Shown here: one piece after another, positions 1-64,000 of the stretch
Numbering within the stretch: the first letter of the stretch is position 1
Layout: the number at the start of each line of letters is the position of its first letter
Origin: Pigmentiphaga sp. NML080357
Lineage (GTDB): Bacteria > Pseudomonadota > Gammaproteobacteria > Burkholderiales > Burkholderiaceae_B
Length of the DNA: 64,000 nucleotides
Assembly (NCBI RefSeq): GCF_002188465.1
Contig: NZ_NINW01000043.1
Span: forward strand, 1 to 64,000
Direction: 5' to 3'
Made by a program: the position numbers and the translations under genes
The notes under the pieces: model-generated
Database searches by the model: none
Told to the model about the DNA's origin: nothing
Seen by the model: only the letters and a program-made list of their open reading frames with translations

Positions 1-6
1 TTCTAT

Positions 7-31
7 TCCATATTATGGAGTGAATGATTCA
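7..31. promoter_or_regulatory. Two adjacent perfect short palindromes upstream of the first gene
   Basis: Positions 7-19 read TCCATA-T-TATGGA and positions 21-31 read TGAAT-G-ATTCA. Both are perfect inverted repeats and lie about 45-70 bases before the start at 75. Paired dyads at this distance suggest an operator for a dimeric regulator. The regulator gene is not in view and the promoter may extend left of the window, so the role is inferred. Confidence 0.35.
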
Positions 32-74
32 TCGAGTCCAGGACCTCTAACAGCCAGTATCGATGGAGACAAAG

Positions 75-1481
75 ATGGCGCAGAAACTCAACCACGCACG
101 CTACGACGTCGTGGTGCTGGGCGGCGGGGCCGCCGGCGTGGCCGCCGCGGCCGCCGCGGCCAAGAACGGCCGCAAGACCTTGATCGTCGAGGCCAACCCC
201 ATGCTGGGCGGCGAGTTGCTCAGCGGCATGTCGCTGGATGGCGTGCTGAACGCGCGTGGCGAGTACGTGGTGGGCGGCATTTCGGACGAACTGTTCGAGG
301 AATGCCGGCGCATGAACGGATTCATCGGGCCGGTGCACGACTACCGGCTTATCTGCTATGTGTGCGTCGATCCCGAAATCATGAAGATCGCCGTCATGCG
401 CGTACTCGAGCGCTACGGCGTGACGTGCTGGGTCAATTCGTTCGCCGAGGACGTCGTGGCGCGCGATGGCGTGGTCACGGGGATGATCGTGGTCAACAAG
501 AACGGCCGTACGCTGGTGACGGCCGATCATTTCCTGGATTGTTCCGGCGACGGCGACCTTGCCGTGCAGGCGGGAGCGCCGTTCGAGATGAGCGATGCCA
601 GCGGCGACCTGCAGCCGGTATCGCTGATGTTCCGCGTGGGCAACGTCGACAGCGCCACGCTGCTGCGGTTCGCGCGCGAGAATCCGGCGTCGATGGCGCT
701 GGGCGAGAGCGATTACATCCGCGGCGACAGGACCGACGAGCAGCTGCTGGACCTGCTGGTCGAGCAAGGCCAGCCGTCGCTGTTTTTCAAGAGCGAAGGG
801 CCGTTCCTGGGCGATGCCATCCGCCGCGGCGACCTGGCGCCGACCGCATTGATCATGATCCAGCCGACCTCCGAGGCGCGCAAGGAAGTGTGCGTCAACG
901 CGACCCGCGTCGGCGGCAACATCGACGGCACCGACACGGCCGCCGTCAGCGCCACCGTGGGAACCTTGATGGAGCAGGTCTGGCAAACCTTCGGTTTCGT
1001 CAAGCGCCATCTGCCCGGTTTCGAGAACGCGGTGTTCGCCGGCATGGCGCCTCGCGTGGGGGTGCGGGAAACGCGTCGGGTGATGGGCGATTACCTGCTG
1101 ACCAAGGAGGACGTGGTATCGGGCCGCAAGCAGCCGGACAGCGTGATCGCCAAGGGGGCGCAGCACGTCGACATCCACCAGTCGGGCACGACCCAGATCC
1201 GCATACCCATCGCCAACGGCGGCTCCTATGACATCCCGTTCGGCTGCCTGTTGCCCAGGGGGTTGAAGAACGTCATGGTGGCCGGCCGCTGCCTGTCGGC
1301 CACGCGCGAAGGCATGGGCACGGCGCGGACCATGGGCCCGTGCATGGCCATGGGCCAGGCCGTGGGCACCGCGGCCGCGATGTGCGCGGAACGCGGCGAG
1401 CCCGATCCGCGCAAGCTGCCGGTCACGGAACTCCAGGCAAGGCTGCGCGCGCAAGGCGCCGTCATCGACGGCGTGTACTGA
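75..1481 (+). CDS. FAD-dependent oxidoreductase, FAD_oxidored family
   Basis: The 468-residue product opens with a dinucleotide-binding loop (GGGAAG, residues 16-21) that follows a hydrophobic beta strand. A second short motif (GGELLSG) about 25 residues later and a C-terminal stretch ending near GTARTMGPC fit the FAD_oxidored family (PF12831), flavoproteins related to fumarate reductase and thiazole-synthesis enzymes. The substrate cannot be read from the sequence. I chose ATG 75 over ATG 63 because GGAG at 65-68 is correctly spaced for it. No signal peptide is seen, so it is probably cytoplasmic. A Bug receptor follows after 82 bases on the same strand, suggesting the two serve uptake and oxidation of one small organic acid. 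Confidence 0.75.
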   Translation: MAQKLNHARYDVVVLGGGAAGVAAAAAAAKNGRKTLIVEANPMLGGELLSGMSLDGVLNARGEYVVGGISDELFEECRRMNGFIGPVHDYRLICYVCVDPEIMKIAVMRVLERYGVTCWVNSFAEDVVARDGVVTGMIVVNKNGRTLVTADHFLDCSGDGDLAVQAGAPFEMSDASGDLQPVSLMFRVGNVDSATLLRFARENPASMALGESDYIRGDRTDEQLLDLLVEQGQPSLFFKSEGPFLGDAIRRGDLAPTALIMIQPTSEARKEVCVNATRVGGNIDGTDTAAVSATVGTLMEQVWQTFGFVKRHLPGFENAVFAGMAPRVGVRETRRVMGDYLLTKEDVVSGRKQPDSVIAKGAQHVDIHQSGTTQIRIPIANGGSYDIPFGCLLPRGLKNVMVAGRCLSATREGMGTARTMGPCMAMGQAVGTAAAMCAERGEPDPRKLPVTELQARLRAQGAVIDGVY

Positions 1482-1563
1482 GCAACGAGCAACCCGGCGC
1501 CACCATCCGGGTACAAGCGATGGGGGCCGGGTACCCGATGGACAACGAGGAAGGAGACAGATC

Positions 1564-2532
1564 ATGCATCGATACCTCGCCACGCTTTGCCTGGCCCTGC
1601 TGGCCAACGTCCCGCTCCTGGCACGCGCGGGCGCCTATCCCGACCGGCCGCTCAAGATGGTCGTGCCCTTTGCCGCCGGCGCCTCGAGCGACATGCTGGC
1701 CCGGACGGTAGCCGAAGGCCTGGGCGCCCGGCTGGGCCAGCCGGTGGTCGTCGAGAACCGCGCCGGCGCGGGCGGCAACATCGGCGCCGACGTCGTGGCC
1801 AAGGCTGCGCCGGACGGCTATACGCTGGGCATAGGCTCGATCGGCACGCACGCCACCAATGGCCTGATCTATGCGGCCATGCCTTACGACACCATCAAGG
1901 ACTTCGCGCCCATCACGCTGGTGGCGGCGGTGTCGCTCGTCCTGGTCGTGCATCCCTCGGTGCCGGCGCATGATGTCCGCGAACTCATCGCCTACCTGAA
2001 GGAGCGGCCCGGCAAGATCAGCTACGCGTCGGGCGGCGTCGGCGCGTCCCAGCATCTGGCCGGGGAGCTCTTCAAGTATCTCGCCAAGGTCGACATGGTC
2101 CACGTGCCGTACAAGGGCAGCGCTGGCTCCGTCCCCGACCTGATCAGCGGTCGCGTGCCGGTCATGTTCGCCGACCTGCCGCTGGTGCTGTCCTACATCC
2201 AGAACGGTTCATTGCGGGCGCTGGCGGTGGGCGACCGCGAACGCAGCCCGGTGTTGCCGGCGGTACCCACGCTGGCCGAGTCGGGCTTGCCCGATTACCA
2301 GGCCAACGCCTGGTACGGCCTGTTCGCGCCTGCCGGAACGCCGCCCGACATCGTGGCGCGCCTGCAGCGCGAGGTGGCCGCCATTCTCGGCCAGCCGGAC
2401 GTTCGCAAGCGCCTGGTGGCGCAGGGCGCCAACCCCAGCGGCATGGCGCCGGACGCGTTCAAGGCGTACCAGCGCAAGGAGATAGACCGCTGGAAGACCG
2501 TGGTCCAGGCTGCGCACATCAAGATGGACTGA
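1564..2532 (+). CDS. Bug-family (TctC-like) periplasmic substrate-binding receptor
   Basis: This 322-residue protein has an N-terminal signal peptide, with likely cleavage after about residue 22 (LLARAG). The Bug hallmarks follow: a YPDRPLK strand, VENRAGAGGNIG at 63-74 and PDGYTL at 83-88. Bug proteins bind carboxylates or other small organic molecules in the periplasm, and a minority work with TctA/TctB membrane subunits. No tctA or tctB is nearby, so this is an orphan receptor. A good Shine-Dalgarno (GAAGGAGA) precedes ATG 1564. It is probably co-transcribed with the upstream flavoprotein. The family is certain; the ligand is unknown. Confidence 0.92.
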   Translation: MHRYLATLCLALLANVPLLARAGAYPDRPLKMVVPFAAGASSDMLARTVAEGLGARLGQPVVVENRAGAGGNIGADVVAKAAPDGYTLGIGSIGTHATNGLIYAAMPYDTIKDFAPITLVAAVSLVLVVHPSVPAHDVRELIAYLKERPGKISYASGGVGASQHLAGELFKYLAKVDMVHVPYKGSAGSVPDLISGRVPVMFADLPLVLSYIQNGSLRALAVGDRERSPVLPAVPTLAESGLPDYQANAWYGLFAPAGTPPDIVARLQREVAAILGQPDVRKRLVAQGANPSGMAPDAFKAYQRKEIDRWKTVVQAAHIKMD

Positions 2533-2545
2533 ACAAGGAGCCGTT

Positions 2546-3685
2546 TCAGGGCCGGTGCACCATCAGGAGCTCATGCAACAGTCCGACCAGTTCGCTTTGG
2601 CGGCGCGTGCCGGTCTTTTCCATGATGCTGCGCAGCTGCGTACGTACCGTATTCAACGCCGTGCCGTGCGCCGTGGCGATCTGCTTCACGTTCTTTCCCG
2701 CCAATAGCGCAAGCGCCACGCGGGCCTCGGCCGAGCCGAGGTGGAACAGCGAGCGGAGCAGGTCCACGGCGAAGGCTTCGTTTACCTCGAGCGCGGCGAA
2801 TGCCAGCAGGGCCAGGGGCGGCCAGGCCCGGACCACGCCGGCACGCCGGGGGTCTCTCAGCGGCACCGCGATCAGGCGCAGCGGATGCGGCGACGAGGGC
2901 GCCAACAGGCGATGCCCGGCAATACCGCGGCAAGCCTGGTCCAGCAGTGCGGCAAACGGCTCTTGCTCCTTGACCGAGACGGGCAGCAACCGGCCATGGG
3001 CCAGCGTCAGCCGATCCTGCTTGCGCAGCAGGTCCTCGGCCGCGGCGTTGGCGTAGTGGAGGCGTCCGTCGCTTTCGACGATGGCCGCGCCGAAGGCCAG
3101 CGCGTCCAGTGCCGCCGCCCCGTAGAAACTCCGCAGGCCCAGGTCGCGCACGTGCTGTTGCAGGACGATGGCGCGGCTGAGGTGCGGCGTCAGGGCGGCC
3201 ACCCGTGCCAGTTCCTCGGGGCCGAAGGGCGCCCGGCCCGGTTCGCGGAAGAAACCCAGGTAGCAGGGCGTGGAGCCGTCCCGCAGCAAGCCGCCCATGC
3301 TGTAGCGGATGCCGTGGGGAAGAAGGTGGTCGATGAAGATTTCGCTATTGGCCACGTCGCGCTCGGTCAGCAGGTTGGCGCACGTGAACCAATCGCCGGG
3401 CGCCATGTGCCTGGACCAGGCCAGCCGGGGGTCGATGTGGCGGTAATAGCTGTTGTAGTCGTCGCAGGCCTTGGCGATGTCCTGCGTCGAACCGCCCAGG
3501 CTCCAGGTGACGCGGTCGGATAGAGCGTCCATGCTGAACAGGTGCCAGGCCCATGCCCCGACCCCCGAAGAGACGCGGTCCAGGACGTCGTTCCATGCCG
3601 AGGGGTCGAGCACGGTATCGTATAGGCGGCCAAGGAGTTGATCCGCTCCGCTCCTGTCCTGTCTTGACGGGGATGGCCGCTGCAT
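2546..3685 (-). CDS. LuxR-type (GerE helix-turn-helix) transcriptional regulator with PAS-like region
   Basis: The 379-residue product ends with a LuxR/GerE DNA-binding domain (about residues 310-375). It has the typical pattern of a helix around SAEARVALALLAGKN followed by a recognition helix around TALNTVRTQLRSIMEKTG. A central segment near AAIVESDGRLHYANAAAEDLL resembles a PAS fold. The N-terminal 180 residues look like a sensory domain that I cannot assign. I use ATG 3685 because upstream in-frame sequence lacks domain character; no strong Shine-Dalgarno is visible. The gene converges on the Bug gene with only 13 bases between stops. Its target genes are unknown. Confidence 0.8.
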   Translation of the reverse strand: MQRPSPSRQDRSGADQLLGRLYDTVLDPSAWNDVLDRVSSGVGAWAWHLFSMDALSDRVTWSLGGSTQDIAKACDDYNSYYRHIDPRLAWSRHMAPGDWFTCANLLTERDVANSEIFIDHLLPHGIRYSMGGLLRDGSTPCYLGFFREPGRAPFGPEELARVAALTPHLSRAIVLQQHVRDLGLRSFYGAAALDALAFGAAIVESDGRLHYANAAAEDLLRKQDRLTLAHGRLLPVSVKEQEPFAALLDQACRGIAGHRLLAPSSPHPLRLIAVPLRDPRRAGVVRAWPPLALLAFAALEVNEAFAVDLLRSLFHLGSAEARVALALLAGKNVKQIATAHGTALNTVRTQLRSIMEKTGTRRQSELVGLLHELLMVHRP

Positions 3686-4073
3686 GGCGATACCGGAATT
3701 GGGGTATTCAACTGGATCGATTTTGTAACGAAAACGGCACCGGCTGTGAAGCCCCCCGCCTTGAGCGCGCTGTTCCGGTTCGTGGGCAAAATCAGCATCG
3801 GCCGCCACTTTGCGCCGGGACAGATGTCGGTGCCGCCAATGGTCCGGCTCGTGCTTGCCTCCTGGCCGGGGCGGCGCGGGCGTCAGTCGCGCCAATCGGA
3901 GAAAATGCTTTATCATCGACCGGCTTTCGACGCTGCACCGGACATGCCGAGCCATTCGGCTGCGTTTCGCGTCTTCCGCCGGCCATGCCCGGCGCTCACA
4001 CCCGGATCGGACGGTGCCCTGGTGACTCCAACAGGGAGACCCGCGAGGCTTGCGGGTCAATGCGGCGCGCACC
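3686..4073. other. 388-bp divergent intergenic region with structured GGDEF leader
   Basis: I see no convincing gene in this stretch between the LuxR-type and GGDEF genes. A TATCAT hexamer at 3911-3916 could be a -10 element, though without a good -35. Downstream are several hairpins: GCCGA/TCGGC near 3955-3970 and GACCCGC/GCGGGTC (4038-4044 with 4052-4058), the last ending only 15 bases before ATG 4074. I looked for a c-di-GMP (GEMM) riboswitch core and did not find it. Structured control of translation is possible but inferred. Confidence 0.4.
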
Positions 4074-5285
4074 ATGGTAGATCCGATCAGCCTTCTCTTC
4101 GTCACGATTTTTTCCGCGGTCATGAGCATGGCCGTGCTCGGTTCGCTGCTTCCCGCCGCGATTCCGGGAGTCCGGCGCTGGCTCGCCGCCAGCATCGTGT
4201 CCATTCTGGCGCTGGCGCTATTCTCCGCGCAGGGGCACGGTCCCCGCTGGCTGACCATTCTCGCCGCCAACGAATTGCTTGCGGTCGCGGTATTGATGAT
4301 CCTGCAAGGCTGCCGCCAGTTTCTTGGCCGGCGTCCCGTTTTGCTGGCCGAGTACGTAGCCTGCCTGCTGCTGCTGGCGGGACTGGCCTACTGGACGTAC
4401 GTTGCGCCGGACATAAACGTGCGGATCGCTCTCGTATCGGCCTTTCATGCCTACGTCTATGCCTCCATCGGCTGGGTCATCCACCTGGCGCGGCCATATG
4501 CCCGCCGGCAGTACGCCTACCGGTTCGCCAGCATCGGCGCATTCCTGGGCGCATTCGGACACGCCGGACGCGGGACGATATACGCAATCGGGCTGGCGCG
4601 GCAGACCGAGCTGATGCAGTCCACGCCCATCAATATCGCCTTCCTCGCGGTGGGTATTCTTGCGCTGCCATGGCTGTCGATAGGGATGGTGATGCTGGCC
4701 CATGAACGGCTGGCTCATCGCCTCGAGCGCCTTGCCAATCTCGACGAGCTGACCGGTGTCCTGGCGCGGCGTGCGTTCCTTGCCCAGGCCGAGGCTGCCG
4801 TGCGAACGGCCGCGCGCACCGGCCGGCCGCTGGTGCTGGCCCTGGTCGACATCGATCACTTCAAGCGCATCAACGACAACTATGGGCATGCGAAGGGTGA
4901 CCAGGTCCTGGCCCATTTCGCGAGCGTCGTCGCCGGCAACCTGCGGGCCGGCGATGTATTCGGCCGCCTCGGCGGGGAAGAATTCGCCGTGCTCTGCCCC
5001 GAGACGTCCCCCGCCGATGCGGTCACGCTGCTGAATCGCTTGCGCGCCAGGGTGGCGCAGGCCGAAGACGGGCCGGAAGCACAACGCCTGGCCGTTACCT
5101 TCAGCGCCGGCGTCGATCATTACCGGGCGGGCGAAGCCCTGGCCAATCTCATGGCGAGAGCCGATGCCGCCCTGTACACCGCCAAGGCCATGGGGCGCGA
5201 CCGTATCGTGGTCGTTCCCGCGGACGACGAGATCCTGGCCGCGCGATCGCCGGGGTCGGCGGACGGTCTGGCGCCCCGGCGCTAG
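4074..5285 (+). CDS. Membrane-bound diguanylate cyclase (GGDEF)
   Basis: The 403-residue protein has a hydrophobic N-terminal half (about residues 1-215) with roughly six membrane segments and then a GGDEF domain. The active-site motif is GGEEF at 300-304, a functional variant. An RxxD inhibitory site (RAGD, 291-294) lies exactly five residues upstream, so product inhibition by c-di-GMP is expected. The metal and substrate region DIDHFKRINDNYGH is intact. It should make c-di-GMP from two GTP at the inner membrane. ATG 4074 is preferred to a TTG at 4050; no strong Shine-Dalgarno is seen and a hairpin sits just before the start. The sensory signal is unknown. Confidence 0.9.
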   Translation: MVDPISLLFVTIFSAVMSMAVLGSLLPAAIPGVRRWLAASIVSILALALFSAQGHGPRWLTILAANELLAVAVLMILQGCRQFLGRRPVLLAEYVACLLLLAGLAYWTYVAPDINVRIALVSAFHAYVYASIGWVIHLARPYARRQYAYRFASIGAFLGAFGHAGRGTIYAIGLARQTELMQSTPINIAFLAVGILALPWLSIGMVMLAHERLAHRLERLANLDELTGVLARRAFLAQAEAAVRTAARTGRPLVLALVDIDHFKRINDNYGHAKGDQVLAHFASVVAGNLRAGDVFGRLGGEEFAVLCPETSPADAVTLLNRLRARVAQAEDGPEAQRLAVTFSAGVDHYRAGEALANLMARADAALYTAKAMGRDRIVVVPADDEILAARSPGSADGLAPRR

Positions 5286-5887
5286 CGAGGCGGTTCGCTT
5301 CCGCGCCATTGCGCGGAAGCGGTGCGAAAGGTGATGGACCATCGCAAGGCCTGCGCCGGTGCAATGCTGTGCTGCCAATTCCACCTGGCCGGGCCGCGCA
5401 TGAGATAGATCGACCGGGGCGCGAGCGTCAGGCGGACGATGTCGGATTTCCTGGGGCGGATCGGAGGATAGGGCCGGAACCGCATCACGATGTCGCTGCC
5501 CAGCGAAATGCCGATCACGTCCTGGAAGTCCGGCACGTCGCGGTGCCAGCCCAGCGGCGCGCCGGGCTGGTATTCCGCCACGAGGACGTGGACGAAGGCC
5601 TGCGGCGGAATGCCGATCCACCGGGCCGCGCGGTCCCGCAGCCAATGAAGCTCGGGAATCAGCGCCTGGGCGGGCTGCAGGCGGTTGGCATCGTAGTCGA
5701 AGCTCCCGCCGTAGCTCACCACGCGCCGTCGTGCCGTATAGGCCTTGTAGCGGGCGGCGGCGAAGGGCAGGGCGGCCATCAGCGCTTCGAGCGCAGCCGC
5801 CTCGTCCTGCGTCAGGAAGCCTGGCTCGTAGACCAGGCCCTCGGGCAGGCCGGGCGGGGGCAGGTCGAAGAGCGGCGGCTGTTCCAT
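5282..5887 (-). CDS. AlkB-like 2-oxoglutarate/Fe(II) dioxygenase
   Basis: The 201-residue protein keeps the AlkB iron ligands H115, D117 (WHRD) and H173 (QHSI), and the 2-oxoglutarate-binding arginines R182 and R188 in LRWSITFR. AlkB-family enzymes oxidatively demethylate alkylated bases in DNA or RNA. Length and motif spacing match the short AlkB-like group rather than full E. coli AlkB, so the true substrate may differ. The stop overlaps the end of the diguanylate cyclase gene by four bases on the opposite strand. The start lies just downstream of the GTPase gene, so it may be the last gene of that minus-strand run. Confidence 0.85.
   Translation of the reverse strand: MEQPPLFDLPPPGLPEGLVYEPGFLTQDEAAALEALMAALPFAAARYKAYTARRRVVSYGGSFDYDANRLQPAQALIPELHWLRDRAARWIGIPPQAFVHVLVAEYQPGAPLGWHRDVPDFQDVIGISLGSDIVMRFRPYPPIRPRKSDIVRLTLAPRSIYLMRGPARWNWQHSIAPAQALRWSITFRTASAQWRGSEPPR
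5296..5321. terminator. Long perfect hairpin between convergent genes
   Basis: CGCTTCCGCGC (5296-5306) and GCGCGGAAGCG (5311-5321) form a perfect 11-bp stem with a CATT loop. It starts 11 bases after the GGDEF stop and lies inside the last codons of the AlkB-like gene. There is no T-run on either side, so it is not a classic intrinsic terminator. It could still block antisense read-through or stabilise mRNA ends. Confidence 0.4.
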
Positions 5888-5903
5888 GGCGTCTGCCCGC
5901 GGC

Positions 5904-7373
5904 CTAGTGCGCCGCGGACGGCAGCGTCGCGCCCGGGTAGAGCTTGCGCAATATCTGCAGGCAGGCATCTTCGAGCACGCCGGCCAATTCGGCGGCCGCC
6001 GCCTGCGGCGCGGCGTCTTCGCGCGCGCGGTCCCAGATCCGCAGGAGCGACGCGTCGCGCGAGCGGACCACTTCCGTGACCTCGTCGCGCCAGAAGGGCG
6101 GCGCTTCGCCTTCGACATAGTCGCCCCGGCCGCGGCCGAAATGGATGATGGCGAGATAGCGCAGCAGGTCCGCGACCACCAGCGCCCGCAGGAAGTCGTC
6201 GGTCAGCCGTGCCGAGGCCTGTTCCGTGCCCTTGGCCTTGTTGATGCCCCATGCCGCGCCGGCGAATGTGGCGGCGCCCACTACTGCCCCGACCAGCATG
6301 CCGCCTCCCAGCGTGAGGCCGCCCGCCAGCAGGTCGGCCGACGCGCCGGTGGCGGCGCCGGAGGCGATGGCGCCCAGCAATCCGGCCTGCTTCACGTCCA
6401 CCGGCGCGGTGAAGGCGAAGTTCTCGCGCAGCCGCTGGTTCAACGGCGCGGCCGCGCTTCCCTGCAGGCCGTGCAGGGCCAGCAGCCTGGCGGTGGTCTG
6501 GCTGCCCATGCGCGAGAGGCGGGCGGTGATGGCCGCCATGGCCTTGTCCCGCGCCGATTCGGAGGCCGACTGGCCCAGGCCCAATGTGCCGAGAGCGCTC
6601 TTGATGCGCGAGCCTTCTCCCACCGGTTCGGTGTCCTGCGCCGCCGCCACGATTTGCTGCGCAAGGAGCGCCATCGACTGGTGGAAGCGGTCCAGATTGC
6701 GTTTTTCCCAGGCGGCGACCAGCCGCGCATAGCCGGGCTGGGTGGCCGCGGGCAGGCAGGCGCGGATGGCGTCGAACAATACCCGTTCGTGAACCCAGCT
6801 GCGCGCGAAGGCATCCAGCGGCACGACCTCGCGCACCATGCCGTACGGCTGGACGTGGCGCGCCCAGCGGGCGACGTCTTCCTGCTCCCGCGCGGCCGGG
6901 CGGGGCGCTCCCATCTGGTTGAGCAGCACCACCACCGGCTTGTCCAGCCATTGCAGGATCTGCATCTCGGGCGCGACGTAGCCGGCGTCCTGCGGGTCTT
7001 CCGCAGCGTTGACGAGGTAGAGCACCACGTCGGCATTGTCGCGCGCCGCCTGGAGCGCGCGCTGGCTGAGCCAGAACGCGCGGTCGCTCACCCTGTCCCA
7101 GACTTCGGTCAGGAACCAGCCCAGGGGGTTGCCCGTCATTCCCAGGCGCTTGGCCAGCCGGGCGGAATCGCCGAAGCCCGGCGTATCCCACAAATACAGC
7201 TCGTCGCCGTCGTCGGTCGCCAGCAGCCGGTACGCGTCCGCCGTCTGCGTTACGTGGGCGGCATCGCGCACCTCGCCCACGTCGGCACCCAGCAGGGTGC
7301 GGGCGAGCGTGGTCTTGCCGGCGTTGGTATGGGAGACCAGGCAGAGCTGTATGCGGGCGGGTTTGTCAGGCAT
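5904..7373 (-). CDS. GTPase with C-terminal DUF3482 region
   Basis: The 489-residue protein has a P-loop (HTNAGKTT, about 15-22), a G3 motif DTPG at 63-66 and a G4-like NQMG at 152-155 in place of NKxD. The C-terminal half is helical and contains a glycine/alanine-rich hydrophobic stretch (about 333-385) that could insert in a membrane. This matches the DUF3482 GTPase family. ATG 7373 overlaps the stop of the upstream DUF2868 gene by eight bases, indicating translational coupling. The two are usually found together and probably act as a pair; the cellular role is not known to me. Confidence 0.8.
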   Translation of the reverse strand: MPDKPARIQLCLVSHTNAGKTTLARTLLGADVGEVRDAAHVTQTADAYRLLATDDGDELYLWDTPGFGDSARLAKRLGMTGNPLGWFLTEVWDRVSDRAFWLSQRALQAARDNADVVLYLVNAAEDPQDAGYVAPEMQILQWLDKPVVVLLNQMGAPRPAAREQEDVARWARHVQPYGMVREVVPLDAFARSWVHERVLFDAIRACLPAATQPGYARLVAAWEKRNLDRFHQSMALLAQQIVAAAQDTEPVGEGSRIKSALGTLGLGQSASESARDKAMAAITARLSRMGSQTTARLLALHGLQGSAAAPLNQRLRENFAFTAPVDVKQAGLLGAIASGAATGASADLLAGGLTLGGGMLVGAVVGAATFAGAAWGINKAKGTEQASARLTDDFLRALVVADLLRYLAIIHFGRGRGDYVEGEAPPFWRDEVTEVVRSRDASLLRIWDRAREDAAPQAAAAELAGVLEDACLQILRKLYPGATLPSAAH

Positions 7374-8787
7374 CGGCGGAAGGGCGGAGCAGATCGACGA
7401 AGGTGACCGGCACCTGGTGCAGGTCGCCGAAATCCTGCCACAGGCGTTTGCGTTCTTCCATGCGCCGGGCGGCGTCCGCCTGGCCATCGAGGCGTGCGGC
7501 ATAGGCCGACTGGTCCACCACCAGCACGAGCTTGCCCGGCAGCGCGTGCGCCAGGTGGTCGAGGAAGGCGCCGTGGTTCTCGCGTTCGGGCGTGGCGGAC
7601 AAATTGACGAGGGCGGCGGTTACGGTGGCCTCGCCTTCCGACAGGCTGCGCCCGGCGGCTTCGTCCGCGTCCGCGCCATACTCCCATCCCGGCATCAGCA
7701 TCGCCTGCGCGGTTTCGCCCAGCATCGAGCGGGCGAGCGCCTGAAGCGCCTCGCCGCGGCGCTCATCCACGGCAAAGCTGTAGGGAATGACCCGCAGGCG
7801 CAGCGGCACGGGACTCAGGGCGCCCAGCAGCTTGCGGTAATACGGCTGGCCGAGATCGACCGGGAAGTTCCGGCGCAGGCGAACCTCCTGCCAGCGCGCG
7901 GCGGCGGCCAGCAGCAGGCGCGGCGCGATCACCACCACGGCAAGCAGCGCCGCGTACAGGTGCACCCAGCGCGCTCCGCCTGCCACGCCTCCGGTGGCGC
8001 CGAACCTGAGCGCCGCGACTTCTTCCGGCGTGAATCCGGGCAACTGGAACAGCCAGGCGGCGGGGGCGAACAGGACGCGCAAGATCGCATGGACCTGGTT
8101 CGCATCGAGAAAAGTGCTTTCCCAGCCCACGCGGTATTCGACAATGAGACCGCGGACGTAGAGCGACAGCGCGATTCCGGCGCCGAACAGCGCAGCCGAC
8201 AGATGGAGGATGCGCCTGGCGCGGGCGAGGTCGAGCGGCGCCGCGAGGCGCCTCCAGTCGGCGGCAAAGCGGGCGAGGGCGGCGGCGAGCGCCGGTTGCG
8301 GCCGGCGACGCCGCGTCCAGCTCGCCGGCAGCCGGACGTGGATGGACAGGGTACTCCAGCGCCGCCGCAGCGGCGGTATCGCAAGGACGAGCAAGAAGGC
8401 ATACATCAGCACGTTCCAGCCGAGCACGCCCAGCAGCGGCAGCGAGAGCAGGTCCATGCGGTGAGGATTGGCGATGCGCTCGGTCAGGGCGCCCGCGAGG
8501 AGCGCCACGACGGGCACGATCCACCCGGCGAGAGCCGCCACGCGGCAGGGGCGCCGCACGACGCCCAGCGCCGGCATGCGCCGTTCGAGGCCGTCCAGCA
8601 ACAGGGCCGCCCGCGTTTTCAGGAAGGCCGCGGCCGCGTCCGTATCGCGGCTGTGTTGCAAGGCACCCATGTTGCGGGCGCTGAGGCTGGCTTGGCGGAG
8701 TTCGTCGGTGCGCAGTAGTTGGCGGTCGTGGTCGGTGGCCTCAATGGCATGGGCCAGAACCACGTCCCGGGCCGCTCGCTCGTCCAT
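7366..8787 (-). CDS. DUF2868 membrane protein, partner of the GTPase
   Basis: This 473-residue protein has several membrane segments: about residues 70-100, then near LLGVLGWNVLMYAFLLVLAI, and again around 215-235. A soluble C-terminal domain follows, in which SATPERENHGAFLDHL and LVLVVDQSAYAARL are conserved-looking. This matches DUF2868. ATG 8787 is chosen because AGGA lies about six bases upstream and the sequence before it lacks domain character. It overlaps the downstream GTPase gene by eight bases, so the two products are made together. I infer a membrane anchor or effector for the GTPase. Confidence 0.75.
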   Translation of the reverse strand: MDERAARDVVLAHAIEATDHDRQLLRTDELRQASLSARNMGALQHSRDTDAAAAFLKTRAALLLDGLERRMPALGVVRRPCRVAALAGWIVPVVALLAGALTERIANPHRMDLLSLPLLGVLGWNVLMYAFLLVLAIPPLRRRWSTLSIHVRLPASWTRRRRPQPALAAALARFAADWRRLAAPLDLARARRILHLSAALFGAGIALSLYVRGLIVEYRVGWESTFLDANQVHAILRVLFAPAAWLFQLPGFTPEEVAALRFGATGGVAGGARWVHLYAALLAVVVIAPRLLLAAAARWQEVRLRRNFPVDLGQPYYRKLLGALSPVPLRLRVIPYSFAVDERRGEALQALARSMLGETAQAMLMPGWEYGADADEAAGRSLSEGEATVTAALVNLSATPERENHGAFLDHLAHALPGKLVLVVDQSAYAARLDGQADAARRMEERKRLWQDFGDLHQVPVTFVDLLRPSADA

Positions 8788-8872
8788 CGGCGTCCTGGAT
8801 AGTTCTTCAGCCGACAGACTATATAGGAATTGGGAACCGGCGTATGCGTTGCGCCGGGCGTATAAGCAAGCC

Positions 8873-9928
8873 CTATGGCGACTGGCTTGCCGCCGGCGTG
8901 GCGTAGGCCTTGCGCAGCGGCGTCTCTTCCAGGGCAGCGCGCAAGGCGGCGTATTCCCTGTCGATGCGCAGCAGCCGCGCCATGCGGGCCGATTCGTCGG
9001 TCCAGTGCCCTTGTAGCGCGCTCTGGCGATCGAGGCGATAGACCAGATAGGCATGGGCCAGCAGGGCGGAGTCCCCCGCGGCCCCGAAACCCGCCAGATC
9101 GTGCCGGCGTTTCAGTTCCTCCCGCCCGGCACTCGTCTGGCCGAGGCCGGCCAGATGCTCGGCGAGGCGGGCGCGCAGGGCTTCCGGCAAGGCGCGACGT
9201 GCCAGCACCAGCGAGGCGGGCAAAGGATCGGACTGCCACAGGACCGCGATGCGGGCGTATTCGTTGGGGAAGCGCTCCCTGAAGCGGGCCAGGTCCGAGC
9301 CCGTGGTCAATCCCACGTCGGCCTCGCCGTTGGCGACGGCCAGCACGTTCGTCTGGTGGCTGCCTTGAATTTCGGCGGCGAAGAACGCCTCCATGCGCAG
9401 GCCGCGCGGCAGGAACAGCTGCAGCTGCGGCACGAGATAGCCCGACAGCGAGCGGGTTTCGCCCCGCGCCAATCGCCATTTTGCCGGCAGCGCCAGCATC
9501 TGCTCGAGCGTGGCGGGTGGCGCGCCGCGCCGGCCGACGAGCACCGTGCGGTGGCGGTCGGGGTCGGCGGGCAGGGCGCGCGCGATGACCGTCATGCCAT
9601 GGCGAGTGACGGCATCGACGGCCAGGCTGCCCGACAGGACGGCCAGGTCGATGTCGCCTTGACGCAGGGCAGCCGTCATGGCGTCGTAGGACGTGGGGGC
9701 GAGCAATTGCGTCGGATTGCCGAGGGCCTGGGCCACGCCCGCGGCCAGCGGACCCCAGGCGTTGCGCGTTTCCAGGGGGCCTTCGACCGGCAGGATGCCC
9801 AGCCTGAGCGATGGCTGGGCATGGGCTCCGAGCGCCGCGCACGCCAGCGCCAGGGCCGCCGCTGCGCGCAGCAGGCGCGGCGCCACGAACCGGGAGGAAA
9901 GCGGCGGAGGGCGGCGGAGGGCTGGCAT
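8873..9928 (-). CDS. PhnD-like phosphate/phosphonate-type periplasmic binding protein
   Basis: The 351-residue protein has a signal peptide (hydrophobic RAAAALALACAALG, probable cleavage after AHA near residue 37). The mature region begins LRLGILPVEGPLETRNAWGPL, typical of the PhnD/PF12974 family of ABC receptors. No PhnC ATPase or PhnE permease gene is adjacent, so this is an orphan receptor. It may instead be a sensory ligand-binding domain protein. It is divergent from a GntR/UTRA regulator across 131 bases. The ligand is unassigned. Confidence 0.75.
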   Translation of the reverse strand: MPALRRPPPLSSRFVAPRLLRAAAALALACAALGAHAQPSLRLGILPVEGPLETRNAWGPLAAGVAQALGNPTQLLAPTSYDAMTAALRQGDIDLAVLSGSLAVDAVTRHGMTVIARALPADPDRHRTVLVGRRGAPPATLEQMLALPAKWRLARGETRSLSGYLVPQLQLFLPRGLRMEAFFAAEIQGSHQTNVLAVANGEADVGLTTGSDLARFRERFPNEYARIAVLWQSDPLPASLVLARRALPEALRARLAEHLAGLGQTSAGREELKRRHDLAGFGAAGDSALLAHAYLVYRLDRQSALQGHWTDESARMARLLRIDREYAALRAALEETPLRKAYATPAASQSP

Positions 9929-10059
9929 GGTACGTCCTGACTCCCCGAACTGGGCGTATGGCTCTCTTTTTGGTATCTTTATTGGGGTCTATTGGATTCT
10001 TTTTTTGTGTCCATTGCAAGACACGCCACAATATTCCTTCGTACACCATCCATCTGCCC

Positions 10060-10845
10060 ATGTCCGCACGCGTGCCCGCCTCAGGCGACCCGGTATTGGA
10101 ACTGCTGCTCTCGCGGCTGCGCCTGCACGATGCCGTCACGACTCCCTACTACGTCCAGCTGCAGCGGCAGATCCAGGCCCTGATCGACGGTGGCGAACTG
10201 CGTACCGGGCATGGGCTGCCGTCCGAGCGGGTATTGGCCAAGGCGCTGAACATCAGCCGCACGACGGTCAAGCGTTGCTACGATTCGCTGCGCGAGGCGC
10301 AGACGCTCGCGAGCTCCCAGGGCCGGGGCGGGACAGTGGTCAAGGCGGCGCCGCGGGTTTCACCCGCCATGCAGCGCCTGCGCGGATTCACCGAGGAAAT
10401 GCGGGAGCTCGGACTCGAACCGTCGGCCCGCGTGCTGGAGTGCGCCGTGGTCCAGGACCGCATGGTGGCGTCCATCTTCGGCCGGGTATCGAATGCCGAA
10501 TTCTTCAAGCTGGTGCGTGTGCGGCTGGCCGATGGCGTGCCCATGTCGCGCGAGGTGGCCTGGTACGACCTGGCAGTGGCGCCCGCCTTGGCCGAGTGGG
10601 ACGGCCAGGGCTCGGCCTATGCCTATCTGCACGAGCACTGCGGTATCGAGCTGGCCTGGGCCGACCAGTCGGTCGAGGCCGTGCTCAGTTCGCCGGAAGA
10701 GGCCGAGGTCTTCGGTTTTGCGCAGCCCGCGCCCTGCCTGCTGCTCAAGCGGCGTTCCCATTCGGCCCAGCATGCGCTGGTGGAGTACGTGGAAGGCACG
10801 TTCCGCGGCGATGCCTACGCTTACCGGCTCAGGCTGCAGGCCTGA
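10060..10845 (+). CDS. GntR-family regulator with UTRA ligand domain (HutC subfamily)
   Basis: The 261-residue protein carries an N-terminal winged helix (about residues 28-95; PSERVLAKALNISRTTVKRCYDSL is the recognition core, here quoted in part as SERVLAKALNISRTTVKR). A UTRA effector domain follows, ending in YVEGTFRGDAYAYRL. HutC-type GntR proteins sense small metabolites and usually repress adjacent genes. ATG 10060 gives the family-typical length. The gene diverges from the PhnD-like receptor, and its end overlaps the end of the convergent sugar-kinase gene by 17 bases. The receptor gene is the likeliest target. Confidence 0.85.
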   Translation: MSARVPASGDPVLELLLSRLRLHDAVTTPYYVQLQRQIQALIDGGELRTGHGLPSERVLAKALNISRTTVKRCYDSLREAQTLASSQGRGGTVVKAAPRVSPAMQRLRGFTEEMRELGLEPSARVLECAVVQDRMVASIFGRVSNAEFFKLVRVRLADGVPMSREVAWYDLAVAPALAEWDGQGSAYAYLHEHCGIELAWADQSVEAVLSSPEEAEVFGFAQPAPCLLLKRRSHSAQHALVEYVEGTFRGDAYAYRLRLQA

Positions 10846-11779
10846 GCAGCGCCTCCAGCTCTTGCCGGCCAGGGAGCGCGGCGAGAATGCCCGGACGGGA
10901 AATGGACAGCGCGCCGCAGGCGTTGCCGGCCCGCAGCGCGGCCGCCATGTCCTCGCCGCGGGCCAGCCCCCAGCACAGCCCCGCGCTGAAGGCATCGCCC
11001 GCGCCGAGCGTCTTCAGCGGATCGGCCGGGAACGCCGGCGCTACGTGTATCGTTCCATCGCGATGGCAAGCCATGCTTCCCTGGGCGCCCAGCGTGGCGA
11101 CGAGCCAGTTGCCGCGCCAGCGGCGCCACAGCGCCGGCAATGCCGAAACGATCCGCCGCGGCCGCGCCTCTTTTTCGCCGGACAGCGCGTCCTCCAGCAA
11201 GGCCTGGGCTTCGCTTTCGTTGACGACCAGCACGTCGGCGCAGTCGAGCATCTCCTCCGGCAAGGTCTGCCACGGCGAAGGATTCAGCACCGTAGGCACC
11301 CCGCGTGACCGCGCGAGCGCGAGGCCGGCCTGCACCGCGGCAAGCGGAATCTCGAGCTGCGCGTAGAGCAGGGCGGCAGCGGCGATGTCCGGCGCCGCCC
11401 GGGCCACTTCGCGCGGGCTCAGCGCGGCGTTGGCGCCGCCGTGGACCACGATCTGGTTTTCGCCCGCCGCGTCGATGAAGCCGGCGCCATGGCCGGAAGG
11501 CATGGCGCATCGATGGATGTGGCGGGCATGCAGCCCCTCCCGCCGCAGCCATTCCAGCAGCGTCCCGGCCGGCGCGTCGTTGCCGATTGCCATGACGAGA
11601 TCGACGGCCGCCCCCAGGCGATGGCATCCGACGGCCACGCTCAGCCCCTTGCCAGCTGGCTCTGCCGAGAAGTCCCCGGCGCGCAGTGTTTCGCCGGGGC
11701 GCGGCAGCCGGTCCACGCGCCAGCAGCAGGCTTGCATGAAGCTGCCCAGCACGGCGATGCGAGGGAGAGAGTCGGACAT
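10829..11779 (-). CDS. PfkB-family carbohydrate kinase (ribokinase-like)
   Basis: The 316-residue protein shows the PfkB N-terminal glycine region (AEPAGKGLSVAVGCHRLGA) and the C-terminal signature TLGAGDAFSAG, which holds the catalytic aspartate and the anion hole. It should phosphorylate a sugar or nucleoside with ATP in the cytoplasm. Identity of the sugar is open; ribokinase-like is the closest description. ATG 11779 is chosen because the family fold begins right there (RIAVLGSFMQAC) and the in-frame extension upstream is low-quality. It ends inside the convergent GntR gene. No transporter is adjacent. Confidence 0.85.
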   Translation of the reverse strand: MSDSLPRIAVLGSFMQACCWRVDRLPRPGETLRAGDFSAEPAGKGLSVAVGCHRLGAAVDLVMAIGNDAPAGTLLEWLRREGLHARHIHRCAMPSGHGAGFIDAAGENQIVVHGGANAALSPREVARAAPDIAAAALLYAQLEIPLAAVQAGLALARSRGVPTVLNPSPWQTLPEEMLDCADVLVVNESEAQALLEDALSGEKEARPRRIVSALPALWRRWRGNWLVATLGAQGSMACHRDGTIHVAPAFPADPLKTLGAGDAFSAGLCWGLARGEDMAAALRAGNACGALSISRPGILAALPGRQELEALLRPAA

Positions 11780-11995
11780 GCCTGGATCCGTTCGCCGGAG
11801 GCCGCACACGGCGCCGCGAGCGGCCCCGCGGCGGCATTCGGCCATTTCTTGCGACTTGGTAATGGCGTTTTTCCGCCGCATCGCCGATACGGCGGGCATA
11901 AGCGCCGGATTCGCCCTTTCCGGATAGTAACCGTCGATACGTTCCAGGCAAGACCCCCGCGCCTAGACTGGATGCTCATTCAAGGAGGACTTGCC

Positions 11996-12145
11996 ATGGC
12001 AACGTTTCTGGTCTTTATCGGCGTGCTGGCGGCTACCGTGGGCTTCATCTATCTTCTGGTCAGGATACCCATGCTTTTCAATCGCGGAGGGGAGGACGAC
12101 TCGCAGCAAGACCCGCCGGCGAAGGCGAGCGGATCGCGCGACTAG
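11996..12145 (+). CDS. 49-residue single-span membrane protein
   Basis: ATG 11996 follows a near-perfect Shine-Dalgarno (AAGGAGGA at 11982-11989) at good spacing. The product has one hydrophobic helix at about residues 3-25 and then a short charged tail rich in D, Q and K. It stands alone, divergent from the PfkB gene and convergent with the LysR gene at 12154 (eight bases between stops). I recognise no family. The strong ribosome site and clean membrane topology argue that it is real. Confidence 0.6.
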   Translation: MATFLVFIGVLAATVGFIYLLVRIPMLFNRGGEDDSQQDPPAKASGSRD

Positions 12146-12153
12146 CGTGCTTT

Positions 12154-13119
12154 CTACACCAGAACGTCCACCGACTTGAACACGCGCCGCAGTACGGGAT
12201 CGCGCGAAGTCATGCCGATCCGCACCTGTTCGAAGAAGTGGTCGAGGAAACGCTGCGCCGCCCAGGGCAGCGTATCGTGGCGCCGCCGCACGATGCCGAC
12301 TTGGTGCGGCGAAAAACTCTCCTTAAGGTGGAAGGGCATTAGCGCGCCGTGCCCGCCTCCCGATTCCAGCAGCGGCCACGGACAGAAGGTGAGCATGTCG
12401 GTGCGGCAGACGAGCTCCAGCATCAGCGAGGACGAATGCGCCAGGTGGATGCGGCGGCTGGGGACCTCGTAGCCGTGCTGCACGAACAAGTGATCGAGCA
12501 GCAGTGCTTCTTCCTGGGGCGCGTAGTTCAACAGCCAATCGCAATCGAGCAGTTGTCCAAGGGTGCGCGCCCGCCCGTGCGGGTGGCCGGCGCGCCCCGC
12601 CACGGTGGCCTCGTAGGCAAACACCGGTGTGGATTGCAGGTCGGTGTGCTGCGGGTGGCCCGAGGTCCGTCCGATCAGCAGGTCCAGCGCGCCTTCGCGC
12701 AGCTTGGGCAGGGCGACCGCCGACAGTCCTTCGAATAATTCCAGCTGCACGTTGGGTAGTTCCCGATGGAAGGCTTGCAGGACGGCGGGAAGAAGACTCT
12801 GCGCCACCCACGGCGTGACGCCGATCGAAAGCCGTACCGCGGCTTCGGCGTTGCGGTGCCGAGCCATGTCGGCGTCGGCGCTGTTCAGTTGTTCGACGAT
12901 GATCTGCGCATGCTGCAGCAGGGAACGGCCGGCGGGCGTCAGGCCGATGCCGCTGCTGTGGCGGATGAACAGCGGCACTTCGCATTGCGCCTCGAGCTCT
13001 CGCGCCGCTTGCGTGACGGCGGCCTGGGTCACGCCCAGTTCCCGGGCGGCGGCGCGGATGCTGCCTTGCTGGGCGATGGCGACGAGATAGCGGATCTGGT
13101 GCAGCTTCAGCGGCAGCAT
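12154..13119 (-). CDS. LysR-type transcriptional regulator
   Basis: The 321-residue protein starts with a LysR helix-turn-helix (residues 5-64; recognition region RAAARELGVTQAAVTQAARE). A periplasmic-binding-like effector domain follows. The sequence resembles regulators of amidohydrolase and Bug loci. It diverges from the M20 hydrolase gene, with 132 bases between starts that contain a TTGTC/GACAA dyad. It is therefore the likely activator of the hydrolase-Bug pair. Confidence 0.88.
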   Translation of the reverse strand: MLPLKLHQIRYLVAIAQQGSIRAAARELGVTQAAVTQAARELEAQCEVPLFIRHSSGIGLTPAGRSLLQHAQIIVEQLNSADADMARHRNAEAAVRLSIGVTPWVAQSLLPAVLQAFHRELPNVQLELFEGLSAVALPKLREGALDLLIGRTSGHPQHTDLQSTPVFAYEATVAGRAGHPHGRARTLGQLLDCDWLLNYAPQEEALLLDHLFVQHGYEVPSRRIHLAHSSSLMLELVCRTDMLTFCPWPLLESGGGHGALMPFHLKESFSPHQVGIVRRRHDTLPWAAQRFLDHFFEQVRIGMTSRDPVLRRVFKSVDVLV

Positions 13120-13157
13120 GGGAAGGGGCGGCGTATCGGGATAGGTGAATGGTAATG

Positions 13158-13174
13158 CTTGTCGGGACAACAAG
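13158..13174. promoter_or_regulatory. Dyad between LysR gene and M20 hydrolase gene
   Basis: CTTGT (13158-13162) and ACAAG (13170-13174) form an inverted repeat. Within it, TTGTC-GG-GACAA is also symmetric. The site lies 39 bases upstream of the LysR start and about 80 upstream of the hydrolase start, a standard place for a LysR operator. Function is inferred. Confidence 0.4.
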
Positions 13175-13251
13175 TAACCGTCTTCCCCTGGCGTCCGGCC
13201 CTGCCTAGACTGGGTTTCCCGGGCCGAGCCCGGCCCCTTGCCAGGAGTCCC

Positions 13252-14457
13252 ATGACCGCATTCGCCGAAACCGCCGTGCTGCCAGGCATCCGCGCCATCG
13301 AAGCGGAAATGGTGGCGTTGCGCCGCCATATCCATGCACACCCCGAACTCGCTTTCGAGGAGTTCGGCACCAGCGACCTGGTCGCCGACCGGCTTGCCCA
13401 GTGGGGCTACGCCGTCGACCGCGGGCTGGGGGGCACCGGCGTGGTGGGCACGCTGGAGGTGGGATCCGGGACGCGCCGGCTGGGGCTGCGCGCCGACATG
13501 GACGCGCTGCCGATACACGAGAAGACGGGCCTGCCCTATGCCAGCACACGACCCGGGAAGATGCATGCCTGCGGCCACGACGGCCACACGGCGATACTGC
13601 TGGCCGCGGCCCGCCATCTGGCCGAGACACGCAACTTCGAAGGCACCTTACACCTGATCTTCCAGCCGGCCGAGGAAGGGCTGGGGGGCGGCCGCAAGAT
13701 GATCGAGGACGGGTTGTTCCGGCGCTTTCCGTGCGACGCCGTCTTCGCCTTGCACAATATGCCCGGTTATCCGGTGGGCAAGTTCGGTTTCATGAACGGC
13801 TCGTTCATGGCCTCGTCCGATACCGTGGTCATCACCGTCGCGGGCCGGGGCGGACACGGGTCCTCGCCGCATCTGGCCAGCGATCCGGTGGTCGCCGCGG
13901 CGCACATCGTGCTGGCGCTGCAGACCGTCGTCTCGCGCAACGTCGATCCGCGCGACATGGCGGTGGTGTCGGTGGGGGCCATCCACGCAGGTGACGCGCC
14001 CAACGTCATTCCCGACGGCGTGGAGATGAAGCTCTCGGTGCGCGCCTATCGGCCCGAGGTGCGCGCCATGCTGCGCGCGCGCATTACCGAGCTGGTGCAG
14101 GCGCAGGCCGCCACCCTGGGCGTGCGTGCCGAGGTCGATTATCACTGGCGCTATCCCGCGCTGGTCAACGACGACGCCTGCACCGACTTCGCCCGCCAGG
14201 TCGCGCTCGACTGGCTGGGAGAGGACGGGTTGATCGGCGGACTGCAGCCGCTGACCGGCAGCGAGGACTTCTCCTTCATGCTCGAGCAATGTCCGGGCAG
14301 CTACCTGATCGTGGGCAACGGCGAAGGCGATTCCCACGGCACGGGGGGCTGCATGGTGCACAACCCCGGCTACGATTTCAACGACCGCATCCTGCCGCTG
14401 GCGGCGACCTACTGGGTCAAGCTGGCCGAGCGATTCCTGGCGGCGCCGAACCGCTGA
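13252..14457 (+). CDS. M20-family amidohydrolase (hippurate-hydrolase-like)
   Basis: The 401-residue protein has the M20D metal-binding motif ACGHDGH at 106-112 and the FQPAEEG motif with the catalytic glutamate. A late His in the GSEDFSFM region completes the site. Members hydrolyse N-acyl amino acids such as hippurate, or indole-acetyl-amino acids, into an acid and an amino acid. The family is certain, the substrate is not. AGGAG sits nine bases before ATG 13252. A Bug gene follows after 29 bases, and a LysR gene is divergent, so this is probably an uptake-and-hydrolysis unit for an acyl-amino acid. Confidence 0.9.
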   Translation: MTAFAETAVLPGIRAIEAEMVALRRHIHAHPELAFEEFGTSDLVADRLAQWGYAVDRGLGGTGVVGTLEVGSGTRRLGLRADMDALPIHEKTGLPYASTRPGKMHACGHDGHTAILLAAARHLAETRNFEGTLHLIFQPAEEGLGGGRKMIEDGLFRRFPCDAVFALHNMPGYPVGKFGFMNGSFMASSDTVVITVAGRGGHGSSPHLASDPVVAAAHIVLALQTVVSRNVDPRDMAVVSVGAIHAGDAPNVIPDGVEMKLSVRAYRPEVRAMLRARITELVQAQAATLGVRAEVDYHWRYPALVNDDACTDFARQVALDWLGEDGLIGGLQPLTGSEDFSFMLEQCPGSYLIVGNGEGDSHGTGGCMVHNPGYDFNDRILPLAATYWVKLAERFLAAPNR

Positions 14458-14486
14458 TCCTGCCTACCCATCGAACGGAGTCCCCC

Positions 14487-15473
14487 ATGAGGCCTGTTTT
14501 CTCCTTCCGGCGCCGTTTCCTGGTCGCGGCGACCGCCCTTGCCTGCGTCGCGCCCGCCGCCGTCCTGGCGCAATCCGGCTATCCGTCCAAACCCATCAAG
14601 TTCGTGGTGGGCTATCCGGCCGGGGGATCGGTCGACCAGATGGGGCGCGTGATCGGCGAAGCCATGGCGCGTCGCCTGAATGGCGTGGCGGTCGTCGAGA
14701 ACCTGGGCGGGGCGGCCGGCGCCATCGGCGCGCAGCGCGTCGTCAATAGCGCCCCCGACGGCTACACGCTGCTGGCCGGATCGAGCAACGAACTGGTCGC
14801 CACCCGCCAGATCAACCCTGCCCAGCGCTACGACGCGCGCAAGGATCTCACGCCTATCGGCATGGTGGCCTGGGCACCCGTCATCCTCGCCGCCGGACCC
14901 AAGACCGGCATATCGTCCCTCGCGGAACTGGTGGCCGACGCCCGCAAGCATCCGGGCAAGTACAGCTATGGCAGTTCGGGCGTGGGCTCCACCCTGCACT
15001 TCGCCGGAGAGCTCTTCAAGCAGCAGGCCGGCCTTGCCATGACGCACATCCCCTACCGGGGCGTGGCGCCGCTCACCAGCGATCTCGTCGGCGGCAGTCT
15101 CGACCTGGCGGTGCTGTCGCCCACGGCGGCCGTGCCGTTCATCAAGACGGGGCGCATCAAGCCGCTCGCCGTCACCGGGTCCAAGCGCATTCCGTCGCTG
15201 CCGGACGTGCCCGCCATGAACGAACTTCCCGAGCTGAAGAACTACGAACTGGCCGGCTGGTTCGCCATCATGGCGCCGCGGGGCCTGCCCGAGGCGTTGC
15301 GCTCGAAGCTGGCCGAAACGCTGCAGCAGACGCTGCAGGATCCCGCGGTGCGCGCCAACCTGGAAGCCGCCGGCATGGAAATGGCGACCGGTCGCGAAAA
15401 CCTGGGCAAGTTGCTGGCGGACGAAAGCGCCAAGTACGCCCAACTCGTGAAGTTCGGCGGCATGCGCGAGTGA
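14487..15473 (+). CDS. Bug-family (TctC-like) periplasmic receptor
   Basis: The 328-residue product has an N-terminal RRRF-containing signal peptide (cleavage near VLA, residue 29). It has the Bug-type mature domain: YPSKPIKFVVGYPAGGSVD, VENLGGAAGAIG and PDGYTLL. It lies directly behind the M20 hydrolase, so the bound ligand may be that enzyme's substrate. No TctA/TctB partner is present. Convergent with the LysR gene at 15504. Confidence 0.92.
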   Translation: MRPVFSFRRRFLVAATALACVAPAAVLAQSGYPSKPIKFVVGYPAGGSVDQMGRVIGEAMARRLNGVAVVENLGGAAGAIGAQRVVNSAPDGYTLLAGSSNELVATRQINPAQRYDARKDLTPIGMVAWAPVILAAGPKTGISSLAELVADARKHPGKYSYGSSGVGSTLHFAGELFKQQAGLAMTHIPYRGVAPLTSDLVGGSLDLAVLSPTAAVPFIKTGRIKPLAVTGSKRIPSLPDVPAMNELPELKNYELAGWFAIMAPRGLPEALRSKLAETLQQTLQDPAVRANLEAAGMEMATGRENLGKLLADESAKYAQLVKFGGMRE

Positions 15474-15478
15474 TCCGC

Positions 15479-15495
15479 GGCGGCCTCGCGCCGCC
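15479..15495. terminator. Hairpin between convergent genes
   Basis: GGCGGC (15479-15484) pairs with GCCGCC (15490-15495) across a five-base loop, six bases past the Bug stop and just before the stop of the opposing LysR gene. No T-run follows, so it is at best a weak or bidirectional terminator. Confidence 0.35.
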
Positions 15496-15503
15496 TTGCG
15501 GCG

Positions 15504-16421
15504 TCACTTGTCCGAGAATTCTTCGAAGATCAGGTTGCGCAGCCACTGGTTCGACGGTTCGCGATGGAACTTCGCGTGCCAGAAAAGATTGATGCCTGTC
15601 TTGGGCAGTGCCACGGGATGGTTCACTGCCTTGAGATTGAACGGATCCAGGCACTCGGCCGCGTAGCGTTCGGGCACGGTGGCGATCATGTCGGTGGACT
15701 GCAAGATGTGGCCGACGGCCACGAAATGCGGCACGGTCAGGCGGATCTTGCGCTCGATGCCTTTTTTCTTCATGAACTCGTCCACTACCCCATGACCCGT
15801 GCCCGCCGACACGGCGACCACGTGGTCCGCCTTGCGGAAGGCTTCGAGCGTCAGCTTGCGGCCGTCCAGTTCGTGGCCGCGGCGGAACATGCAGACGTAC
15901 TTCTGGGTGAATAGCCGGCGCTGGAAGAAACCCGCGCTGAGCTGCGGCAGCAGGCCTATCGCCAGGTCCACGTGGCCGGTCTCCATTTCGTCGCGCAGAT
16001 TGACGGCGGTGTTGCGCACGGTGTTGATCGAGACGCCCGGCGCGACCCTCGCCGTGAGTTCCATCAACCGTGGCAGGAAATAGATCTCGCCGATGTCGGT
16101 CATGCCTACCGTGAACGTGCGCGTGCTGCTGGCCGGGTCGAAGGTGCTCCGGAAGTTCAGCGTGTCCTGGATGGTGCCGAGCGCATAGGCAATGGGTTCC
16201 GCCAGCTGGCGCGCGTAAGGGGTGGGCTCCATGCCGCGGGTGGTGCGCAGGAAGAGTTCGTCGCCCAGCAGCTTGCGCAGCCGGTTCAATGCATTGCTGA
16301 CCGCCGGTTGCGTCAGCCCGAGTTTCTCAGCGGCGCCGGAAACCTTGCGCTCCATCAGCATCTGGTTGAAGACGACCAGCAGGTTGAGGTCGATGTCTTT
16401 CAGTTCCATGGCCTTCACCAT
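15504..16421 (-). CDS. LysR-type regulator (NahR-like) of the salicylate hydroxylase operon
   Basis: The 305-residue protein begins MELKDIDLNLLVVF (after a possible four-residue extension) and carries a LysR helix-turn-helix (KVSGAAEKLGLTQPAVSNAL). It is followed by an effector domain of the NahR/NodD subgroup. NahR-type proteins respond to salicylate or related aromatic acids. It is divergent from the nagAa-like gene across about 100 bases, so it most likely activates that operon. ATG 16421 and ATG 16409 are both possible; the second places a CACCA/TGGTG dyad fully upstream of the coding region. Confidence 0.85.
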   Translation of the reverse strand: MVKAMELKDIDLNLLVVFNQMLMERKVSGAAEKLGLTQPAVSNALNRLRKLLGDELFLRTTRGMEPTPYARQLAEPIAYALGTIQDTLNFRSTFDPASSTRTFTVGMTDIGEIYFLPRLMELTARVAPGVSINTVRNTAVNLRDEMETGHVDLAIGLLPQLSAGFFQRRLFTQKYVCMFRRGHELDGRKLTLEAFRKADHVVAVSAGTGHGVVDEFMKKKGIERKIRLTVPHFVAVGHILQSTDMIATVPERYAAECLDPFNLKAVNHPVALPKTGINLFWHAKFHREPSNQWLRNLIFEEFSDK

Positions 16422-16485
16422 TCATGGTGGTGATTGAGTCTATTCACCATATTCTATATATAAATAATTCCCCCGTTCCTATACT
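16415..16485. promoter_or_regulatory. Divergent LysR/nag promoter region
   Basis: CACCA-TTCA-TGGTG (16416-16429) is a perfect dyad next to the regulator start. A second TTCACCAT copy occurs at about 16443, followed by an AT-rich stretch (TATATATAAATAATT). TATACT at 16480-16485 is a good -10 hexamer for the rightward operon, without a matching -35. This is what a LysR-activated promoter looks like. Role inferred. Confidence 0.45.
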
Positions 16486-16524
16486 TCGTCGACGATCACA
16501 ACTACTCCAAGACGCGAGACACAC

Positions 16525-17508
16525 ATGGAACTGGTGGTACAGCCCCTGGGCCGATCGCTGGCGGTGGAGCCGGGCGCGAACCTGCTGCAGACGCTGCGCA
16601 GCAATGACGTGCCCGTGTCCTACAGCTGCATGGCGGGCCGCTGCGGCACCTGTCGATGCAAGGTGCTGGAGGGCGGGGTGCTCGAGTCCGGCCGGGAGGC
16701 CAAGCTGACCAATCCGCACGACGGCCGCTATGTCCTGGCCTGCATGAGCGTCCTGACGGACAACTGCACCATCGAGATCCCCGAAGTCGACGAACTGGTC
16801 GTGCATCCGGCCAAGGTGCTCAAGACCACCGTGGCGAAGATAGAGGCCGTCACCCACGACATACGCCGCGTCGTGCTGCAATCGGCGAAGACGCTGGAGT
16901 TCTCGCCGGGCCAGTACGCCACGCTCCAGTTCACGCCCGGGCACGTGCGCCCCTATTCCATGGCGGGACTCAGCGGCAACGAGCTGGAGTTCCACGTGCG
17001 GGTCGTGCCGGGCGGGCGGGTGTCGGGCTATATCGATACGCAGCTCAAGGCGGGCGACCAGGTGCGCGTGAGCGGGCCGCTGGGAACGGCCTACCTGCGC
17101 CGCAAGCATGCCGGCCCGATGCTGTGCGTCGCCGGGGGAACCGGGCTGGCGCCGGTGCTCTCGATCGTGCGCGGTGCGCTCGAAGCAGGCATGCGCAACG
17201 ACATCCACCTGTATTTCGGCGTGCGCTCGGAGCAGGACATCTATGGCAAGCCCTGGCTCGACGCGCTTGCTGCCGAGCACGACAATCTGCACGTGCACGT
17301 CATCGTGGCGGCGGGAGCCGAAGTGCCGGGGCATCGCAGCGGCCTCGTGACCGACGCGGTGGATGCCGACTGGCCCACGCTGTCGGGCTGGCGAGCTTAT
17401 TTGTGCGGCTCGCCTCCCATGGTCGACGCCGCCACGCTGGTGTTGGCGCGCAAGGGGTTGCCCGCCGAACACATCTACGCCGACGCATTCTACGCAAGCA
17501 GCGATTGA
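16525..17508 (+). CDS. nagAa: Ferredoxin reductase of the salicylate 5-hydroxylase-type oxygenase
   Basis: The 327-residue protein fuses an N-terminal plant-type [2Fe-2S] ferredoxin (CMAGRCGTC cluster near residues 37-45 plus a fourth Cys in LACMS) to an FAD domain (RPYSMA). An NAD domain follows ([11 protein letters not shown] and LCGSPPMV). It passes electrons from NAD(P)H through FAD and the cluster to the Rieske ferredoxin. Size and order match NagAa of naphthalene/salicylate clusters. The downstream nagG-, nagH- and nagAb-like genes follow on the same strand. It may also serve the second Rieske oxygenase at 26573, which lacks a reductase. Confidence 0.88.
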
Positions 17509-17552
17509 TCGCGCCCGGGCGCGATCTCAACCACCACGATCAGGAGGCAAGC

Positions 17553-18812
17553 ATGGGCGACACTACCGTCTTCCCCCGCGAACTCGAATGGAAGGGCGGC
17601 GGCTCCAGCCGCATCCCGTTCTGGGCCTATACCGACGAGTCGCTCTACAAGAAAGAACTCGAGCGCTTCTTCTATTCGGGCCACTGGAACTACGTCGGCC
17701 TGGAAGCCGAGATTCCCAACCCCGGGGACTTCAAGCGCACGGTGATCGGCGAGCGGTCCGTCATCATGACCCGGGCCGAGGACGAGACCATCCACGTGAT
17801 CGAGAACGTCTGCGCGCACCGCGGCATGCAGTTCTGCCGGGAGCGCAGCGGCAACCGCAAGGAGCTCGTCTGTCCCTACCATCAATGGAATTACACGCTG
17901 AAGGGCGACCTGCAGGGCGTGCCGTTCCGGCGCGGCGTCAAGCAGGGAGGCAAGGTCAATGGCGGCATGCCGGCGGATTTCAAGACCTCCGATCACAACC
18001 TGAACAAGCTCAAGGTCGCGACGCGCGGCGGCGTGGTGTTCGCGTCGTTCGACCACGACGTGCCGTCGCTCGAGGATTTCCTCGGACCCGTCATCCTGAG
18101 CTACTTCGACCGCCTGTTCAATGGCCGCAAGCTCAAGCTGCTGGGCTACAACCGCCAGCGCATCCCGGGCAACTGGAAGCTGATGCAGGAGAACATCAAG
18201 GACCCGTACCACCCGGGCCTCCTGCACACCTGGTTCATCACCTATGGACTGTGGCGGGCCGACAACAAGTCCGAGCTGAAGATGGACGACCAGTTCCGCC
18301 ACGCCGCCATGATTTCCACGCGCGGCTCGGCGGGCGTGAAGTCCGAGGTCACCGCCGGCGTGACCAGCTTCAAGGAGACGATGGAGATCAACGACAAGCG
18401 CCTGCTGGACATCGTGCACGAGCCGTGGTGGGGAGAACCTACCGCCGTGATGATGACGATCTTTCCCAGCGTGATCTTCCAGCAGCAGGTCAACAGCGTC
18501 TCCACGCGGCACATCCAGCCCAACGGCCACGGTTCGTTCGATTTCGTCTGGACCCACTTCGCGTTCGAGGACGACACGCCCGAGATGATCCAGCGCCGGC
18601 TGATCCAGGCCAACCTGTTCGGTCCCGCGGGATTCGTGTCGGCCGACGACGGCGAGGTAATCGAGTTCTCGCAGAGCGGCTTCGAGCAGAAGCCTTATCA
18701 CCGCGCGCTGGCGGAACTGGGCGGGACCGGCGTCGAGAACACCGACCACATGGTGACCGAAACGCTGATCCGCGGCATGTACGAGTACTGGCGAAAGGTG
18801 ATGGATGTCTGA
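17553..18812 (+). CDS. nagG: Salicylate 5-hydroxylase-like oxygenase, large (alpha) subunit
   Basis: This 419-residue Rieske oxygenase has CxH-17-CxxH ligands (CAHRG...CPYHQW, about residues 85-108). The mononuclear iron site is ENIKDPYHPGLLHTW, with Asp and two His. The sequence, including IPGNWKLM and the closing MYEYWRKVM segment, closely resembles NagG as I remember it. NagG converts salicylate to gentisate with NagH, NagAa and NagAb. CAGGAGG precedes ATG 17553. No gentisate dioxygenase is in the window, so the ring-cleavage step must be elsewhere, or the substrate is a salicylate analogue. Confidence 0.85.
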   Translation: MGDTTVFPRELEWKGGGSSRIPFWAYTDESLYKKELERFFYSGHWNYVGLEAEIPNPGDFKRTVIGERSVIMTRAEDETIHVIENVCAHRGMQFCRERSGNRKELVCPYHQWNYTLKGDLQGVPFRRGVKQGGKVNGGMPADFKTSDHNLNKLKVATRGGVVFASFDHDVPSLEDFLGPVILSYFDRLFNGRKLKLLGYNRQRIPGNWKLMQENIKDPYHPGLLHTWFITYGLWRADNKSELKMDDQFRHAAMISTRGSAGVKSEVTAGVTSFKETMEINDKRLLDIVHEPWWGEPTAVMMTIFPSVIFQQQVNSVSTRHIQPNGHGSFDFVWTHFAFEDDTPEMIQRRLIQANLFGPAGFVSADDGEVIEFSQSGFEQKPYHRALAELGGTGVENTDHMVTETLIRGMYEYWRKVMDV

Positions 18813-18831
18813 GGCGCCTGGAGAGACGAAC

Positions 18832-19305
18832 ATGAACGATTTGCAGACCTATCTCGAAGTGGCCCGCCTGCATGCCGACTACGCGGCGGTCGTGGACAAC
18901 CGGCAATGGGAGGCGTGGCCGGAGTTCTTCCTGGACGAGTGCGAGTACAAGATCCAGCCGCGCGAGAACTTCGACCGGGGATTCCCGCTGGCCACGCTCT
19001 ACCTGATCAGCAAGGCCATGCTGAAGGACCGCGTGTACGGCATCAGCGAGACGCTGTTTCACGATCCCTACTATCAGCGCCACGTGTGCGGCCTGCCGCG
19101 CATCCTGAAGGACGAGGGCGGGGCGCTGCACGTGGAAGCCAACTACGCCGTGTTCCGCACCAAGCTGACGGGCGAGTCCACCGTCTACAACGTGGGGCGC
19201 TACATCGACCGCATCCGCCGCACGCCGGACGGGCTGAAGTTCGAGTCGCGGATCTGCGTGTTCGATACCGAGATGATTCCCAATTCCCTGATTTATCCGA
19301 TTTGA
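18832..19305 (+). CDS. nagH: Salicylate 5-hydroxylase-like oxygenase, small (beta) subunit
   Basis: The 157-residue protein has the cone-shaped beta-subunit fold signature ([32 protein letters not shown] and the terminal [11 protein letters not shown], the last nearly identical to NagH as I recall). It builds the alpha3beta3 oxygenase with the upstream subunit. ATG 18832 is chosen because GGAGAG precedes it; an in-frame ATG at 18805 overlapping the alpha stop is the alternative. Confidence 0.86.
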
Positions 19306-19312
19306 GGTGGCT

Positions 19313-19624
19313 ATGGCTGAATGGACCGATGTGGCGGCGACGGACGACGTACCCGAAGACGACGTGATCGGCGTGCAGGCGGCGGGCAAGGACCTGGCGC
19401 TGTACAGCGTGGACGGCGAGTTCTACGCTACCGACAACATCTGTACGCACGGCCACGCGCGCCTGTGCGACGGATTCCTGGAAGGGCACGAGATCGAATG
19501 CCCGCTCCACCAGGGCAGATTCGACGTTCGCAGCGGCAAGGCAATGTGCGCGCCGTTGACCGAGGACATCAGGACCTACCCCCTCAAGGTCGAGGGCGGC
19601 CGGATCTGGCTGCAATTGGGTTAG
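19313..19624 (+). CDS. nagAb: Rieske-type ferredoxin
   Basis: The 103-residue protein has one Rieske cluster: [11 protein letters not shown] then CPLHQG, with two Cys and two His. Such ferredoxins carry electrons from the reductase to the oxygenase. It starts eight bases after the beta stop behind GAGGTGG. The reductase-alpha-beta-ferredoxin order is that of nag operons. Confidence 0.9.
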
Positions 19625-19658
19625 GGCTGCGTGGTTGATAGCGTCTTGGAGACATGCA

Positions 19659-20036
19659 ATGCAGGAGCCTGATCAAGCAGGCCGCCCATTGAGGGCTTAT
19701 ACCGATCCCGATTACGAGCCGCTGTGCGCCACGCTGGCCGAGGTCCGCGCCAACATCGACCGGCTCGACGACCTGATCGTGGCGCTGCTGGCGCAGCGCG
19801 CCATGTACGTGAAGGACGCCGCGCGCTTCAAGAAGGACGCCTTCCAGGTCAGCGCCCCGGCGCGCCAGGCCGAAGTGTTCGCCAAGGTGCGGGCGCTGGC
19901 CAGCCGCCACAACCGGGGGTTCGACGGGCTGGAGGATGTGGTCGAGGCCGGCTACCGGGCGCTGGTAACCGCGTTCATCGCGGCCGAGCAGCAGTATCAC
20001 GACAAGATGACCCGCACGGAGGATGGAGATGCCTAG
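19659..20036 (+). CDS. Chorismate mutase-fold protein, PchB-like (possible isochorismate-pyruvate lyase)
   Basis: The 125-residue all-helical protein matches the AroQ/PchB fold. Positions equal to the PchB active site are all present: R30, R47, K58 and Q111 (PchB R14, R31, K42, Q90 from memory). The YVKDAARFK segment is closer to PchB than to E. coli chorismate mutase. PchB splits isochorismate into salicylate and pyruvate and also has weak mutase activity. Here it follows a salicylate hydroxylase operon by 34 bases and overlaps the next gene by eight bases. A salicylate-binding or salicylate-forming role is inferred; plain chorismate mutase is the alternative. Confidence 0.75.
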   Translation: MQEPDQAGRPLRAYTDPDYEPLCATLAEVRANIDRLDDLIVALLAQRAMYVKDAARFKKDAFQVSAPARQAEVFAKVRALASRHNRGFDGLEDVVEAGYRALVTAFIAAEQQYHDKMTRTEDGDA

Positions 20037-21018
20037 TAAATCGTGGGGACGCGCCGCGGCGCGGGGAATGGCGGCTGCGCTGGTGGCCTGTGCGTTGCCC
20101 TTGGCGGCGCAGGCCCAGGCCTGGCCCGCGCATCCGCTCAAGTTGATCGTTCCGTTCGGCCCCGGGTCCAGTCCCGACCAGGTGGCCAGGGTGGTGGGAG
20201 ACAGGCTGGGCGGCCTGCTGGGCCAGACGGTGGTGGTGGAGAATCGCCCGGGCGCCAGCGGCAACATCGGCACCAACGCCATCGCCAAGGCGCCGCCGGA
20301 CGGCTACACCTTCGGGGTGTCGATCACCGGCCCGCTGGTCAACAATACCGTCCTGTTCGATTCGCTGCCCTATGATCCGGCCAAGGACCTGGCGCCGCTC
20401 ACCCTGGCCGTGCACCAGCCCAACGTGCTGGTGGTGCCGGCCTCCTCGGGCATAGGCAGCGTCGCGCAGCTGCTCGAGGCGCTGAAGAAGAACCCGGACA
20501 AATTCAATTTCCCGTCGACAGGCGCGGGCACGGTGTCGCACCTGTCGGTCGAACTGATGCTGCAACGGATAGGCGCCAAGGCGGTGCATGCGCCGTATCC
20601 CTCGTCGCCTGCGGCGCTGACTTCGCTGCTGTCGGGCGACACCCAGTTCGCCGCGCTGCCGCCCATCGCGGTCATGCCCATGGTGAAGGACGGCAGGCTG
20701 AAGGCGCTGGCGGTGACCTCCTCCAAGCGTTCGGCGCTGCTGCCCGATATCCCGACCCTGGGCGAAGCGGGCGTGCCGGGCATCGAGGGCTCGGCCTGGA
20801 TAGGTTTCGTCATTTCGTCCAAGGTCTCCGCCGACATCCAGAAGAAGCTGTCCGACGCCCTCGTCGCGGCGCTCAAGGACCCCGAGGCGGCGAAGAAGCT
20901 CGAGACCCAGTACATGGAGCCGGCGGCCACCACGCCGCAGGAATTCCGGCGCTACATGGACGACGAGCTCAAGCGCTGGGCGCCCCTGATCAAGAAGCTG
21001 GGACTCAAAGGCCAATAG
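20029..21018 (+). CDS. Bug-family (TctC-like) periplasmic receptor
   Basis: The 329-residue protein has a signal peptide with AAAR and ALVACALPLAAQAQ (cleavage near residue 30) and Bug motifs: VENRPGASGNIGTNAIAK and PDGYTF. ATG 20029 overlaps the preceding stop (ATGCCTAG) and follows GGAGGATGGAG; an in-frame ATG at 20023 is the alternative. It closes the salicylate hydroxylase operon, so an aromatic acid such as salicylate is a plausible ligand. No membrane subunits accompany it. Confidence 0.92.
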   Translation: MPSKSWGRAAARGMAAALVACALPLAAQAQAWPAHPLKLIVPFGPGSSPDQVARVVGDRLGGLLGQTVVVENRPGASGNIGTNAIAKAPPDGYTFGVSITGPLVNNTVLFDSLPYDPAKDLAPLTLAVHQPNVLVVPASSGIGSVAQLLEALKKNPDKFNFPSTGAGTVSHLSVELMLQRIGAKAVHAPYPSSPAALTSLLSGDTQFAALPPIAVMPMVKDGRLKALAVTSSKRSALLPDIPTLGEAGVPGIEGSAWIGFVISSKVSADIQKKLSDALVAALKDPEAAKKLETQYMEPAATTPQEFRRYMDDELKRWAPLIKKLGLKGQ

Positions 21019-21093
21019 CAGGAAGGAGCCGCCGCGGCGCCGCCCGGCGGGCGATGAGACCCTGACGCGATCCGCGGGCATGTTGCACAATAG

Positions 21094-21118
21094 GGGCCGG
21101 CACGCGACACGCCGGCCC
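21094..21118. terminator. Strong hairpin between the salicylate operon and the TetR gene
   Basis: GGGCCGGC (21094-21101) pairs perfectly with GCCGGCCC (21111-21118) across a nine-base loop. It lies 76 bases past the Bug stop and 48 bases before the TetR start. There is no T-run. It could end the operon or fold the TetR leader. Confidence 0.4.
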
Positions 21119-21165
21119 GAGCGGCATGGCGGGCATGCGGACGACATCAGGATGGCTCATCGCAT

Positions 21166-21825
21166 ATGAAGAATGACACTGGAACGAAGCGCAAGCCGGC
21201 GGCCACGCCGGCCAAGGCCGCCGCTTCCAAACCCGCGCGCCGCGCGACCACCCCGCGCGGCGGCAAGACGGATTTGCAGCGGGCCGACTGGGTGCGCGCC
21301 GGGCTGCGCGTGCTGGCCCAATCCGGCGTGGACGCCGTGCTCATCCCCAGGCTGGCGACAGACCTGGGCGTGACCAAGGGCAGTTTCTACTGGCACTTCG
21401 AGTCGCGCGACGACCTGCTGCTCGCATTGATCGAGGAGTGGAAGCAGCATGCCACGCTGCGGGTGATCGAGATCGTCGAGAGCGCATCCACCTCGCCGCA
21501 GGAGAAGATCCGCATGATCGCCTTCATCGGCACCAATTCCCCCATCGACGAATTCGGCGGTGCCATCGAGCTGGCCGTGCGCAATTGGGCCCGCACCAAC
21601 CCCGACGTGCGGCAGGCCGTGGCCGATGTCGACAAGCAGCGCCTGAGCTACCTCGCCAAGCTGTACGCCGACGTCGGATCCACGGTCGATCCCGAGCTGC
21701 TGGCTTGCCTGCACTATAGTTTCTCGACCGGGCTGCGCCTCATCTTCGCCTATCCGGAAAAGCAGAAACTGGCCATGCGGCAGGCCGCGCTCGACAACAT
21801 CTTCTTTCCTCCTGCCGCCAAGTAG
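21166..21825 (+). CDS. TetR-family regulator
   Basis: The 219-residue protein has a basic, alanine/lysine-rich N-terminal tail (about residues 1-35). A TetR helix-turn-helix follows (residues 38-90; ATDLGVTKGSFYWHFESRDD) and then a helical ligand domain. Tails of this kind occur in TetR proteins that bind CoA thioesters or aromatics. It is convergent with the nitronate monooxygenase-like gene. A TetR-type operator is found at 22885-22906 in front of the acyl-CoA ligase, so that operon is the likely target. Confidence 0.87.
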   Translation: MKNDTGTKRKPAATPAKAAASKPARRATTPRGGKTDLQRADWVRAGLRVLAQSGVDAVLIPRLATDLGVTKGSFYWHFESRDDLLLALIEEWKQHATLRVIEIVESASTSPQEKIRMIAFIGTNSPIDEFGGAIELAVRNWARTNPDVRQAVADVDKQRLSYLAKLYADVGSTVDPELLACLHYSFSTGLRLIFAYPEKQKLAMRQAALDNIFFPPAAK

Positions 21826-21835
21826 TCTCCGCGCT

Positions 21836-22837
21836 TCAGGCCGCTTGGCTCCGCAAGCGTTCCATGCCGGCCAGCGCCTCGGCATACTCGGCCGCCAGCC
21901 TGGCCACGATGTCGGCGGCCGAGGCGACCCCGTCGATCGCGCCCACGCCCTGCCCGGCGCTCCATACGTCGCGCCAGGCCTTGGCTTCGCCGCCGTCTTC
22001 CCGCTTGCCGAATGAAAAGCTGCGGCGCTCGCGCGCAGCAAGCGTCCCGATGTCCACCCCCACCGCCTCGAAGCTCTTGGCCAGGTAATTGGCGGGCAGG
22101 CCCGTGACGGCATCGCTGCAGACAATGTCGGCAGCCGTCGCATCCACCACCATGTTCTTATACGCGTCATGGGCGTTGGCTTCGCGCGAGGCGATAAAGC
22201 GTGTGCCGATGTAGGCCAGGTCTGCGCCCATCGCTTGTGCCGCCACGATCTGGCGGCCCCCCGCAATGCATCCCGACAGCACGACCAGGCCATCGAAGAT
22301 CCGCCTGACTTCGTCGGTGAACGCCATGGGATTGATGCTGCCGGTATGGCCTCCCGCGCCCGCGCAAACCAGTATCAGTCCGTCGACGCCGGCGTCGATG
22401 GCCTTGCGCGCATGCCGCAGGGTGGTGACGTCGTGCAGCACCTTGCCGCCATAGGCGTGCACGCGCCTGACCACGTCGCCGGGCGGGTTCAGGCTGGTGA
22501 TGACGATGGGCGCTTCATGCCGGCACACCACGTCCAGGTCGTGGGCCAGCCGCGCGTTGCTCGGATGGACGATGAGATTGACCGCGTAGGGCGCGGCCGG
22601 CCAGGGCGGCTGGCCGCGGTCCCAGGCATCGATGGCTTCCCGCACATAGGCGAGCCACGACGCGAGCTCGCTCTCCGGGCGTGCGTTGAGCGACGGGAAC
22701 GCGCCGATGATCCCCGCCTTGCACTGCTCGGCCACGAGCTCCTTGGAAGAAACGATGAACATGGGCGAACCCACCGCGGGTACGCGCAGGCGCCATGGAT
22801 GAGGCGCGTGATTCCATTGTCGGGACGGCGAGTTCAA
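21836..22837 (-). CDS. Nitronate monooxygenase / 2-nitropropane dioxygenase-like FMN protein
   Basis: The 333-residue protein shows the NMO TIM-barrel pattern: VGSPMFIVSS at the start, a CAGAGGHTG phosphate/flavin loop in mid-sequence and GADLAYIGTRF near the C-terminus. NMO enzymes oxidise alkyl nitronates; many homologues have unknown substrates. I chose a TTG start at 22837 because GGGAG is seven bases upstream and it keeps the conserved VGSPMF strand. ATG 22762 would remove that strand. It diverges from the acyl-CoA ligase gene across a TetR-type operator and may be co-regulated with it. Confidence 0.75.
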   Translation of the reverse strand: MNSPSRQWNHAPHPWRLRVPAVGSPMFIVSSKELVAEQCKAGIIGAFPSLNARPESELASWLAYVREAIDAWDRGQPPWPAAPYAVNLIVHPSNARLAHDLDVVCRHEAPIVITSLNPPGDVVRRVHAYGGKVLHDVTTLRHARKAIDAGVDGLILVCAGAGGHTGSINPMAFTDEVRRIFDGLVVLSGCIAGGRQIVAAQAMGADLAYIGTRFIASREANAHDAYKNMVVDATAADIVCSDAVTGLPANYLAKSFEAVGVDIGTLAARERRSFSFGKREDGGEAKAWRDVWSAGQGVGAIDGVASAADIVARLAAEYAEALAGMERLRSQAA

Positions 22838-22884
22838 GGGTTTCTCCCAGGGTTGACGGTCACGGAGGCGTTCAATAGAGTAGT

Positions 22885-22906
22885 TTCCATACCGACCAGT
22901 ATGGAA
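22885..22906. promoter_or_regulatory. TetR-type operator between divergent genes
   Basis: TTCCATAC (22885-22892) and GTATGGAA (22899-22906) form a perfect 8-bp inverted repeat around CGACCA. The core ATACCGACCAGTAT is typical of operators for the large TetR group that regulates acyl-CoA and aromatic pathways. It lies 27 bases before the ligase start and 48 bases from the nitronate monooxygenase start. The TetR protein encoded at 21166 is the natural candidate to bind it. Confidence 0.6.
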
Positions 22907-22932
22907 CGGAATCAGGATCAAGGCAAGATGCG

Positions 22933-24483
22933 ATGACGAGCCCCGAACACTTCCACGGCCATGCCTCCATGGGCGAACGCAGCGTGCCGCTGCAATCGCT
23001 GTGGTCGCGCGGCGCGCGACTGGCCGAGGCACTGCGCGTGCGCGGCGTGCGCGAAGGCGACGCGTTGGCCATGCTGATGCGCAATGATCTCTGCTTTCTC
23101 GAGGCCATGGTGGCCGCCAACCTGCTCGGGGCCTATGCCGTTCCCGTTAACTGGCATCAGAAAGCGGACGAAGTGGCGTTCATTCTTGCCGATGCCGCGG
23201 CGCCCGTGCTGCTGGCCCATGCCGATCTGCTGGCGGGCGTGGCGCATGCCATTCCGGCAAGCGTACGCGTGATCGCGGCCGCCACGCCCTTGGAAATCCG
23301 CGAGGCCTATGGCATCGATCCGGCCTGTTGCGAAGTGCCGGCGGGAACGGAAAACCTCGACGACGTGATCGCCGCTCACGGCGAACTGGCGGACCGTTCC
23401 GTGGCCGGTACGCGCGGCAGCATCATCTATACCAGCGGCACCACGGGCCGGCCCAAGGGCGTGCGGCGCGCGGCGCTGGAGCCGGACGAGGCGCGCCGTT
23501 TCGCCGCGCTGTCGCAGCAGTGGTTCGATCTGCGGCCCGGCGTGCGCACGGTCATGGCGGGGCCCATGTATCACAGCGCGCCCAACACCTATACCCGGTC
23601 GGTGCTGCAATCGGGCGGCAGCATTGCGCTCATGCCGCGCTTCGACGCCGAAGGGCTGCTGGCGCTGATCGAGCGCGAACGCATCACGCATCTTCATCTC
23701 GTGCCAACGATGTTCGTGCGGCTGCTGCGCCTGCCCGAACCCGTCCGCGCCCGCTACGACCTGAGCTCGCTGGAGTTCGTCATCCATGGCGCGGCACCCT
23801 GTGCGCGCGAGGTCAAGCAGGCCATGATCGAATGGTGGGGACCGGTCATCCACGAGTACTACGGCGCGACGGAAACCGGAATGGCCAGCCGCAGTTCTTC
23901 GCAGGAATGGCTGGCCCGGCCGGGAACCCTGGGCAAGGCATGGCCCGGCCGCGAGCTGCGCGTCTACGGCGAAGACGGACGGCGCCTCGGACCCGGGCAG
24001 ATCGGCGAGATCTACGTGGGATTGCAAGGCGTACCCAACTTCACATACCTGAACGCCGCCGACCAGCGCGCGCAGATCGATCGCGACGGTCTCGTCACCA
24101 ACGGCGACATCGGCTATCTGGACGAGGACGGCTATCTGTTCCTGGTCGACCGGAAGAAGGACATGGTCATCTCCGGCGGCGTGAACATCTACCCGGCCGA
24201 GATCGAATGCGCGCTGGCCGAGCACGAGGACGTGGCCGACAGCGCCGTGATCGGCGTGCCCGACGCCGAGTACGGCGAAAAACTCGTGGCTTTCGTGCTG
24301 CCGTCGCCGGGGTGCACGGTGGGGGAAGACGAACTGCGCGCCTTCCTCAAACGTAAGCTCGCGAATTTCAAGGTGCCCAAGCGCTTCGTCTTCGTCGACG
24401 AATTGCCGCGGGACGACTCCGGCAAGCTGATGAAGCGCAAGTTGCGGGAGCCCTATTGGGCCGGTCGGGCAACGGCCATCTGA
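22933..24483 (+). CDS. Acyl-CoA synthetase / aromatic acid-CoA ligase (AMP-binding family)
   Basis: The 516-residue protein has the ANL motifs: P-loop GSIIYTSGTTGRPKGV (about 157-172), YGATE, the GDIGYLDEDGY hinge and a C-terminal KLMKRKL lysine. It activates a carboxylic acid with ATP and CoA. The usual N-terminal segment is a little short but no motif is missing. It opens a long operon with ring-hydroxylation and ring-cleavage genes, so an aromatic or phenylalkyl acid is likely. The TetR-type operator precedes it. Confidence 0.9.
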   Translation: MTSPEHFHGHASMGERSVPLQSLWSRGARLAEALRVRGVREGDALAMLMRNDLCFLEAMVAANLLGAYAVPVNWHQKADEVAFILADAAAPVLLAHADLLAGVAHAIPASVRVIAAATPLEIREAYGIDPACCEVPAGTENLDDVIAAHGELADRSVAGTRGSIIYTSGTTGRPKGVRRAALEPDEARRFAALSQQWFDLRPGVRTVMAGPMYHSAPNTYTRSVLQSGGSIALMPRFDAEGLLALIERERITHLHLVPTMFVRLLRLPEPVRARYDLSSLEFVIHGAAPCAREVKQAMIEWWGPVIHEYYGATETGMASRSSSQEWLARPGTLGKAWPGRELRVYGEDGRRLGPGQIGEIYVGLQGVPNFTYLNAADQRAQIDRDGLVTNGDIGYLDEDGYLFLVDRKKDMVISGGVNIYPAEIECALAEHEDVADSAVIGVPDAEYGEKLVAFVLPSPGCTVGEDELRAFLKRKLANFKVPKRFVFVDELPRDDSGKLMKRKLREPYWAGRATAI

Positions 24484-24508
24484 ACGTATGCGCCGCGAGG
24501 AGACGACG

Positions 24509-25468
24509 ATGAGAGTGACTGTGGCTGTAGCCGCGCTGGCGGCGGTCCTGGCGGGTTTCCCGGCCTGGGCGAAGTATCCCGAGCGGCCGATCCGGTTGAT
24601 CGTGCCCTATCCGGCGGGCGGCACCACCGACGTGCTTGCGCGGCTCGTCGCCAAGGACATGGCCGAGGCGCTGGGGCAGGAGGTGTTCGTGGAGAACCGC
24701 GCCGGCGCCGCCACCATCGTGGGCGTGGACGCGGCGGCAAGGGCGCCCAGCGACGGCTACACCATCCTGCTGGCGACGGCGACGTCGTTCGCGGTCAATC
24801 CCCACATCTACAAGAAGCTGCCATATCGCCTGGACGAATTCATACCCATCGGCTTCATCGGCGAGGCCCCCATCCTGCTGGTTTCGCCGGTCGCCTATCC
24901 CGCCCGCAACCTGACGGAGCTGATTGGCCGATTGAAGGCGGACGGCGCGGGCGCTGCGATCGCCACCACGGGCAAGGGCGGCTTCTCTCACCTGACGGCG
25001 GCCATGTTCTTCAATGCCATCGGCGCCAAGTACCGCGACGTGCCTTATCGGGGCGAGGCGCCCGCGATCCAGGACGTGGTCGGCGGACAAGTGAATCTGT
25101 ACTTCGGCAGCATGCCCGGTACGCTGCCCCATGTGAGCTCCGGACGGTTGCGCGCCTACGGCGTGACGTCCGAGCAGCGTTCCCCCTCCGCGCCGGGTAT
25201 CCCGTCCTTTGCCGAGCAGGGGTTGCCGCAGGTCGTGGCCACGTCGTGGTTCGGATTATCCGCGCCCAAGGGCACGCCGCAGGACGTGATCGCCACGCTG
25301 GGCGTCGCGCTGGCCAAGGCCATGAAGGAAAAAAGCATGCGCGACCGGCTGGCGCAGGAAGGCGCCGTGACGCGCGAGATGTCGCCGGCCGAGTTCGCCG
25401 ACTACATCCGGCGCGACAACGAACGCTGGGGCGCCATCGTGCGCGCCGCCGGCGTGGAAGCGGAGTAG
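24509..25468 (+). CDS. Bug-family (TctC-like) periplasmic receptor
   Basis: The 319-residue protein has a short signal peptide (cleavage after AWA, residue 21) followed by YPERPIRLIVPYPAGGTTD. VENRAGAATIVG and DGYTILL complete the Bug pattern. GAGGAG lies nine bases before ATG 24509, which I prefer to ATG 24488. Its place as second gene of the ring-cleavage operon suggests it delivers the aromatic acid that the ligase activates. Confidence 0.92.
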   Translation: MRVTVAVAALAAVLAGFPAWAKYPERPIRLIVPYPAGGTTDVLARLVAKDMAEALGQEVFVENRAGAATIVGVDAAARAPSDGYTILLATATSFAVNPHIYKKLPYRLDEFIPIGFIGEAPILLVSPVAYPARNLTELIGRLKADGAGAAIATTGKGGFSHLTAAMFFNAIGAKYRDVPYRGEAPAIQDVVGGQVNLYFGSMPGTLPHVSSGRLRAYGVTSEQRSPSAPGIPSFAEQGLPQVVATSWFGLSAPKGTPQDVIATLGVALAKAMKEKSMRDRLAQEGAVTREMSPAEFADYIRRDNERWGAIVRAAGVEAE

Positions 25469-25473
25469 GCGTC

Positions 25474-25758
25474 ATGGTCGGCTACATGCTCGAGCAGGTG
25501 TTGTACGACCTGGGCACGCGCCGCGATGCCCGCAGCGCCTTCGCCCAGGACGCCCAGGCATTCCTGGCCCGCTACAGGCTGCCGGCGGCGGCGGCGAAGA
25601 TGGTGGCCGAGTTCGACGTGGCGGCGCTGCAGCGGGCCGGTGTCAGCCCCTTGCTGACCTATGGCTACTGGATGACCAACGCGCCGACCAGGACGCGGGC
25701 GGCCTACCTCGCCCAATTGCGCGGACAAGAAGGAGAGGGCGCATGGCCAAGATCGTAG
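25474..25758 (+). CDS. LigA-like alpha subunit of a type II extradiol dioxygenase
   Basis: This 94-residue protein has the LigA pattern: a DAQAFLARYRL helix followed by a VAALQRAGVSPLL helix and a tyrosine-rich end. In protocatechuate 4,5-dioxygenase the small LigA subunit caps the catalytic LigB. Here LigB follows directly and overlaps it by 16 bases, so the pair forms one ring-cleavage enzyme. It starts six bases after the Bug stop. Confidence 0.8.
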   Translation: MVGYMLEQVLYDLGTRRDARSAFAQDAQAFLARYRLPAAAAKMVAEFDVAALQRAGVSPLLTYGYWMTNAPTRTRAAYLAQLRGQEGEGAWPRS

Positions 25759-26576
25759 GCGGTTTCGTCATGCCGCACGAACCCGGCATCTTCTACATGC
25801 CGGAGGATCGTTGGACCGACGGACAGCGGCGCGTCATGGCTGCCTACGGCGACATCGCGCGCAGGATAGGCGAGCTTGGCGCCACGGCCGCGATCGTGGT
25901 GGGCGCCGATCACTACGTGCTGTTCGGCCCAGGATGCCTGCCCAGCTATCTGATCGGCATCGGCGACGTCAGCGGCCCATACGAGAAATTCGCCGGTATC
26001 GACCAGGGGCCGATTCCCAACCACGTGCCGCTGGCCGAGCACATCGCCTTCCACGGCCGCGCCAACGGCTTTGACTGGGCCGTGGCCAAGGTGCTGCGGG
26101 TGGATCACTCCATCGGACTGCCGGCGCGCGTATGCGCCCTGTCCAATCCATCCGTGCGGGGCGTGATTCCGGTGTATCTCGCCAGCGGTGTCGAGCCCGT
26201 GATCTCCCTGAGCCGCGCCTACGAACTGGGCGGCGCGCTGCGGCGCGCGGTCGAGGCCTGGGCGGGCGAGGAGCGTGTGGTGGTGATCGGCTCCGGCGGC
26301 ATCAGCCACTGGGTGGGCATGCCGCAGATGGGCCGGGTGAACGAGGCCTTCGACCGGCAGGTGCTCGAATGCGTGGTGCGCGGCGATGCCGCGCCGCTCC
26401 TGGCGCTGCGCGATGCCGACGTGCTGGAGCAGGCGGGCAACGGCGCCTTCGAGATTCGGAATTTTCTTTGCATGATGGGCGCGCTGCCTGGCCGTACCGG
26501 AAGGCTGCTGTGCTATGAGCACGGCGACGAATGGGTGACCGGCCTGGGGTTCGCCGAAGTCCTGGAGCCAGCATGA
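25743..26576 (+). CDS. LigB-like catalytic subunit of a type II extradiol dioxygenase
   Basis: The 277-residue protein has the LigB iron-site pattern: an early PHEPG histidine, GADHYVLF with a second histidine, and GSGGISHWVGMP with the catalytic histidine. It cleaves a catechol-type ring next to the diol, using Fe(II) and O2. AAGGAGAGG precedes ATG 25743. The upstream LigA gene and the downstream Rieske oxygenase and dihydrodiol dehydrogenase place it as the ring-cleavage step. The exact diol substrate is not deducible. Confidence 0.88.
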   Translation: MAKIVGGFVMPHEPGIFYMPEDRWTDGQRRVMAAYGDIARRIGELGATAAIVVGADHYVLFGPGCLPSYLIGIGDVSGPYEKFAGIDQGPIPNHVPLAEHIAFHGRANGFDWAVAKVLRVDHSIGLPARVCALSNPSVRGVIPVYLASGVEPVISLSRAYELGGALRRAVEAWAGEERVVVIGSGGISHWVGMPQMGRVNEAFDRQVLECVVRGDAAPLLALRDADVLEQAGNGAFEIRNFLCMMGALPGRTGRLLCYEHGDEWVTGLGFAEVLEPA

Positions 26577-27925
26577 ATTCGACCCTTCTTCGTACGGACG
26601 GCCCGCGCGCGCAGGCGCGGCTCCGGCAACCGGAAACTGTCGGCGTGGAGGAACTGCGCGCCCTGGTGGACCTCGAGCACGGCGCGATCGACCGCCGCGT
26701 GTACTGGGACGAGGCCATCTACCGGCTGGAGCTGGAACGCATCTTCGCGCGCTGCTGGCTGTTCGTGGCGCACGAGAGCCAGGTCGCCGAACCCGGCGAC
26801 TTCCTGACCACCTACATGGGCGAGGACGGGGTGATCGTGGCACGGGACGCCAGCGGCGCCATCAACGTGTTCCTCAACTCCTGCACCCATCGCGGGAACC
26901 GGATCAGCCTGGCGGAAGTGGGCAACCGTCGCCGGTTCACCTGCAACTATCACGGGTGGACCTTCGGGCTGGACGGCGCGCTGGTGGCGCTTCCGCATGA
27001 AGATATCTACCAGCGGACCTGCCCCGGGTTCGACAAGGCGGATCTGGGCCTGCATCGCGCGCGGGTCGCCAGCTACAAGGGGCTGGTATTCGCCACCTTC
27101 GACGAGGAGGCGCCCGGCCTGGACGAATACCTGGGCGACTACCGCTGGTACCTCGACGTGCTGCTGGACAACGACGAAGGTGGCACCGAGTTCCTGGAAG
27201 GCAGCATCAAGTCGCGCATGGCATGCAACTGGAAATTCCCGGCCGAGAACTTCGCCGGCGATTCCTATCACGCCGCCTGGACGCACAACTCGGGCGCCAT
27301 CGCCATGCTGGGCATGGGCGTGGGCAAGTCCGACCAGGAGAACAGCTACCAGGTCAACGTCAACGGGCACGGGTGGCAGTTCGGGCTCGACATGATCGGC
27401 AACGCCATGGTGCTGGGCGAGCAGGACATCGTCGATTACCTGCGCGAAAGGCAGGAAAAGGTGGCCGCCCGCCTGGGCAAGCTGCGCTCGCGCATGGTGG
27501 GAGCGATCAGCTCCGCCAACCTTTTTCCCCACATGTCGTTCCTGCCGGGGCAGAGCACCTTCCGGACCTGGCATCCCAAGGGGCCGAAGGGCATCGAGCT
27601 GCATACCTGGGTGCTGGTGAACAAATCCGCGCCCGAAAGCCTGAAGAACCTCTACATGAAGGGTGTCATGCGGACGTTCTCGCCCTCGGGCACGCTGGAG
27701 ATGGACGACGGTGACAACTGGGAGAACTCGACCCAGACCAACGAGGGCGTGGTGACCCGGCGCCAGAAACTGCACTACGCGCTCGGGCTCGACAGCCGCA
27801 TCGAACATCCCGAGTTGAAGGGCTCGGTGCACCTGCGCAAATACAACGATTCGAACCAGCGCGCCTTCTATCGCCAATGGCTGGCGATGATGTGCGACGA
27901 GCGCGCACCCGCGACGAGGAGCTGA
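26573..27925 (+). CDS. Ring-hydroxylating dioxygenase, alpha subunit
   Basis: The 450-residue protein has a Rieske centre (CTHRG...CNYHGW, about residues 102-125) and a mononuclear iron site ENFAGDSYHAAWTH. That site matches the biphenyl/naphthalene-type enzymes that form cis-dihydrodiols. Its ATG overlaps the LigB stop (ATGA). The beta subunit and a BphB-like dehydrogenase follow. No ferredoxin or reductase gene lies in this operon; the nagAa/nagAb-type proteins encoded at 16.5-19.6 kb are the nearest possible electron source. The aromatic substrate is unknown. Confidence 0.9.
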   Translation: MNSTLLRTDGPRAQARLRQPETVGVEELRALVDLEHGAIDRRVYWDEAIYRLELERIFARCWLFVAHESQVAEPGDFLTTYMGEDGVIVARDASGAINVFLNSCTHRGNRISLAEVGNRRRFTCNYHGWTFGLDGALVALPHEDIYQRTCPGFDKADLGLHRARVASYKGLVFATFDEEAPGLDEYLGDYRWYLDVLLDNDEGGTEFLEGSIKSRMACNWKFPAENFAGDSYHAAWTHNSGAIAMLGMGVGKSDQENSYQVNVNGHGWQFGLDMIGNAMVLGEQDIVDYLRERQEKVAARLGKLRSRMVGAISSANLFPHMSFLPGQSTFRTWHPKGPKGIELHTWVLVNKSAPESLKNLYMKGVMRTFSPSGTLEMDDGDNWENSTQTNEGVVTRRQKLHYALGLDSRIEHPELKGSVHLRKYNDSNQRAFYRQWLAMMCDERAPATRS

Positions 27926-27929
27926 AGCC

Positions 27930-28502
27930 ATGCCCGTGAACCTTGGCGAGACGCCCGCATTGCGCAAGCCGGTTACCTTGCCCCCGCCGCCCTTGCCGCC
28001 GCGCGAGCTGGTATTCGAAGTGGAGCAGTTCCTGTATCGCGAGGCGCGCATGCTGGACGACGAGCGCTATCAGGAGTGGCTGGGCCTGATGACGGAGGAC
28101 GTGCATTACTGGATGCCCGGCATCCAGGCCCGCCACCGGCGCGACCGGAAGCCGCGACTGGATCCTGCGCGCATGGCCTTCTTCGACGACGACCTGCTCA
28201 ACATGCGCCGGCGCGTGACGCGCTTTCTCGACCCGACGGCGTGGGCCGAAGACCCTCCCACGAGGTCCTGCCATGTCATCTCGAACATCGAAGTGGAACT
28301 GACCGAGGCGCCGGACGAGTATCGCGCCTATTCCGCGTTCGTCAACTGCCGCGGCCGAGGAGAGACCGAGGAGTACTGGCTGTCTGGACGCCGCAAGGAC
28401 CTGCTACGGCGCGTCGAGGACGGGAGCCTGCGCCTGGCCTCGCGCGAGATCGTCATCACGCAGACCGTGCTGCTGGCCAAGAACCTGAACGTCTTCCTAT
28501 GA
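27930..28502 (+). CDS. Ring-hydroxylating dioxygenase, beta subunit
   Basis: The 190-residue protein has the beta-subunit features: an FLYREARMLDDERYQEWL helix, WMPGI, and a C-terminal strand ending NLNVFL. It forms the structural part of the alpha3beta3 enzyme. Its proline-rich N-terminus (LPPPPLPP) is unremarkable for the family. The last bases, GTCTTCCT plus the stop, are duplicated in the tandem repeat that follows, which shows where the repeat arose. Confidence 0.9.
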   Translation: MPVNLGETPALRKPVTLPPPPLPPRELVFEVEQFLYREARMLDDERYQEWLGLMTEDVHYWMPGIQARHRRDRKPRLDPARMAFFDDDLLNMRRRVTRFLDPTAWAEDPPTRSCHVISNIEVELTEAPDEYRAYSAFVNCRGRGETEEYWLSGRRKDLLRRVEDGSLRLASREIVITQTVLLAKNLNVFL

Positions 28503-28741
28503 GCGCGCCCGCCCGGCCGCCCGAAGGGGGCGCTCCCTCCCTTGGGGAGGATGTCGCGCAGCGACAGGAGGGTCTTCCTATGAGCGCGCCCGCCCGGCCG
28601 CCCGAAGGGGGCGCTCCCTCCCTTGGGGAGGATGTCGCGCAGCGACAGGAGGGTCGTCCGGTGAGCGCGCCCGCCCGGCCGCCCGAAGGGGGCGCTCCCT
28701 CCCTTGGGGAGGATGTCGCGCAGCGACAGGAGGGCTCACAA
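28499..28741 (+). repeat. Three 81-bp tandem repeats fused to the dehydrogenase reading frame
   Basis: Units span 28499-28579, 28580-28660 and 28661-28741. The first 70 or so bases are identical in all three; only the last ten differ. Each unit contains hairpins (CCTCCC/GGGAGG and TGTCGC/GCGACA), an AGGAGG Shine-Dalgarno and, at the right spacing, the start codon of the next unit (ATG, ATG, then GTG). The eight bases before unit 1 (GTCTTCCT) reappear at the end of unit 1, consistent with replication slippage. The core resembles GC-rich extragenic repeats that I recall from Bordetella-like genomes. Confidence 0.9.
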
Positions 28742-29545
28742 GTTATCGCGCCCGGCTGGCTGCCGGGCCAGGTGGCGCTGGTTACCGGCGCGGCCGCCGG
28801 CATAGGCCGCGCCGTGGCGGAGCGCTATCTCGACGAGGGCGCGGCCGGGGTGGTGTGCGTGGACGCCGACGAAGCCGGACTGCGGGACCTGGCCGGCCGC
28901 CATGCGGGCCGCATCGAGACCGTGGCGGGCGACGTGCGCGACTACGCCGTCCATGAGCGGGCGGTAGGCCGCGCGCTGGCCGTCTACGGCCGGCTGGACA
29001 TCCTGGTGGGCAACGCCGGCGTGTTCGATTTCCGCCGCCCGTTGCGCGGCTATACGGCACCGGCGCTGGCCGCCACCATGGACGAGCTGTTCGGGATCAA
29101 CCTGCGCGGCTACCTGTACGCCGCCATGGCGGCGCGCGAGGCGCTGGAGGCCGCCGCGGGATGCATGATCTTCACCGCCTCGGTCGCGAGTTTTCATGCC
29201 GGCGGAGGCGGCGTGCTCTACACCATGGGCAAGCACGCGGTAGTGGGCATGGTGCGCCAGCTGGCCCTGGAGCTTGCGCCTCGCGTGCGCGTCAACGGTG
29301 TCGGGCCGGGCGGGACCTTGACCGGGCTGCGGGGCACCCGCGCCCTGGGACACGGCGAGCGGCACATCGGCGCCGATCCGCGGGCGTTCGACGAACGGGT
29401 GGCCGCAGCCGTCCCACTGGCCTTCGCGCAGCGGCCGCAGGACCACACCGGCCTCTATGTGCTGCTGGCCAGCCGCGACAACGCGAGGGCGGTCACCGGC
29501 GAGATATTCATGAGCGATGGCGGCGTCGCCGCGCGCTCGATCTAG
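28499..29545 (+). CDS. cis-Dihydrodiol dehydrogenase (BphB/HcaB-like SDR) with repeat-encoded N-terminus
   Basis: From ATG 28499 the product is 348 residues, of which the first 81 are three copies of a 27-residue repeat. The enzyme proper begins near residue 82. It has TGAAAGIG at 96-103, NAGVF, and the catalytic Y241-xxx-K245 in LYTMGKHA. The C-terminal half (LALELAPRVRVNGVGPGG) closely resembles BphB. It should oxidise the cis-dihydrodiol made by the upstream oxygenase to a catechol with NAD+. Translation could also begin at ATG 28580 or GTG 28661, each with its own AGGAGG. No conventional start codon exists at the family-typical position. Confidence 0.85.
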   Translation: MSAPARPPEGGAPSLGEDVAQRQEGLPMSAPARPPEGGAPSLGEDVAQRQEGRPVSAPARPPEGGAPSLGEDVAQRQEGSQVIAPGWLPGQVALVTGAAAGIGRAVAERYLDEGAAGVVCVDADEAGLRDLAGRHAGRIETVAGDVRDYAVHERAVGRALAVYGRLDILVGNAGVFDFRRPLRGYTAPALAATMDELFGINLRGYLYAAMAAREALEAAAGCMIFTASVASFHAGGGGVLYTMGKHAVVGMVRQLALELAPRVRVNGVGPGGTLTGLRGTRALGHGERHIGADPRAFDERVAAAVPLAFAQRPQDHTGLYVLLASRDNARAVTGEIFMSDGGVAARSI

Positions 29546-29552
29546 AGAAAAG

Positions 29553-29598
29553 GGTGAAGGCCACCCCCGCGCCCTTCGGGCGCCCCCTGGGAGTCGAC
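29553..29598. repeat. GC-rich repeat fragment with hairpin and Shine-Dalgarno
   Basis: Between the dehydrogenase stop and the next ATG lies a GC-rich segment. It contains GCGCCC-TTC-GGGCGC (29569-29583), followed by CTGGGAG, which serves as the ribosome site for ATG 29599. It looks like a piece of the same class of extragenic repeat as in the tandem array. Relationship inferred by composition and short matches. Confidence 0.5.
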
Positions 29599-30438
29599 AT
29601 GGAAGCATCCGCGCAGTCCCGTCATCCGGCGCAAGGCCGCAGCGTCGAGGCCAATGGCATCCGCACCAACTATCACGAGGCGGGCGAGGGACCGCCGCTG
29701 ATCCTTCTGCACGGTTCGGGCGCCGGAGTCAGCGGCTGGGAGAACTGGCACGGCGTGATGCCGGCATTCGCCCGCCGCCATCGCGTGCTCGTGCCGGACA
29801 TCGTGGGCTTCGGCTTCACAGAGAGACAGCCAGGCGCCAAGTACAACATCAAGGTCTGGGTACAGCACCTCCTGGGCTTCATGGACGCCATGGGCGTGGA
29901 GCGGGCCGATCTCGTGGGCAATTCCTTCGGCGGCGCGCTGGCCCTGGCCGTGGCCCTGCGCAACGGCCACCGTGTCGGCAAGATGGTGCTGATGGGTACG
30001 CCCGCGGGGGAGTTCGAGCAGCGCGCTTCGTCGGCCCGCTCGTGGTACTACCAGCCGTCGCTCGAGAACATGGCCGAACTGCTGCGCACCTTTCCCTACG
30101 ATCCGGCCATCGTCACCGACGAGATGGTCCGGCTGCGCCACGAGGTGAGCCTGCTGGCGGGCGGCATGGACGCCTACCGGAAGTTGTTCCCCGAGCCAGG
30201 CCAGGCCGGCGAGGTCAAGATGGTCAAAGGCATACCGGAAGAGGATCTGGCGTCGGTGCAGGCGCCGGTCCTGGTGCTCCACGGCCGCGACGACCAGCGC
30301 GTGCCGGTGGAATGCGGACTGCGCATCGCCCGGCGGTGCCCGCGCGCCGACCTGCACATGTTCGGCCTGTGCGGACATTGGGTGCAGATCGAGCGACGCG
30401 AGGCCTTCGTCGAGTTGGCCTCGTCTTTCCTGGCGTGA
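29599..30438 (+). CDS. Meta-cleavage product (C-C bond) hydrolase, BphD/CumD-like
   Basis: The 279-residue alpha/beta hydrolase has the oxyanion-hole motif LLHGSGAGVSGWENW and the nucleophile elbow GNSFGG. The acid is in VLHGRDDQRVP and the catalytic histidine in CGHWVQIE. LHGSGAG and GNSFGG are signatures of the carbon-carbon hydrolases that split 2-hydroxy-6-oxo-dienoates from meta cleavage. It follows the ring-cleavage and dehydrogenase genes, so it yields a 2-oxopent-4-enoate-type product and an acid. The Shine-Dalgarno comes from a GC-rich repeat fragment. Confidence 0.9.
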   Translation: MEASAQSRHPAQGRSVEANGIRTNYHEAGEGPPLILLHGSGAGVSGWENWHGVMPAFARRHRVLVPDIVGFGFTERQPGAKYNIKVWVQHLLGFMDAMGVERADLVGNSFGGALALAVALRNGHRVGKMVLMGTPAGEFEQRASSARSWYYQPSLENMAELLRTFPYDPAIVTDEMVRLRHEVSLLAGGMDAYRKLFPEPGQAGEVKMVKGIPEEDLASVQAPVLVLHGRDDQRVPVECGLRIARRCPRADLHMFGLCGHWVQIERREAFVELASSFLA

Positions 30439-30486
30439 CCCTGCCAGGACCTTGCGCATCGCGCCATCAACCGAAAAGGATGCTTC

Positions 30487-31290
30487 ATGATCGATCCGGA
30501 CACCTCATTGCGGCTGGCTAGGGAGCTGGAAGCCGCCGAACGCAGCCGCGTGCCGGTGCGGCAGTTTTCGCTGCGCCATCCCGACATGACGGTGGACGAC
30601 GGCTACGGCATCCAGCGGGCATGGCTGGGCTTGAAGCTGCAGAGCGGCCGCGCGTTGCGGGGACACAAGATCGGCCTCACTTCGCGCGCCATGCAGCAGT
30701 CCAGCCAGATCGACGAACCCGACTACGGCGCGCTGCTCGACGACATGTTCTACGAGTCCGGCCATGACATTCCCGGCGACCGCTTCCTGGCGCCGCGAGT
30801 GGAGGTCGAACTGGCCTTCGTGTTGGGCAGGCCGCTGCGCGGGCCCGGGGTGACGGTATTCGATGTGCTTCGCGCCGCGGACTATGTGGTGCCGGCGCTG
30901 GAGATCATCGATGCGCGCATCGAGCAGCTCGATCGCGAGTCGGGCCGGCCGCGCAAGGTCTTCGACACCATCTCGGACAACGCCGCCAGCGCCGGCGTGG
31001 TGCTGGGCGGCCGGCCGGTGCGCCCGGACGCGCTGGACCTGCGCTGGTGCGGGGCATTGCTGCACAAGAACGGGATCATCGAGGAGTCGGGGCTGGCCGC
31101 GGCGGTGCTGGGCCATCCCGCCACCGGCGTTGCCTGGCTCGCCAACAAACTCGCGCGGCATGGCGAAGCGCTGGGCGAGGGCGAGGTCGTGTTGGCCGGT
31201 TCCTTTACCCGTCCCGTGGCGGGCGCCTGCGGAGACACTTTCCATGCCGACTATGGCCGGCTGGGTTCGATCAGCTTTCGCTTTGCCTGA
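30487..31290 (+). CDS. hpaH: 2-oxo-hept-4-ene-1,7-dioate / 2-oxopent-4-enoate hydratase (HpaH-like)
   Basis: The 267-residue protein has the HpaH/HpcG signatures: [43 protein letters not shown] and [14 protein letters not shown]. Length and sequence match E. coli HpaH very closely. The enzyme adds water to a 2-oxo-4-enoate, needing a divalent metal. It is followed by an HpaI-like aldolase. Use of the HpaH type, rather than the shorter MhpD type, suggests a dicarboxylic dienoate substrate. Confidence 0.9.
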
Positions 31291-31300
31291 GGGGGGCATC

Positions 31301-32074
31301 ATGATGCTGCCCGAGAATGCGTTCAAGCGCGCCGTCTCCTGCCGGGAACGGCTCATCGGCCTGTGGGCCGCGATGGCCGATCCCTATGGCGCGGAAATCT
31401 GCGCCCAGGCCGGATTCGACTGGATCCTGCTGGACGGCGAGCACGCTCCCAACGACCTGCGCAGCATCCTGGCGCAACTGCAGTCCCTGGCGCCCTACCG
31501 CGCCGCGCCGGTGGTTCGCGTGCCCGAAGGCAATGCCGTACTGCTCAAGCAATATCTCGACATAGGCGTGCAGAACTTCCTGGTCCCCATGGTGGAGTCA
31601 GCCGAACAGGCGCGCGCCATCGTGGCCGCGACCCGCTATCCGCCGCAAGGTACGCGCGGCGTCGGCAGTTCCATCGCCCGGGCCTCGCGCTGGGCACGCT
31701 ACACGGACTATCTGCACGCCGCTAACGGCCAGGTCTGCGTGCTCGCGCAAGTCGAAACCGCCGCGGGCGCCGAACGTATCGAAGACATTGCCGCGGTGGA
31801 CGGGGTGGACGGCATTTTCATCGGACCGGCCGATCTTGCGGCGTCGATGGGACACCTGGGCAATCCCGGCCATCCCGAGGTCGGCTCGGCCATAGCCAGG
31901 GCGATGGCCAGGACCCTCGCCCTGGGCAAGGCGGTCGGCACGCTGACCGCCGAGCCTGCTTCGATACGCCGCTACCTGGAGCAAGGGGCGAGCTTTATCG
32001 CGGTGGGCGTGGATACCGCGCTGCTCGCACGGGCGACGCGGGACCTGGCCGCGGCCTGGATCAATCCAGCTTGA
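31301..32074 (+). CDS. hpaI: 4-hydroxy-2-oxo-acid aldolase (HpaI/HpcH-like)
   Basis: The 257-residue class II aldolase has the HpaI pattern: [29 protein letters not shown] and [17 protein letters not shown], which includes the metal-binding Glu/Asp. It splits 4-hydroxy-2-oxo acids into pyruvate and an aldehyde such as succinate semialdehyde. A GAGGGGGG ribosome site precedes ATG 31301. The coding end overlaps the convergent Bug gene by 14 bases. The aldehyde could be handled by the aldehyde dehydrogenase at 47146, though that gene is in another operon. Confidence 0.88.
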
Positions 32075-33032
32075 CGTTGGCCTTGCGCACGACCGCGCCC
32101 CACTTGGCACGGTCTGCCTCGATGAACGCCGCGAACTCCGCCGGCGTATTCCCTTTCAGTTCTCCGCCATACGAGCGCCATTTCTCTGCCAGTTCGGGCG
32201 ATTGCGCCGCCTTGCGCATGGCCTCGCTCAGCTTGTCGACGATGGCTTTGGGCGTCCCGGCCGGCGCCAGCAGGCCTTGCCATGCAATGGGCTCGAAATC
32301 GGTGATGCCCGCCTCCGCGAAAGTCGGTACGTTGGGGAAGGTGGGATGCCGCTGCTTGCCCGTGATCGCCAGCAGCTTGAGCTTGCCGGCGCGGATGTTA
32401 CCGGCCGCGGCGGGCAGTCCGTCGAACATCAGCTGCACCTGTCCGGCCAGCAGGTCGGCGTAGGGGCTGTTGCTGTTGTACGGAACGAAGTTGAGCTTGG
32501 CGTTGGCGCTGAAGCCGAACCATTCGCCCGACAGATGCGAGTAGCTGCCTGGCCCTTGCGTGGCGACGTTGACCGTGTCCGGCTTGGACTTCATCAGCGC
32601 CAGGAGGCCCGGGACGTCGTTGGCGGGCAGCTTGGGCGTGGCGATGAGGCCCGTATTGAGAATGCCCAGCAGGCTGACCGGCGTGAAATCCTTGGCCGCA
32701 TCGAACGGCAGCTTGGAATAGAGGTGCGGGACCACCGATAGCGTGCTGGTCGTGCCGATGTACAGGGTATAGCCGTCAGGCGTGGCGCGTGCCGCCGCCT
32801 CCGTGCCGATGATGCCCGAGGCGCCCGGGCGATTATCTACGAACACGGTCTGCCCCAGCACCTTGGTGAGTTCGGTGGCGATTTCCCGGGCGTTGGCGTC
32901 CGGCCCGGTGCCGGCCGCGAAAGGCGCGATGATGCGCACGGCGCGGGCCGGGTAGTCATCCGCGTGCGCGCCCGTTGCCAGCATGGCGACGCCCAGCGCC
33001 GAGAAGCCGAGACTGCGGAAGAAAGCATTCAT
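32061..33032 (-). CDS. Bug-family (TctC-like) periplasmic receptor
   Basis: The 323-residue protein has a signal peptide (cleavage near AHA, residue 24), then the Bug features [19 protein letters not shown] and PDGYTLY. GGAG is seven bases before ATG 33032. It is divergent from the glyoxalase-fold and MhpA-like genes across an AT-rich 142-base region with a long palindrome, so all may share one regulator. Confidence 0.92.
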
Positions 33033-33142
33033 GTGTCGTCTCCGGTAAGCATCACGTGTCCTATCCGCGGTTTGTATTTCTATTATCAAATTACAAGAAT
33101 TTGTGTATATTAAAAACAAGTAAATCATAAAAATCAACAACT

Positions 33143-33161
33143 ATTCTCTTTTAAAGAGAAT
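33143..33161. promoter_or_regulatory. 19-bp perfect palindrome, candidate IclR operator
   Basis: ATTCTCTTT-T-AAAGAGAAT is a perfect dyad ending 13 bases before the start at 33175. It stands in an AT-rich divergent promoter region (33033-33174). Two genes downstream in the same operon encode an IclR regulator at 35400, which is the best candidate to bind. A site this close to the start suggests repression. Confidence 0.55.
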
Positions 33162-33174
33162 GATTGGAGGAAAA

Positions 33175-33759
33175 ATGAATGCGAACTTGTCCGCCGCTGC
33201 TCCTGGCCGCCCGGCAGCCTTGCCGCTGGCGTTCAGCCACCTCGGCCTTTTCGTCCGCGATATCGACGCGGTGGCGAACTTCTACAAGACGGTGCTGCGC
33301 TTCACCGAAACCGATCGCGGCAACCTCGGCCATGCGCGGCTCATCTTCCTGAGCCGGGATCCCTCCGAGCATCACCAGATCGTTCTCGTTTCGGGCCGTC
33401 CCGAAGAGCTGCGCTTCAACGTGGTCAACCAGATCTCGTTCCGGGTGCCCGACCTGGCAACGCTGAGGCGTTTCCACGAGCTGCTCGTGGCGGCCGGCGT
33501 GGACGACATCCAGCCCGTGACCCATGGCAACGCCGTCTCCATCTATTGCCGCGATCCCGAGGGCAACCGCCTGGAGATCTTCATGGACACCGACTGGTAT
33601 TGCGAGCAGCCGCTGCGCGAGCCCGTCGACTTCCGCGACAGCGACGAGGAAATCATGCGCAAGGCGGAGGCCATCGCCCGCCGCTATCCGCGCTTCCAGC
33701 CGCGGGCGGAATGGCAGGCCCGGATCGCCAAGCTGATGGAAGCCGACCAGAATGGCTGA
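33175..33759 (+). CDS. Glyoxalase-fold (VOC) extradiol dioxygenase-like protein
   Basis: The 194-residue protein has paired VOC half-domains. The likely metal ligands are the first His in FSHLGLFVRD, a second in EHHQIVL, and the Glu in GNRLEIFMD. Single-domain proteins of this type cleave catechols or act on related diols. A helical C-terminal tail of about 55 residues follows. GGAGG precedes ATG 33175. It overlaps the MhpA-like hydroxylase by eight bases. The pair would give hydroxylation and then ring cleavage. Confidence 0.78.
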   Translation: MNANLSAAAPGRPAALPLAFSHLGLFVRDIDAVANFYKTVLRFTETDRGNLGHARLIFLSRDPSEHHQIVLVSGRPEELRFNVVNQISFRVPDLATLRRFHELLVAAGVDDIQPVTHGNAVSIYCRDPEGNRLEIFMDTDWYCEQPLREPVDFRDSDEEIMRKAEAIARRYPRFQPRAEWQARIAKLMEADQNG

Positions 33760-35395
33760 CCTGAAAGCCCCCCCCTACGCGTTGTCGCGCGCCTCCCAGG
33801 GGGCGGACCGGCAGAGCCGGATCCGCGGCGTCCTGGGCGAGCAGCGTCCTCTCACCGGATGCGGGTGGCGGGTCGCGCCACGGAAAGCCGGGGCGACGTT
33901 GGTCGACGTGGCTATCGTCGGCTATGGCCCCGTCGGCGCAATGCTGGCCAATCTGCTCGGCCAGGCGGGCTTGTCCGTGCTCGTGATCGACAAAGAGCCG
34001 GACATCTATCCACTGCCGCGCGCCATCCATTTCGATGGCGAAGTCATGCGCATTTTCCAGAGCGCGGGCCTCAAAGACGAGGTGGCGGCGGTGACCCGGC
34101 CTGGCAGCCAGGGCATGCATTTCGTCAATGCCGAGGGACGAACCCTGCTGATACGCGGCGGCACTGCGGAGCTGGGCCCGCACGGATGCGCCAACAACTA
34201 CTACTTCCACCAGCCCGAACTCGAGCGCGTGTTGCGCGAAGGCGCAGCTAGGTTCCCCAACGTGGAGGTGCGCCTGGGCTGCGAGGTGATGGCGCTGCGC
34301 GACGGTCCGGCCTGCGTGGAACTGGAGCTCGGGGATGGTGCCGAGCCGCAGCGGCGCCTGGCGCGCGCGCGCTATGTCGTGGGGTGCGATGGCGCCCGTT
34401 CGCTCGTGCGCAAGACCATGGGCAGCCGGATGGAAGACCTGGGACTGCACCAGCCATGGCTGGTGTTCGATGCGATCCTGAAAGACGAGGGCCTGCCCTT
34501 GCCCGGGCATACCATCCAGTACTGCGATCCCGCGCGGCCCATGACGTACTGCAACGTCGTCGGTCGCCGGCGGCGCTGGGAAATCATGATCATGCCCGGC
34601 GACGACACCGCCGCGATCGTCCGGCCCGACAGGCTGTGGAAATTGGTCGAACGCTGGATCACCCCCGAGCACGCGGAGCTCGAGCGGGCCGTGGTCTACA
34701 CCTTCCATTCCGTGCTGGCGCACGGGTGGCGCAAGGGCCGCATGCTGCTCGCCGGCGATTCCGCGCACCAGACGCCGCCTTTCCTGGGCCAGGGCATGTG
34801 CGCCGGCATGCGCGATGCCGCCAACCTGGCATGGAAACTGGAGGCCGTGCTGCGCGGCCGCGCCATGCCCGAATTGCTGGACACCTACGAATCCGAGCGG
34901 GCACCCCATGTGCGGGCTTTCGTCGAACTGGCCGTGCGGCTGGGGGCGATCATCCAGACTACGGACCCCGACGCCGCCCGCGAGCGCGACCGGCGCTTCG
35001 AGGCGGGCGGGCCGGAGATCTTCGAGTTTCCGTCACCGGCCCTGGGGCCAGGACTCCAGGCCAATGAGCCGCCGCCCGCAGGGCAGCCCTTTCCGCAGCC
35101 CCGCCTGGAGGACGGCAGGCTGCTGGACGAGGTGCTGGGCGACCGCATGGCGATCATCGGCGAGCCGGACGTAGTGCATGGCGTGGGAGAGGCCGCGCGC
35201 GAACGATGGCGCGCGATGGATGCGGTCGTGCTCGACCGTCCGGGCCGTACACTAGCGGCCTGGCTCGAGGCGCATGGCGCGCGGGCCATCGTGCTGCGTC
35301 CCGACCGCTACGTGATGGGAATGGCGCGCACCTCCGAAGAACTCGAGCGCATCACGGCCCGCCTGCCCGCGGCCGAGGTCGCTTTGTCCCGATGA
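33752..35395 (+). CDS. MhpA-like FAD aromatic hydroxylase with repeat-derived N-terminus
   Basis: From ATG 33752 the product is 547 residues. The FAD fold begins at about residue 50 (VDVAIVGYGPVG). The DG motif is in VGCDGARSL and the GD motif in LLAGDSAHQTPPFLGQG, as in 3-(3-hydroxyphenyl)propionate hydroxylases. The first 49 residues are encoded largely by a GC-rich extragenic repeat (33761-33850) and have no counterpart in the family. TTG 33899 (residue 50) would restore the normal N-terminus but has only a weak ribosome site. NADH-dependent ring hydroxylation is expected. Confidence 0.85.
   Translation: MADLKAPPYALSRASQGADRQSRIRGVLGEQRPLTGCGWRVAPRKAGATLVDVAIVGYGPVGAMLANLLGQAGLSVLVIDKEPDIYPLPRAIHFDGEVMRIFQSAGLKDEVAAVTRPGSQGMHFVNAEGRTLLIRGGTAELGPHGCANNYYFHQPELERVLREGAARFPNVEVRLGCEVMALRDGPACVELELGDGAEPQRRLARARYVVGCDGARSLVRKTMGSRMEDLGLHQPWLVFDAILKDEGLPLPGHTIQYCDPARPMTYCNVVGRRRRWEIMIMPGDDTAAIVRPDRLWKLVERWITPEHAELERAVVYTFHSVLAHGWRKGRMLLAGDSAHQTPPFLGQGMCAGMRDAANLAWKLEAVLRGRAMPELLDTYESERAPHVRAFVELAVRLGAIIQTTDPDAARERDRRFEAGGPEIFEFPSPALGPGLQANEPPPAGQPFPQPRLEDGRLLDEVLGDRMAIIGEPDVVHGVGEAARERWRAMDAVVLDRPGRTLAAWLEAHGARAIVLRPDRYVMGMARTSEELERITARLPAAEVALSR
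33761..33850. repeat. GC-rich extragenic repeat inside the start of the hydroxylase gene
   Basis: The segment contains a C-run, TGTCGCGCGC, CCAGGGGGCGGACCGG and GGATCCGCGGCGTCC. It is of the same GC-rich repeat class as the sequence at 57541-57611, with which it shares GGATCCG and CGGACC-type words on one strand or the other. It is read in frame as the hydroxylase N-terminus. Classification is from composition and remembered examples. Confidence 0.5.
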
Positions 35396-35399
35396 CCGC

Positions 35400-36158
35400 A
35401 TGGAAGAAAAATCCGCCACCAGCCTGGAGCGCATGCTGCGGGTGCTGGACTTGTTCGACGACGAACACCTGACCCGCACCGCGGAAGAGATCGCGTCGCT
35501 GCTGGACGTGTCCCTGCCCACCGGCTATCGCTACGTGAAGACCCTGGGCGATGCGGGGCTGCTGCAGCGCGCGGGCGATTCGCGCTATGCGCTGGGCCCC
35601 CGCATCGTGGTGCTGGACTATTACATCCGGCGGGCCGATCCCCTGCTGCGGGTCGCGATTCCGCACATGGCCGATCTGGTCGAGAAGACGAGCTTCGATT
35701 GCGTGACGTCCGCGTGGTTCGGCTCGCAGATCCTCGACACGCACCGCGAGATGGGCAAGGCGCCCGCGACGCTGGCCTACGGGCGCGGACGGCCTCGCCC
35801 GCTGTTCAGCGGCGGTGCGCCCAAGGTCATCCTCGCTTCGTTCCCTCCCGCGCAATTGCGCAAGTTGTTCGACGCCCATCCCGCCGACATCGCCCGCGCC
35901 GGCCTGCCCACCGAGTGGCCCGCTTTCCGCAAGTACTACGCCGCGATCCGCCGGGCCGGCCATTACGTATCGCGCGGAGAACTGGAACCGCAGCTGGCCG
36001 CCATCGCGGCGCCCATTCCCAAGGCCGATGGCGGAGTATGGGGCGCCTTGTCGGTGGTGATCGACATGCCGCGCATCGATGTGGTGGACGTGTCGCGGGT
36101 GGTGCAACTGGTCAGGCAGGCGGCGGGACGGATCGCGGACGAGTTGGCGGAGGGCTAG
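35400..36158 (+). CDS. IclR-family transcriptional regulator
   Basis: The 252-residue protein has an N-terminal winged helix (about residues 8-68; AEEIASLLDVSLPTGYRYVKTL) and a C-terminal IclR effector domain. It starts four bases after the hydroxylase stop without a good ribosome site, so it is probably translationally coupled. It is the likely regulator of its own operon and the divergent Bug gene, through the palindrome at 33143-33161. Confidence 0.88.
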   Translation: MEEKSATSLERMLRVLDLFDDEHLTRTAEEIASLLDVSLPTGYRYVKTLGDAGLLQRAGDSRYALGPRIVVLDYYIRRADPLLRVAIPHMADLVEKTSFDCVTSAWFGSQILDTHREMGKAPATLAYGRGRPRPLFSGGAPKVILASFPPAQLRKLFDAHPADIARAGLPTEWPAFRKYYAAIRRAGHYVSRGELEPQLAAIAAPIPKADGGVWGALSVVIDMPRIDVVDVSRVVQLVRQAAGRIADELAEG

Positions 36159-36172
36159 CGGCGTCCCTACTT

Positions 36173-36925
36173 TCAGGCCTCCTGTGCGCCCCGAGAGATC
36201 CGACGCGTGATTTCTTCGGCGGCCTCGCGCAGTTGCTTGGCTAGGTATTCTTCGTTGAACGCCTGGAAGCGCTCCACGGACCCAACGGCAGTGATGCTCC
36301 CCAGTATCCGCTTGCGTTCGTCGAAGATGGGAGCCGCGATCCCCGCCTTGTCCGGATCGAGGTCACCGGTCGTCAAGCAATAGCCTTTGCGGCGTATCTC
36401 CAGCATGGCGCGCGAAAAATCCTTCCAGCTTGCTCCCAGCCGCTGCATGTCCGCTTCCTGCGCATGCTCATCATAGAGACGCCGTAGTTGCCGGGGCGGC
36501 AGGTTGGCCAGCACTACGCGCGCCGTGGCGCTGCGCAGCAGCGCCATGGGCCGGCCGCGCCCGAAGCGCAGCGGCTCCGCGTCCCGTCCCGGATGATGGT
36601 GAACGGTGATGACCGTGCTGCCATACAACTCGCTCAGCAGCACGTTCAGGCCCGTTTCTTCTCCCAAGGCCTCGATCAAGTCCCGGCTCTTCGTCAGCAT
36701 GGGATCGTACTCGCGCATCTGCAGATCGAGCTGGATCACGCGCGGCCCCAGCGCGTAGCCGCCCGGCAGCCGCACCAGCAGTCCGACCGCACATAGCTCG
36801 CGGATGTAGCGATAGGCCGTGGCCGGTGCATAGCCGAGCTGATTGCAGATCACGTCGACGTCCACGGCAGGCTGGTCGGGCCTGAAGAGGTCGAGGACAT
36901 CGAGCATGCGGCGAAGGCTGTTCAT
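36173..36925 (-). CDS. IclR-family transcriptional regulator
   Basis: The 250-residue protein has a winged helix (about residues 1-62; CNQLGYAPATAYRYIREL) and an IclR effector domain ending near GSITAVGSVERF. ATG 36925 begins exactly at the domain; an in-frame extension to about 37030 is possible. It converges on the other IclR gene with 14 bases between them. It diverges from the eleven-gene operon at 37125, which is its likely target. Confidence 0.87.
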   Translation of the reverse strand: MNSLRRMLDVLDLFRPDQPAVDVDVICNQLGYAPATAYRYIRELCAVGLLVRLPGGYALGPRVIQLDLQMREYDPMLTKSRDLIEALGEETGLNVLLSELYGSTVITVHHHPGRDAEPLRFGRGRPMALLRSATARVVLANLPPRQLRRLYDEHAQEADMQRLGASWKDFSRAMLEIRRKGYCLTTGDLDPDKAGIAAPIFDERKRILGSITAVGSVERFQAFNEEYLAKQLREAAEEITRRISRGAQEA

Positions 36926-37065
36926 GAGGGGCGAGGCAAGGGAAAACGAGGCCCGCCAGGGTGCCGCAACGGCGGCGCTTTGGCAAGCCGGGCTGCTCGG
37001 CCGATACGTCCTTTTTTGCAGATTTATCAAATAAGCAAATTTCTATCAAAACAGTGGCCTCAATA

Positions 37066-37102
37066 TTTTTATTGAATTTACATTTTTATCGAATAGCGAT
37101 AA
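37066..37102. promoter_or_regulatory. AT-rich direct repeat and dyad before the eleven-gene operon
   Basis: TTTTTATTGAAT (37066-37077) and TTTTTATCGAAT (37083-37094) form an 11/12 direct repeat with a 17-base period. The second copy overlaps a perfect dyad TTATCG-AATAG-CGATAA (37086-37102). AGGAG and ATG 37125 follow directly. This is a good candidate for binding of the divergent IclR protein. Role inferred. Confidence 0.5.
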
Positions 37103-37124
37103 TACTGAAAAAAAGGAGTTCGAT

Positions 37125-38678
37125 ATGACGACTGGAGCGCAAGCTTTGCTTTCTGCCTTGCAGGCGGAAGGGGTGGAAGTGTGTTTCGCGAATCCCGGCA
37201 CGACGGAACTGGACCTCGTGCGTGCGTTCGACACCGTGCCCGGCGTGCGCTGCGTGCTGGGCCTGCAGGAGAACGTCTGCACCGGCGCGGCCGACGGCTA
37301 CGGCCGCATGCGCGGCGCGCCGGCAGCCACGCTGCTGCACCTGGGGCCAGGTTTTGCCAACGGAATCGCCAATCTGCATAACGCCCGGCGCGCCCGCACG
37401 CCCATCGTCAACCTGGTCGGCGATCACATGAGCTGGCATCTGCCTTTCGATGCGCCGCTGACATCCGACATCGAGTCGCTGGCGCGTCCGGTGTCGGGCT
37501 GGGTGCACCGGGTGACCAGTACCGCGGACGCCGCATGGGCGGGCCGGGAGGCGGTGCGCGCCAGCCTGGCGCGGGGTGGGCAGGGCGCGACCGTCATCTT
37601 CCCGGCCGATTTCCAGGTGGGCGAGGCCGGCGGGAGCGATAAAGCCAAAGCCGCCGACGCCCATGCCCGCGAGGAACCCGCGTCCATCCCCGACCTGGCG
37701 GCCTGCGCCGCACGGCTGAAGTCGGCGCGCAAGGTTGTGTTCCTGTTGGGTGGAGGCGGGCCGGCCAGCGGCCTGGGCGCCCGCGGCCAGCGTGCCGCCG
37801 CCCGGCTGTGCGCCGCGCTGGGCGCGTCGGCCTATGCCGAGACCTTCCCGTCGCGCGCCGAGCGCGGGGGCGGCCTGCCCGATTTCGACCGTTTGCCGTA
37901 TTTTCCGGAGCCCGCCCGCGCGGTGCTGGACGAAGCGGACGTGGTGGTGCTGGCCGGCGTGCTGCCGCCCGTGACCTACTTCGGCTACGAGGGCCATCCC
38001 AGCCAGATGGTGGAACCTGGCCGGCTGCTGCCGCTGGGAGCGCCGGGCGAGCCGGTGGCCGATTATCTGGAGGCGCTGGCCAGGATGCTGGATGCGCCCG
38101 CCTGGGAGGGCGTTGCGCCGGTCCCGCTACCGGCGCAGCAAGGCCGGCTGACCCCCGCCGCGATCTCGGCCACGATCGCGCGGCTGCTGCCCGAGGACGC
38201 CATCGTCTCGGTAGAGGGCGGCACCTGCGGCTACCCGTTTTACGCCGCCTCGGCAGCTTCGGCCCGCCACACCGCGCTGACCAATACCGGCGGCGCGATC
38301 GGACAGGGCCTGCCGGTGGCGCTGGGAGCGGCGATCGCCAGCCCCGGGCGCCGCGTGGTGGCGCTGCTGTCGGACGGCAGCACGCAGTACACGGTGCAGA
38401 CGCTCTGGTCGCTGGCGCACGAGAACTTGCCGGTAGTCGTGCTGATCGCCGCCAACCACCAGTACGGGATCCTGCGCAAGGAGCTGGCGCGCGGCGAGCA
38501 GCCGGGCCCGCAGGCCGAGGCGCTGACCAGCCTGGACCGGCCGCGCATCGACTGGACGCGGCTGGCCGAGGGCTATGGCGTGCCGTCCAGCCGTGTCGAG
38601 ACCGCCGAGGAACTGGGCGAGGCGTTCGCCGCCGCCTGCGCGCGTCCCGGGCCGACCCTGATCGAAATGCAGCTGTAG
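37125..38678 (+). CDS. Thiamine diphosphate-dependent decarboxylase/acetolactate synthase-like enzyme
   Basis: The 517-residue protein has the three ThDP domains. The N-terminal domain has the cofactor-activating glutamate in GLQENVCTGAADGYGRM. The C-terminal motif is SDGSTQYTVQTLW...NHQYG, a variant of GDG...NN with Ser and His replacing Gly and Asn. It is closest to the benzoylformate decarboxylase / IlvB-like group. A 2-oxo acid is the likely substrate, with decarboxylation or carboligation. AAGGAG precedes the start. It is the first gene of the operon under IclR control. Confidence 0.82.
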   Translation: MTTGAQALLSALQAEGVEVCFANPGTTELDLVRAFDTVPGVRCVLGLQENVCTGAADGYGRMRGAPAATLLHLGPGFANGIANLHNARRARTPIVNLVGDHMSWHLPFDAPLTSDIESLARPVSGWVHRVTSTADAAWAGREAVRASLARGGQGATVIFPADFQVGEAGGSDKAKAADAHAREEPASIPDLAACAARLKSARKVVFLLGGGGPASGLGARGQRAAARLCAALGASAYAETFPSRAERGGGLPDFDRLPYFPEPARAVLDEADVVVLAGVLPPVTYFGYEGHPSQMVEPGRLLPLGAPGEPVADYLEALARMLDAPAWEGVAPVPLPAQQGRLTPAAISATIARLLPEDAIVSVEGGTCGYPFYAASAASARHTALTNTGGAIGQGLPVALGAAIASPGRRVVALLSDGSTQYTVQTLWSLAHENLPVVVLIAANHQYGILRKELARGEQPGPQAEALTSLDRPRIDWTRLAEGYGVPSSRVETAEELGEAFAAACARPGPTLIEMQL

Positions 38679-38727
38679 CGCAGGCTGCCCTCCGGGGCCG
38701 CAGCGACAACGATTCACTGGAGAAATG

Positions 38728-39522
38728 ATGGACCTAGAACTGAAAGGCCGCGCGGCGGTCGTGACGGGCGGCAGCTTGGGCATCGGACGGGCGACCGCCG
38801 AGGCCCTGGCGGCCGAAGGCGTGAACGTGGCGATCGTCTCGCGCAACCAGGCCCAGCTCGATGCGGCCGCGCGCGAGATCCGCGCCGCGCATGGCGTGGA
38901 CGTGCTGCCGGTGGCGGCGGACGTGTCTGACACCGCGCAAGTAACCGCGATGATGGATCGCGTGGCCGCGCACTTCGGTCGCCTGGACATCCTGGTCAAC
39001 GGCGCGGCCCATCCGGGCGGGCTGGTGCGCAGCGAGATCGAGCTGGCCGATCCCGAGGGGCTGCTGCAGGACATCAACATCAAGGTCGTGGGCTACATGC
39101 GCTGCGCCAAGGAAGCGGCGCGGCACATGAAGGCCGGCGGCTATGGCCGCATCGTCAACATCGGCGGGCTGACGGGGCGCGGTAGCAAGCAGCTCTCGGG
39201 CATGCGCAACGTGGCCGTCTGCCACATGACCAAGACACTGTCGGACCAGCTCGGACCCCATGGCATCACGGTCAACGTGATCCATCCCGGCGTGGTCGAA
39301 ACGCCTCACATCCGCGAGCTCTATGCAAAGGAAGCAGCCAAGCAGGGGCTGAGCGTGGATGAGGTGGAGGCCAACTACATCCGCGCCACGCCCATCCGGC
39401 GCACGCTGACGCCCGCCGAGATCGCCGACACCATCCTGTTCCTGGCCTCCCCGCGGGCGGCCGCCATCACCGGCGAGTCGATAGGCGTGGACGGCGGCAT
39501 CACGCGCGGCATTTTTCTTTGA
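38728..39522 (+). CDS. SDR-fold protein lacking the catalytic Tyr/Lys
   Basis: The 264-residue protein has a normal NAD(P) loop (TGGSLGIG), NGAAH and C-terminal GVDGGI. The catalytic region reads NIGGLTGRG...SGMRNVAVCH. When the following LTRSLAxEL-like helix is aligned, the usual Ser, Tyr and Lys become Gly, Ser and Asn. A subgroup of SDRs with an RNVAV segment is known; its chemistry is unclear to me. ATG 38728 has GGAG six bases upstream. It could still bind NAD(P)H and act as an unusual reductase or isomerase. Confidence 0.8.
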   Translation: MDLELKGRAAVVTGGSLGIGRATAEALAAEGVNVAIVSRNQAQLDAAAREIRAAHGVDVLPVAADVSDTAQVTAMMDRVAAHFGRLDILVNGAAHPGGLVRSEIELADPEGLLQDINIKVVGYMRCAKEAARHMKAGGYGRIVNIGGLTGRGSKQLSGMRNVAVCHMTKTLSDQLGPHGITVNVIHPGVVETPHIRELYAKEAAKQGLSVDEVEANYIRATPIRRTLTPAEIADTILFLASPRAAAITGESIGVDGGITRGIFL

Positions 39523-39536
39523 GCGGGAGAAGCACC

Positions 39537-40580
39537 ATGCAAGGCACGTTATTGGTCGGAACGGCCGGACAAGGCATATTGCGCAGCGTGGACGACGGCG
39601 CGAGCTGGCACCGGCTGGGCTTGAAGGAAGCCATCGAATTCGACGGCGTGGTCCGCTGCCTGGCTGTGGATCCGGCCGATCCGCGGCGCGTGTTCGCCGG
39701 GGCCGATTGCGGCATCTGCCTGAGCACGGATGGCGGCGCACATTTCTCGCGCATCGCCTCGCCCGCGGACGGCATGACGGTCTGGGCCTTCGCCATTGAT
39801 CCGCGCGATCCCGCCGTGATGTATGCGGGCACTGGCGCCCCCTCGCGCGCGGCCATGTTCCGGTCGCTGGACGGTGGCGCGAGCTGGGTCCGGCTGCCGC
39901 CGGAGATTCCCGAGTTCTGCCGCGGCGTGAACCGGCCGCGCATCCTGGCCATCTGCGTGGATCCGGCCGTGCCGGGCGAGGTCTGGTTCGGCGTGGAGGA
40001 GGGCGGTGCTTGGCGCAGCGGCGACCGGGGCGATACCTGGACGCGCGTCGACCAGGAGGGAGCGCGCGAGGGCGCGATCGCCAACCCCGATATACACGGC
40101 ATCACCATTCTCGGACCTGCGGATGGACATCCCAAAAAGACCCTGGTGCTGTCGGTCAACACGGTCTATGCCAGCACCGATGAAGGGCGGACGTGGGCGG
40201 GCGAGCCTTCGCGCCTGCGCTTCGACGGCATGTACTACACCCGCACCGCCCAGCTCCTGGCCGATGGCAGCGCATTGCTGCTGGCCATCGGCGACGGCAC
40301 GCCCGGCACGCGCAGCCACATCTACCGCTCGGCCGACCGGGGCGCGACATGGGAACGGGCGCTGCTGCATGCCGCGCCCAACTCGACGTTCTGGGCCTTC
40401 GGTACGCACGCCGCCGATCCGCACTTCGTGCTGGCCGGCACCAAGTATGGCCACCTGTTCCGTTCCATGGACGGTGGCCGCAGCTGGTTCAAGGACTGGC
40501 GAGACTTCAGCGAGATCACCTCGGTCGCGTGGACGCCCCACGTGGCGCCGGTGCACGCGCATCCGCAGTCCATCGTCTGA
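39537..40580 (+). CDS. BNR/sialidase-type beta-propeller protein
   Basis: The 347-residue protein is made of repeated blade motifs of the Asp-box type: SVDDGASWHRL, STDGGAHFSRI, SLDGGASWVRL, SGDRGDTWTRV, STDEGRTWAG, SADRGATWERA and SMDGGRSWFKD, seven in all. That number fits a single closed propeller. No signal peptide is present, so it should be cytoplasmic. Such propellers are seen in catabolic operons without clear function; a lactonase or binding role is possible. ATG 39537 follows GGGAGAAG. Confidence 0.75.
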   Translation: MQGTLLVGTAGQGILRSVDDGASWHRLGLKEAIEFDGVVRCLAVDPADPRRVFAGADCGICLSTDGGAHFSRIASPADGMTVWAFAIDPRDPAVMYAGTGAPSRAAMFRSLDGGASWVRLPPEIPEFCRGVNRPRILAICVDPAVPGEVWFGVEEGGAWRSGDRGDTWTRVDQEGAREGAIANPDIHGITILGPADGHPKKTLVLSVNTVYASTDEGRTWAGEPSRLRFDGMYYTRTAQLLADGSALLLAIGDGTPGTRSHIYRSADRGATWERALLHAAPNSTFWAFGTHAADPHFVLAGTKYGHLFRSMDGGRSWFKDWRDFSEITSVAWTPHVAPVHAHPQSIV

Positions 40581-40591
40581 GGAGACACGCC

Positions 40592-41062
40592 ATGCAGGAC
40601 ATCAAGCCCCGGATCACGCGCACGCATCTTTCCCTGTTCGTGGCCGATCCGTTCAAGTCGGGCCCCTGGTACGAGGACGTGCTGGGCATGACCGAAACGG
40701 CGCGCGGCGAGAAGTGGGTGTTTCTCTCGTTCGGCGTCAAGCACCACGACATCGCGCTGATCCGCGCCGAGTCCACGGACGGCGCGCCGCTGTCACGGGG
40801 CCAGATCAACATGCAGCACTACGGCCTGGAGATAGACGGCGACGTCGACGAACTGCGCCGGCTGTACGGGATGCTGCTGCGCAAGGGGGTCGAGGTCGTC
40901 AAGACCACCGACCACAAGGTCGGCTACGGCGTCTATTTCCACGACCCCGACGGTCACCGCCTGGAGTTCTTCTGCCACACGGTGCACGACGACGAAGAAG
41001 GCAAGCGCATCTTGCACCAGTATCACGCGCCCAGCGATCCCATCGACCTGCAGCCGCTCTGA
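40592..41062 (+). CDS. Glyoxalase-fold (VOC) dioxygenase-like protein
   Basis: The 156-residue protein carries likely metal ligands in THLSLFVADP (His), MQHYGLEI (His) and GHRLEFFCH (Glu), the two-His-one-Glu pattern of extradiol dioxygenases. The order of helices also fits. It starts behind GGAGACACGCC. With the MhpA-like hydroxylase downstream it could form a hydroxylation and ring-cleavage pair. Confidence 0.75.
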   Translation: MQDIKPRITRTHLSLFVADPFKSGPWYEDVLGMTETARGEKWVFLSFGVKHHDIALIRAESTDGAPLSRGQINMQHYGLEIDGDVDELRRLYGMLLRKGVEVVKTTDHKVGYGVYFHDPDGHRLEFFCHTVHDDEEGKRILHQYHAPSDPIDLQPL

Positions 41063-41088
41063 ACCGACATCGATCCACGGAACCCATC

Positions 41089-41688
41089 ATGAAATCCCCC
41101 AACTTCGGCCCCTACCATATCCGCAAGTGGTACCTCCAGATCGAGGACGCGCTGGCCACCGAATCTGGCATGCCCGCCGACGGCGCCCCCCTGCGCAAGA
41201 TCGTCGTGGGCGCGGTGCTGCACAACCCCTACGCCGGCCGCCACGAAGACAACCTGGGTGCCTACATCGAGCCCTCGAACCTGCTGGGCGCGGAGTTCGG
41301 CCGCCGCATCCAGGAGGCCGCCGCCGGCACGCCTGTCGAGAGCTACGGCAAGGCTTGCCTGGTGGGCGCGGACGGCGAGTACGAGCACGGCAATGCGCTC
41401 CTGACCACGGTGTTCGCCAATCCCGTGCGCGATGCGCTGGGCGGCGCCCAGTCGTGGGTGCCGTCCACGGGCAAGCGCGGCGGTCCGGGCACGATCATCG
41501 ACATTCCACTGGCGCACAAGGACGCCCTGTACGTGCGATCGCACTACGACACGGTATCGGCCATGTTCAACGATGCGCCCAACCGCGACGAAGTGCTGAT
41601 CGCCTTTGCCTTCGCCACGCGCGGCCGGCTGCATGCCCGTCTGGGTGGTTTGAAGGCGAGCGAGATCGTCGGCGACGGGCTGAACTGA
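41089..41688 (+). CDS. AA_synth family (DUF1185) protein
   Basis: The 199-residue protein matches the so-called amino acid synthesis family PF06684 by its RKIVVGAVLHNPYAGRH region, LGAEFGRRI, SYGKACLVG and HGNALLTTVF. Despite the name, no reaction has been established to my knowledge. Members are common in Bordetella-like genomes near Bug and hydrolase genes. It lies between the VOC gene (26-base gap) and an alpha/beta hydrolase (one-base gap), deep in the operon. Confidence 0.78.
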   Translation: MKSPNFGPYHIRKWYLQIEDALATESGMPADGAPLRKIVVGAVLHNPYAGRHEDNLGAYIEPSNLLGAEFGRRIQEAAAGTPVESYGKACLVGADGEYEHGNALLTTVFANPVRDALGGAQSWVPSTGKRGGPGTIIDIPLAHKDALYVRSHYDTVSAMFNDAPNRDEVLIAFAFATRGRLHARLGGLKASEIVGDGLN

Positions 41689-41689
41689 A

Positions 41690-42538
41690 ATGGATCGTCG
41701 CGACCATATCGTCCACTGCGGAGCGCTGCGCCTGCATGTCGCAGACTGGGGCGGGACCGGTGGCTGGCCGGTGCTGATGCTGCACGGCATACGCAGCTTC
41801 GCCGACACCTTCGAGGGGTTGGCCGGCGCGTTGCAGCCGGGCTACCGGGTACTGGCGCTCGACCATCGCGGCCGCGGGCAGAGCGAATGGGACCCGGGCC
41901 GCAATTACTACACCGATGCCTACGTCGAGGACGTGCGTGCCGTGGTCGAACAACTTGGGCTGTCCCGTTTCGATCTGCTCGGGCACTCCATGGGCGGCAT
42001 CAACGCCATCGTCTATGCGGCGGCGCATCCCGACCGGGTGCGCAAGCTGATCGTCGAGGACGCCGGACCGGGAGCCTTCGACGATAGCGATGGCGCCCGG
42101 CGCATACGCGCCGAGCTCTCTCGCACGCCCGAGTCCTTCGCCGACTGGGGCGAGGCCGAGACCTTCATGCGCGAGATCCGGCCGACCGTGACGCCCGAGG
42201 CCATCGCCGCCCGCCTGCGCCACATGCTGGAGCCGCACGGCGACCGCCTGCGCTGGCGCTACGACCATGCCGGCATCAAAGCCACCCGGCTCGATCCGGA
42301 TCCGGCGCGAGTGGTCGACCTGTGGCCGCCGGTCCAGGCGCTGTGCTGCCCCACGCTGGTCCTGCGCGGCGGCCGCTCGGACTACCTGAGCGCGGCGACC
42401 GCCCGGGCCATGGCGGCGCGCAATCCCGCGATCGCCTGGCGGGAGATTCCCGACGCGGGTCACTACGTCCATGATGACCAGCCCGAGCGGGTCGCGCTCG
42501 CGGTCACGGAGTTTCTCGGCGCGGCGCCCACGCCCTAA
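41690..42538 (+). CDS. Alpha/beta hydrolase
   Basis: The 282-residue protein has LMLHGIRSFADTF, a nucleophile elbow GHSMGG, an acid region LRGGRSDYLS and the catalytic histidine in DAGHYVHDDQ. It starts one base after the AA_synth stop. In this operon it could hydrolyse a ring-cleavage product or an ester/lactone. The elbow is GHSMGG, not the GNSFGG of the C-C hydrolase at 29599, so a different substrate is likely. Confidence 0.87.
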   Translation: MDRRDHIVHCGALRLHVADWGGTGGWPVLMLHGIRSFADTFEGLAGALQPGYRVLALDHRGRGQSEWDPGRNYYTDAYVEDVRAVVEQLGLSRFDLLGHSMGGINAIVYAAAHPDRVRKLIVEDAGPGAFDDSDGARRIRAELSRTPESFADWGEAETFMREIRPTVTPEAIAARLRHMLEPHGDRLRWRYDHAGIKATRLDPDPARVVDLWPPVQALCCPTLVLRGGRSDYLSAATARAMAARNPAIAWREIPDAGHYVHDDQPERVALAVTEFLGAAPTP

Positions 42539-42551
42539 GGAGATGAACATC

Positions 42552-42848
42552 ATGATGATGGAAATGCGGACCTATACCCTGGTGCCGGGTGGCAGCGCGG
42601 AATACCTGCGCATCTACAACCAATCCGCCCGGGCGCTGCAGACGCGCATCCTGGGCAATCTGGCCGGCCTCTATCAGTCCGAGACCGGCGAGCTCAACCA
42701 GCTCGTCTTCCTCTGGGCCTACGAATCGCTGGACGAGCGCGCGAGCCGCCGCGCGCGGCTGGCCGAGGACGCCGAGTTCGCGGCTTTCCGCAAGTCGGTA
42801 CGGCACCTGCTGGTGAGGCAGGAAAGCCGCATCCTCGTGCAGGCCTGA
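42552..42848 (+). CDS. NIPSNAP-domain protein
   Basis: The 98-residue protein begins with the NIPSNAP signature EMRTYTLVPGGSAEYLRIY and continues with a GNLAGLYQSETGELNQLVFLWAY-type ferredoxin-like fold (quoted in part here: LNQLVFLWAYESL). Bacterial NIPSNAP proteins are small and of uncertain function, often in aromatic or amine catabolic operons. AAGGAG at 42537-42542 supports ATG 42552 rather than ATG 42543. Confidence 0.8.
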   Translation: MMMEMRTYTLVPGGSAEYLRIYNQSARALQTRILGNLAGLYQSETGELNQLVFLWAYESLDERASRRARLAEDAEFAAFRKSVRHLLVRQESRILVQA

Positions 42849-42867
42849 GGCGCGTCGGAGAACAGGG

Positions 42868-44523
42868 ATGAACAAGTCTTGCGACGTGCCCGTGCTTGTC
42901 GTCGGCGCCGGTCCGGTGGGCGCGACGCTGGCCAATCTGCTAGGCACCTACGGAGTCGGCACGTTGGTAGTCGACCGCAGCCCGGCGATCCTGGAGTATC
43001 CGCGCGCGGTGGGGCTGGACGACGAGGCCATGCGCACCTTCCAGGCCGCCGGCTTGGCCGAGGCCATGCTCCGCGACATGATCCAGAACGTGCCCATGCG
43101 CATGTACGGTGCCCGCAAGCAATGCTTCGCCGAGATCCTCCCCGCCACGCGCGAGTTCGGCTGGTACCGGCGCAACCTGTTTTCGCAGCCCCTGGGCGAG
43201 CAGACCCTGCGCGCCGGCCTGGCGCGCTTCCCGCACGTCGCGCTGGAGCTGGGCATCGAACTGGTGGCGTTGGAGCAGGACGAAGGCGGCGTCACCGCGA
43301 CGCTGCGCCGCCCGGACGGCACCGAGCGCATGGTGCGCGCCGCCTACCTGCTGGCCGCCGACGGCGGCCGCAGCACCGTGCGCGAAGGACTGCTCAAGCT
43401 GCCCTTCGGCGGCCAGACCCACGCCCACAAGTGGGTGGTGATCGAGTGCGACGCAGACCCCCTGGACGCGCCCTATACCGCGCTGCATTGCGAGCCCGCG
43501 CGTCCCTATGTCTGCCTGAAGCTGCCCTATGGCATCCGCCGCTGGGAGTTCATGCTGTTCGACGGCGAAGACGAAAACCAGATTCTCGATCCGGCCAAGG
43601 TGCGCGAACTGCTGGCGCCGCACGTGCCGGATCCGGAAGCCTTGAACGTGATCCGCGCGCGCGTCTACACCCATCACTCGCGCATCGCCGGATCCTTCGT
43701 GGTCGGACGTGTCTGCCTCGCGGGCGACGCGGCGCATCTTACGCCGCCGTGGATCGGGCAGGGGCTCAACGCCGGCCTGCGCGACGCCTGCAATCTTGCC
43801 TGGAAGATCGCGTGGATCGTCGGCGGCCGCCTGCGTCCGGAGGCGCTGCAGTCCTACCATGACGAGCGGCACGCGCATGCGAAGGCGATGATAGACCTGG
43901 CCGACAGGTTTGGCGCGGTGCTGTCGCTACGCAACCGCTGGCTTGCCATGCTGCGCGACGCGTTCTTCGGCGCCATCCGCGGCATCCCGGCGGTGCGCGA
44001 CTATGTCCTTCAGATGAAGTTCAAGCCCATGCCCCGGTATCGCGCCGGAGTCGTGCAGGACAGCGGCCAGGCGACGCGCGACGAGCGCGTCGGCCGTATG
44101 TTCATCCAGCCGCTGGTGGAGAAGGACGGCGGCGATTTCCAGAGATTGGACGATGCGCTCGGCCCGGGCTTCGCGCTGCTGATTCGCGCACCAGCAGCGC
44201 CGCTGCCGGGGAGGCTGGACAAGGAGTTGAGGCGCCTGGGTTGCAGGCTGGCCGCGGTCGCGCTGCCCCGCAGCGGCCCCGCGCCAGGGGCGCGTCCGCC
44301 GGCGCCGGCCGGCATGAGCCTGCTCGAAGATACCGAGAACGCGCTGCACCGCTGGTTCGCGGCGGCCGGCGCCGATTGGGTGCTGTTGCGTCCCGACCGC
44401 TACGTCGCGGCGGCCGGCAGGCACGCCGACATGCAGGGCGCGCTGGAGCGTTTCGTCGCCGAGTTCCTGCCGACTCCGGCCGAGCCGGAATCCGCCACAC
44501 TCGTCCTGGAGGCCGCCGCATGA
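42868..44523 (+). CDS. MhpA-like FAD aromatic hydroxylase
   Basis: The 551-residue protein shows the group A flavin monooxygenase motifs: VLVVGAGPVGATLANLLG at the N-terminus, LLAADGGRSTVREGL and VCLAGDAAHLTPPWIGQG. It matches 3-(3-hydroxyphenyl)propionate hydroxylase in length (554) and motifs. It adds a hydroxyl to a phenolic ring with NADH and O2. It has a normal N-terminus, unlike the paralogue at 33752. Its stop overlaps the sulfatase start (ATGA). Confidence 0.88.
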   Translation: MNKSCDVPVLVVGAGPVGATLANLLGTYGVGTLVVDRSPAILEYPRAVGLDDEAMRTFQAAGLAEAMLRDMIQNVPMRMYGARKQCFAEILPATREFGWYRRNLFSQPLGEQTLRAGLARFPHVALELGIELVALEQDEGGVTATLRRPDGTERMVRAAYLLAADGGRSTVREGLLKLPFGGQTHAHKWVVIECDADPLDAPYTALHCEPARPYVCLKLPYGIRRWEFMLFDGEDENQILDPAKVRELLAPHVPDPEALNVIRARVYTHHSRIAGSFVVGRVCLAGDAAHLTPPWIGQGLNAGLRDACNLAWKIAWIVGGRLRPEALQSYHDERHAHAKAMIDLADRFGAVLSLRNRWLAMLRDAFFGAIRGIPAVRDYVLQMKFKPMPRYRAGVVQDSGQATRDERVGRMFIQPLVEKDGGDFQRLDDALGPGFALLIRAPAAPLPGRLDKELRRLGCRLAAVALPRSGPAPGARPPAPAGMSLLEDTENALHRWFAAAGADWVLLRPDRYVAAAGRHADMQGALERFVAEFLPTPAEPESATLVLEAAA

Positions 44524-46115
44524 ACGCGCCGAACGACATCCCCCCCCATGCGGCGCGCAACGTGCTGTTCATCATGTGCGACCAGTTGCGGACGGATGCC
44601 TTGTCCTGCTACGGCGGGAGCGGCGCCTTGCGCACGCCCAACATCGACCGGCTGGCGGCGATGGGCGCGCGTTTCGAACGCGCCTACGTCAGCTCGGCGG
44701 TGTGCGGGCCGTCGCGCACGTCGTACTACACCGGCCGCTATCCCAGCTCGCATCGCGTGACCTGGAACCGCGTGCCCATGCCGGCGGACGAGTGGAGCCT
44801 GGGAGACTACCTGGCCGAGGCAGGCCGCGACTGCTGGTTGCTGGGCAAGACCCATTTCGTGCCGGACCGCCGTGGGCTGGCCACGCGCGGCCTGTCTGCG
44901 GAAGGCGCCGCCGGCGAACGGTTGATGGAAGGCGGCTTCAAGGTGCTGGAACGCTATGACGGCCACTTCGAAATGGAGGCGGGCAGCGGTTATCGCCGCT
45001 ACCTGATCGAGCATGGCTATGATCGCGACCGGCCTTGGGAGCGCGATGTGATCGGCAGCACGGGCCCGGACGGCGGCTTCGCCACGGGCTGGCTGCTGCG
45101 CAACGCGGGCCTGCCGGCGCGGATCGCCGAACGCCACTCCGAGACCGCGTATCTGACCGACCGGGCGATCGATTTCATCCAGGGACAGGGCGAGCAGCCG
45201 TGGGTGCTGCACCTGTCCTACATCAAGCCGCACTGGCCCTACAAGGCGCCCGCGCCCTACCACGACATGTATGCGGCGGAAGATGCCGCCGCGCCGGTGC
45301 GTGGCCAAGCCGAGCGCGAGCGGCCTCATCCGGTGCACGGCGCCTATCAGCGCCACGAGGAGTCTCTTTCGTTCGCGCAGGACGAAGTCTGGCGGGCCGT
45401 GCGGCCCGTCTACATGGGACTGGTCAAGCAGATCGACGACCACATCGGCCGCCTGCTCGGTCACCTGGAGCGCGCGGGCCGTTTGCGCGACACGCTGGTC
45501 GTCTTCTGCTCTGACCACGGCGACTTGCAAGGCGACCACTGGCTGGGAGAGAAGGAGTATTTCTTCGAGGGGGCCGTGCGCGTGCCGCTGATCGTCTACG
45601 ACCCGTCGCCTGCCGCCGATGCGCGGCGCGGCCATGCCGTGGCCGAGATTGCCGAGTGCGTGGACGTCGTGCCCACCATTCTGGACGCGCTGGGCCTGGA
45701 TGTGCCCGCGCATCGCGTCGAGGGGCAGTCGCTGCTGCCCTGGGTGCGAGGCCAGGCGGCCCGGCCCTCGAGGGAGTTCGCCGTCGGTTTCCTGGACTAC
45801 GCCTATCGCGAGGCACGGTTGTTCCTCGATCGGGGCGTGACCGAGTGCAGCGGCATGATGCTGGTGGACGACCGATACAAATTCCTGCGCTGGGAGGGCT
45901 TCCGCCCGCAGTTGTTCGACCTGCGCGAGGACCCGGGCGAGTTGCGGGACCTGGCCGAAGAAGCCTGGACCGCGCCCGTCCTGCGCCGCATGGGCGAGGC
46001 GCTGTGCGACTGGAACTGGCGCCGCCAGCGCCGCTGCACCGAGGCCTTCGAGCAGGTCGCAGCCCGCACGCATGCGCACGAACGCATGATGAACATCGTC
46101 ATCGGGCGCTGGTAA
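44520..46115 (+). CDS. Sulfatase / phosphonate monoester hydrolase-family enzyme
   Basis: The 531-residue protein has the sulfatase formylglycine motif CGPSR (C62), to be converted to formylglycine by a maturase. Metal ligands are in IMCDQLRTDALSCYG and CSDHGDLQGDHWLGEKEYFFEG. The GDHWLGEK pattern recalls phosphonate monoester hydrolases and choline-sulfatase-like enzymes. No signal peptide is present, so it is cytoplasmic. Its start is coupled to the hydroxylase. An aromatic sulfate or phosphate ester is a plausible substrate. Confidence 0.85.
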   Translation: MNAPNDIPPHAARNVLFIMCDQLRTDALSCYGGSGALRTPNIDRLAAMGARFERAYVSSAVCGPSRTSYYTGRYPSSHRVTWNRVPMPADEWSLGDYLAEAGRDCWLLGKTHFVPDRRGLATRGLSAEGAAGERLMEGGFKVLERYDGHFEMEAGSGYRRYLIEHGYDRDRPWERDVIGSTGPDGGFATGWLLRNAGLPARIAERHSETAYLTDRAIDFIQGQGEQPWVLHLSYIKPHWPYKAPAPYHDMYAAEDAAAPVRGQAERERPHPVHGAYQRHEESLSFAQDEVWRAVRPVYMGLVKQIDDHIGRLLGHLERAGRLRDTLVVFCSDHGDLQGDHWLGEKEYFFEGAVRVPLIVYDPSPAADARRGHAVAEIAECVDVVPTILDALGLDVPAHRVEGQSLLPWVRGQAARPSREFAVGFLDYAYREARLFLDRGVTECSGMMLVDDRYKFLRWEGFRPQLFDLREDPGELRDLAEEAWTAPVLRRMGEALCDWNWRRQRRCTEAFEQVAARTHAHERMMNIVIGRW

Positions 46116-46133
46116 GCCCGCTTCCTCGTGGTG

Positions 46134-46149
46134 GCCGGGGCATCCCGGC
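46134..46149. other. Intra-operon hairpin
   Basis: GCCGGG-GCAT-CCCGGC forms a perfect 6-bp stem between the sulfatase stop and the Bug start. No T-run follows. It could protect or attenuate the downstream mRNA. Confidence 0.35.
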
Positions 46150-46171
46150 TCCATCGTCATCGGAGAGCATC

Positions 46172-47149
46172 ATGGCAAGTCTGAAGTCCCTTTTCGCCTT
46201 TCTTGCGCTGGCCTGCGCAGTCTACCTGCCGGTCCGGGCCGAGACGCCCTGGGGGCCGGAGCAGGTACGCATCGTCGTTCCCTATCCTCCGGGCACCGAA
46301 CCCGACGTGCTCGCGCGCGACCTGGGCAACCAGCTCGCCAAGCGCACCGGCAAGGTGTTCGTCGTGGAGAACAAGCCCGGTGCCAATGCCATCATCGGCG
46401 CGAGCAACGTCGCCAAGGCGGCGGGCGACGGGTCGGCCCTCTTGATGGTCGACCGGCTGGCGCTGGTCGCCAATCCCTTCCTGTACGCCAATCTGCCCTA
46501 CGACTGGCGCAAGGAGCTCAAGCCTGTGGCGGACGTCGGCCACATCGACCTGTACGTGGCCGTACGCAGCGGCCTGGGCGTGAGCGACTACAAGGGGTTC
46601 ATGGACAAGGCGCGCGCCGGGCGCGGCGGCATCAACGTGGGCACCGGCGGGAACGGGCATGTGTCCCACCTGGGCATGGCCATGCTGGCCGCCTCCGAGG
46701 GCGTGGACTTTACCTACGTACCCTTCAAGGGCGTGGCGCCCGCGCTGACCGCGCTCCTGGGCGGCGAGGTTGACGCCTTGATGGCCGGCGGACTGGTGAT
46801 GAGCCAACAGATACAGAGCGGCAAGATCAAGGTGCTGGTCAGTGGTGCGCAGACGCGTAGCGACTTCCTGCCCGAGGTACCGACGCTGGCCGAGGCCGGC
46901 GGCAAGCCCGCATCCATTCCGTCGACGGTGTTCTCGGTCTTCGCGCCGGGCGTCATGTCCGACGGGCTGGCCGCGCACATCAATAAGGAAATCCGTATGG
47001 CGATGGACGATGCGGTGCTGCGCGCCAACTACGGCAAGCGCGGCGTGGAGATCCGCATACCGGCCCCCGAGCAGACGCGCGCGGAGATGGAGCGGGATGC
47101 CGCCGTGTACGGACCGCTGATCAAGAGACTGGGCGTGACGGCGCAATGA
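46172..47149 (+). CDS. Bug-family (TctC-like) periplasmic receptor
   Basis: The 325-residue protein has a signal peptide cleaved near VRA (residue 23). The mature part has [38 protein letters not shown] and a [14 protein letters not shown] segment. It differs from the other Bugs in lacking PDGYTL (GDGSALL instead). The aldehyde dehydrogenase start overlaps its stop (ATGA), placing the receptor inside the operon. Confidence 0.9.
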
Positions 47150-48603
47150 CTGAACCTCGAACCAGGAGCGCGGACATATACCGCAAGCTGGCTTTCTACA
47201 TCGATGGCGAATTCTTCGACGCCGACGGAGGTCACGGCAGCGAGGTCGTCAACCCGGCCACCGGGCAGGTCATCGGTCGGTTGCCCCATGTGGGTGTCAC
47301 AGAACTCGACCGCGCCGTCGCCGCCGCCGAGCGCGCCTTTCCAGGATGGCGGCGCACTTCTCCGCTGGCGCGGTCCGACCTGTTGCGACAGGTGGCGGCG
47401 CTGGTCCGTGAACGAGCCTCCGGCATCGCGCGGGACATCACGCTGGACGAGGGCAAGCCGCTGGCTGAGGCCCTGGTCGAGGTCGAATCCTGCGCCGAGC
47501 ACGTGGAGTGGCATGCAGAGGAATGCCGCCGCGTTTACGGCCGCGTGATCCCGGCGCGCCAGCCGGATGTGCGACAGCTCGTGGTGCGAGAGCCGATAGG
47601 TGTGTGCGCGGTTTTCTCGCCATGGAACTTCCCGTTCGCCCAGGCCATCCGCAAGGTGGCCGCCGCGCTGGCGGCAGGCTGCACGTTGATACTTAAGGGA
47701 CCCGAGGAATCGCCCAGCGCGGTGGTCGCGATTGCCGAGCTGTTCCACGATGCCGGGCTGCCCCCCGGCGTACTTAACATCGTGTGGGGCGATCCGGCGG
47801 CGATTTCGCGCCATCTCATCACCGCGCACGCGGTGCGCAAGATTTCCTTCACCGGCTCGGTGCCCGTGGGCAAGCAGCTGGCCGCGCTGGCGGGTGCGCA
47901 CATGAAGCGGATGACGATGGAGCTGGGCGGCCATTCCCCGGTCCTGGTGTTCGCCGATGCCGATATCGAACGGGCAGCGGCGATGCTGGCCCGCTTCAAG
48001 CTGCGCAACGCGGGCCAGGTATGTGTGTCGCCGACCCGCTTCTATGTCCAGCGGTCCGCCTATCCGCGTTTTCTGGAAGCCTTCGCGCAGGCCATGGCCG
48101 AGACCCGGCTGGGCGATGGGCTGGACGAGGGCACGCAGATGGGACCGCTGGCCAATCCTCGCCGCGTGGCTGCTATGGCCGCGCTGGTCGAGGATGCCGT
48201 CGCCCGTGGCGGTCGCATCGTGACCGGCGGCACCTGCCGCGAACGGCAGGGGTTTTTCTTCGCTCCGACGGTGCTGACGGGCTTGGCTGACGATGCGCGG
48301 ATCATGCAGGAGGAACCTTTCGGTCCCATCGCGCCGGTGGTTCCCTTCGACACCGAGGATGAAGCCGTGCGGCGCGCCAACGCCCTGCCGTTCGGCCTGG
48401 CCTCGTACGTCTTTACCGAATCGCTCAAGACGGCTACGCGGGTGGCCGATGGTTTGGAGACCGGCATGGTGAACATCAACCACTTCGGTATGGGGCCGGC
48501 GGAGATTCCCTTCGGTGGGATCAAGGACAGCGGGATGGGAACCGAGGGCGGGACCGAGACCTTCGACGGGTACCTGGTGACCAAGTTCATCACCCAGGTC
48601 TAG
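47146..48603 (+). CDS. NAD(P)-dependent aldehyde dehydrogenase (succinate-semialdehyde dehydrogenase-like)
   Basis: The 485-residue protein has all ALDH elements: the [19 protein letters not shown] substrate funnel with Asn, the catalytic Glu in MELGGHSP and the catalytic Cys in [20 protein letters not shown] and the final [13 protein letters not shown] complete the fold. The Cys-Val-Ser-Pro context is typical of the GabD group. It oxidises an aldehyde to an acid. In this setting it could take the aldehyde released by an aldolase. Last gene of the eleven-gene operon. Confidence 0.9.
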
Positions 48604-48635
48604 GTGCCGAGGGCCGCGCTGGTCCCTTCAGTCCC

Positions 48636-49853
48636 TCAGTCCGGCGTCAACCGCGTGCTGCTCGGCTGGCGCCGCTCGATGCTCCACTTCAGCAGCGCGG
48701 CGCATCGATAAATGCCATGCGCGAACTTGCCGTAGGGCAGGGTCAGGAACAAGGCCATGACCACGCCCAGGTGCATCGCCAGCAGCAGACCCATGGCGCT
48801 CGTGTCGCGCAGGGCCAGCAGCGCGAGTCCGGTCAGGCTGGTCAGGAACAGCAGGCAGATGAAGCCGCGGTCCATGGGGCGCTGGTCGGGATCGCCGTGT
48901 TCCGGATGGCGGTGCAGGTTCAGCCACAACAGTCCGGCCGGTCCGATCAAGAGGCTGATGCCACCCGCGGTGCCCAGCACCACGGGCAGGCTGGTCAACC
49001 GATACGGCGCGTGCAGGCCCAACGCATAGTGATAGAGCGTGGCCACGCAGGTGGCTGCAAAGCAGAGCATGAAGCCGTAGAAGGTGAAGTGGTGGAACCG
49101 GCGCCGCGCCAGGGTGAACGCGTCGTCTTCTTCGTTGCAGCCCTTGCCGTGTCCGCCGTCCAGGTACTTCAGGCGCAACGCGTCGTGCGTGGCCTCGGCC
49201 ACGGCGGCGCCGGTAGGCGCGCCGGGAGACACGTTCCGCCAGAAGCGCGCCACGCCGACTCCCAGCGCGACGATGGCGAGCACGAACACGGTGCCGAACA
49301 GCGCCACCAGCAGGTTGTGCGGAAAAATGGCGTAGAAGTCGCCCGCGAGCGGCGCATGCCAGAGGCCGCCGTTCATGGCTGCGGCCAGCACCAGGAACAG
49401 CGATAGCGCGAAAGCCGTCGCCAGTGCCAGCGTGACGCCGTTGTGGCGGTACAGGCGTCCGAGGAAACCCGGCCAGGCATAGTCGCCGTAGGTCTGCACG
49501 CGGACTTTTGCCATGGCGCGCGGCACATTGACGGCAAACTCGTTCGGCGGCGCGTACTGGCAGGCATGCAGGCAGGCGCCGCAGTTGTGGCACAGGTTGG
49601 CCAGGTAGTGGACGTCGGCCTTCCCGAAGTCCAGCCTGCGCATCATGGCCGGGAACGTCGCGCAAAATCCTTCGCAATAGCGGCAGGCGTTGCATATCTG
49701 CAGGACGCGGGCCGCTTCGCTTTCCTCTGCGGTCAGCGCGGTCGTACAGGCATCGCCCCGCGCGGCGGCGTCGGTGCGCCATTGCACCGGCACGGCTTGT
49801 ACGCCGGACGCCAGGGTTTGCGCATCGCGCGCGAGGTCCTCAAGCTGCTTCAA
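48636..49853 (-). CDS. tcuB: Tricarballylate utilisation 4Fe-4S membrane protein
   Basis: The 405-residue protein has two cysteine clusters for [4Fe-4S] centres (C54, C57, C60, C64 and C88, C91, C94, C98). About six membrane helices follow. TcuB reoxidises the flavin of TcuA and passes electrons to the quinone pool. A TTG at 49853 is the only suitable start (GGAG upstream); no ATG is available before the first cluster. The start overlaps the end of tcuA by 14 bases. Confidence 0.88.
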
Positions 49854-51255
49854 GATCGGGTGCTCCGTGAGTGCGGTTCTGCGCGGCCTCGGCGGCGCGG
49901 GTGCCGGCGATGCGGCCGAAGGCCGTGCCGATGGACATGCCGACGCCGGCGGTGTAGCCCTTGCCGAGCACGTTCCCGGACATCATTTCGCCGGCGCAGA
50001 AGAGGTTGGGACTGGGATGGCCGCCGAAGTGCACGGCGGCGTTCTCGTCGACCTTGGTGCCCAGGTAGGTAAAGGTAATGCCCGGCCGCAGGGGGTAGGC
50101 GAAATAGGGCGGCGTATCGAGCGGCCGGGCCCAGTGCGTCTTGGCCGGCGCGATGCCCTCTGTGCGGCAGTCGTCCATGACGGTGTGGTCGAAGCGCTCG
50201 CCGCGGCAGGCCGCGTTGAATTCCCGCACCGTCCGCATGAGACGGGTTTCGTCCAGTCCCGTCTGGCGGGCGAGTCCCGGCAGGGTGTCGGCCCGGATGC
50301 CCGGGAAGACCGGCGGCATGAAGCGCCCGACCGCCTTGGCGTCGATGATGGAATAGGCGATCTGGCCGGGCTGGAAGGCCACCAGCCGGCCCCAGATCGC
50401 ATAGCGCTTGGGCCAGAAGTCCTCGCCTTCGTCGTAGAAGCGCTGCGCGTCGCGATTGACCACGATGCCCAGCGATACGCAATCCAGGCGGGTGCAGATG
50501 CCGCCGTCGTACAGCGGCGAGCGCGCATCGATGGCTACGCAATGGGATTGCGTCGGGTCGCCGATCATGTCGGCGCCGGCGCCGATCATGAACTTCAGCA
50601 AGGCACCCTGGTTGTACCGGGTGCCGCGTATCAGGAAGTTGTCCGCCGGCCATTCGCCCCGTTCGTTCTGGCCCCAGGCTTCGCGCATCCATTGCAGGTT
50701 GGACTCGAAGCCGCCGCACGCCATGACACAGGCGCGCGCGGGAATGCGCTCGTCCCCGGCCAGCGCCGCGACGAAACGGTCGCCGTCCAGTTCCAGCGCA
50801 TGCACCGGCGTGCCGTAGCGGATCTGCACGCCCAGGCGCTCGGCGCTGCGATAGTAGGCATTGACCAGCGCCCGGCCGCCGCCCATGAAGAAGGCGTTGG
50901 TGCGGGCGATGTGCAGCGTGCCGGATAGCGCCGGCTGGAAGTTCACGCCGTGCTTGCGCATCCAGTCCCGGCAGTTGGACGAGGCCCGGATGACAAGGCG
51001 GGCGAGCTTTTCATCGGTCATGCCGCCGGTGACCTTGAGCAGGTCCTGCCAGAATTCCTCTTCAGGGTAGCTGTCGACCAGAACGTCTTCGGGACCGTCG
51101 TGCATGCAGCGCAGATTGCGCGTGTGCTGGGAATTGCCCCCGCGCCATTCCCGCGGCGCGGCTTCCAGCAACATGACGCTGGCGCCCGCTTCGCGCGCCA
51201 TCAGGGCCGCGCACAAGGCGGCGTTGCCGCCGCCGATGACCAGGACATCTATCAT
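49840..51255 (-). CDS. tcuA: Tricarballylate dehydrogenase (FAD)
   Basis: The 471-residue flavoprotein begins with [20 protein letters not shown] and has the fumarate-reductase-type FAD-binding region with [16 protein letters not shown] and [10 protein letters not shown]. The C-terminal [19 protein letters not shown] closes the FAD site. TcuA oxidises tricarballylate to cis-aconitate. Adjacent acnB-encoded aconitase a few kilobases away would take the product. No tcuC transporter is next to it, so uptake must be by another system. Confidence 0.88.
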
Positions 51256-51330
51256 TCCGCCTTCCTATCAGTGTTGGGCCACTGTAGGCGGGGCGGCGCC
51301 GGCGCGCTAGACGGCGGGCCGGCAATGGGG

Positions 51331-51345
51331 GTTCACGATTTGTGA
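51331..51345. promoter_or_regulatory. LysR-type operator (T-N13-A dyad) upstream of tcuA
   Basis: TTCAC-GATTT-GTGAA is a perfect dyad about 75 bases upstream of the tcuA start. It fits a LysR binding site. A LysR gene lies at 53493, beyond the serine hydrolase. Role inferred. Confidence 0.45.
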
Positions 51346-51373
51346 ACGGCCACGATGGCGTGGCCAGGCGCGA

Positions 51374-53257
51374 TCAATCGTCGACCAGCGGGCGATAGAG
51401 CGACGAGCCCGCACGCAATCGCTCCTGTCCGCCCACGGTCTGTATCTCGATCTCGACCAGGTCGCGCCCATGATTGACCGGTACCTGGACCGTCATCCTG
51501 GCGCGATTGCCGCCGTCCGGCCGGAGCAATTGGCCGTCGTTCCACATCAGGTATCCCGGTAAGTCGGGCAAGGTGCCCAGCGATACGACGCCATCGCCCA
51601 GGACCAGCGAAACGGAGTCGGCCGATTCGTTGACGGGCTGCCACCGCGTGCCGACCCGGCCTTGCCAGGCGGACGGCAGGGGAGCCGGCAAGGGAGCCAG
51701 GCGCTGCCCTATAGGCATAGAGGCGCGGTAGTGCCCCGCCCCGGCCGTGACGCGCTGGATCAGGTACTGTTTGCCGTCCACGGACTGCCAGCGATAACTG
51801 TTCTCGGGCGAGACGTCGTTCCACCACCAGCCGTCGGCGCGCGAAGTCAGGCCCTGCGCGACGGGGGCCCAGGCGCCGGCTTTCCAGCGCAGCACGTCTA
51901 TCGTGCGGGCGTCGACGGCCTGGACCTTGAACGGCGCTTCATAGTTGGCATAGATACCTGCCAGTGCGGCCGCATCCACGGACGGTGCGGAAGTCGCCGG
52001 GACGCCCGTCAGCGCCGCGGGCAAGGCGGGGATCGCACGCACCGTCGCCAGGGCTCGCAACAGCACGCCTTCGGCGATGCGCAGCGGCCCATAGCCGGCG
52101 CCCGAACCCGTCAGCAGCAACGCCATGCGCTGGTCGGGCAACACGAAGAACTCGGTCGCAAAAAATGCCGTGCCGCCATTCTTCTGCCAAGCCTTGATGC
52201 CCACGCTATCCAGGCCGGGCTGCCGCGTCGCGTCCCAGCCCAGGCCCCAGCGCCATTCGGGACAGGGGTTGATGCGCAGGCCCGTCGTCTGGTCCCTGCC
52301 CATTTCCTGGATGGCCGCCTGCGACACGAGGCGTTTGCCCTGGTGCATGCCCTGGTTCAGGAACAGGGCCGCCAGCCGCATCATGTCGCCCGGCGTGGAC
52401 GCCAGGCCACCGGTGGCATAGGCCGACACGAATTCCTGGCCCATGCGCCGTCCCTCGTAGACCGGGTGCACGAAGCTGCCTTCGGGGAATGCCTGCACCG
52501 CATAGGCCGACCGGCTCATGCCCAGTGGTTCGAGGATCTCGCGCTGGACGAACTCGGCATAGGGCAGGCCCGTCACCGCCGCGACCAGGTTTTCGACCAT
52601 CGTGAAACCGTCATTGCAGTAGACGGCCAGCTCCCCCGGCAGGTGTTTCAGGTGGAAATAAGCCAGGCCGTCCGCGGTGTCCTGCGCGTAGCCGTCGATC
52701 GGCGCGAAGGCGAAAACGTTGCGCCAATTGGTGCCCGGCAGTCCGGAGGAGTGGCTGAGCAGATGACGCAAGGTGATCCGGTCGTATTCGGCGGACAGCA
52801 TCGTGAAGCCCGGCAGATAGCGGATGATCGGCGTATCCAGCGCCAGCTTGCCCCGGTCGCAGAGCACCATCGCCGCCAGCGCGGCCATCACCTTGCTGAC
52901 GGAGCCGATGTTGAAGCGGGTATCCACGGTGGCCGCCACCTTGCCTTGCGGATCCGCCGTGCCGAAGGCCTCTTGCCATACGACTCCTGCGCTGGTCATC
53001 AGCGCGACCGAGACCGCGGTGGCTTGTTCCTTCTCCAAGGCCTGGCCGATGGCATCGCGTCCCCATTGTATGGCCTCGGACAGGCGTCCGGCGTCGGGCG
53101 CGGGATCGTCGCCGCCGCCGCAGCCGGGCAGCACCCGGAGCAAGGCGCCGGCGCCGGCAAACTGCATCCAGTGCCGGCGCGACGGAGAGGGGGCCCGGGC
53201 CAACGGGGCGGACTGTCCGGCTGCAGGGCAATCCAGATCCAGGCTTTTTGAATGCAT
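51374..53257 (-). CDS. Serine hydrolase / beta-lactamase-family protein, Tat-type lipoprotein
   Basis: The 627-residue protein has a twin-arginine start (SRRHWMQFAGAGAL, residues 27-40) and a lipobox LPGC (C46), so it is probably exported folded and lipid-anchored. The class C beta-lactamase fold has SVSK (S119, K122) and YCN (Y213-N215). A long C-terminal beta-rich extension of about 230 residues follows the catalytic domain. It may be an esterase or a peptidase, not a true beta-lactamase. ATG 53257 with GAGGG upstream is the best start. Confidence 0.82.
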   Translation of the reverse strand: MHSKSLDLDCPAAGQSAPLARAPSPSRRHWMQFAGAGALLRVLPGCGGGDDPAPDAGRLSEAIQWGRDAIGQALEKEQATAVSVALMTSAGVVWQEAFGTADPQGKVAATVDTRFNIGSVSKVMAALAAMVLCDRGKLALDTPIIRYLPGFTMLSAEYDRITLRHLLSHSSGLPGTNWRNVFAFAPIDGYAQDTADGLAYFHLKHLPGELAVYCNDGFTMVENLVAAVTGLPYAEFVQREILEPLGMSRSAYAVQAFPEGSFVHPVYEGRRMGQEFVSAYATGGLASTPGDMMRLAALFLNQGMHQGKRLVSQAAIQEMGRDQTTGLRINPCPEWRWGLGWDATRQPGLDSVGIKAWQKNGGTAFFATEFFVLPDQRMALLLTGSGAGYGPLRIAEGVLLRALATVRAIPALPAALTGVPATSAPSVDAAALAGIYANYEAPFKVQAVDARTIDVLRWKAGAWAPVAQGLTSRADGWWWNDVSPENSYRWQSVDGKQYLIQRVTAGAGHYRASMPIGQRLAPLPAPLPSAWQGRVGTRWQPVNESADSVSLVLGDGVVSLGTLPDLPGYLMWNDGQLLRPDGGNRARMTVQVPVNHGRDLVEIEIQTVGGQERLRAGSSLYRPLVDD

Positions 53258-53492
53258 CTCGATTACCCTCGCTTCGTGCGCGTGTCGGGGCAACGATTCT
53301 ATCTTCGGCTCATCCGTCGCTTCCGCCCGCATTTCCATTTGGCGAGAGATTCTTTGCGACCCGGTTCACCGATCGATGCAGGGTGAGGGGCAGGGCGGGA
53401 GCAAGCGCTCAGTTCGGAAGCGCGCCAACCTCGGCGTACCGCGCTCTATGCGGGAGCGCTGCCGTGCCCGGAGAGGCGGATCGTCAATGGGT

Positions 53493-54419
53493 TCACGATT
53501 CGAAAATAGTGGCCCCGGGCCAGTGGCCTTCGCGCACCAGGGACCGCATCAGGTCGGCCAGGACCACCCTTGCGGCCAGGGCGGGCGGCGACAGCTCGTC
53601 GTCCGATACGCTGGTGACGACGTTGCGCCGATGCAGATAGGGGGCATCCAGCGGGTACAGGCAGAGCGCGTCGTGCAGCCGGCCCACCGCCACGCCTGGC
53701 TGTATCGTCGCGATCGGGTGGGCGAGGACGATGTCCATGAGCGTGGTCAGTCCGTCGATCTCCAGCGTGATGCCGGGGTCGACCCCCGCCCGGTCGAAAG
53801 CGGCATCCACCAGGATGCGCAGGCCGTGGTTCTTGCTCGGCATGGCCAGCGGCAGCCGGGCCGCCTCGGTCACGTTCATCGGTTCCAGCGGCTGGCGGCC
53901 TGCCACCACGCCGGGGCGGGCCACGACGAACAATTTCTCGTCCAGCAGCGGCATGACGCTCCAATGACGTCCGCTCTCGGTCTGGAACAGCACGGCCAGA
54001 TCCAGCAGTCGTGCGTTGAGCATGCCGGCCAGGTGACCCGAAAGGCTTTCCACGAGATGCAGCCGCACGTCGGGATAGCGTTCCTGCATGGCGGCGACGA
54101 AAGGGCGGGCCAGCAGCGAGGCGGTCGACGGAGCGAACCCCACGCTCACGGCGCCCGACAGCCGCGCCTCGCGTGCCGCGACCGCCGCGTTGTCGGCGTG
54201 CCGCAGCGCCATCTGCGCCTGCCGCCAGAAAGCGAGCCCGGCATCGGTGGGAATGACGCCGGTGGCCGTGCGCTGCAGCAGGCGCGTGGCGAGTTCCCCC
54301 TCCAGCCGGCTGATCTGCTGGCTGAGGGCGGACGGCACAAGCCCGAGTTCGCGCGCGGCGCGTCCCATGCTGCCCAGTTCGACCACGCGGACGAAATAAC
54401 GGAGCTGGCGGAGTTCCAT
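53493..54419 (-). CDS. LysR-type regulator
   Basis: The 308-residue protein has a LysR helix-turn-helix at residues 3-62 (GRAARELGLVPSALSQQISRL) and an effector domain with the NAC/CynR-like pattern. It lies upstream of the serine hydrolase and tcuAB on the same strand. It could be the tcuR-equivalent regulator acting on the TTCAC/GTGAA dyad before tcuA, but the hydrolase between them weakens the link. Confidence 0.87.
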   Translation of the reverse strand: MELRQLRYFVRVVELGSMGRAARELGLVPSALSQQISRLEGELATRLLQRTATGVIPTDAGLAFWRQAQMALRHADNAAVAAREARLSGAVSVGFAPSTASLLARPFVAAMQERYPDVRLHLVESLSGHLAGMLNARLLDLAVLFQTESGRHWSVMPLLDEKLFVVARPGVVAGRQPLEPMNVTEAARLPLAMPSKNHGLRILVDAAFDRAGVDPGITLEIDGLTTLMDIVLAHPIATIQPGVAVGRLHDALCLYPLDAPYLHRRNVVTSVSDDELSPPALAARVVLADLMRSLVREGHWPGATIFES

Positions 54420-54448
54420 GGGGGCGGGGCGCGGCCGGCTACGCCGTA

Positions 54449-54607
54449 TCAGCCCGGCACGGCGAGGAACAGGCGGGCGAGGCCGTCAAGCTGGACGACC
54501 TCGGCCAGCACCTGGGCCTGGGCCCTGGCCTGCTCGCGAGTGAAGCCCGATTCTTCCAGGCGCTCGGTGACTTTGAGGGTATCGAATGCGTAGGGCACGG
54601 CGGGCAT
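54449..54607 (-). CDS. Truncated DUF1640-like small protein
   Basis: The 52-residue product begins MPAVPYAFDTLKVTERLEESGFTREQ (quoted in part as YAFDTLKVTERLEESG). It matches the N-terminus of DUF1640/CCDC90-like coiled-coil proteins, which are normally about 150-200 residues long. AGGAAAGGAC gives a good ribosome site for ATG 54607. The frame ends after VPG without the coiled coil or the membrane helix. It is either a short paralogue or a decayed gene. Confidence 0.5.
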   Translation of the reverse strand: MPAVPYAFDTLKVTERLEESGFTREQARAQAQVLAEVVQLDGLARLFLAVPG

Positions 54608-54734
54608 GTCCTTTCCTGTATGAAGGCATCGTAACAAAAAGTCGCCAGCATGCCAGCGGCGCGCCCGCCGGCCTGTCCGGACGGCCACTATCGGACCGGA
54701 AGGTCGGTGTCCCGCGGCAGGGCGGAATGCTTAT

Positions 54735-54786
54735 GTCTTATATAAGATATAAGACAGTTGCAGCCAGCCGCCGCTGGCCCTACAAT
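54735..54786 (+). promoter_or_regulatory. acnB promoter with overlapping palindromic operator
   Basis: TTGCAG (54758-54763) and TACAAT (54781-54786) are spaced by exactly 17 bases, a good sigma-70 promoter. Immediately upstream is the perfect palindrome TCTTATATAAGA (54736-54747), extended to GTCTTAT...ATAAGAC (54735-54755) with an overlapping ATAAGAT/ATAAGAC direct repeat. Such TATAAGA-type dyads are typical of GntR-family operators. The binding protein is not in the window. A site just upstream of -35 would allow activation or repression. Confidence 0.65.
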
Positions 54787-54829
54787 TCCGGCGTATCGCC
54801 CTCAATCCCTCCACACCGGGACACCTTCA

Positions 54830-57415
54830 ATGCTTGAATCCTACCGTCAACACGTCGCCGAGCGGGCCGCGCTTGGCATCCCCCCGCTGCCGCTGTCGGC
54901 GCAGCAAACCGCCGACCTGATCGAGCTGCTCAAGAACCCGCCCAAGGGCGAGGAGCAGACGCTGGTGGATCTGCTGACCCACCGCGTGCCGGCCGGCGTG
55001 GACGACGCCGCCAAGGTCAAGGCCTCGTACCTGGCCGCCGTCGCCCTGGGCAAGGAAGCCTGCCCGCTGATCGACCGCGCCAAGGCCACAGAACTGCTCG
55101 GCACCATGCTGGGCGGCTACAACATCAGCGCGCTGATCGAACTGCTGGACGACGCCCAGGTGGGCGGCATCGCGGCCGACGGCCTGAAGAAGACCCTGCT
55201 GATGTTCGACGCCTTCCACGACGTCAAGGAAAAGGCCGACAAGGGCAACGCCAACGCCAAGGCCGTGCTGCAGAGCTGGGCCGACGCCGAGTGGTTCACC
55301 AGCCGCCCCGAAGTGCCGCAAAGCCTGACGGTGACCGTGTTCAAGGTAACCGGCGAAACCAATACCGACGATCTTTCGCCCGCTCCCGACGCCTGGAGCC
55401 GGCCCGACATCCCGCTGCACGCGCTGGCCATGCTCAAGAATCCCCGCCCCGGCATCGAGCCGCAGGAGCCGGGCAAGGTCGGCCCGCTCAAGCAGATCAA
55501 TGAACTGAAGGAGAAGGGCAACCTGGTCGCCTATGTGGGCGACGTGGTCGGCACCGGTTCTTCGCGCAAGTCGGCCACCAACTCCGTGCTGTGGTGGACC
55601 GGCGAGGACATCCCCTTCGTCCCGAACAAGCGCTTCGGCGGCGTCTGTCTGGGCGGCAAGATCGCCCCGATCTTCTACAACACCATGGAAGACGCGGGTG
55701 CGCTGCCGATCGAGCTGGACGTCTCCAAGATGGAAATGGGCGATGTCATCGAACTGCGTCCCTATGATGGCAAGGCCCTGAAGAACGGCGAGGTCATCGC
55801 CGAGTTCGAGCTCAAGTCCGAGGTGCTGTTCGACGAGGTGCGCGCCGGCGGCCGCATTCCGCTGATCATCGGCCGCGGCCTGACCGCCAAGGCGCGCGAG
55901 GCCCTGGGCCTGCCGCCCTCGAACCTGTTCCGCCTGCCCAAGAACCCCGCCGACACCGGCAAGGGCTACACGCTGGCCCAGAAAATGGTCGGCCGCGCCT
56001 GCGGCCTGCCGGAAGGCAAGGGCATCCGCCCGGGCACCTATTGCGAGCCGCGCATGACCTCGGTCGGCAGCCAGGACACCACCGGACCCATGACGCGCGA
56101 CGAGCTGAAGGACCTGGCCTGCCTGGGCTTCTCGGCCGACCTGGTGATGCAATCGTTCTGCCACACTGCCGCGTATCCCAAGCCCGTGGACGTCAAGACC
56201 CACCACACGCTGCCTGCTTTCATCAGCACCCGCGGCGGCATCTCGCTGCGCCCTGGCGACGGCGTGATCCACTCGTGGCTGAACCGCATGCTGCTGCCCG
56301 ACACCGTCGGCACCGGCGGCGACTCGCACACCCGCTTCCCCATCGGCATCAGCTTCCCGGCCGGCTCGGGCCTGGTGGCTTTCGCGGCCGCCACCGGCGT
56401 CATGCCGCTGGACATGCCGGAATCGGTGCTGGTCCGCTTCAAGGGCAAGCTGCAGCCCGGCGTCACGCTGCGTGACCTGGTCAACGCCATTCCCTACTAC
56501 GCCATCAAGCAAGGCCTGCTGACGGTGGAGAAGAAGGGCAAGAAGAACATTTTCTCCGGCCGCATCCTGGAGATCGAAGGGCTGCCCGATCTCAAGGTGG
56601 AACAGGCCTTCGAACTGTCCGACGCCTCGGCCGAACGCTCGGCCGCCGGTTGCACGGTGCGCCTGAACAAGGAACCGATCATCGAGTACATCAACAGCAA
56701 CATCACGCTGCTGAAGTGGATGATCGCCAACGGCTACGAAGACGAGCGCTCCATCGGCCGCCGCATCAAGGCCATGGAAGCCTGGCTGGCCAATCCGCAG
56801 CTGCTGGAACCGGATGCCGACGCCGAATACGCCGCCGTGATCGAGATCGACCTGGCCGACGTGCACGAGCCGCTGGTCGCTTGCCCGAACGATCCGGACG
56901 ACGTCAAGACGCTGTCGGACGTGGCCGGCGCCAAGATCGATGAAGTGTTCATCGGCAGCTGCATGACGAACATCGGCCACTTCCGCGCGGCGTCCAAGCT
57001 GCTGGAAGGCAAGCGCGACATCCCGGTCAAGCTGTGGGTGGCGCCGCCTACCAAGATGGACCAGAAGCAGCTTACCGAGGAAGGCCATTACGGCGTGCTG
57101 GGTTCGGCTGGCGCCCGCATGGAGATGCCGGGCTGCTCGCTGTGCATGGGCAACCAGGCGCAGGTGCGCGAAGGCGCGACGGTGATGTCGACCAGCACCC
57201 GGAATTTCCCGAACCGCCTGGGCAAGAACTCGAACGTGTACCTGGGTTCGGCTGAGCTGGCCGCGATCTGCTCGCGTCTGGGGCGTATCCCGACCAAGGA
57301 GGAGTACATGGCCGAGGCCGGCGTCCTGGCCGAGCACGAGAAGACCATCTACCGCTACATGAATTTCGACCAGATCCCCGACTTCAAGGATGTGGCGGAT
57401 TCGGTCGGCGTCTGA
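54830..57415 (+). CDS. acnB: Aconitate hydratase B (bifunctional aconitase/2-methylisocitrate dehydratase)
   Basis: The 861-residue protein is of AcnB type: it opens with the HEAT-like N-terminal domain and the swivel domain comes before the catalytic domains. The [4Fe-4S] cysteines are in [10 protein letters not shown] and CSLCMGNQA, with a third in the FCHTAAYP region. It interconverts citrate and isocitrate, and can dehydrate 2-methylcitrate products. Length equals the usual 860-870. The start lacks a strong Shine-Dalgarno. It is monocistronic, with its own promoter and terminator. Confidence 0.97.
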
Positions 57416-57430
57416 TCGGTCGTTCGTGAC

Positions 57431-57452
57431 GGACGGCCTGCCATGGCCGTCC
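57431..57452 (+). other. Hairpin downstream of acnB
   Basis: GGACGGCC (57431-57438) pairs perfectly with GGCCGTCC (57445-57452) across TGCCAT. It lies 15 bases after the acnB stop, before the true terminator, and may stabilise the 3' end of the message. Confidence 0.4.
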
Positions 57453-57493
57453 AGTGGTTCCAGGCGTTTCCCGGAACGCTTGGATACTGATGG

Positions 57494-57528
57494 AGCCCCT
57501 GGCCGCATGGCCCGGGGCTTTTATTTTT
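57494..57528 (+). terminator. Rho-independent terminator of acnB
   Basis: AGCCCC-T-GGCC (57494-57504) pairs with GGCC-C-GGGGCT (57509-57519) around a GCAT loop, and TTTATTTTT follows. This is a classic intrinsic terminator about 80 bases after the acnB stop. Confidence 0.85.
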
Positions 57529-57540
57529 AGGGCAGCGCAC

Positions 57541-57611
57541 CAGGATGCGGCGGATCCGGCTGCGCCGGTCCGCCCGCATCGCCCCCTTGAGGGGAACGCG
57601 CGAAGCGCGTT
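57541..57611. repeat. GC-rich extragenic repeat between acnB and dctP
   Basis: The segment holds CCCC-TTGA-GGGG and the perfect dyad AACGCGC-GAA-GCGCGTT (57595-57611). It resembles REP-like elements that I recall as frequent in Burkholderiales. It lies between the acnB terminator and the end of the TRAP receptor gene and appears to be non-coding. Confidence 0.5.
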
Positions 57612-57621
57612 GAAGCTTCAA

Positions 57622-58629
57622 TCATCGGTTCCGCTCTATTGCCTGCGTGAACAAGTCATACGCGGTCTTGAGCTCGCGGTCCTCGGCCGCCGCCTTGGGG
57701 CCGATGGGAAGCAGCACGTCGAAAAACCTCTGGCGTTCGGCGTCGGAAAGCCGGACCAGCTCGCCACCCTTCTTCACCCACTGCGCCTTGGCGTCGGCCA
57801 CGTCGTCGATCGAGAACTGCTTGACCGACTGGGTCGCTTCCTTGCCCGCGGCCTGGACGATCTGCTGCAGGTCTTGCGGCAGCTCCTCGAACCACTCCTG
57901 CGAGATCGCGGCGACGGAGGCAATGATGCCGTGGTTGCTTTCGATGAAGTACTTGGCGCCGTCCATGTAGCCCAGGCCTTCCATCACCGGGATGCAACTC
58001 ATGACGGCATCCAGCGTGCCTTGCTGCAGCGCCGGCAGGATCTCGGACGGCGGCATCGGTATTGGGGTGGCGCCCAGGGCGCTGATCTGGTCTTGCTGCA
58101 GCTTGGCGGCGAGCACGCGTACCTTGGCGCCCTTGAAGTCTTCCGGCTTGCGCCATGGGCTGCGTGTGCAGAAGGCGCTCGGGCCCGAGATGAACAGGCC
58201 CAATCCCTTCAGCCCTTTTTTCTCGCCTACCTTGAGCATGTAGTCGTTCAGTTTCGGATCGGACAGCGTGCGGGCGGTGTGCTCGAGATCGGCGAACCTG
58301 GCCGGCGCCGACAGCACGCTGAACGCCTTGTTGATGCCGCCGAAGAATTCGGGCGGGGCGACGCAGCCCTGGATGGTGCCCATTTGCGTCTGTTCGATCA
58401 GGCGCGGCGTGGCGCCCAGCTGGCTGGCGGGATAGACCTCGACCTTGATGCGCTTCTCCGATTTCGCTTCGACCAGCTTGGCGAAATCGATCATCCATTG
58501 ATGCTGGGAATCCTGCAGGGTCGAGGTGCCCAGCTTCATCACGATCTGCCGCTGCCCAAACGCGCGCCCGGACACGGTGCCAGCCAGGGCGCCCGCTGCC
58601 GCCGCGCCCAGGAATGCCCTTCTCTTCAT
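57622..58629 (-). CDS. TRAP transporter periplasmic receptor (DctP family)
   Basis: The 335-residue protein has a Tat-like signal peptide (KRRAFLGAAAAGALAG, cleavage near FGQ) and the DctP fold (IKVEVYPASQLG, the conserved Arg in FKGAKVRV, PPSEILPALQQGTLDA). TRAP receptors bind carboxylates or related compounds. It diverges from dctQ/dctM across 85 bases of palindrome-rich DNA, so a single regulator probably controls both arms. The ligand could be an aromatic amide or its acid, given the downstream amidase. Confidence 0.92.
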   Translation of the reverse strand: MKRRAFLGAAAAGALAGTVSGRAFGQRQIVMKLGTSTLQDSQHQWMIDFAKLVEAKSEKRIKVEVYPASQLGATPRLIEQTQMGTIQGCVAPPEFFGGINKAFSVLSAPARFADLEHTARTLSDPKLNDYMLKVGEKKGLKGLGLFISGPSAFCTRSPWRKPEDFKGAKVRVLAAKLQQDQISALGATPIPMPPSEILPALQQGTLDAVMSCIPVMEGLGYMDGAKYFIESNHGIIASVAAISQEWFEELPQDLQQIVQAAGKEATQSVKQFSIDDVADAKAQWVKKGGELVRLSDAERQRFFDVLLPIGPKAAAEDRELKTAYDLFTQAIERNR

Positions 58630-58659
58630 TGCCGCTCTCCCTAGTCGAGTTTCTCCAAC

Positions 58660-58706
58660 ATTGACAGATTGTCATACATTTTGTCAATATTAAGTACCTT
58701 ACTTAA
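58660..58706. promoter_or_regulatory. Two palindromic operators in the TRAP divergent promoter
   Basis: TGACA-GAT-TGTCA (58662-58674) is a perfect dyad, enlarged by ATTGACA (58660-58666) pairing with TGTCAAT (58682-58688). Next to it TTAAGTA-CCT-TACTTAA (58690-58706) is a perfect 17-bp palindrome ending nine bases before ATG 58715. Both lie between the divergent receptor and permease genes. A GntR-type repressor could bind; none is encoded nearby. Confidence 0.6.
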
Positions 58707-58714
58707 GGAAGCAA

Positions 58715-59281
58715 ATGGCCATGCAAACCGCTGCCGCAGGAATATCGGAACGAAGGGAGGGGACCGTGGGCCGGGCGCAGCGGTTCGGGGATTTCCTCAG
58801 CGCCCTCTGCATGCAGCTGTCGGGGATCGCGCTCGCCGTGATCGTGACGATCTGCACGGTCAACGTCATCGCCCGCTATGTCTTCGCGCACGCCTTTTCC
58901 TGGGCCGAGGAAGCGATGGTGTATTGCATGATCTTCATTATTTTCGTCGCGTCGGCCGCCGTGACGTGGAAGGGCAGCCACTTGTGCCTGGATCTGTTGC
59001 TGCGCAAGTGTCCTGCTTTCTTCCAGAAAGCCATCGTGGTCGGCAGCACCTTGGCCTCGGTGGCCTTGCTCCTGCTGCTGGCGCACTTCTCCTACGACGT
59101 CGTCGCCAGGCTTTATCGCTACGGGCAGCGCACCGAAGCGCTGGAGATTCCCATGTGGATCCCGCAGGGCTTCGTGCCGGCCGGTCTCGTGCTGATCGCG
59201 CTCATGATGATGCTGCGGCTCTGGACTCACGGTCCGCTGCCGCATGAAACGGATCTTTCCAGCGAAGACTTCCACCTATGA
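58715..59281 (+). CDS. TRAP transporter small membrane subunit (DctQ family)
   Basis: The 188-residue protein has about four membrane helices and the DctQ pattern CTVNVIARYVFAHAFSWAEEAMVY. AAGGAA precedes ATG 58715. It pairs with the large subunit that overlaps its stop by four bases. Confidence 0.92.
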   Translation: MAMQTAAAGISERREGTVGRAQRFGDFLSALCMQLSGIALAVIVTICTVNVIARYVFAHAFSWAEEAMVYCMIFIIFVASAAVTWKGSHLCLDLLLRKCPAFFQKAIVVGSTLASVALLLLLAHFSYDVVARLYRYGQRTEALEIPMWIPQGFVPAGLVLIALMMMLRLWTHGPLPHETDLSSEDFHL

Positions 59282-60555
59282 TCCTCTCTATGCTTGCGGC
59301 CTTGCCCGTCATCCTGATCTGCCTCGGCGTGCCGATCTTCATCGTGCTTTTCGCGGTATCTGTGGGTGGCATGGTGGCGCTCGACCTGACCAGCCTGAAG
59401 GCCGTGCATTCGGCGGTTTTCGGCGGGCTGGACAGCTTCCCGCTGCTGGCCATTCCGCTGTTCATCCTTGCCGGCGACATCATGGCGCAGGGAGGAATCG
59501 CGCGCCGCCTGATCAACCTCATCACGGCCGTCGTGGGCGGCGTGCCCGGCTCGATGGGCGTTGCGGCGGTGGGCAGCGCCGCGGCCTTCGGCGCCATGTC
59601 GGGTTCGTCGGTCGCCTGTGTCGCCGCCATCGGCAACCTCACCATTCCCACGCTCGTCAAGCAAGGCTACGGACGGCGATTCTCGACCAGCCTGATCGCG
59701 GCGACGGGCGTGATCGACATCATCATTCCGCCGTCGATCGCGATGATTCTCTATGCGATCACGGCCCAGGTCTCGGTTACCAAGCTCTTCATCGCGGGGG
59801 TTCTCCCGGGACTCCTCATCGGACTCCTGCTGGCGATCTTCGTGATGATCCGCGCCAGGGCGCTCGACATACGCGTCGTCGAACGTCCCAGCCCAAGGGA
59901 GGTGCTCGCCGCAGCGAAAGCGGCGCTGTGGGCCGTACTGGCACCCGTCGTCATCATCGGCGGCATCTACGGCGGTGTGTTCACGCCTACCGAAGCGGCG
60001 GGCATCGCCTGCGCCTACGCCACGATCGTATCCGTCTACGTATACAAAGAGCTGACCTGGCAAGGCGTCTGGCGGATCGTCACGCGGTCCACCGTTCTCA
60101 TCGCTCAGATCATGCTCCTGGTCGCGGCGTCCACCGTCTTTGGCTGGGTGATCACGACCTCGGGCATGCCGCAGGCCTTCGTCGCCTTCATCGAAAGCCT
60201 GCAGCTCGGTAACTGGCAGTTGCTGCTGATCTTCAATATCGTGCTGCTGGGCGTGGGCAGCGTGCTGGAGCCGCCCCCCGCCATCCTGATCCTTACGCCG
60301 CTGTTTGCGCCGGTGGTGGCGGCGGCGGGGATCGACCCTATTCACTTCGGCTTGATCGTGACCATCAACCTGGCCATCGGCATGTTCCTGCCGCCGTTCG
60401 GCATCAACCTCTTCGCCGCCCATGCGCTGTTCAAGGTGCCGTTGCCCGATCTCTACCGCGGCGTACTGCCGTTCCTTGCCATCTATTTGTTCGTGCTGGG
60501 GTTGATCACCTACATTCCGGCGTTGACGACGGTGCCGGTGCAGTGGGTCAGGTAG
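59278..60555 (+). CDS. TRAP transporter large membrane subunit (DctM family)
   Basis: The 425-residue protein has roughly twelve helices and DctM hallmarks: FAGGDSFPLLAIPLFILAGDIM-type loop (here GGLDSFPLLAIPLFI), GSMGVAAVGSAAAFGAMSGSS and PPSIAMILYA. It moves the substrate inward with Na+ together with DctQ and DctP. Coupled to dctQ by an ATGA overlap. Confidence 0.93.
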   Translation: MILSMLAALPVILICLGVPIFIVLFAVSVGGMVALDLTSLKAVHSAVFGGLDSFPLLAIPLFILAGDIMAQGGIARRLINLITAVVGGVPGSMGVAAVGSAAAFGAMSGSSVACVAAIGNLTIPTLVKQGYGRRFSTSLIAATGVIDIIIPPSIAMILYAITAQVSVTKLFIAGVLPGLLIGLLLAIFVMIRARALDIRVVERPSPREVLAAAKAALWAVLAPVVIIGGIYGGVFTPTEAAGIACAYATIVSVYVYKELTWQGVWRIVTRSTVLIAQIMLLVAASTVFGWVITTSGMPQAFVAFIESLQLGNWQLLLIFNIVLLGVGSVLEPPPAILILTPLFAPVVAAAGIDPIHFGLIVTINLAIGMFLPPFGINLFAAHALFKVPLPDLYRGVLPFLAIYLFVLGLITYIPALTTVPVQWVR

Positions 60556-60603
60556 GAAGGCAGGGCCGCCGCGCTCCCAGGCGGGCGGCGTCCCCGGCGT
60601 GCG

Positions 60604-61761
60604 TCAGCAGGTGAAGGCGTCGAGGATACGGTCCGCGGCGCTGATGCGGCCGTCCAGATTCCTCGCGTACTCGGCCTTGGCGGCGGTCAGTTCGGCTTGC
60701 GAGCGTACCGATTGCTCGATGTCCATCCACTCGCAGGCAAAGGTATAGACAAAGGCGTTGCGCGCGAAGCGCGTTTCGCCATAGGCGTGCAGGCGATCCT
60801 GGATGCTGCCTTCGCCGGACGTCACGCACCGTGCCAGCACGTAGGCGTCCTCGACCGCCATCGCCGCGCCTGCCGTCAGGTGAGGCGGGACCACGTGCGC
60901 GGCATCGCCGCCCATCACGACCCGGCCGCGGTGCCAGGGGTAGGGCACGATGAAGGGCTCGAGCGCTCCGTATACGATCGGGCTCTCCGGCGTCAGGCTG
61001 TCTGCGATTTCCTTTACATAGGAACCGAACTGCGCCAGCCTTTCCTTCATCAGGAGGTGCATGGCGTCGGCGGCGAAGAACTCGGAAGGATCTTCCGGGC
61101 GAATGTTGAACAAGTACATCTTGTCCCGCGTGATGGGGATGGCGCCGGCCTTGCCGCGCACGCCCTGCATGAATTCCATGCCGGTGACGCAGTCGGGGCG
61201 GTCTACCTGGACGCGCCAAGCGCCGATGCCGCAGTGCCGAGGGCCGAACATGTCGCCAACGATGTAGCGGCGGGCGGTCGAGCGGATGCCATCGAAGCCG
61301 GCGACGAGGTCGTACTCGGCCTGTGCGCCGTCGCTGAACCGGATAGAGGTTCCATGCTCGCCGCCGAAGGTGGACACTTCGGCGCCCATGCGGAAGCGCA
61401 CGCCCAGCGCCTGCGCGCGCCGGCGCAGGATGTCATGCAGCACCGCGCGCGGCAATGCGCAGAACGCAGGAAGACCCATGCCGCCCATCAGGAAGCGGTG
61501 CTCGACGATCAAGACCCGGTCGGGATCGAACGTCGACATGTGGTTGTAAGAGAAACCGGTGTCCAGGATTTCCTCGAGCACGCCGAGTCGCCGATAGACG
61601 CGCAGCGCGCAGGCCGGTTGCCCCAGGCCGACGCCCGGCACGTTGAAGTCCGGGCGCTTCTCCAGCAGCTCGACTTCCCTTCCGTGCGATGCGAAGGCGA
61701 TCGCGGCGCTCAGGCCGCCGATGCCTCCGCCCACAACGAGAACCTTGTCGACGTCATTCAT
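60604..61761 (-). CDS. FAD-dependent aromatic hydroxylase (salicylate hydroxylase / NicC-like)
   Basis: The 385-residue protein has GGGIGG (about 11-16), a DG motif GFDGIRSTAR and the GD motif VVMGGDAAHVVPPHLTAGAAMAVEDA (here quoted in part as GGDAAHVVPPHLTAG). Group A hydroxylases of this size act on salicylate, 6-hydroxynicotinate and similar acids. Its start overlaps the amidase stop (ATGA), so an amide is probably cleaved first and the acid hydroxylated next. Substrate not assigned. Confidence 0.88.
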   Translation of the reverse strand: MNDVDKVLVVGGGIGGLSAAIAFASHGREVELLEKRPDFNVPGVGLGQPACALRVYRRLGVLEEILDTGFSYNHMSTFDPDRVLIVEHRFLMGGMGLPAFCALPRAVLHDILRRRAQALGVRFRMGAEVSTFGGEHGTSIRFSDGAQAEYDLVAGFDGIRSTARRYIVGDMFGPRHCGIGAWRVQVDRPDCVTGMEFMQGVRGKAGAIPITRDKMYLFNIRPEDPSEFFAADAMHLLMKERLAQFGSYVKEIADSLTPESPIVYGALEPFIVPYPWHRGRVVMGGDAAHVVPPHLTAGAAMAVEDAYVLARCVTSGEGSIQDRLHAYGETRFARNAFVYTFACEWMDIEQSVRSQAELTAAKAEYARNLDGRISAADRILDAFTC

Positions 61762-63119
61762 GGCGTACCCCCGGCGGCCGCGGATGCAGAGGCCTGTTGG
61801 ACCAGCCACCTGGAGATGGCGAACAGCCGGGCATCCTGATGGTGTCCGCCGACCACCTGCAGGCCCAGGGGCATGCCGCCGTCTTGCAGCAGCGGCAGGC
61901 TCAGCGCAGGCGCTCCGAGGTAAGAGGCCGGCACGTTGAACGATGGATCCCCCGTCGTTGCAAAGTCCGCCGGCGCGGCCGATACCGCGCCCAGCGTCAG
62001 GAGACAGTCATACGAGCTTGCCACGTCGCGCAGGCGGGCGCGCGCCGTTTCCCTGTCGCTCAGCGCCGCGGCGTAGTCCGCCTGGGTCATCGCTTCGCCC
62101 TGCGCCAGCCGCATGCGCATCGCGTCCGACATGCCGAGCGCGGGCTGCGCCCCGTACACGTTGAGCGGCCAGCGCATTTCCCATACGAGCACCCGCCATG
62201 TCTTGTCGAGCGCGCCGGCGATCGCCGATTCCAGCGCGGCGACCAAGAGGTCGTCGCCGGCGTCCGCGGTCTCGACGCCTGCCGACCGCAGCGCTTCTAC
62301 CTTGCGCTCGAACGCCGCTTTCACGTCCGCGGACGCGCTTTTCCAGCCGTCCGTCCGCAAGATCGCCACGCGGCGCGGTTTCTGCACGCCCCCCGGAAGA
62401 TCGGGACCGAGGACGCCGACATGGCCCGGGTCGCCGCCCGCGCGCATGGCGATCTGGCGCACGCTGATCCACATGTCGTCCAGGTGGCGGCCGATGATGC
62501 CCAGGCAGCTTTGGCTCAGGTAGTCGTAGACACCGCTGCGGTTCAGCCCGCCCCACGTGGGCTTGTAGCCGAATGCGCCGTTGTAGCTCGAGGGGCGCAG
62601 GGTGGAGCCTACGACCTGGGACGCGAGCGCGACCTGCACCATGCCGCTGCCCGCCGCTGCCGCGGAGCCCGACGAGGATCCGCCCGGCGTGCGGCTGAGG
62701 TCATGCGGGTTCCGGGTGGGGTAATGAAGCTCAGTAGAAGCGAACTCGGTCGTGGTGGTCTTGCCGATGACGATCGCGCCGGCCGCTTTCATCGCCGCCA
62801 CGCACGCGGCATCGCGGCCGGACTGGAACCGCTCCAGCGCCGGGAGCCCTTGGCCGGTGGGAAAGTCCAGGGTTTCGATGATGTCCTTGACGCCGATCAC
62901 CATGCCGTCGATGGGCGACAAAGGGGTGTTCGAGCGCCAGCGCTTTTCCGCGGCGGCGGCCGCGCGGCGCGCGCCATCCGTATCCAGGCAGACGAAAGCG
63001 CGCACGCCTGGCTCTCGTTTGGCAATGATCTCCAAGTGTTCCTCCAATACGGCCACGGGAGAGTCCGAGCCGGTACGAAAAGCCTCGCCGCGCGAGGCAT
63101 ATGAGGTGGATGTCATCAT
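61758..63119 (-). CDS. Amidase (amidase signature family)
   Basis: The 453-residue protein has the Ser-cisSer-Lys triad of the amidase signature: K78 in GVKDII, cis-Ser in GGSSSGS (146-152) and the nucleophile S172 in GSTLRP. It hydrolyses an amide to the acid and ammonia. ATG 63119 is preferred; ATG 63116 and a GTG at 63128 are also open. It is upstream of and coupled to the FAD hydroxylase. The 214-base region before it (63129-63342) is AT-rich and holds the divergent promoter with the next gene. Confidence 0.9.
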   Translation of the reverse strand: MMTSTSYASRGEAFRTGSDSPVAVLEEHLEIIAKREPGVRAFVCLDTDGARRAAAAAEKRWRSNTPLSPIDGMVIGVKDIIETLDFPTGQGLPALERFQSGRDAACVAAMKAAGAIVIGKTTTTEFASTELHYPTRNPHDLSRTPGGSSSGSAAAAGSGMVQVALASQVVGSTLRPSSYNGAFGYKPTWGGLNRSGVYDYLSQSCLGIIGRHLDDMWISVRQIAMRAGGDPGHVGVLGPDLPGGVQKPRRVAILRTDGWKSASADVKAAFERKVEALRSAGVETADAGDDLLVAALESAIAGALDKTWRVLVWEMRWPLNVYGAQPALGMSDAMRMRLAQGEAMTQADYAAALSDRETARARLRDVASSYDCLLTLGAVSAAPADFATTGDPSFNVPASYLGAPALSLPLLQDGGMPLGLQVVGGHHQDARLFAISRWLVQQASASAAAGGTP

Positions 63120-63342
63120 GGATAGCACTCTGGAATCGTATTTATGTAATTGATCTAAGTCACTAATTTTCGCATATTCTCCGATACTTTTGGGATAAGT
63201 GCCAGGGGGACGGAAATATTGGGATTCGGCTGGCCGGGGTCGTCCCGAATCGTCTCAGTATGTGAGAAACTCCATTGACGCCAAGCGCGACGGCAGGGAT
63301 AGTTCGCCCAACAGGAATGGCAAGACATTGGGTGGAACAATC

Positions 63343-64000
63343 ATGGAATTGGGCGCATCGCTGCATCATCTGCATTTGACCTCGCCGGACCCGCAGCGGC
63401 TGGCGGATTTCTATGCCCGTACGCACGGCTTCATGGCCGCCAGGGCGGGCGATCGCTGGGTGTGTGCCGCGCCGGGACGCACCCTGGTGCTGTCCGCCGG
63501 CCCGGCGAACCAGCTGGCTTACGCGGCTTTCGGTTTCGCCGATGACGGCGCGTGGCGGGCATTCCGGGCAAAGGTGGCAAAACACGCGGCGGCGGAAGTG
63601 CCGCCGCTTCCCGTGGCGTGCGACGATGCGCTCGCCGTGCGCGACCCGGACGGCAATCTGATCGTCTTCGCGCTGCGCCCGGGCGCGCCTGATGGGGCAC
63701 CTTCGGCGGACGGCCTGCCTCCGGCGCATTTGCAGCATTTCGCGCTGCGGACCACCGACCCGGCGCCCATGCTGGCGTTCTACGAGGGCGTACTGGGATT
63801 CACGCTTTCGGATAGGGTGCAGGACGACGAAGGGACGCTGCGCGCCTGCTTCCTGCGCACCGAGAATCTGCATCATGCGCTGGCGCTGTTCCGCGCGCCC
63901 ATGCAGTGCTTCGACCATCAGTCGTTCGAGACCACTTCCTGGGACGACATGAAAACCTGGGGCGACCACATGGCCGCCATCCGCGAAACCATCGTCTGGG
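63343..64000 (+). CDS. Glyoxalase-fold (VOC) dioxygenase, partial at right edge
   Basis: At least 219 residues are present and no stop is reached. Two VOC units are visible. The first begins LHHLHLTSPDPQRLADFY and the second LQHFALRTTDPAPMLAFYEGVLGF, each with a leading His. This two-domain layout is that of type I extradiol dioxygenases such as 2,3-dihydroxybiphenyl dioxygenase. It is divergent from the amidase-hydroxylase pair, so it may cleave the product of that hydroxylase. The start is ATG 63343, without a strong Shine-Dalgarno. Confidence 0.8.
   Translation, partial: MELGASLHHLHLTSPDPQRLADFYARTHGFMAARAGDRWVCAAPGRTLVLSAGPANQLAYAAFGFADDGAWRAFRAKVAKHAAAEVPPLPVACDDALAVRDPDGNLIVFALRPGAPDGAPSADGLPPAHLQHFALRTTDPAPMLAFYEGVLGFTLSDRVQDDEGTLRACFLRTENLHHALALFRAPMQCFDHQSFETTSWDDMKTWGDHMAAIRETIVW

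Follow-up and report, generated by a model that had tools for sequence, protein, structure and literature searches.

Three tandem 81-bp units at the start of a Pigmentiphaga dehydrogenase gene are likely copies of a small mobile repeat that docks at ATGA stop/start overlaps

In an aromatic-degradation operon of Pigmentiphaga sp. NML080357, three near-identical units of 81 bp occupy the junction between a ring-hydroxylating dioxygenase beta subunit gene and a short-chain dehydrogenase gene, and they raise the question of what such an array is doing at the beginning of an enzyme. We analyzed the 64,000-nt stretch of DNA that contains it (the window; positions are counted from its first letter). 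Besides these two genes the operon encodes the alpha subunit of the dioxygenase, a LigB-type dioxygenase, an alpha/beta hydrolase and an HpaH-type hydratase. An earlier note had suggested that the array could be a tunable or phase-variable device built from an extragenic repeat. In our view the units are likely to be copies of a small mobile repeat, non-autonomous and here present three times in tandem, which docks at ATGA overlaps, is transparent to translation and is probably related to the published beta-proteobacterial repeat element (BRE). The features of the locus are collected in Table 1.

Table 1. Features of the array and its host genes (window positions)
Feature	Position	Strand	Basis or remark
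Ring-hydroxylating dioxygenase beta subunit gene (3-phenylpropionate/cinnamate type)	27930..28502	+	Pfam Ring_hydroxyl_B 7.9e-42; NF007479 above cut-off
Host flank GTCTTCCT	28491..28498	+	8 bases; copy inside unit 1 at 28572-28579
ATGA overlap of stop and start (where the dehydrogenase natively starts and the element docks)	28499..28502	+	array-free ATGA in L068, L069, L070
Stop TGA of beta gene	28500-28502	+	
Short-chain dehydrogenase gene (dihydrodiol dehydrogenase type)	28499..29545	+	adh_short residues 91-279, 2.4e-37
Repeat unit 1	28499..28579	+	27 codons; begins with ATG at 28499
Hairpins of unit 1	28501-28510/28526-28535, 28536-28541/28545-28550, 28553-28557/28561-28565	+	pair counts
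AGGAGG, unit 1	28566..28571	+	8 nt 5′ of ATG 28580
Repeat unit 2	28580..28660	+	first codon ATG
AGGAGG, unit 2	28647..28652	+	8 nt 5′ of GTG 28661
Repeat unit 3	28661..28741	+	first codon GTG
AGGAGG, unit 3	28728..28733	+	followed by GTT 28742, not a start
Degenerate partial fourth unit	28742..28759	+	sequence; compare array end in L072

The tandem structure described earlier was recovered both by TRF (period 81, 3.0 copies, 98% matches and a score of 467 at 28491-28734, by far the highest of 10 rows) and by the ATG register at 28499-28741. Every unit is in frame, as had been stated, and the 27 codons of each are joined to the 348-aa open frame of the dehydrogenase, whose residues 1-81 are thus encoded by repeats; the dehydrogenase also matches NF004849 at 3e-90, yet under the cut-off. 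An AGGAGG does stand 8 nt before the ATG and GTG codons, but each of these Shine-Dalgarno (SD) sequences precedes the first codon of the next unit, which corrects the earlier description; inspection of the sequence upstream of the first ATG (28499) revealed no visible SD-like sequence, and the SD of unit 3 faces GTT. Because the third AGGAGG precedes GTT, two internal starts remain in the array, at 28580 and 28661, and possible products predicted from the sequence are of 348 aa (from 28499), 321 aa (28580) and 294 aa (28661). The recurrence of the eight bases before unit 1 at the end of that unit was also borne out. Unit 1 has thus taken its spacer from the host flank, as expected after tandem duplication, and the proposed growth by slippage fits. 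In predicted folds this host-derived spacer (UCUUCCU, within 28572-28579) is able to pair with the AGGAGG of unit 1, which may weaken initiation at ATG 28580 relative to GTG 28661.

Three copies is the count in the assembly, and since another array of the family sits at contig ends (C46 and C4), assemblers may collapse or break such arrays. Contigs C46 (1-155; L074) and C4 (1-237; L072) of this genome (G000) end inside an array with matching units, and they may be neighbours split by the repeat; copy numbers in draft genomes are uncertain. The 72 core bases of unit 3 are identical to those of units on these two contigs.

The array is absent from three relatives (G002, G004 and G008), in which ATGAATACACGG..., the native start of the dehydrogenase, comes next after the beta gene. 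Sixteen loci of the Pigmentiphaga sp. NML080357 genome were fetched and 13 examined, and at 12 of these 13 the insertion point corresponds to an ATGA in relatives; at the other (L079), located at the 3′ end of a gene, the relative has no ATGA. L072 and L074, at contig ends, and L081 stand outside this table of empty sites. Among close relatives (a comparison that leaves out L226), five of seven loci (L102, L103, L104, L109 and L111) differ from their empty counterparts by exactly 81 bp, and two (L106 and L113) differ by other lengths. At the five, an empty ATGAGC corresponds to a filled ATGAGC - unit - RTGAGC (GCGAGC in L104), giving a candidate target-site duplication with ATGA on the left and, on the right, RTGA in four cases and GCGA in one. 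As the targets read ATGAGC, the duplication could be anything from TGA to TGAGC. Shorter orthologous copies of 54, 66 and 69 bp (L118, L236 and L116) are all multiples of three.

That the array is no chance repeat follows from the 32 matches that one unit finds in the same genome (40 of 49 candidates were scored). With a covariance model, members were detected in 8 of the 11 genomes that represent the genus and, with a broader form of it, in 81 of 268 genomes of the bacterial family (21 of 43 genera), and a stricter cut-off gave 16 of 399 genomes sampled from the order, including three from that bacterial family. An exact pattern matched 97 stretches in named genomes; the 80 listed came from Pigmentiphaga, Verticiella, Candidimonas, Achromobacter, a Bordetella MAG, Aromatoleum, Thauera, Pseudothauera, Azoarcus, Zoogloea and others, so that members are found in Alcaligenaceae and Rhodocyclales, with no Comamonadaceae named among those 80. 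The genes that follow the element are diverse. At nine loci of the Pigmentiphaga sp. NML080357 genome the downstream proteins belong to different families (CbiX, uracil-DNA glycosylase, two transporter permeases, an FAD oxidoreductase, pantothenate kinase, heptosyltransferase, an alpha/beta hydrolase and an FMN dehydrogenase). Units at separate loci are sometimes identical in their core, and copies inside this genome are on average 91.6% identical to one another versus 87.5% to copies in other genomes of the genus. An excess of within-genome identity was also seen in G002, G003 and G004, on few pairs, and none was seen in G005, G006 and G008.

To what kind of site the element goes was assessed over 149 analysable loci, 106 from Alcaligenaceae and 43 mostly from Rhodocyclales. 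Left out beforehand were 4 of 116 loci without an HMM hit, 32 of 80 named loci whose genera had already been counted, and 11 further loci at an edge or lacking a complete unit; coding frames were called with the codon usage of six genes of the window. In these counts, which do not represent independent events since many loci are orthologous or share their length by descent (set 1 includes, for example, L102/L114, L104/L107/L110, L075/L113/L119 and the duplicated pair L123/L124), the upstream gene lies on the element's TGA grid at 80/106 and 36/43 loci and the downstream gene is in sense orientation at 98/106 and 41/43, with the next gene on the opposite strand at 5/106. RTGA at the element start, an upstream gene on the TGA grid and a sense downstream gene coincide at 68/106 and 33/43 loci, a count that excludes CTGA starts; the same position test applied to the window outside the array was passed by 9 of 340 ATGA and 2 of 274 GTGA. 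The element occupies a stop/start overlap and becomes coding, and the term extragenic in the earlier description is not supported. Two kinds of locus in this collection are worth recording separately. L123 and L124 (G006) have element flanks that are identical as printed, which suggests a duplicated segment or an assembly duplication, and L112, L117 and L122 are similar loci with 5′-altered copies that are in frame with the downstream gene and have an upstream flank without a clear sense coding gene.

The reading frame through the repeats provides the main argument that they are translated. Among 139 loci with a sense downstream gene, the first ATG, GTG or TTG, or a restart behind the element's own SD, is in frame with that gene at 125 (87/98 and 38/41); of the remaining 14, ten have arrays that are in frame with the gene but begin with another codon and four are out of frame. 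The restart codon has an offset of 7 behind GGAGGG in 58/65 and 33/35 cases. The link to translation initiation that had been proposed is supported. Two length forms were distinguished. The 81-bp form fuses to the downstream gene in frame, and the 83-bp form, which is characteristic of Rhodocyclales, encodes a mini-ORF of about 28 codons. In 34 of 36 single-unit cases this mini-ORF ends one base inside the next start (RTGA), so that a stop/start overlap is recreated at both ends of the element. The length from start to restart, modulo three, was 0 at 49, 2 at 48 and 1 at 3 of the 100 loci with a restart, a count weakened by length sharing through ancestry; class 1, with which the unit would be neither fused to the gene nor overlapping its start, is avoided. 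Thirteen type A loci of a later set, taken from other families and without a 40-mer in common with those counted before, fell into classes 0, 2 and 1 in 3, 10 and 0 cases, with the downstream gene in sense at 13/13 and the upstream gene on the TGA grid at 10/13; it was drawn from 20 loci, of which 7 with reverse type B elements or opposite-strand flanking genes were set apart. Neighbouring units are spaced by a multiple of three in 45 of 58 pairs over the whole set. In 31 in-frame Alcaligenaceae loci, the window array included, no restart follows the last complete unit. Of these, 22 begin with ATG, so there initiation must use the first start, a further one within the array or one inside the gene. 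A longer variant exists in G401 (L370, L371 and L372; 88-nt matches), in which extra sequence separates the first helix from the second, with the gene frame in class 2 from the first start at 3/3 loci.

Insertion at ATGA, three covarying hairpins, a constant distance from the SD to the regenerated start and a constraint on reading frame are directly seen; from the frame patterns we infer the following route of ribosomes through the units. The element would insert at ATGA stop/start overlaps between co-directional genes, leaving the upstream gene to terminate on its own TGA. With the 81-bp form, as here, ribosomes would start at the native ATG and read the 27-codon unit or units as an N-terminal extension, and with the 83-bp form they would translate the mini-ORF, which ends on a TGA that overlaps the start to follow. 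Whichever the form, the AGGAGG of the element could allow fresh initiation of the downstream gene at the RTG, where that codon is intact. Insertion would then be nearly silent for both genes and the repeat would be free to spread. At the dehydrogenase locus, tandem duplication would have expanded one insertion to three units where it lay.

An unlikely alternative is the device of the earlier note, in which copy number would set the number of start sites, and with it the level or the N-terminus of the dehydrogenase, and the array would be kept for that purpose. The units do carry an SD and a start, and copy number does vary between species at orthologous loci: across species we counted 1 plus a partial, 3, 1 diverged, 0 and 0 units at the coaX locus and 2 plus a partial, 1, 1, a remnant and 0 at the ung locus, and an oxidoreductase locus differs as well. 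For BRE loci, too, strain-to-strain differences in copy number have been reported (PMC3110155, as "data not shown" in the available text). Against this, since the units are whole codons, changes in copy number should not switch the dehydrogenase off, and in-frame units of this kind do not behave as an on/off contingency locus. The same element precedes unrelated genes, the dehydrogenase does without an array in the three relatives above, and the third SD here has lost its start. No such device need be assumed to account for the array.

A structured RNA element, concerned with processing, stability or the supply of an sRNA, with the start-codon position being secondary, has the same small share of our confidence. 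Three hairpins are supported by covariation. In a set of 39 diverse units, 38 of them distinct, pairing holds in 92.9% of cells over the three helices, both partners vary in 10 of 19 pairs, and the covariation score is 0.164 versus at most 0.069 for slid versions, with 0 of 500 shuffles as high; the first helix drifts in sequence and is mostly still paired (87.9% of cells). An 80-nt RNA has moreover been reported from a BRE locus of Bordetella pertussis (PMC3110155, in the text available). However, the near absence of class 1 lengths (3/100) and the stop/start overlap of the mini-ORF (34/36) point to translation, and no Rfam family matches the unit at E up to 1.

A role as a functional peptide module at the N-terminus, maintained for the amino acids it supplies, is very improbable. 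The peptide of the 81-bp form (MSAPARPPEG..EDVAQRQEG) is similar at many loci of the Pigmentiphaga sp. NML080357 genome, but in the 83-bp form the second half is translated in a different frame, so that another peptide results, while the DNA and the hairpins are conserved. We reject a peptide-level function because the two forms use different frames; the carriers are, in addition, unrelated enzymes and permeases. An assembly artefact or chance repeat, which the one other array at contig ends might bring to mind, has a negligible chance given that the family recurs at numerous loci and across numerous assemblies, among them the single-contig genomes G008 and G080.

We therefore return to the mobile, translation-transparent repeat and its means of movement. 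No transposase or other mobiliser was found for the element. REP and REPIN elements, which are associated with RAYT transposases, are short dispersed hairpin repeats, and the array family resembles them in this respect. A mobiliser of the RAYT/IS200 type was rejected, as Y1_Tnp (PF01797) occurred in 22 of 121 genomes of the bacterial family and none of these 22 is among the carriers, the carriers being the 15 and 81 genomes of two surveys and the 121-genome sample being taken to be that of the survey with 15 carriers. The units lack the terminal inverted repeats of a MITE, their ends, compared by eye, not being inverted repeats of each other. As for a plasmid or phage vehicle, one Pigmentiphaga-type unit gave no match when compared with 72,556 plasmid records and 50,697 phage records, a search that divergent copies could escape.

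The nearest published element is BRE (Hot et al., 2011; PMC3110155). In the available text of that work BREs are GC-rich chromosomal repeats of 75-91 bp, single or in tandem, that vary in copy number between genomes of Alcaligenaceae, Rhodocyclaceae and Comamonadaceae, including Azoarcus sp. EbN1; they are mostly intergenic and of unknown function, some overlap the ends of ORFs or sit in coding sequences, and they are suspected to be mobile. The array family likewise consists of dispersed units within this length range, single or in tandem, with copy number variable between genomes, and it shares part of the taxa and the suspected mobility, a likeness at the level of description on which we regard the two as probably related. 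G210 (4.1 Mb), from the genus of the Bordetella MAG (L275), has related elements, none of them at the published Tohama I coordinates. The words "Shine" and "in-frame" are absent from the main text on BRE (PMC3110155), in which the one passage with "start codon" concerns gene prediction, and among the open-access papers listed we saw no later work on BRE beyond a mention of bprJ (PMC8386462). Rickettsia palindromic elements, of about 105-150 bp, are intergenic or lie inside ORFs to which they are fused in frame (PMC10969869; PMC2229807, available text). They and the array family are alike in being short, mobile-like and fused in frame with unrelated genes, whereas insertion at the start codon, the SD, the regenerated start and the mini-ORF form set the array family apart. 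For in-frame fusion, the closest counterpart is thus provided by Rickettsia palindromic elements. In the portions of these sources available, docking at start codons is described neither for them nor for BRE; among the open-access papers listed we recognised none in which a repeat of this sort inserts at a start codon. The coupling of translation at ATGA overlaps is known (PMC6728339, available text) and is the gene arrangement in which the element sits; there it is an arrangement only, and here it is the docking site of a mobile repeat.

A sister form, type B, has related hairpins in the opposite orientation to the genes and was noted at L352, L355, L361, L363, L349 and L378-L384 (near position 1450-1700), in G210 and G206 (the genus of the Bordetella MAG) and families f43 and f49. 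At 8 of these 12 loci the gene strand, as read by a script, has an ATGA that opens a mini-ORF of 24-26 codons (for example MKQPPYSLRSFPPEGEVSSFGTAVRN), with its stop on the next ATG or slightly ahead of it by a few bases. Two units are present at L349, and the script placed L355, L379 and L382 wrongly. We give about even credence to the broader proposal that these repeats form a mobile class that docks at a translational junction: one that recognises ATGA overlaps, has a sister form in opposite orientation, brings a complete coupled mini-cistron (a start, hairpins, an SD and a stop overlapping the regenerated start), is tolerated by operons as single or tandem insertions and is held in length to two of three frame classes.

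The docking of a translation-transparent repeat at ATGA overlaps suggests how a repeat family without known function survives, namely by being invisible to translation. Its loci form a natural insertion series, with 0 to 4 units, two frame forms and empty sites in close relatives, for studying termination-reinitiation in operons. Start codons of downstream genes in carrier genomes may be misannotated, and in-frame copies would be a source of new N-termini.
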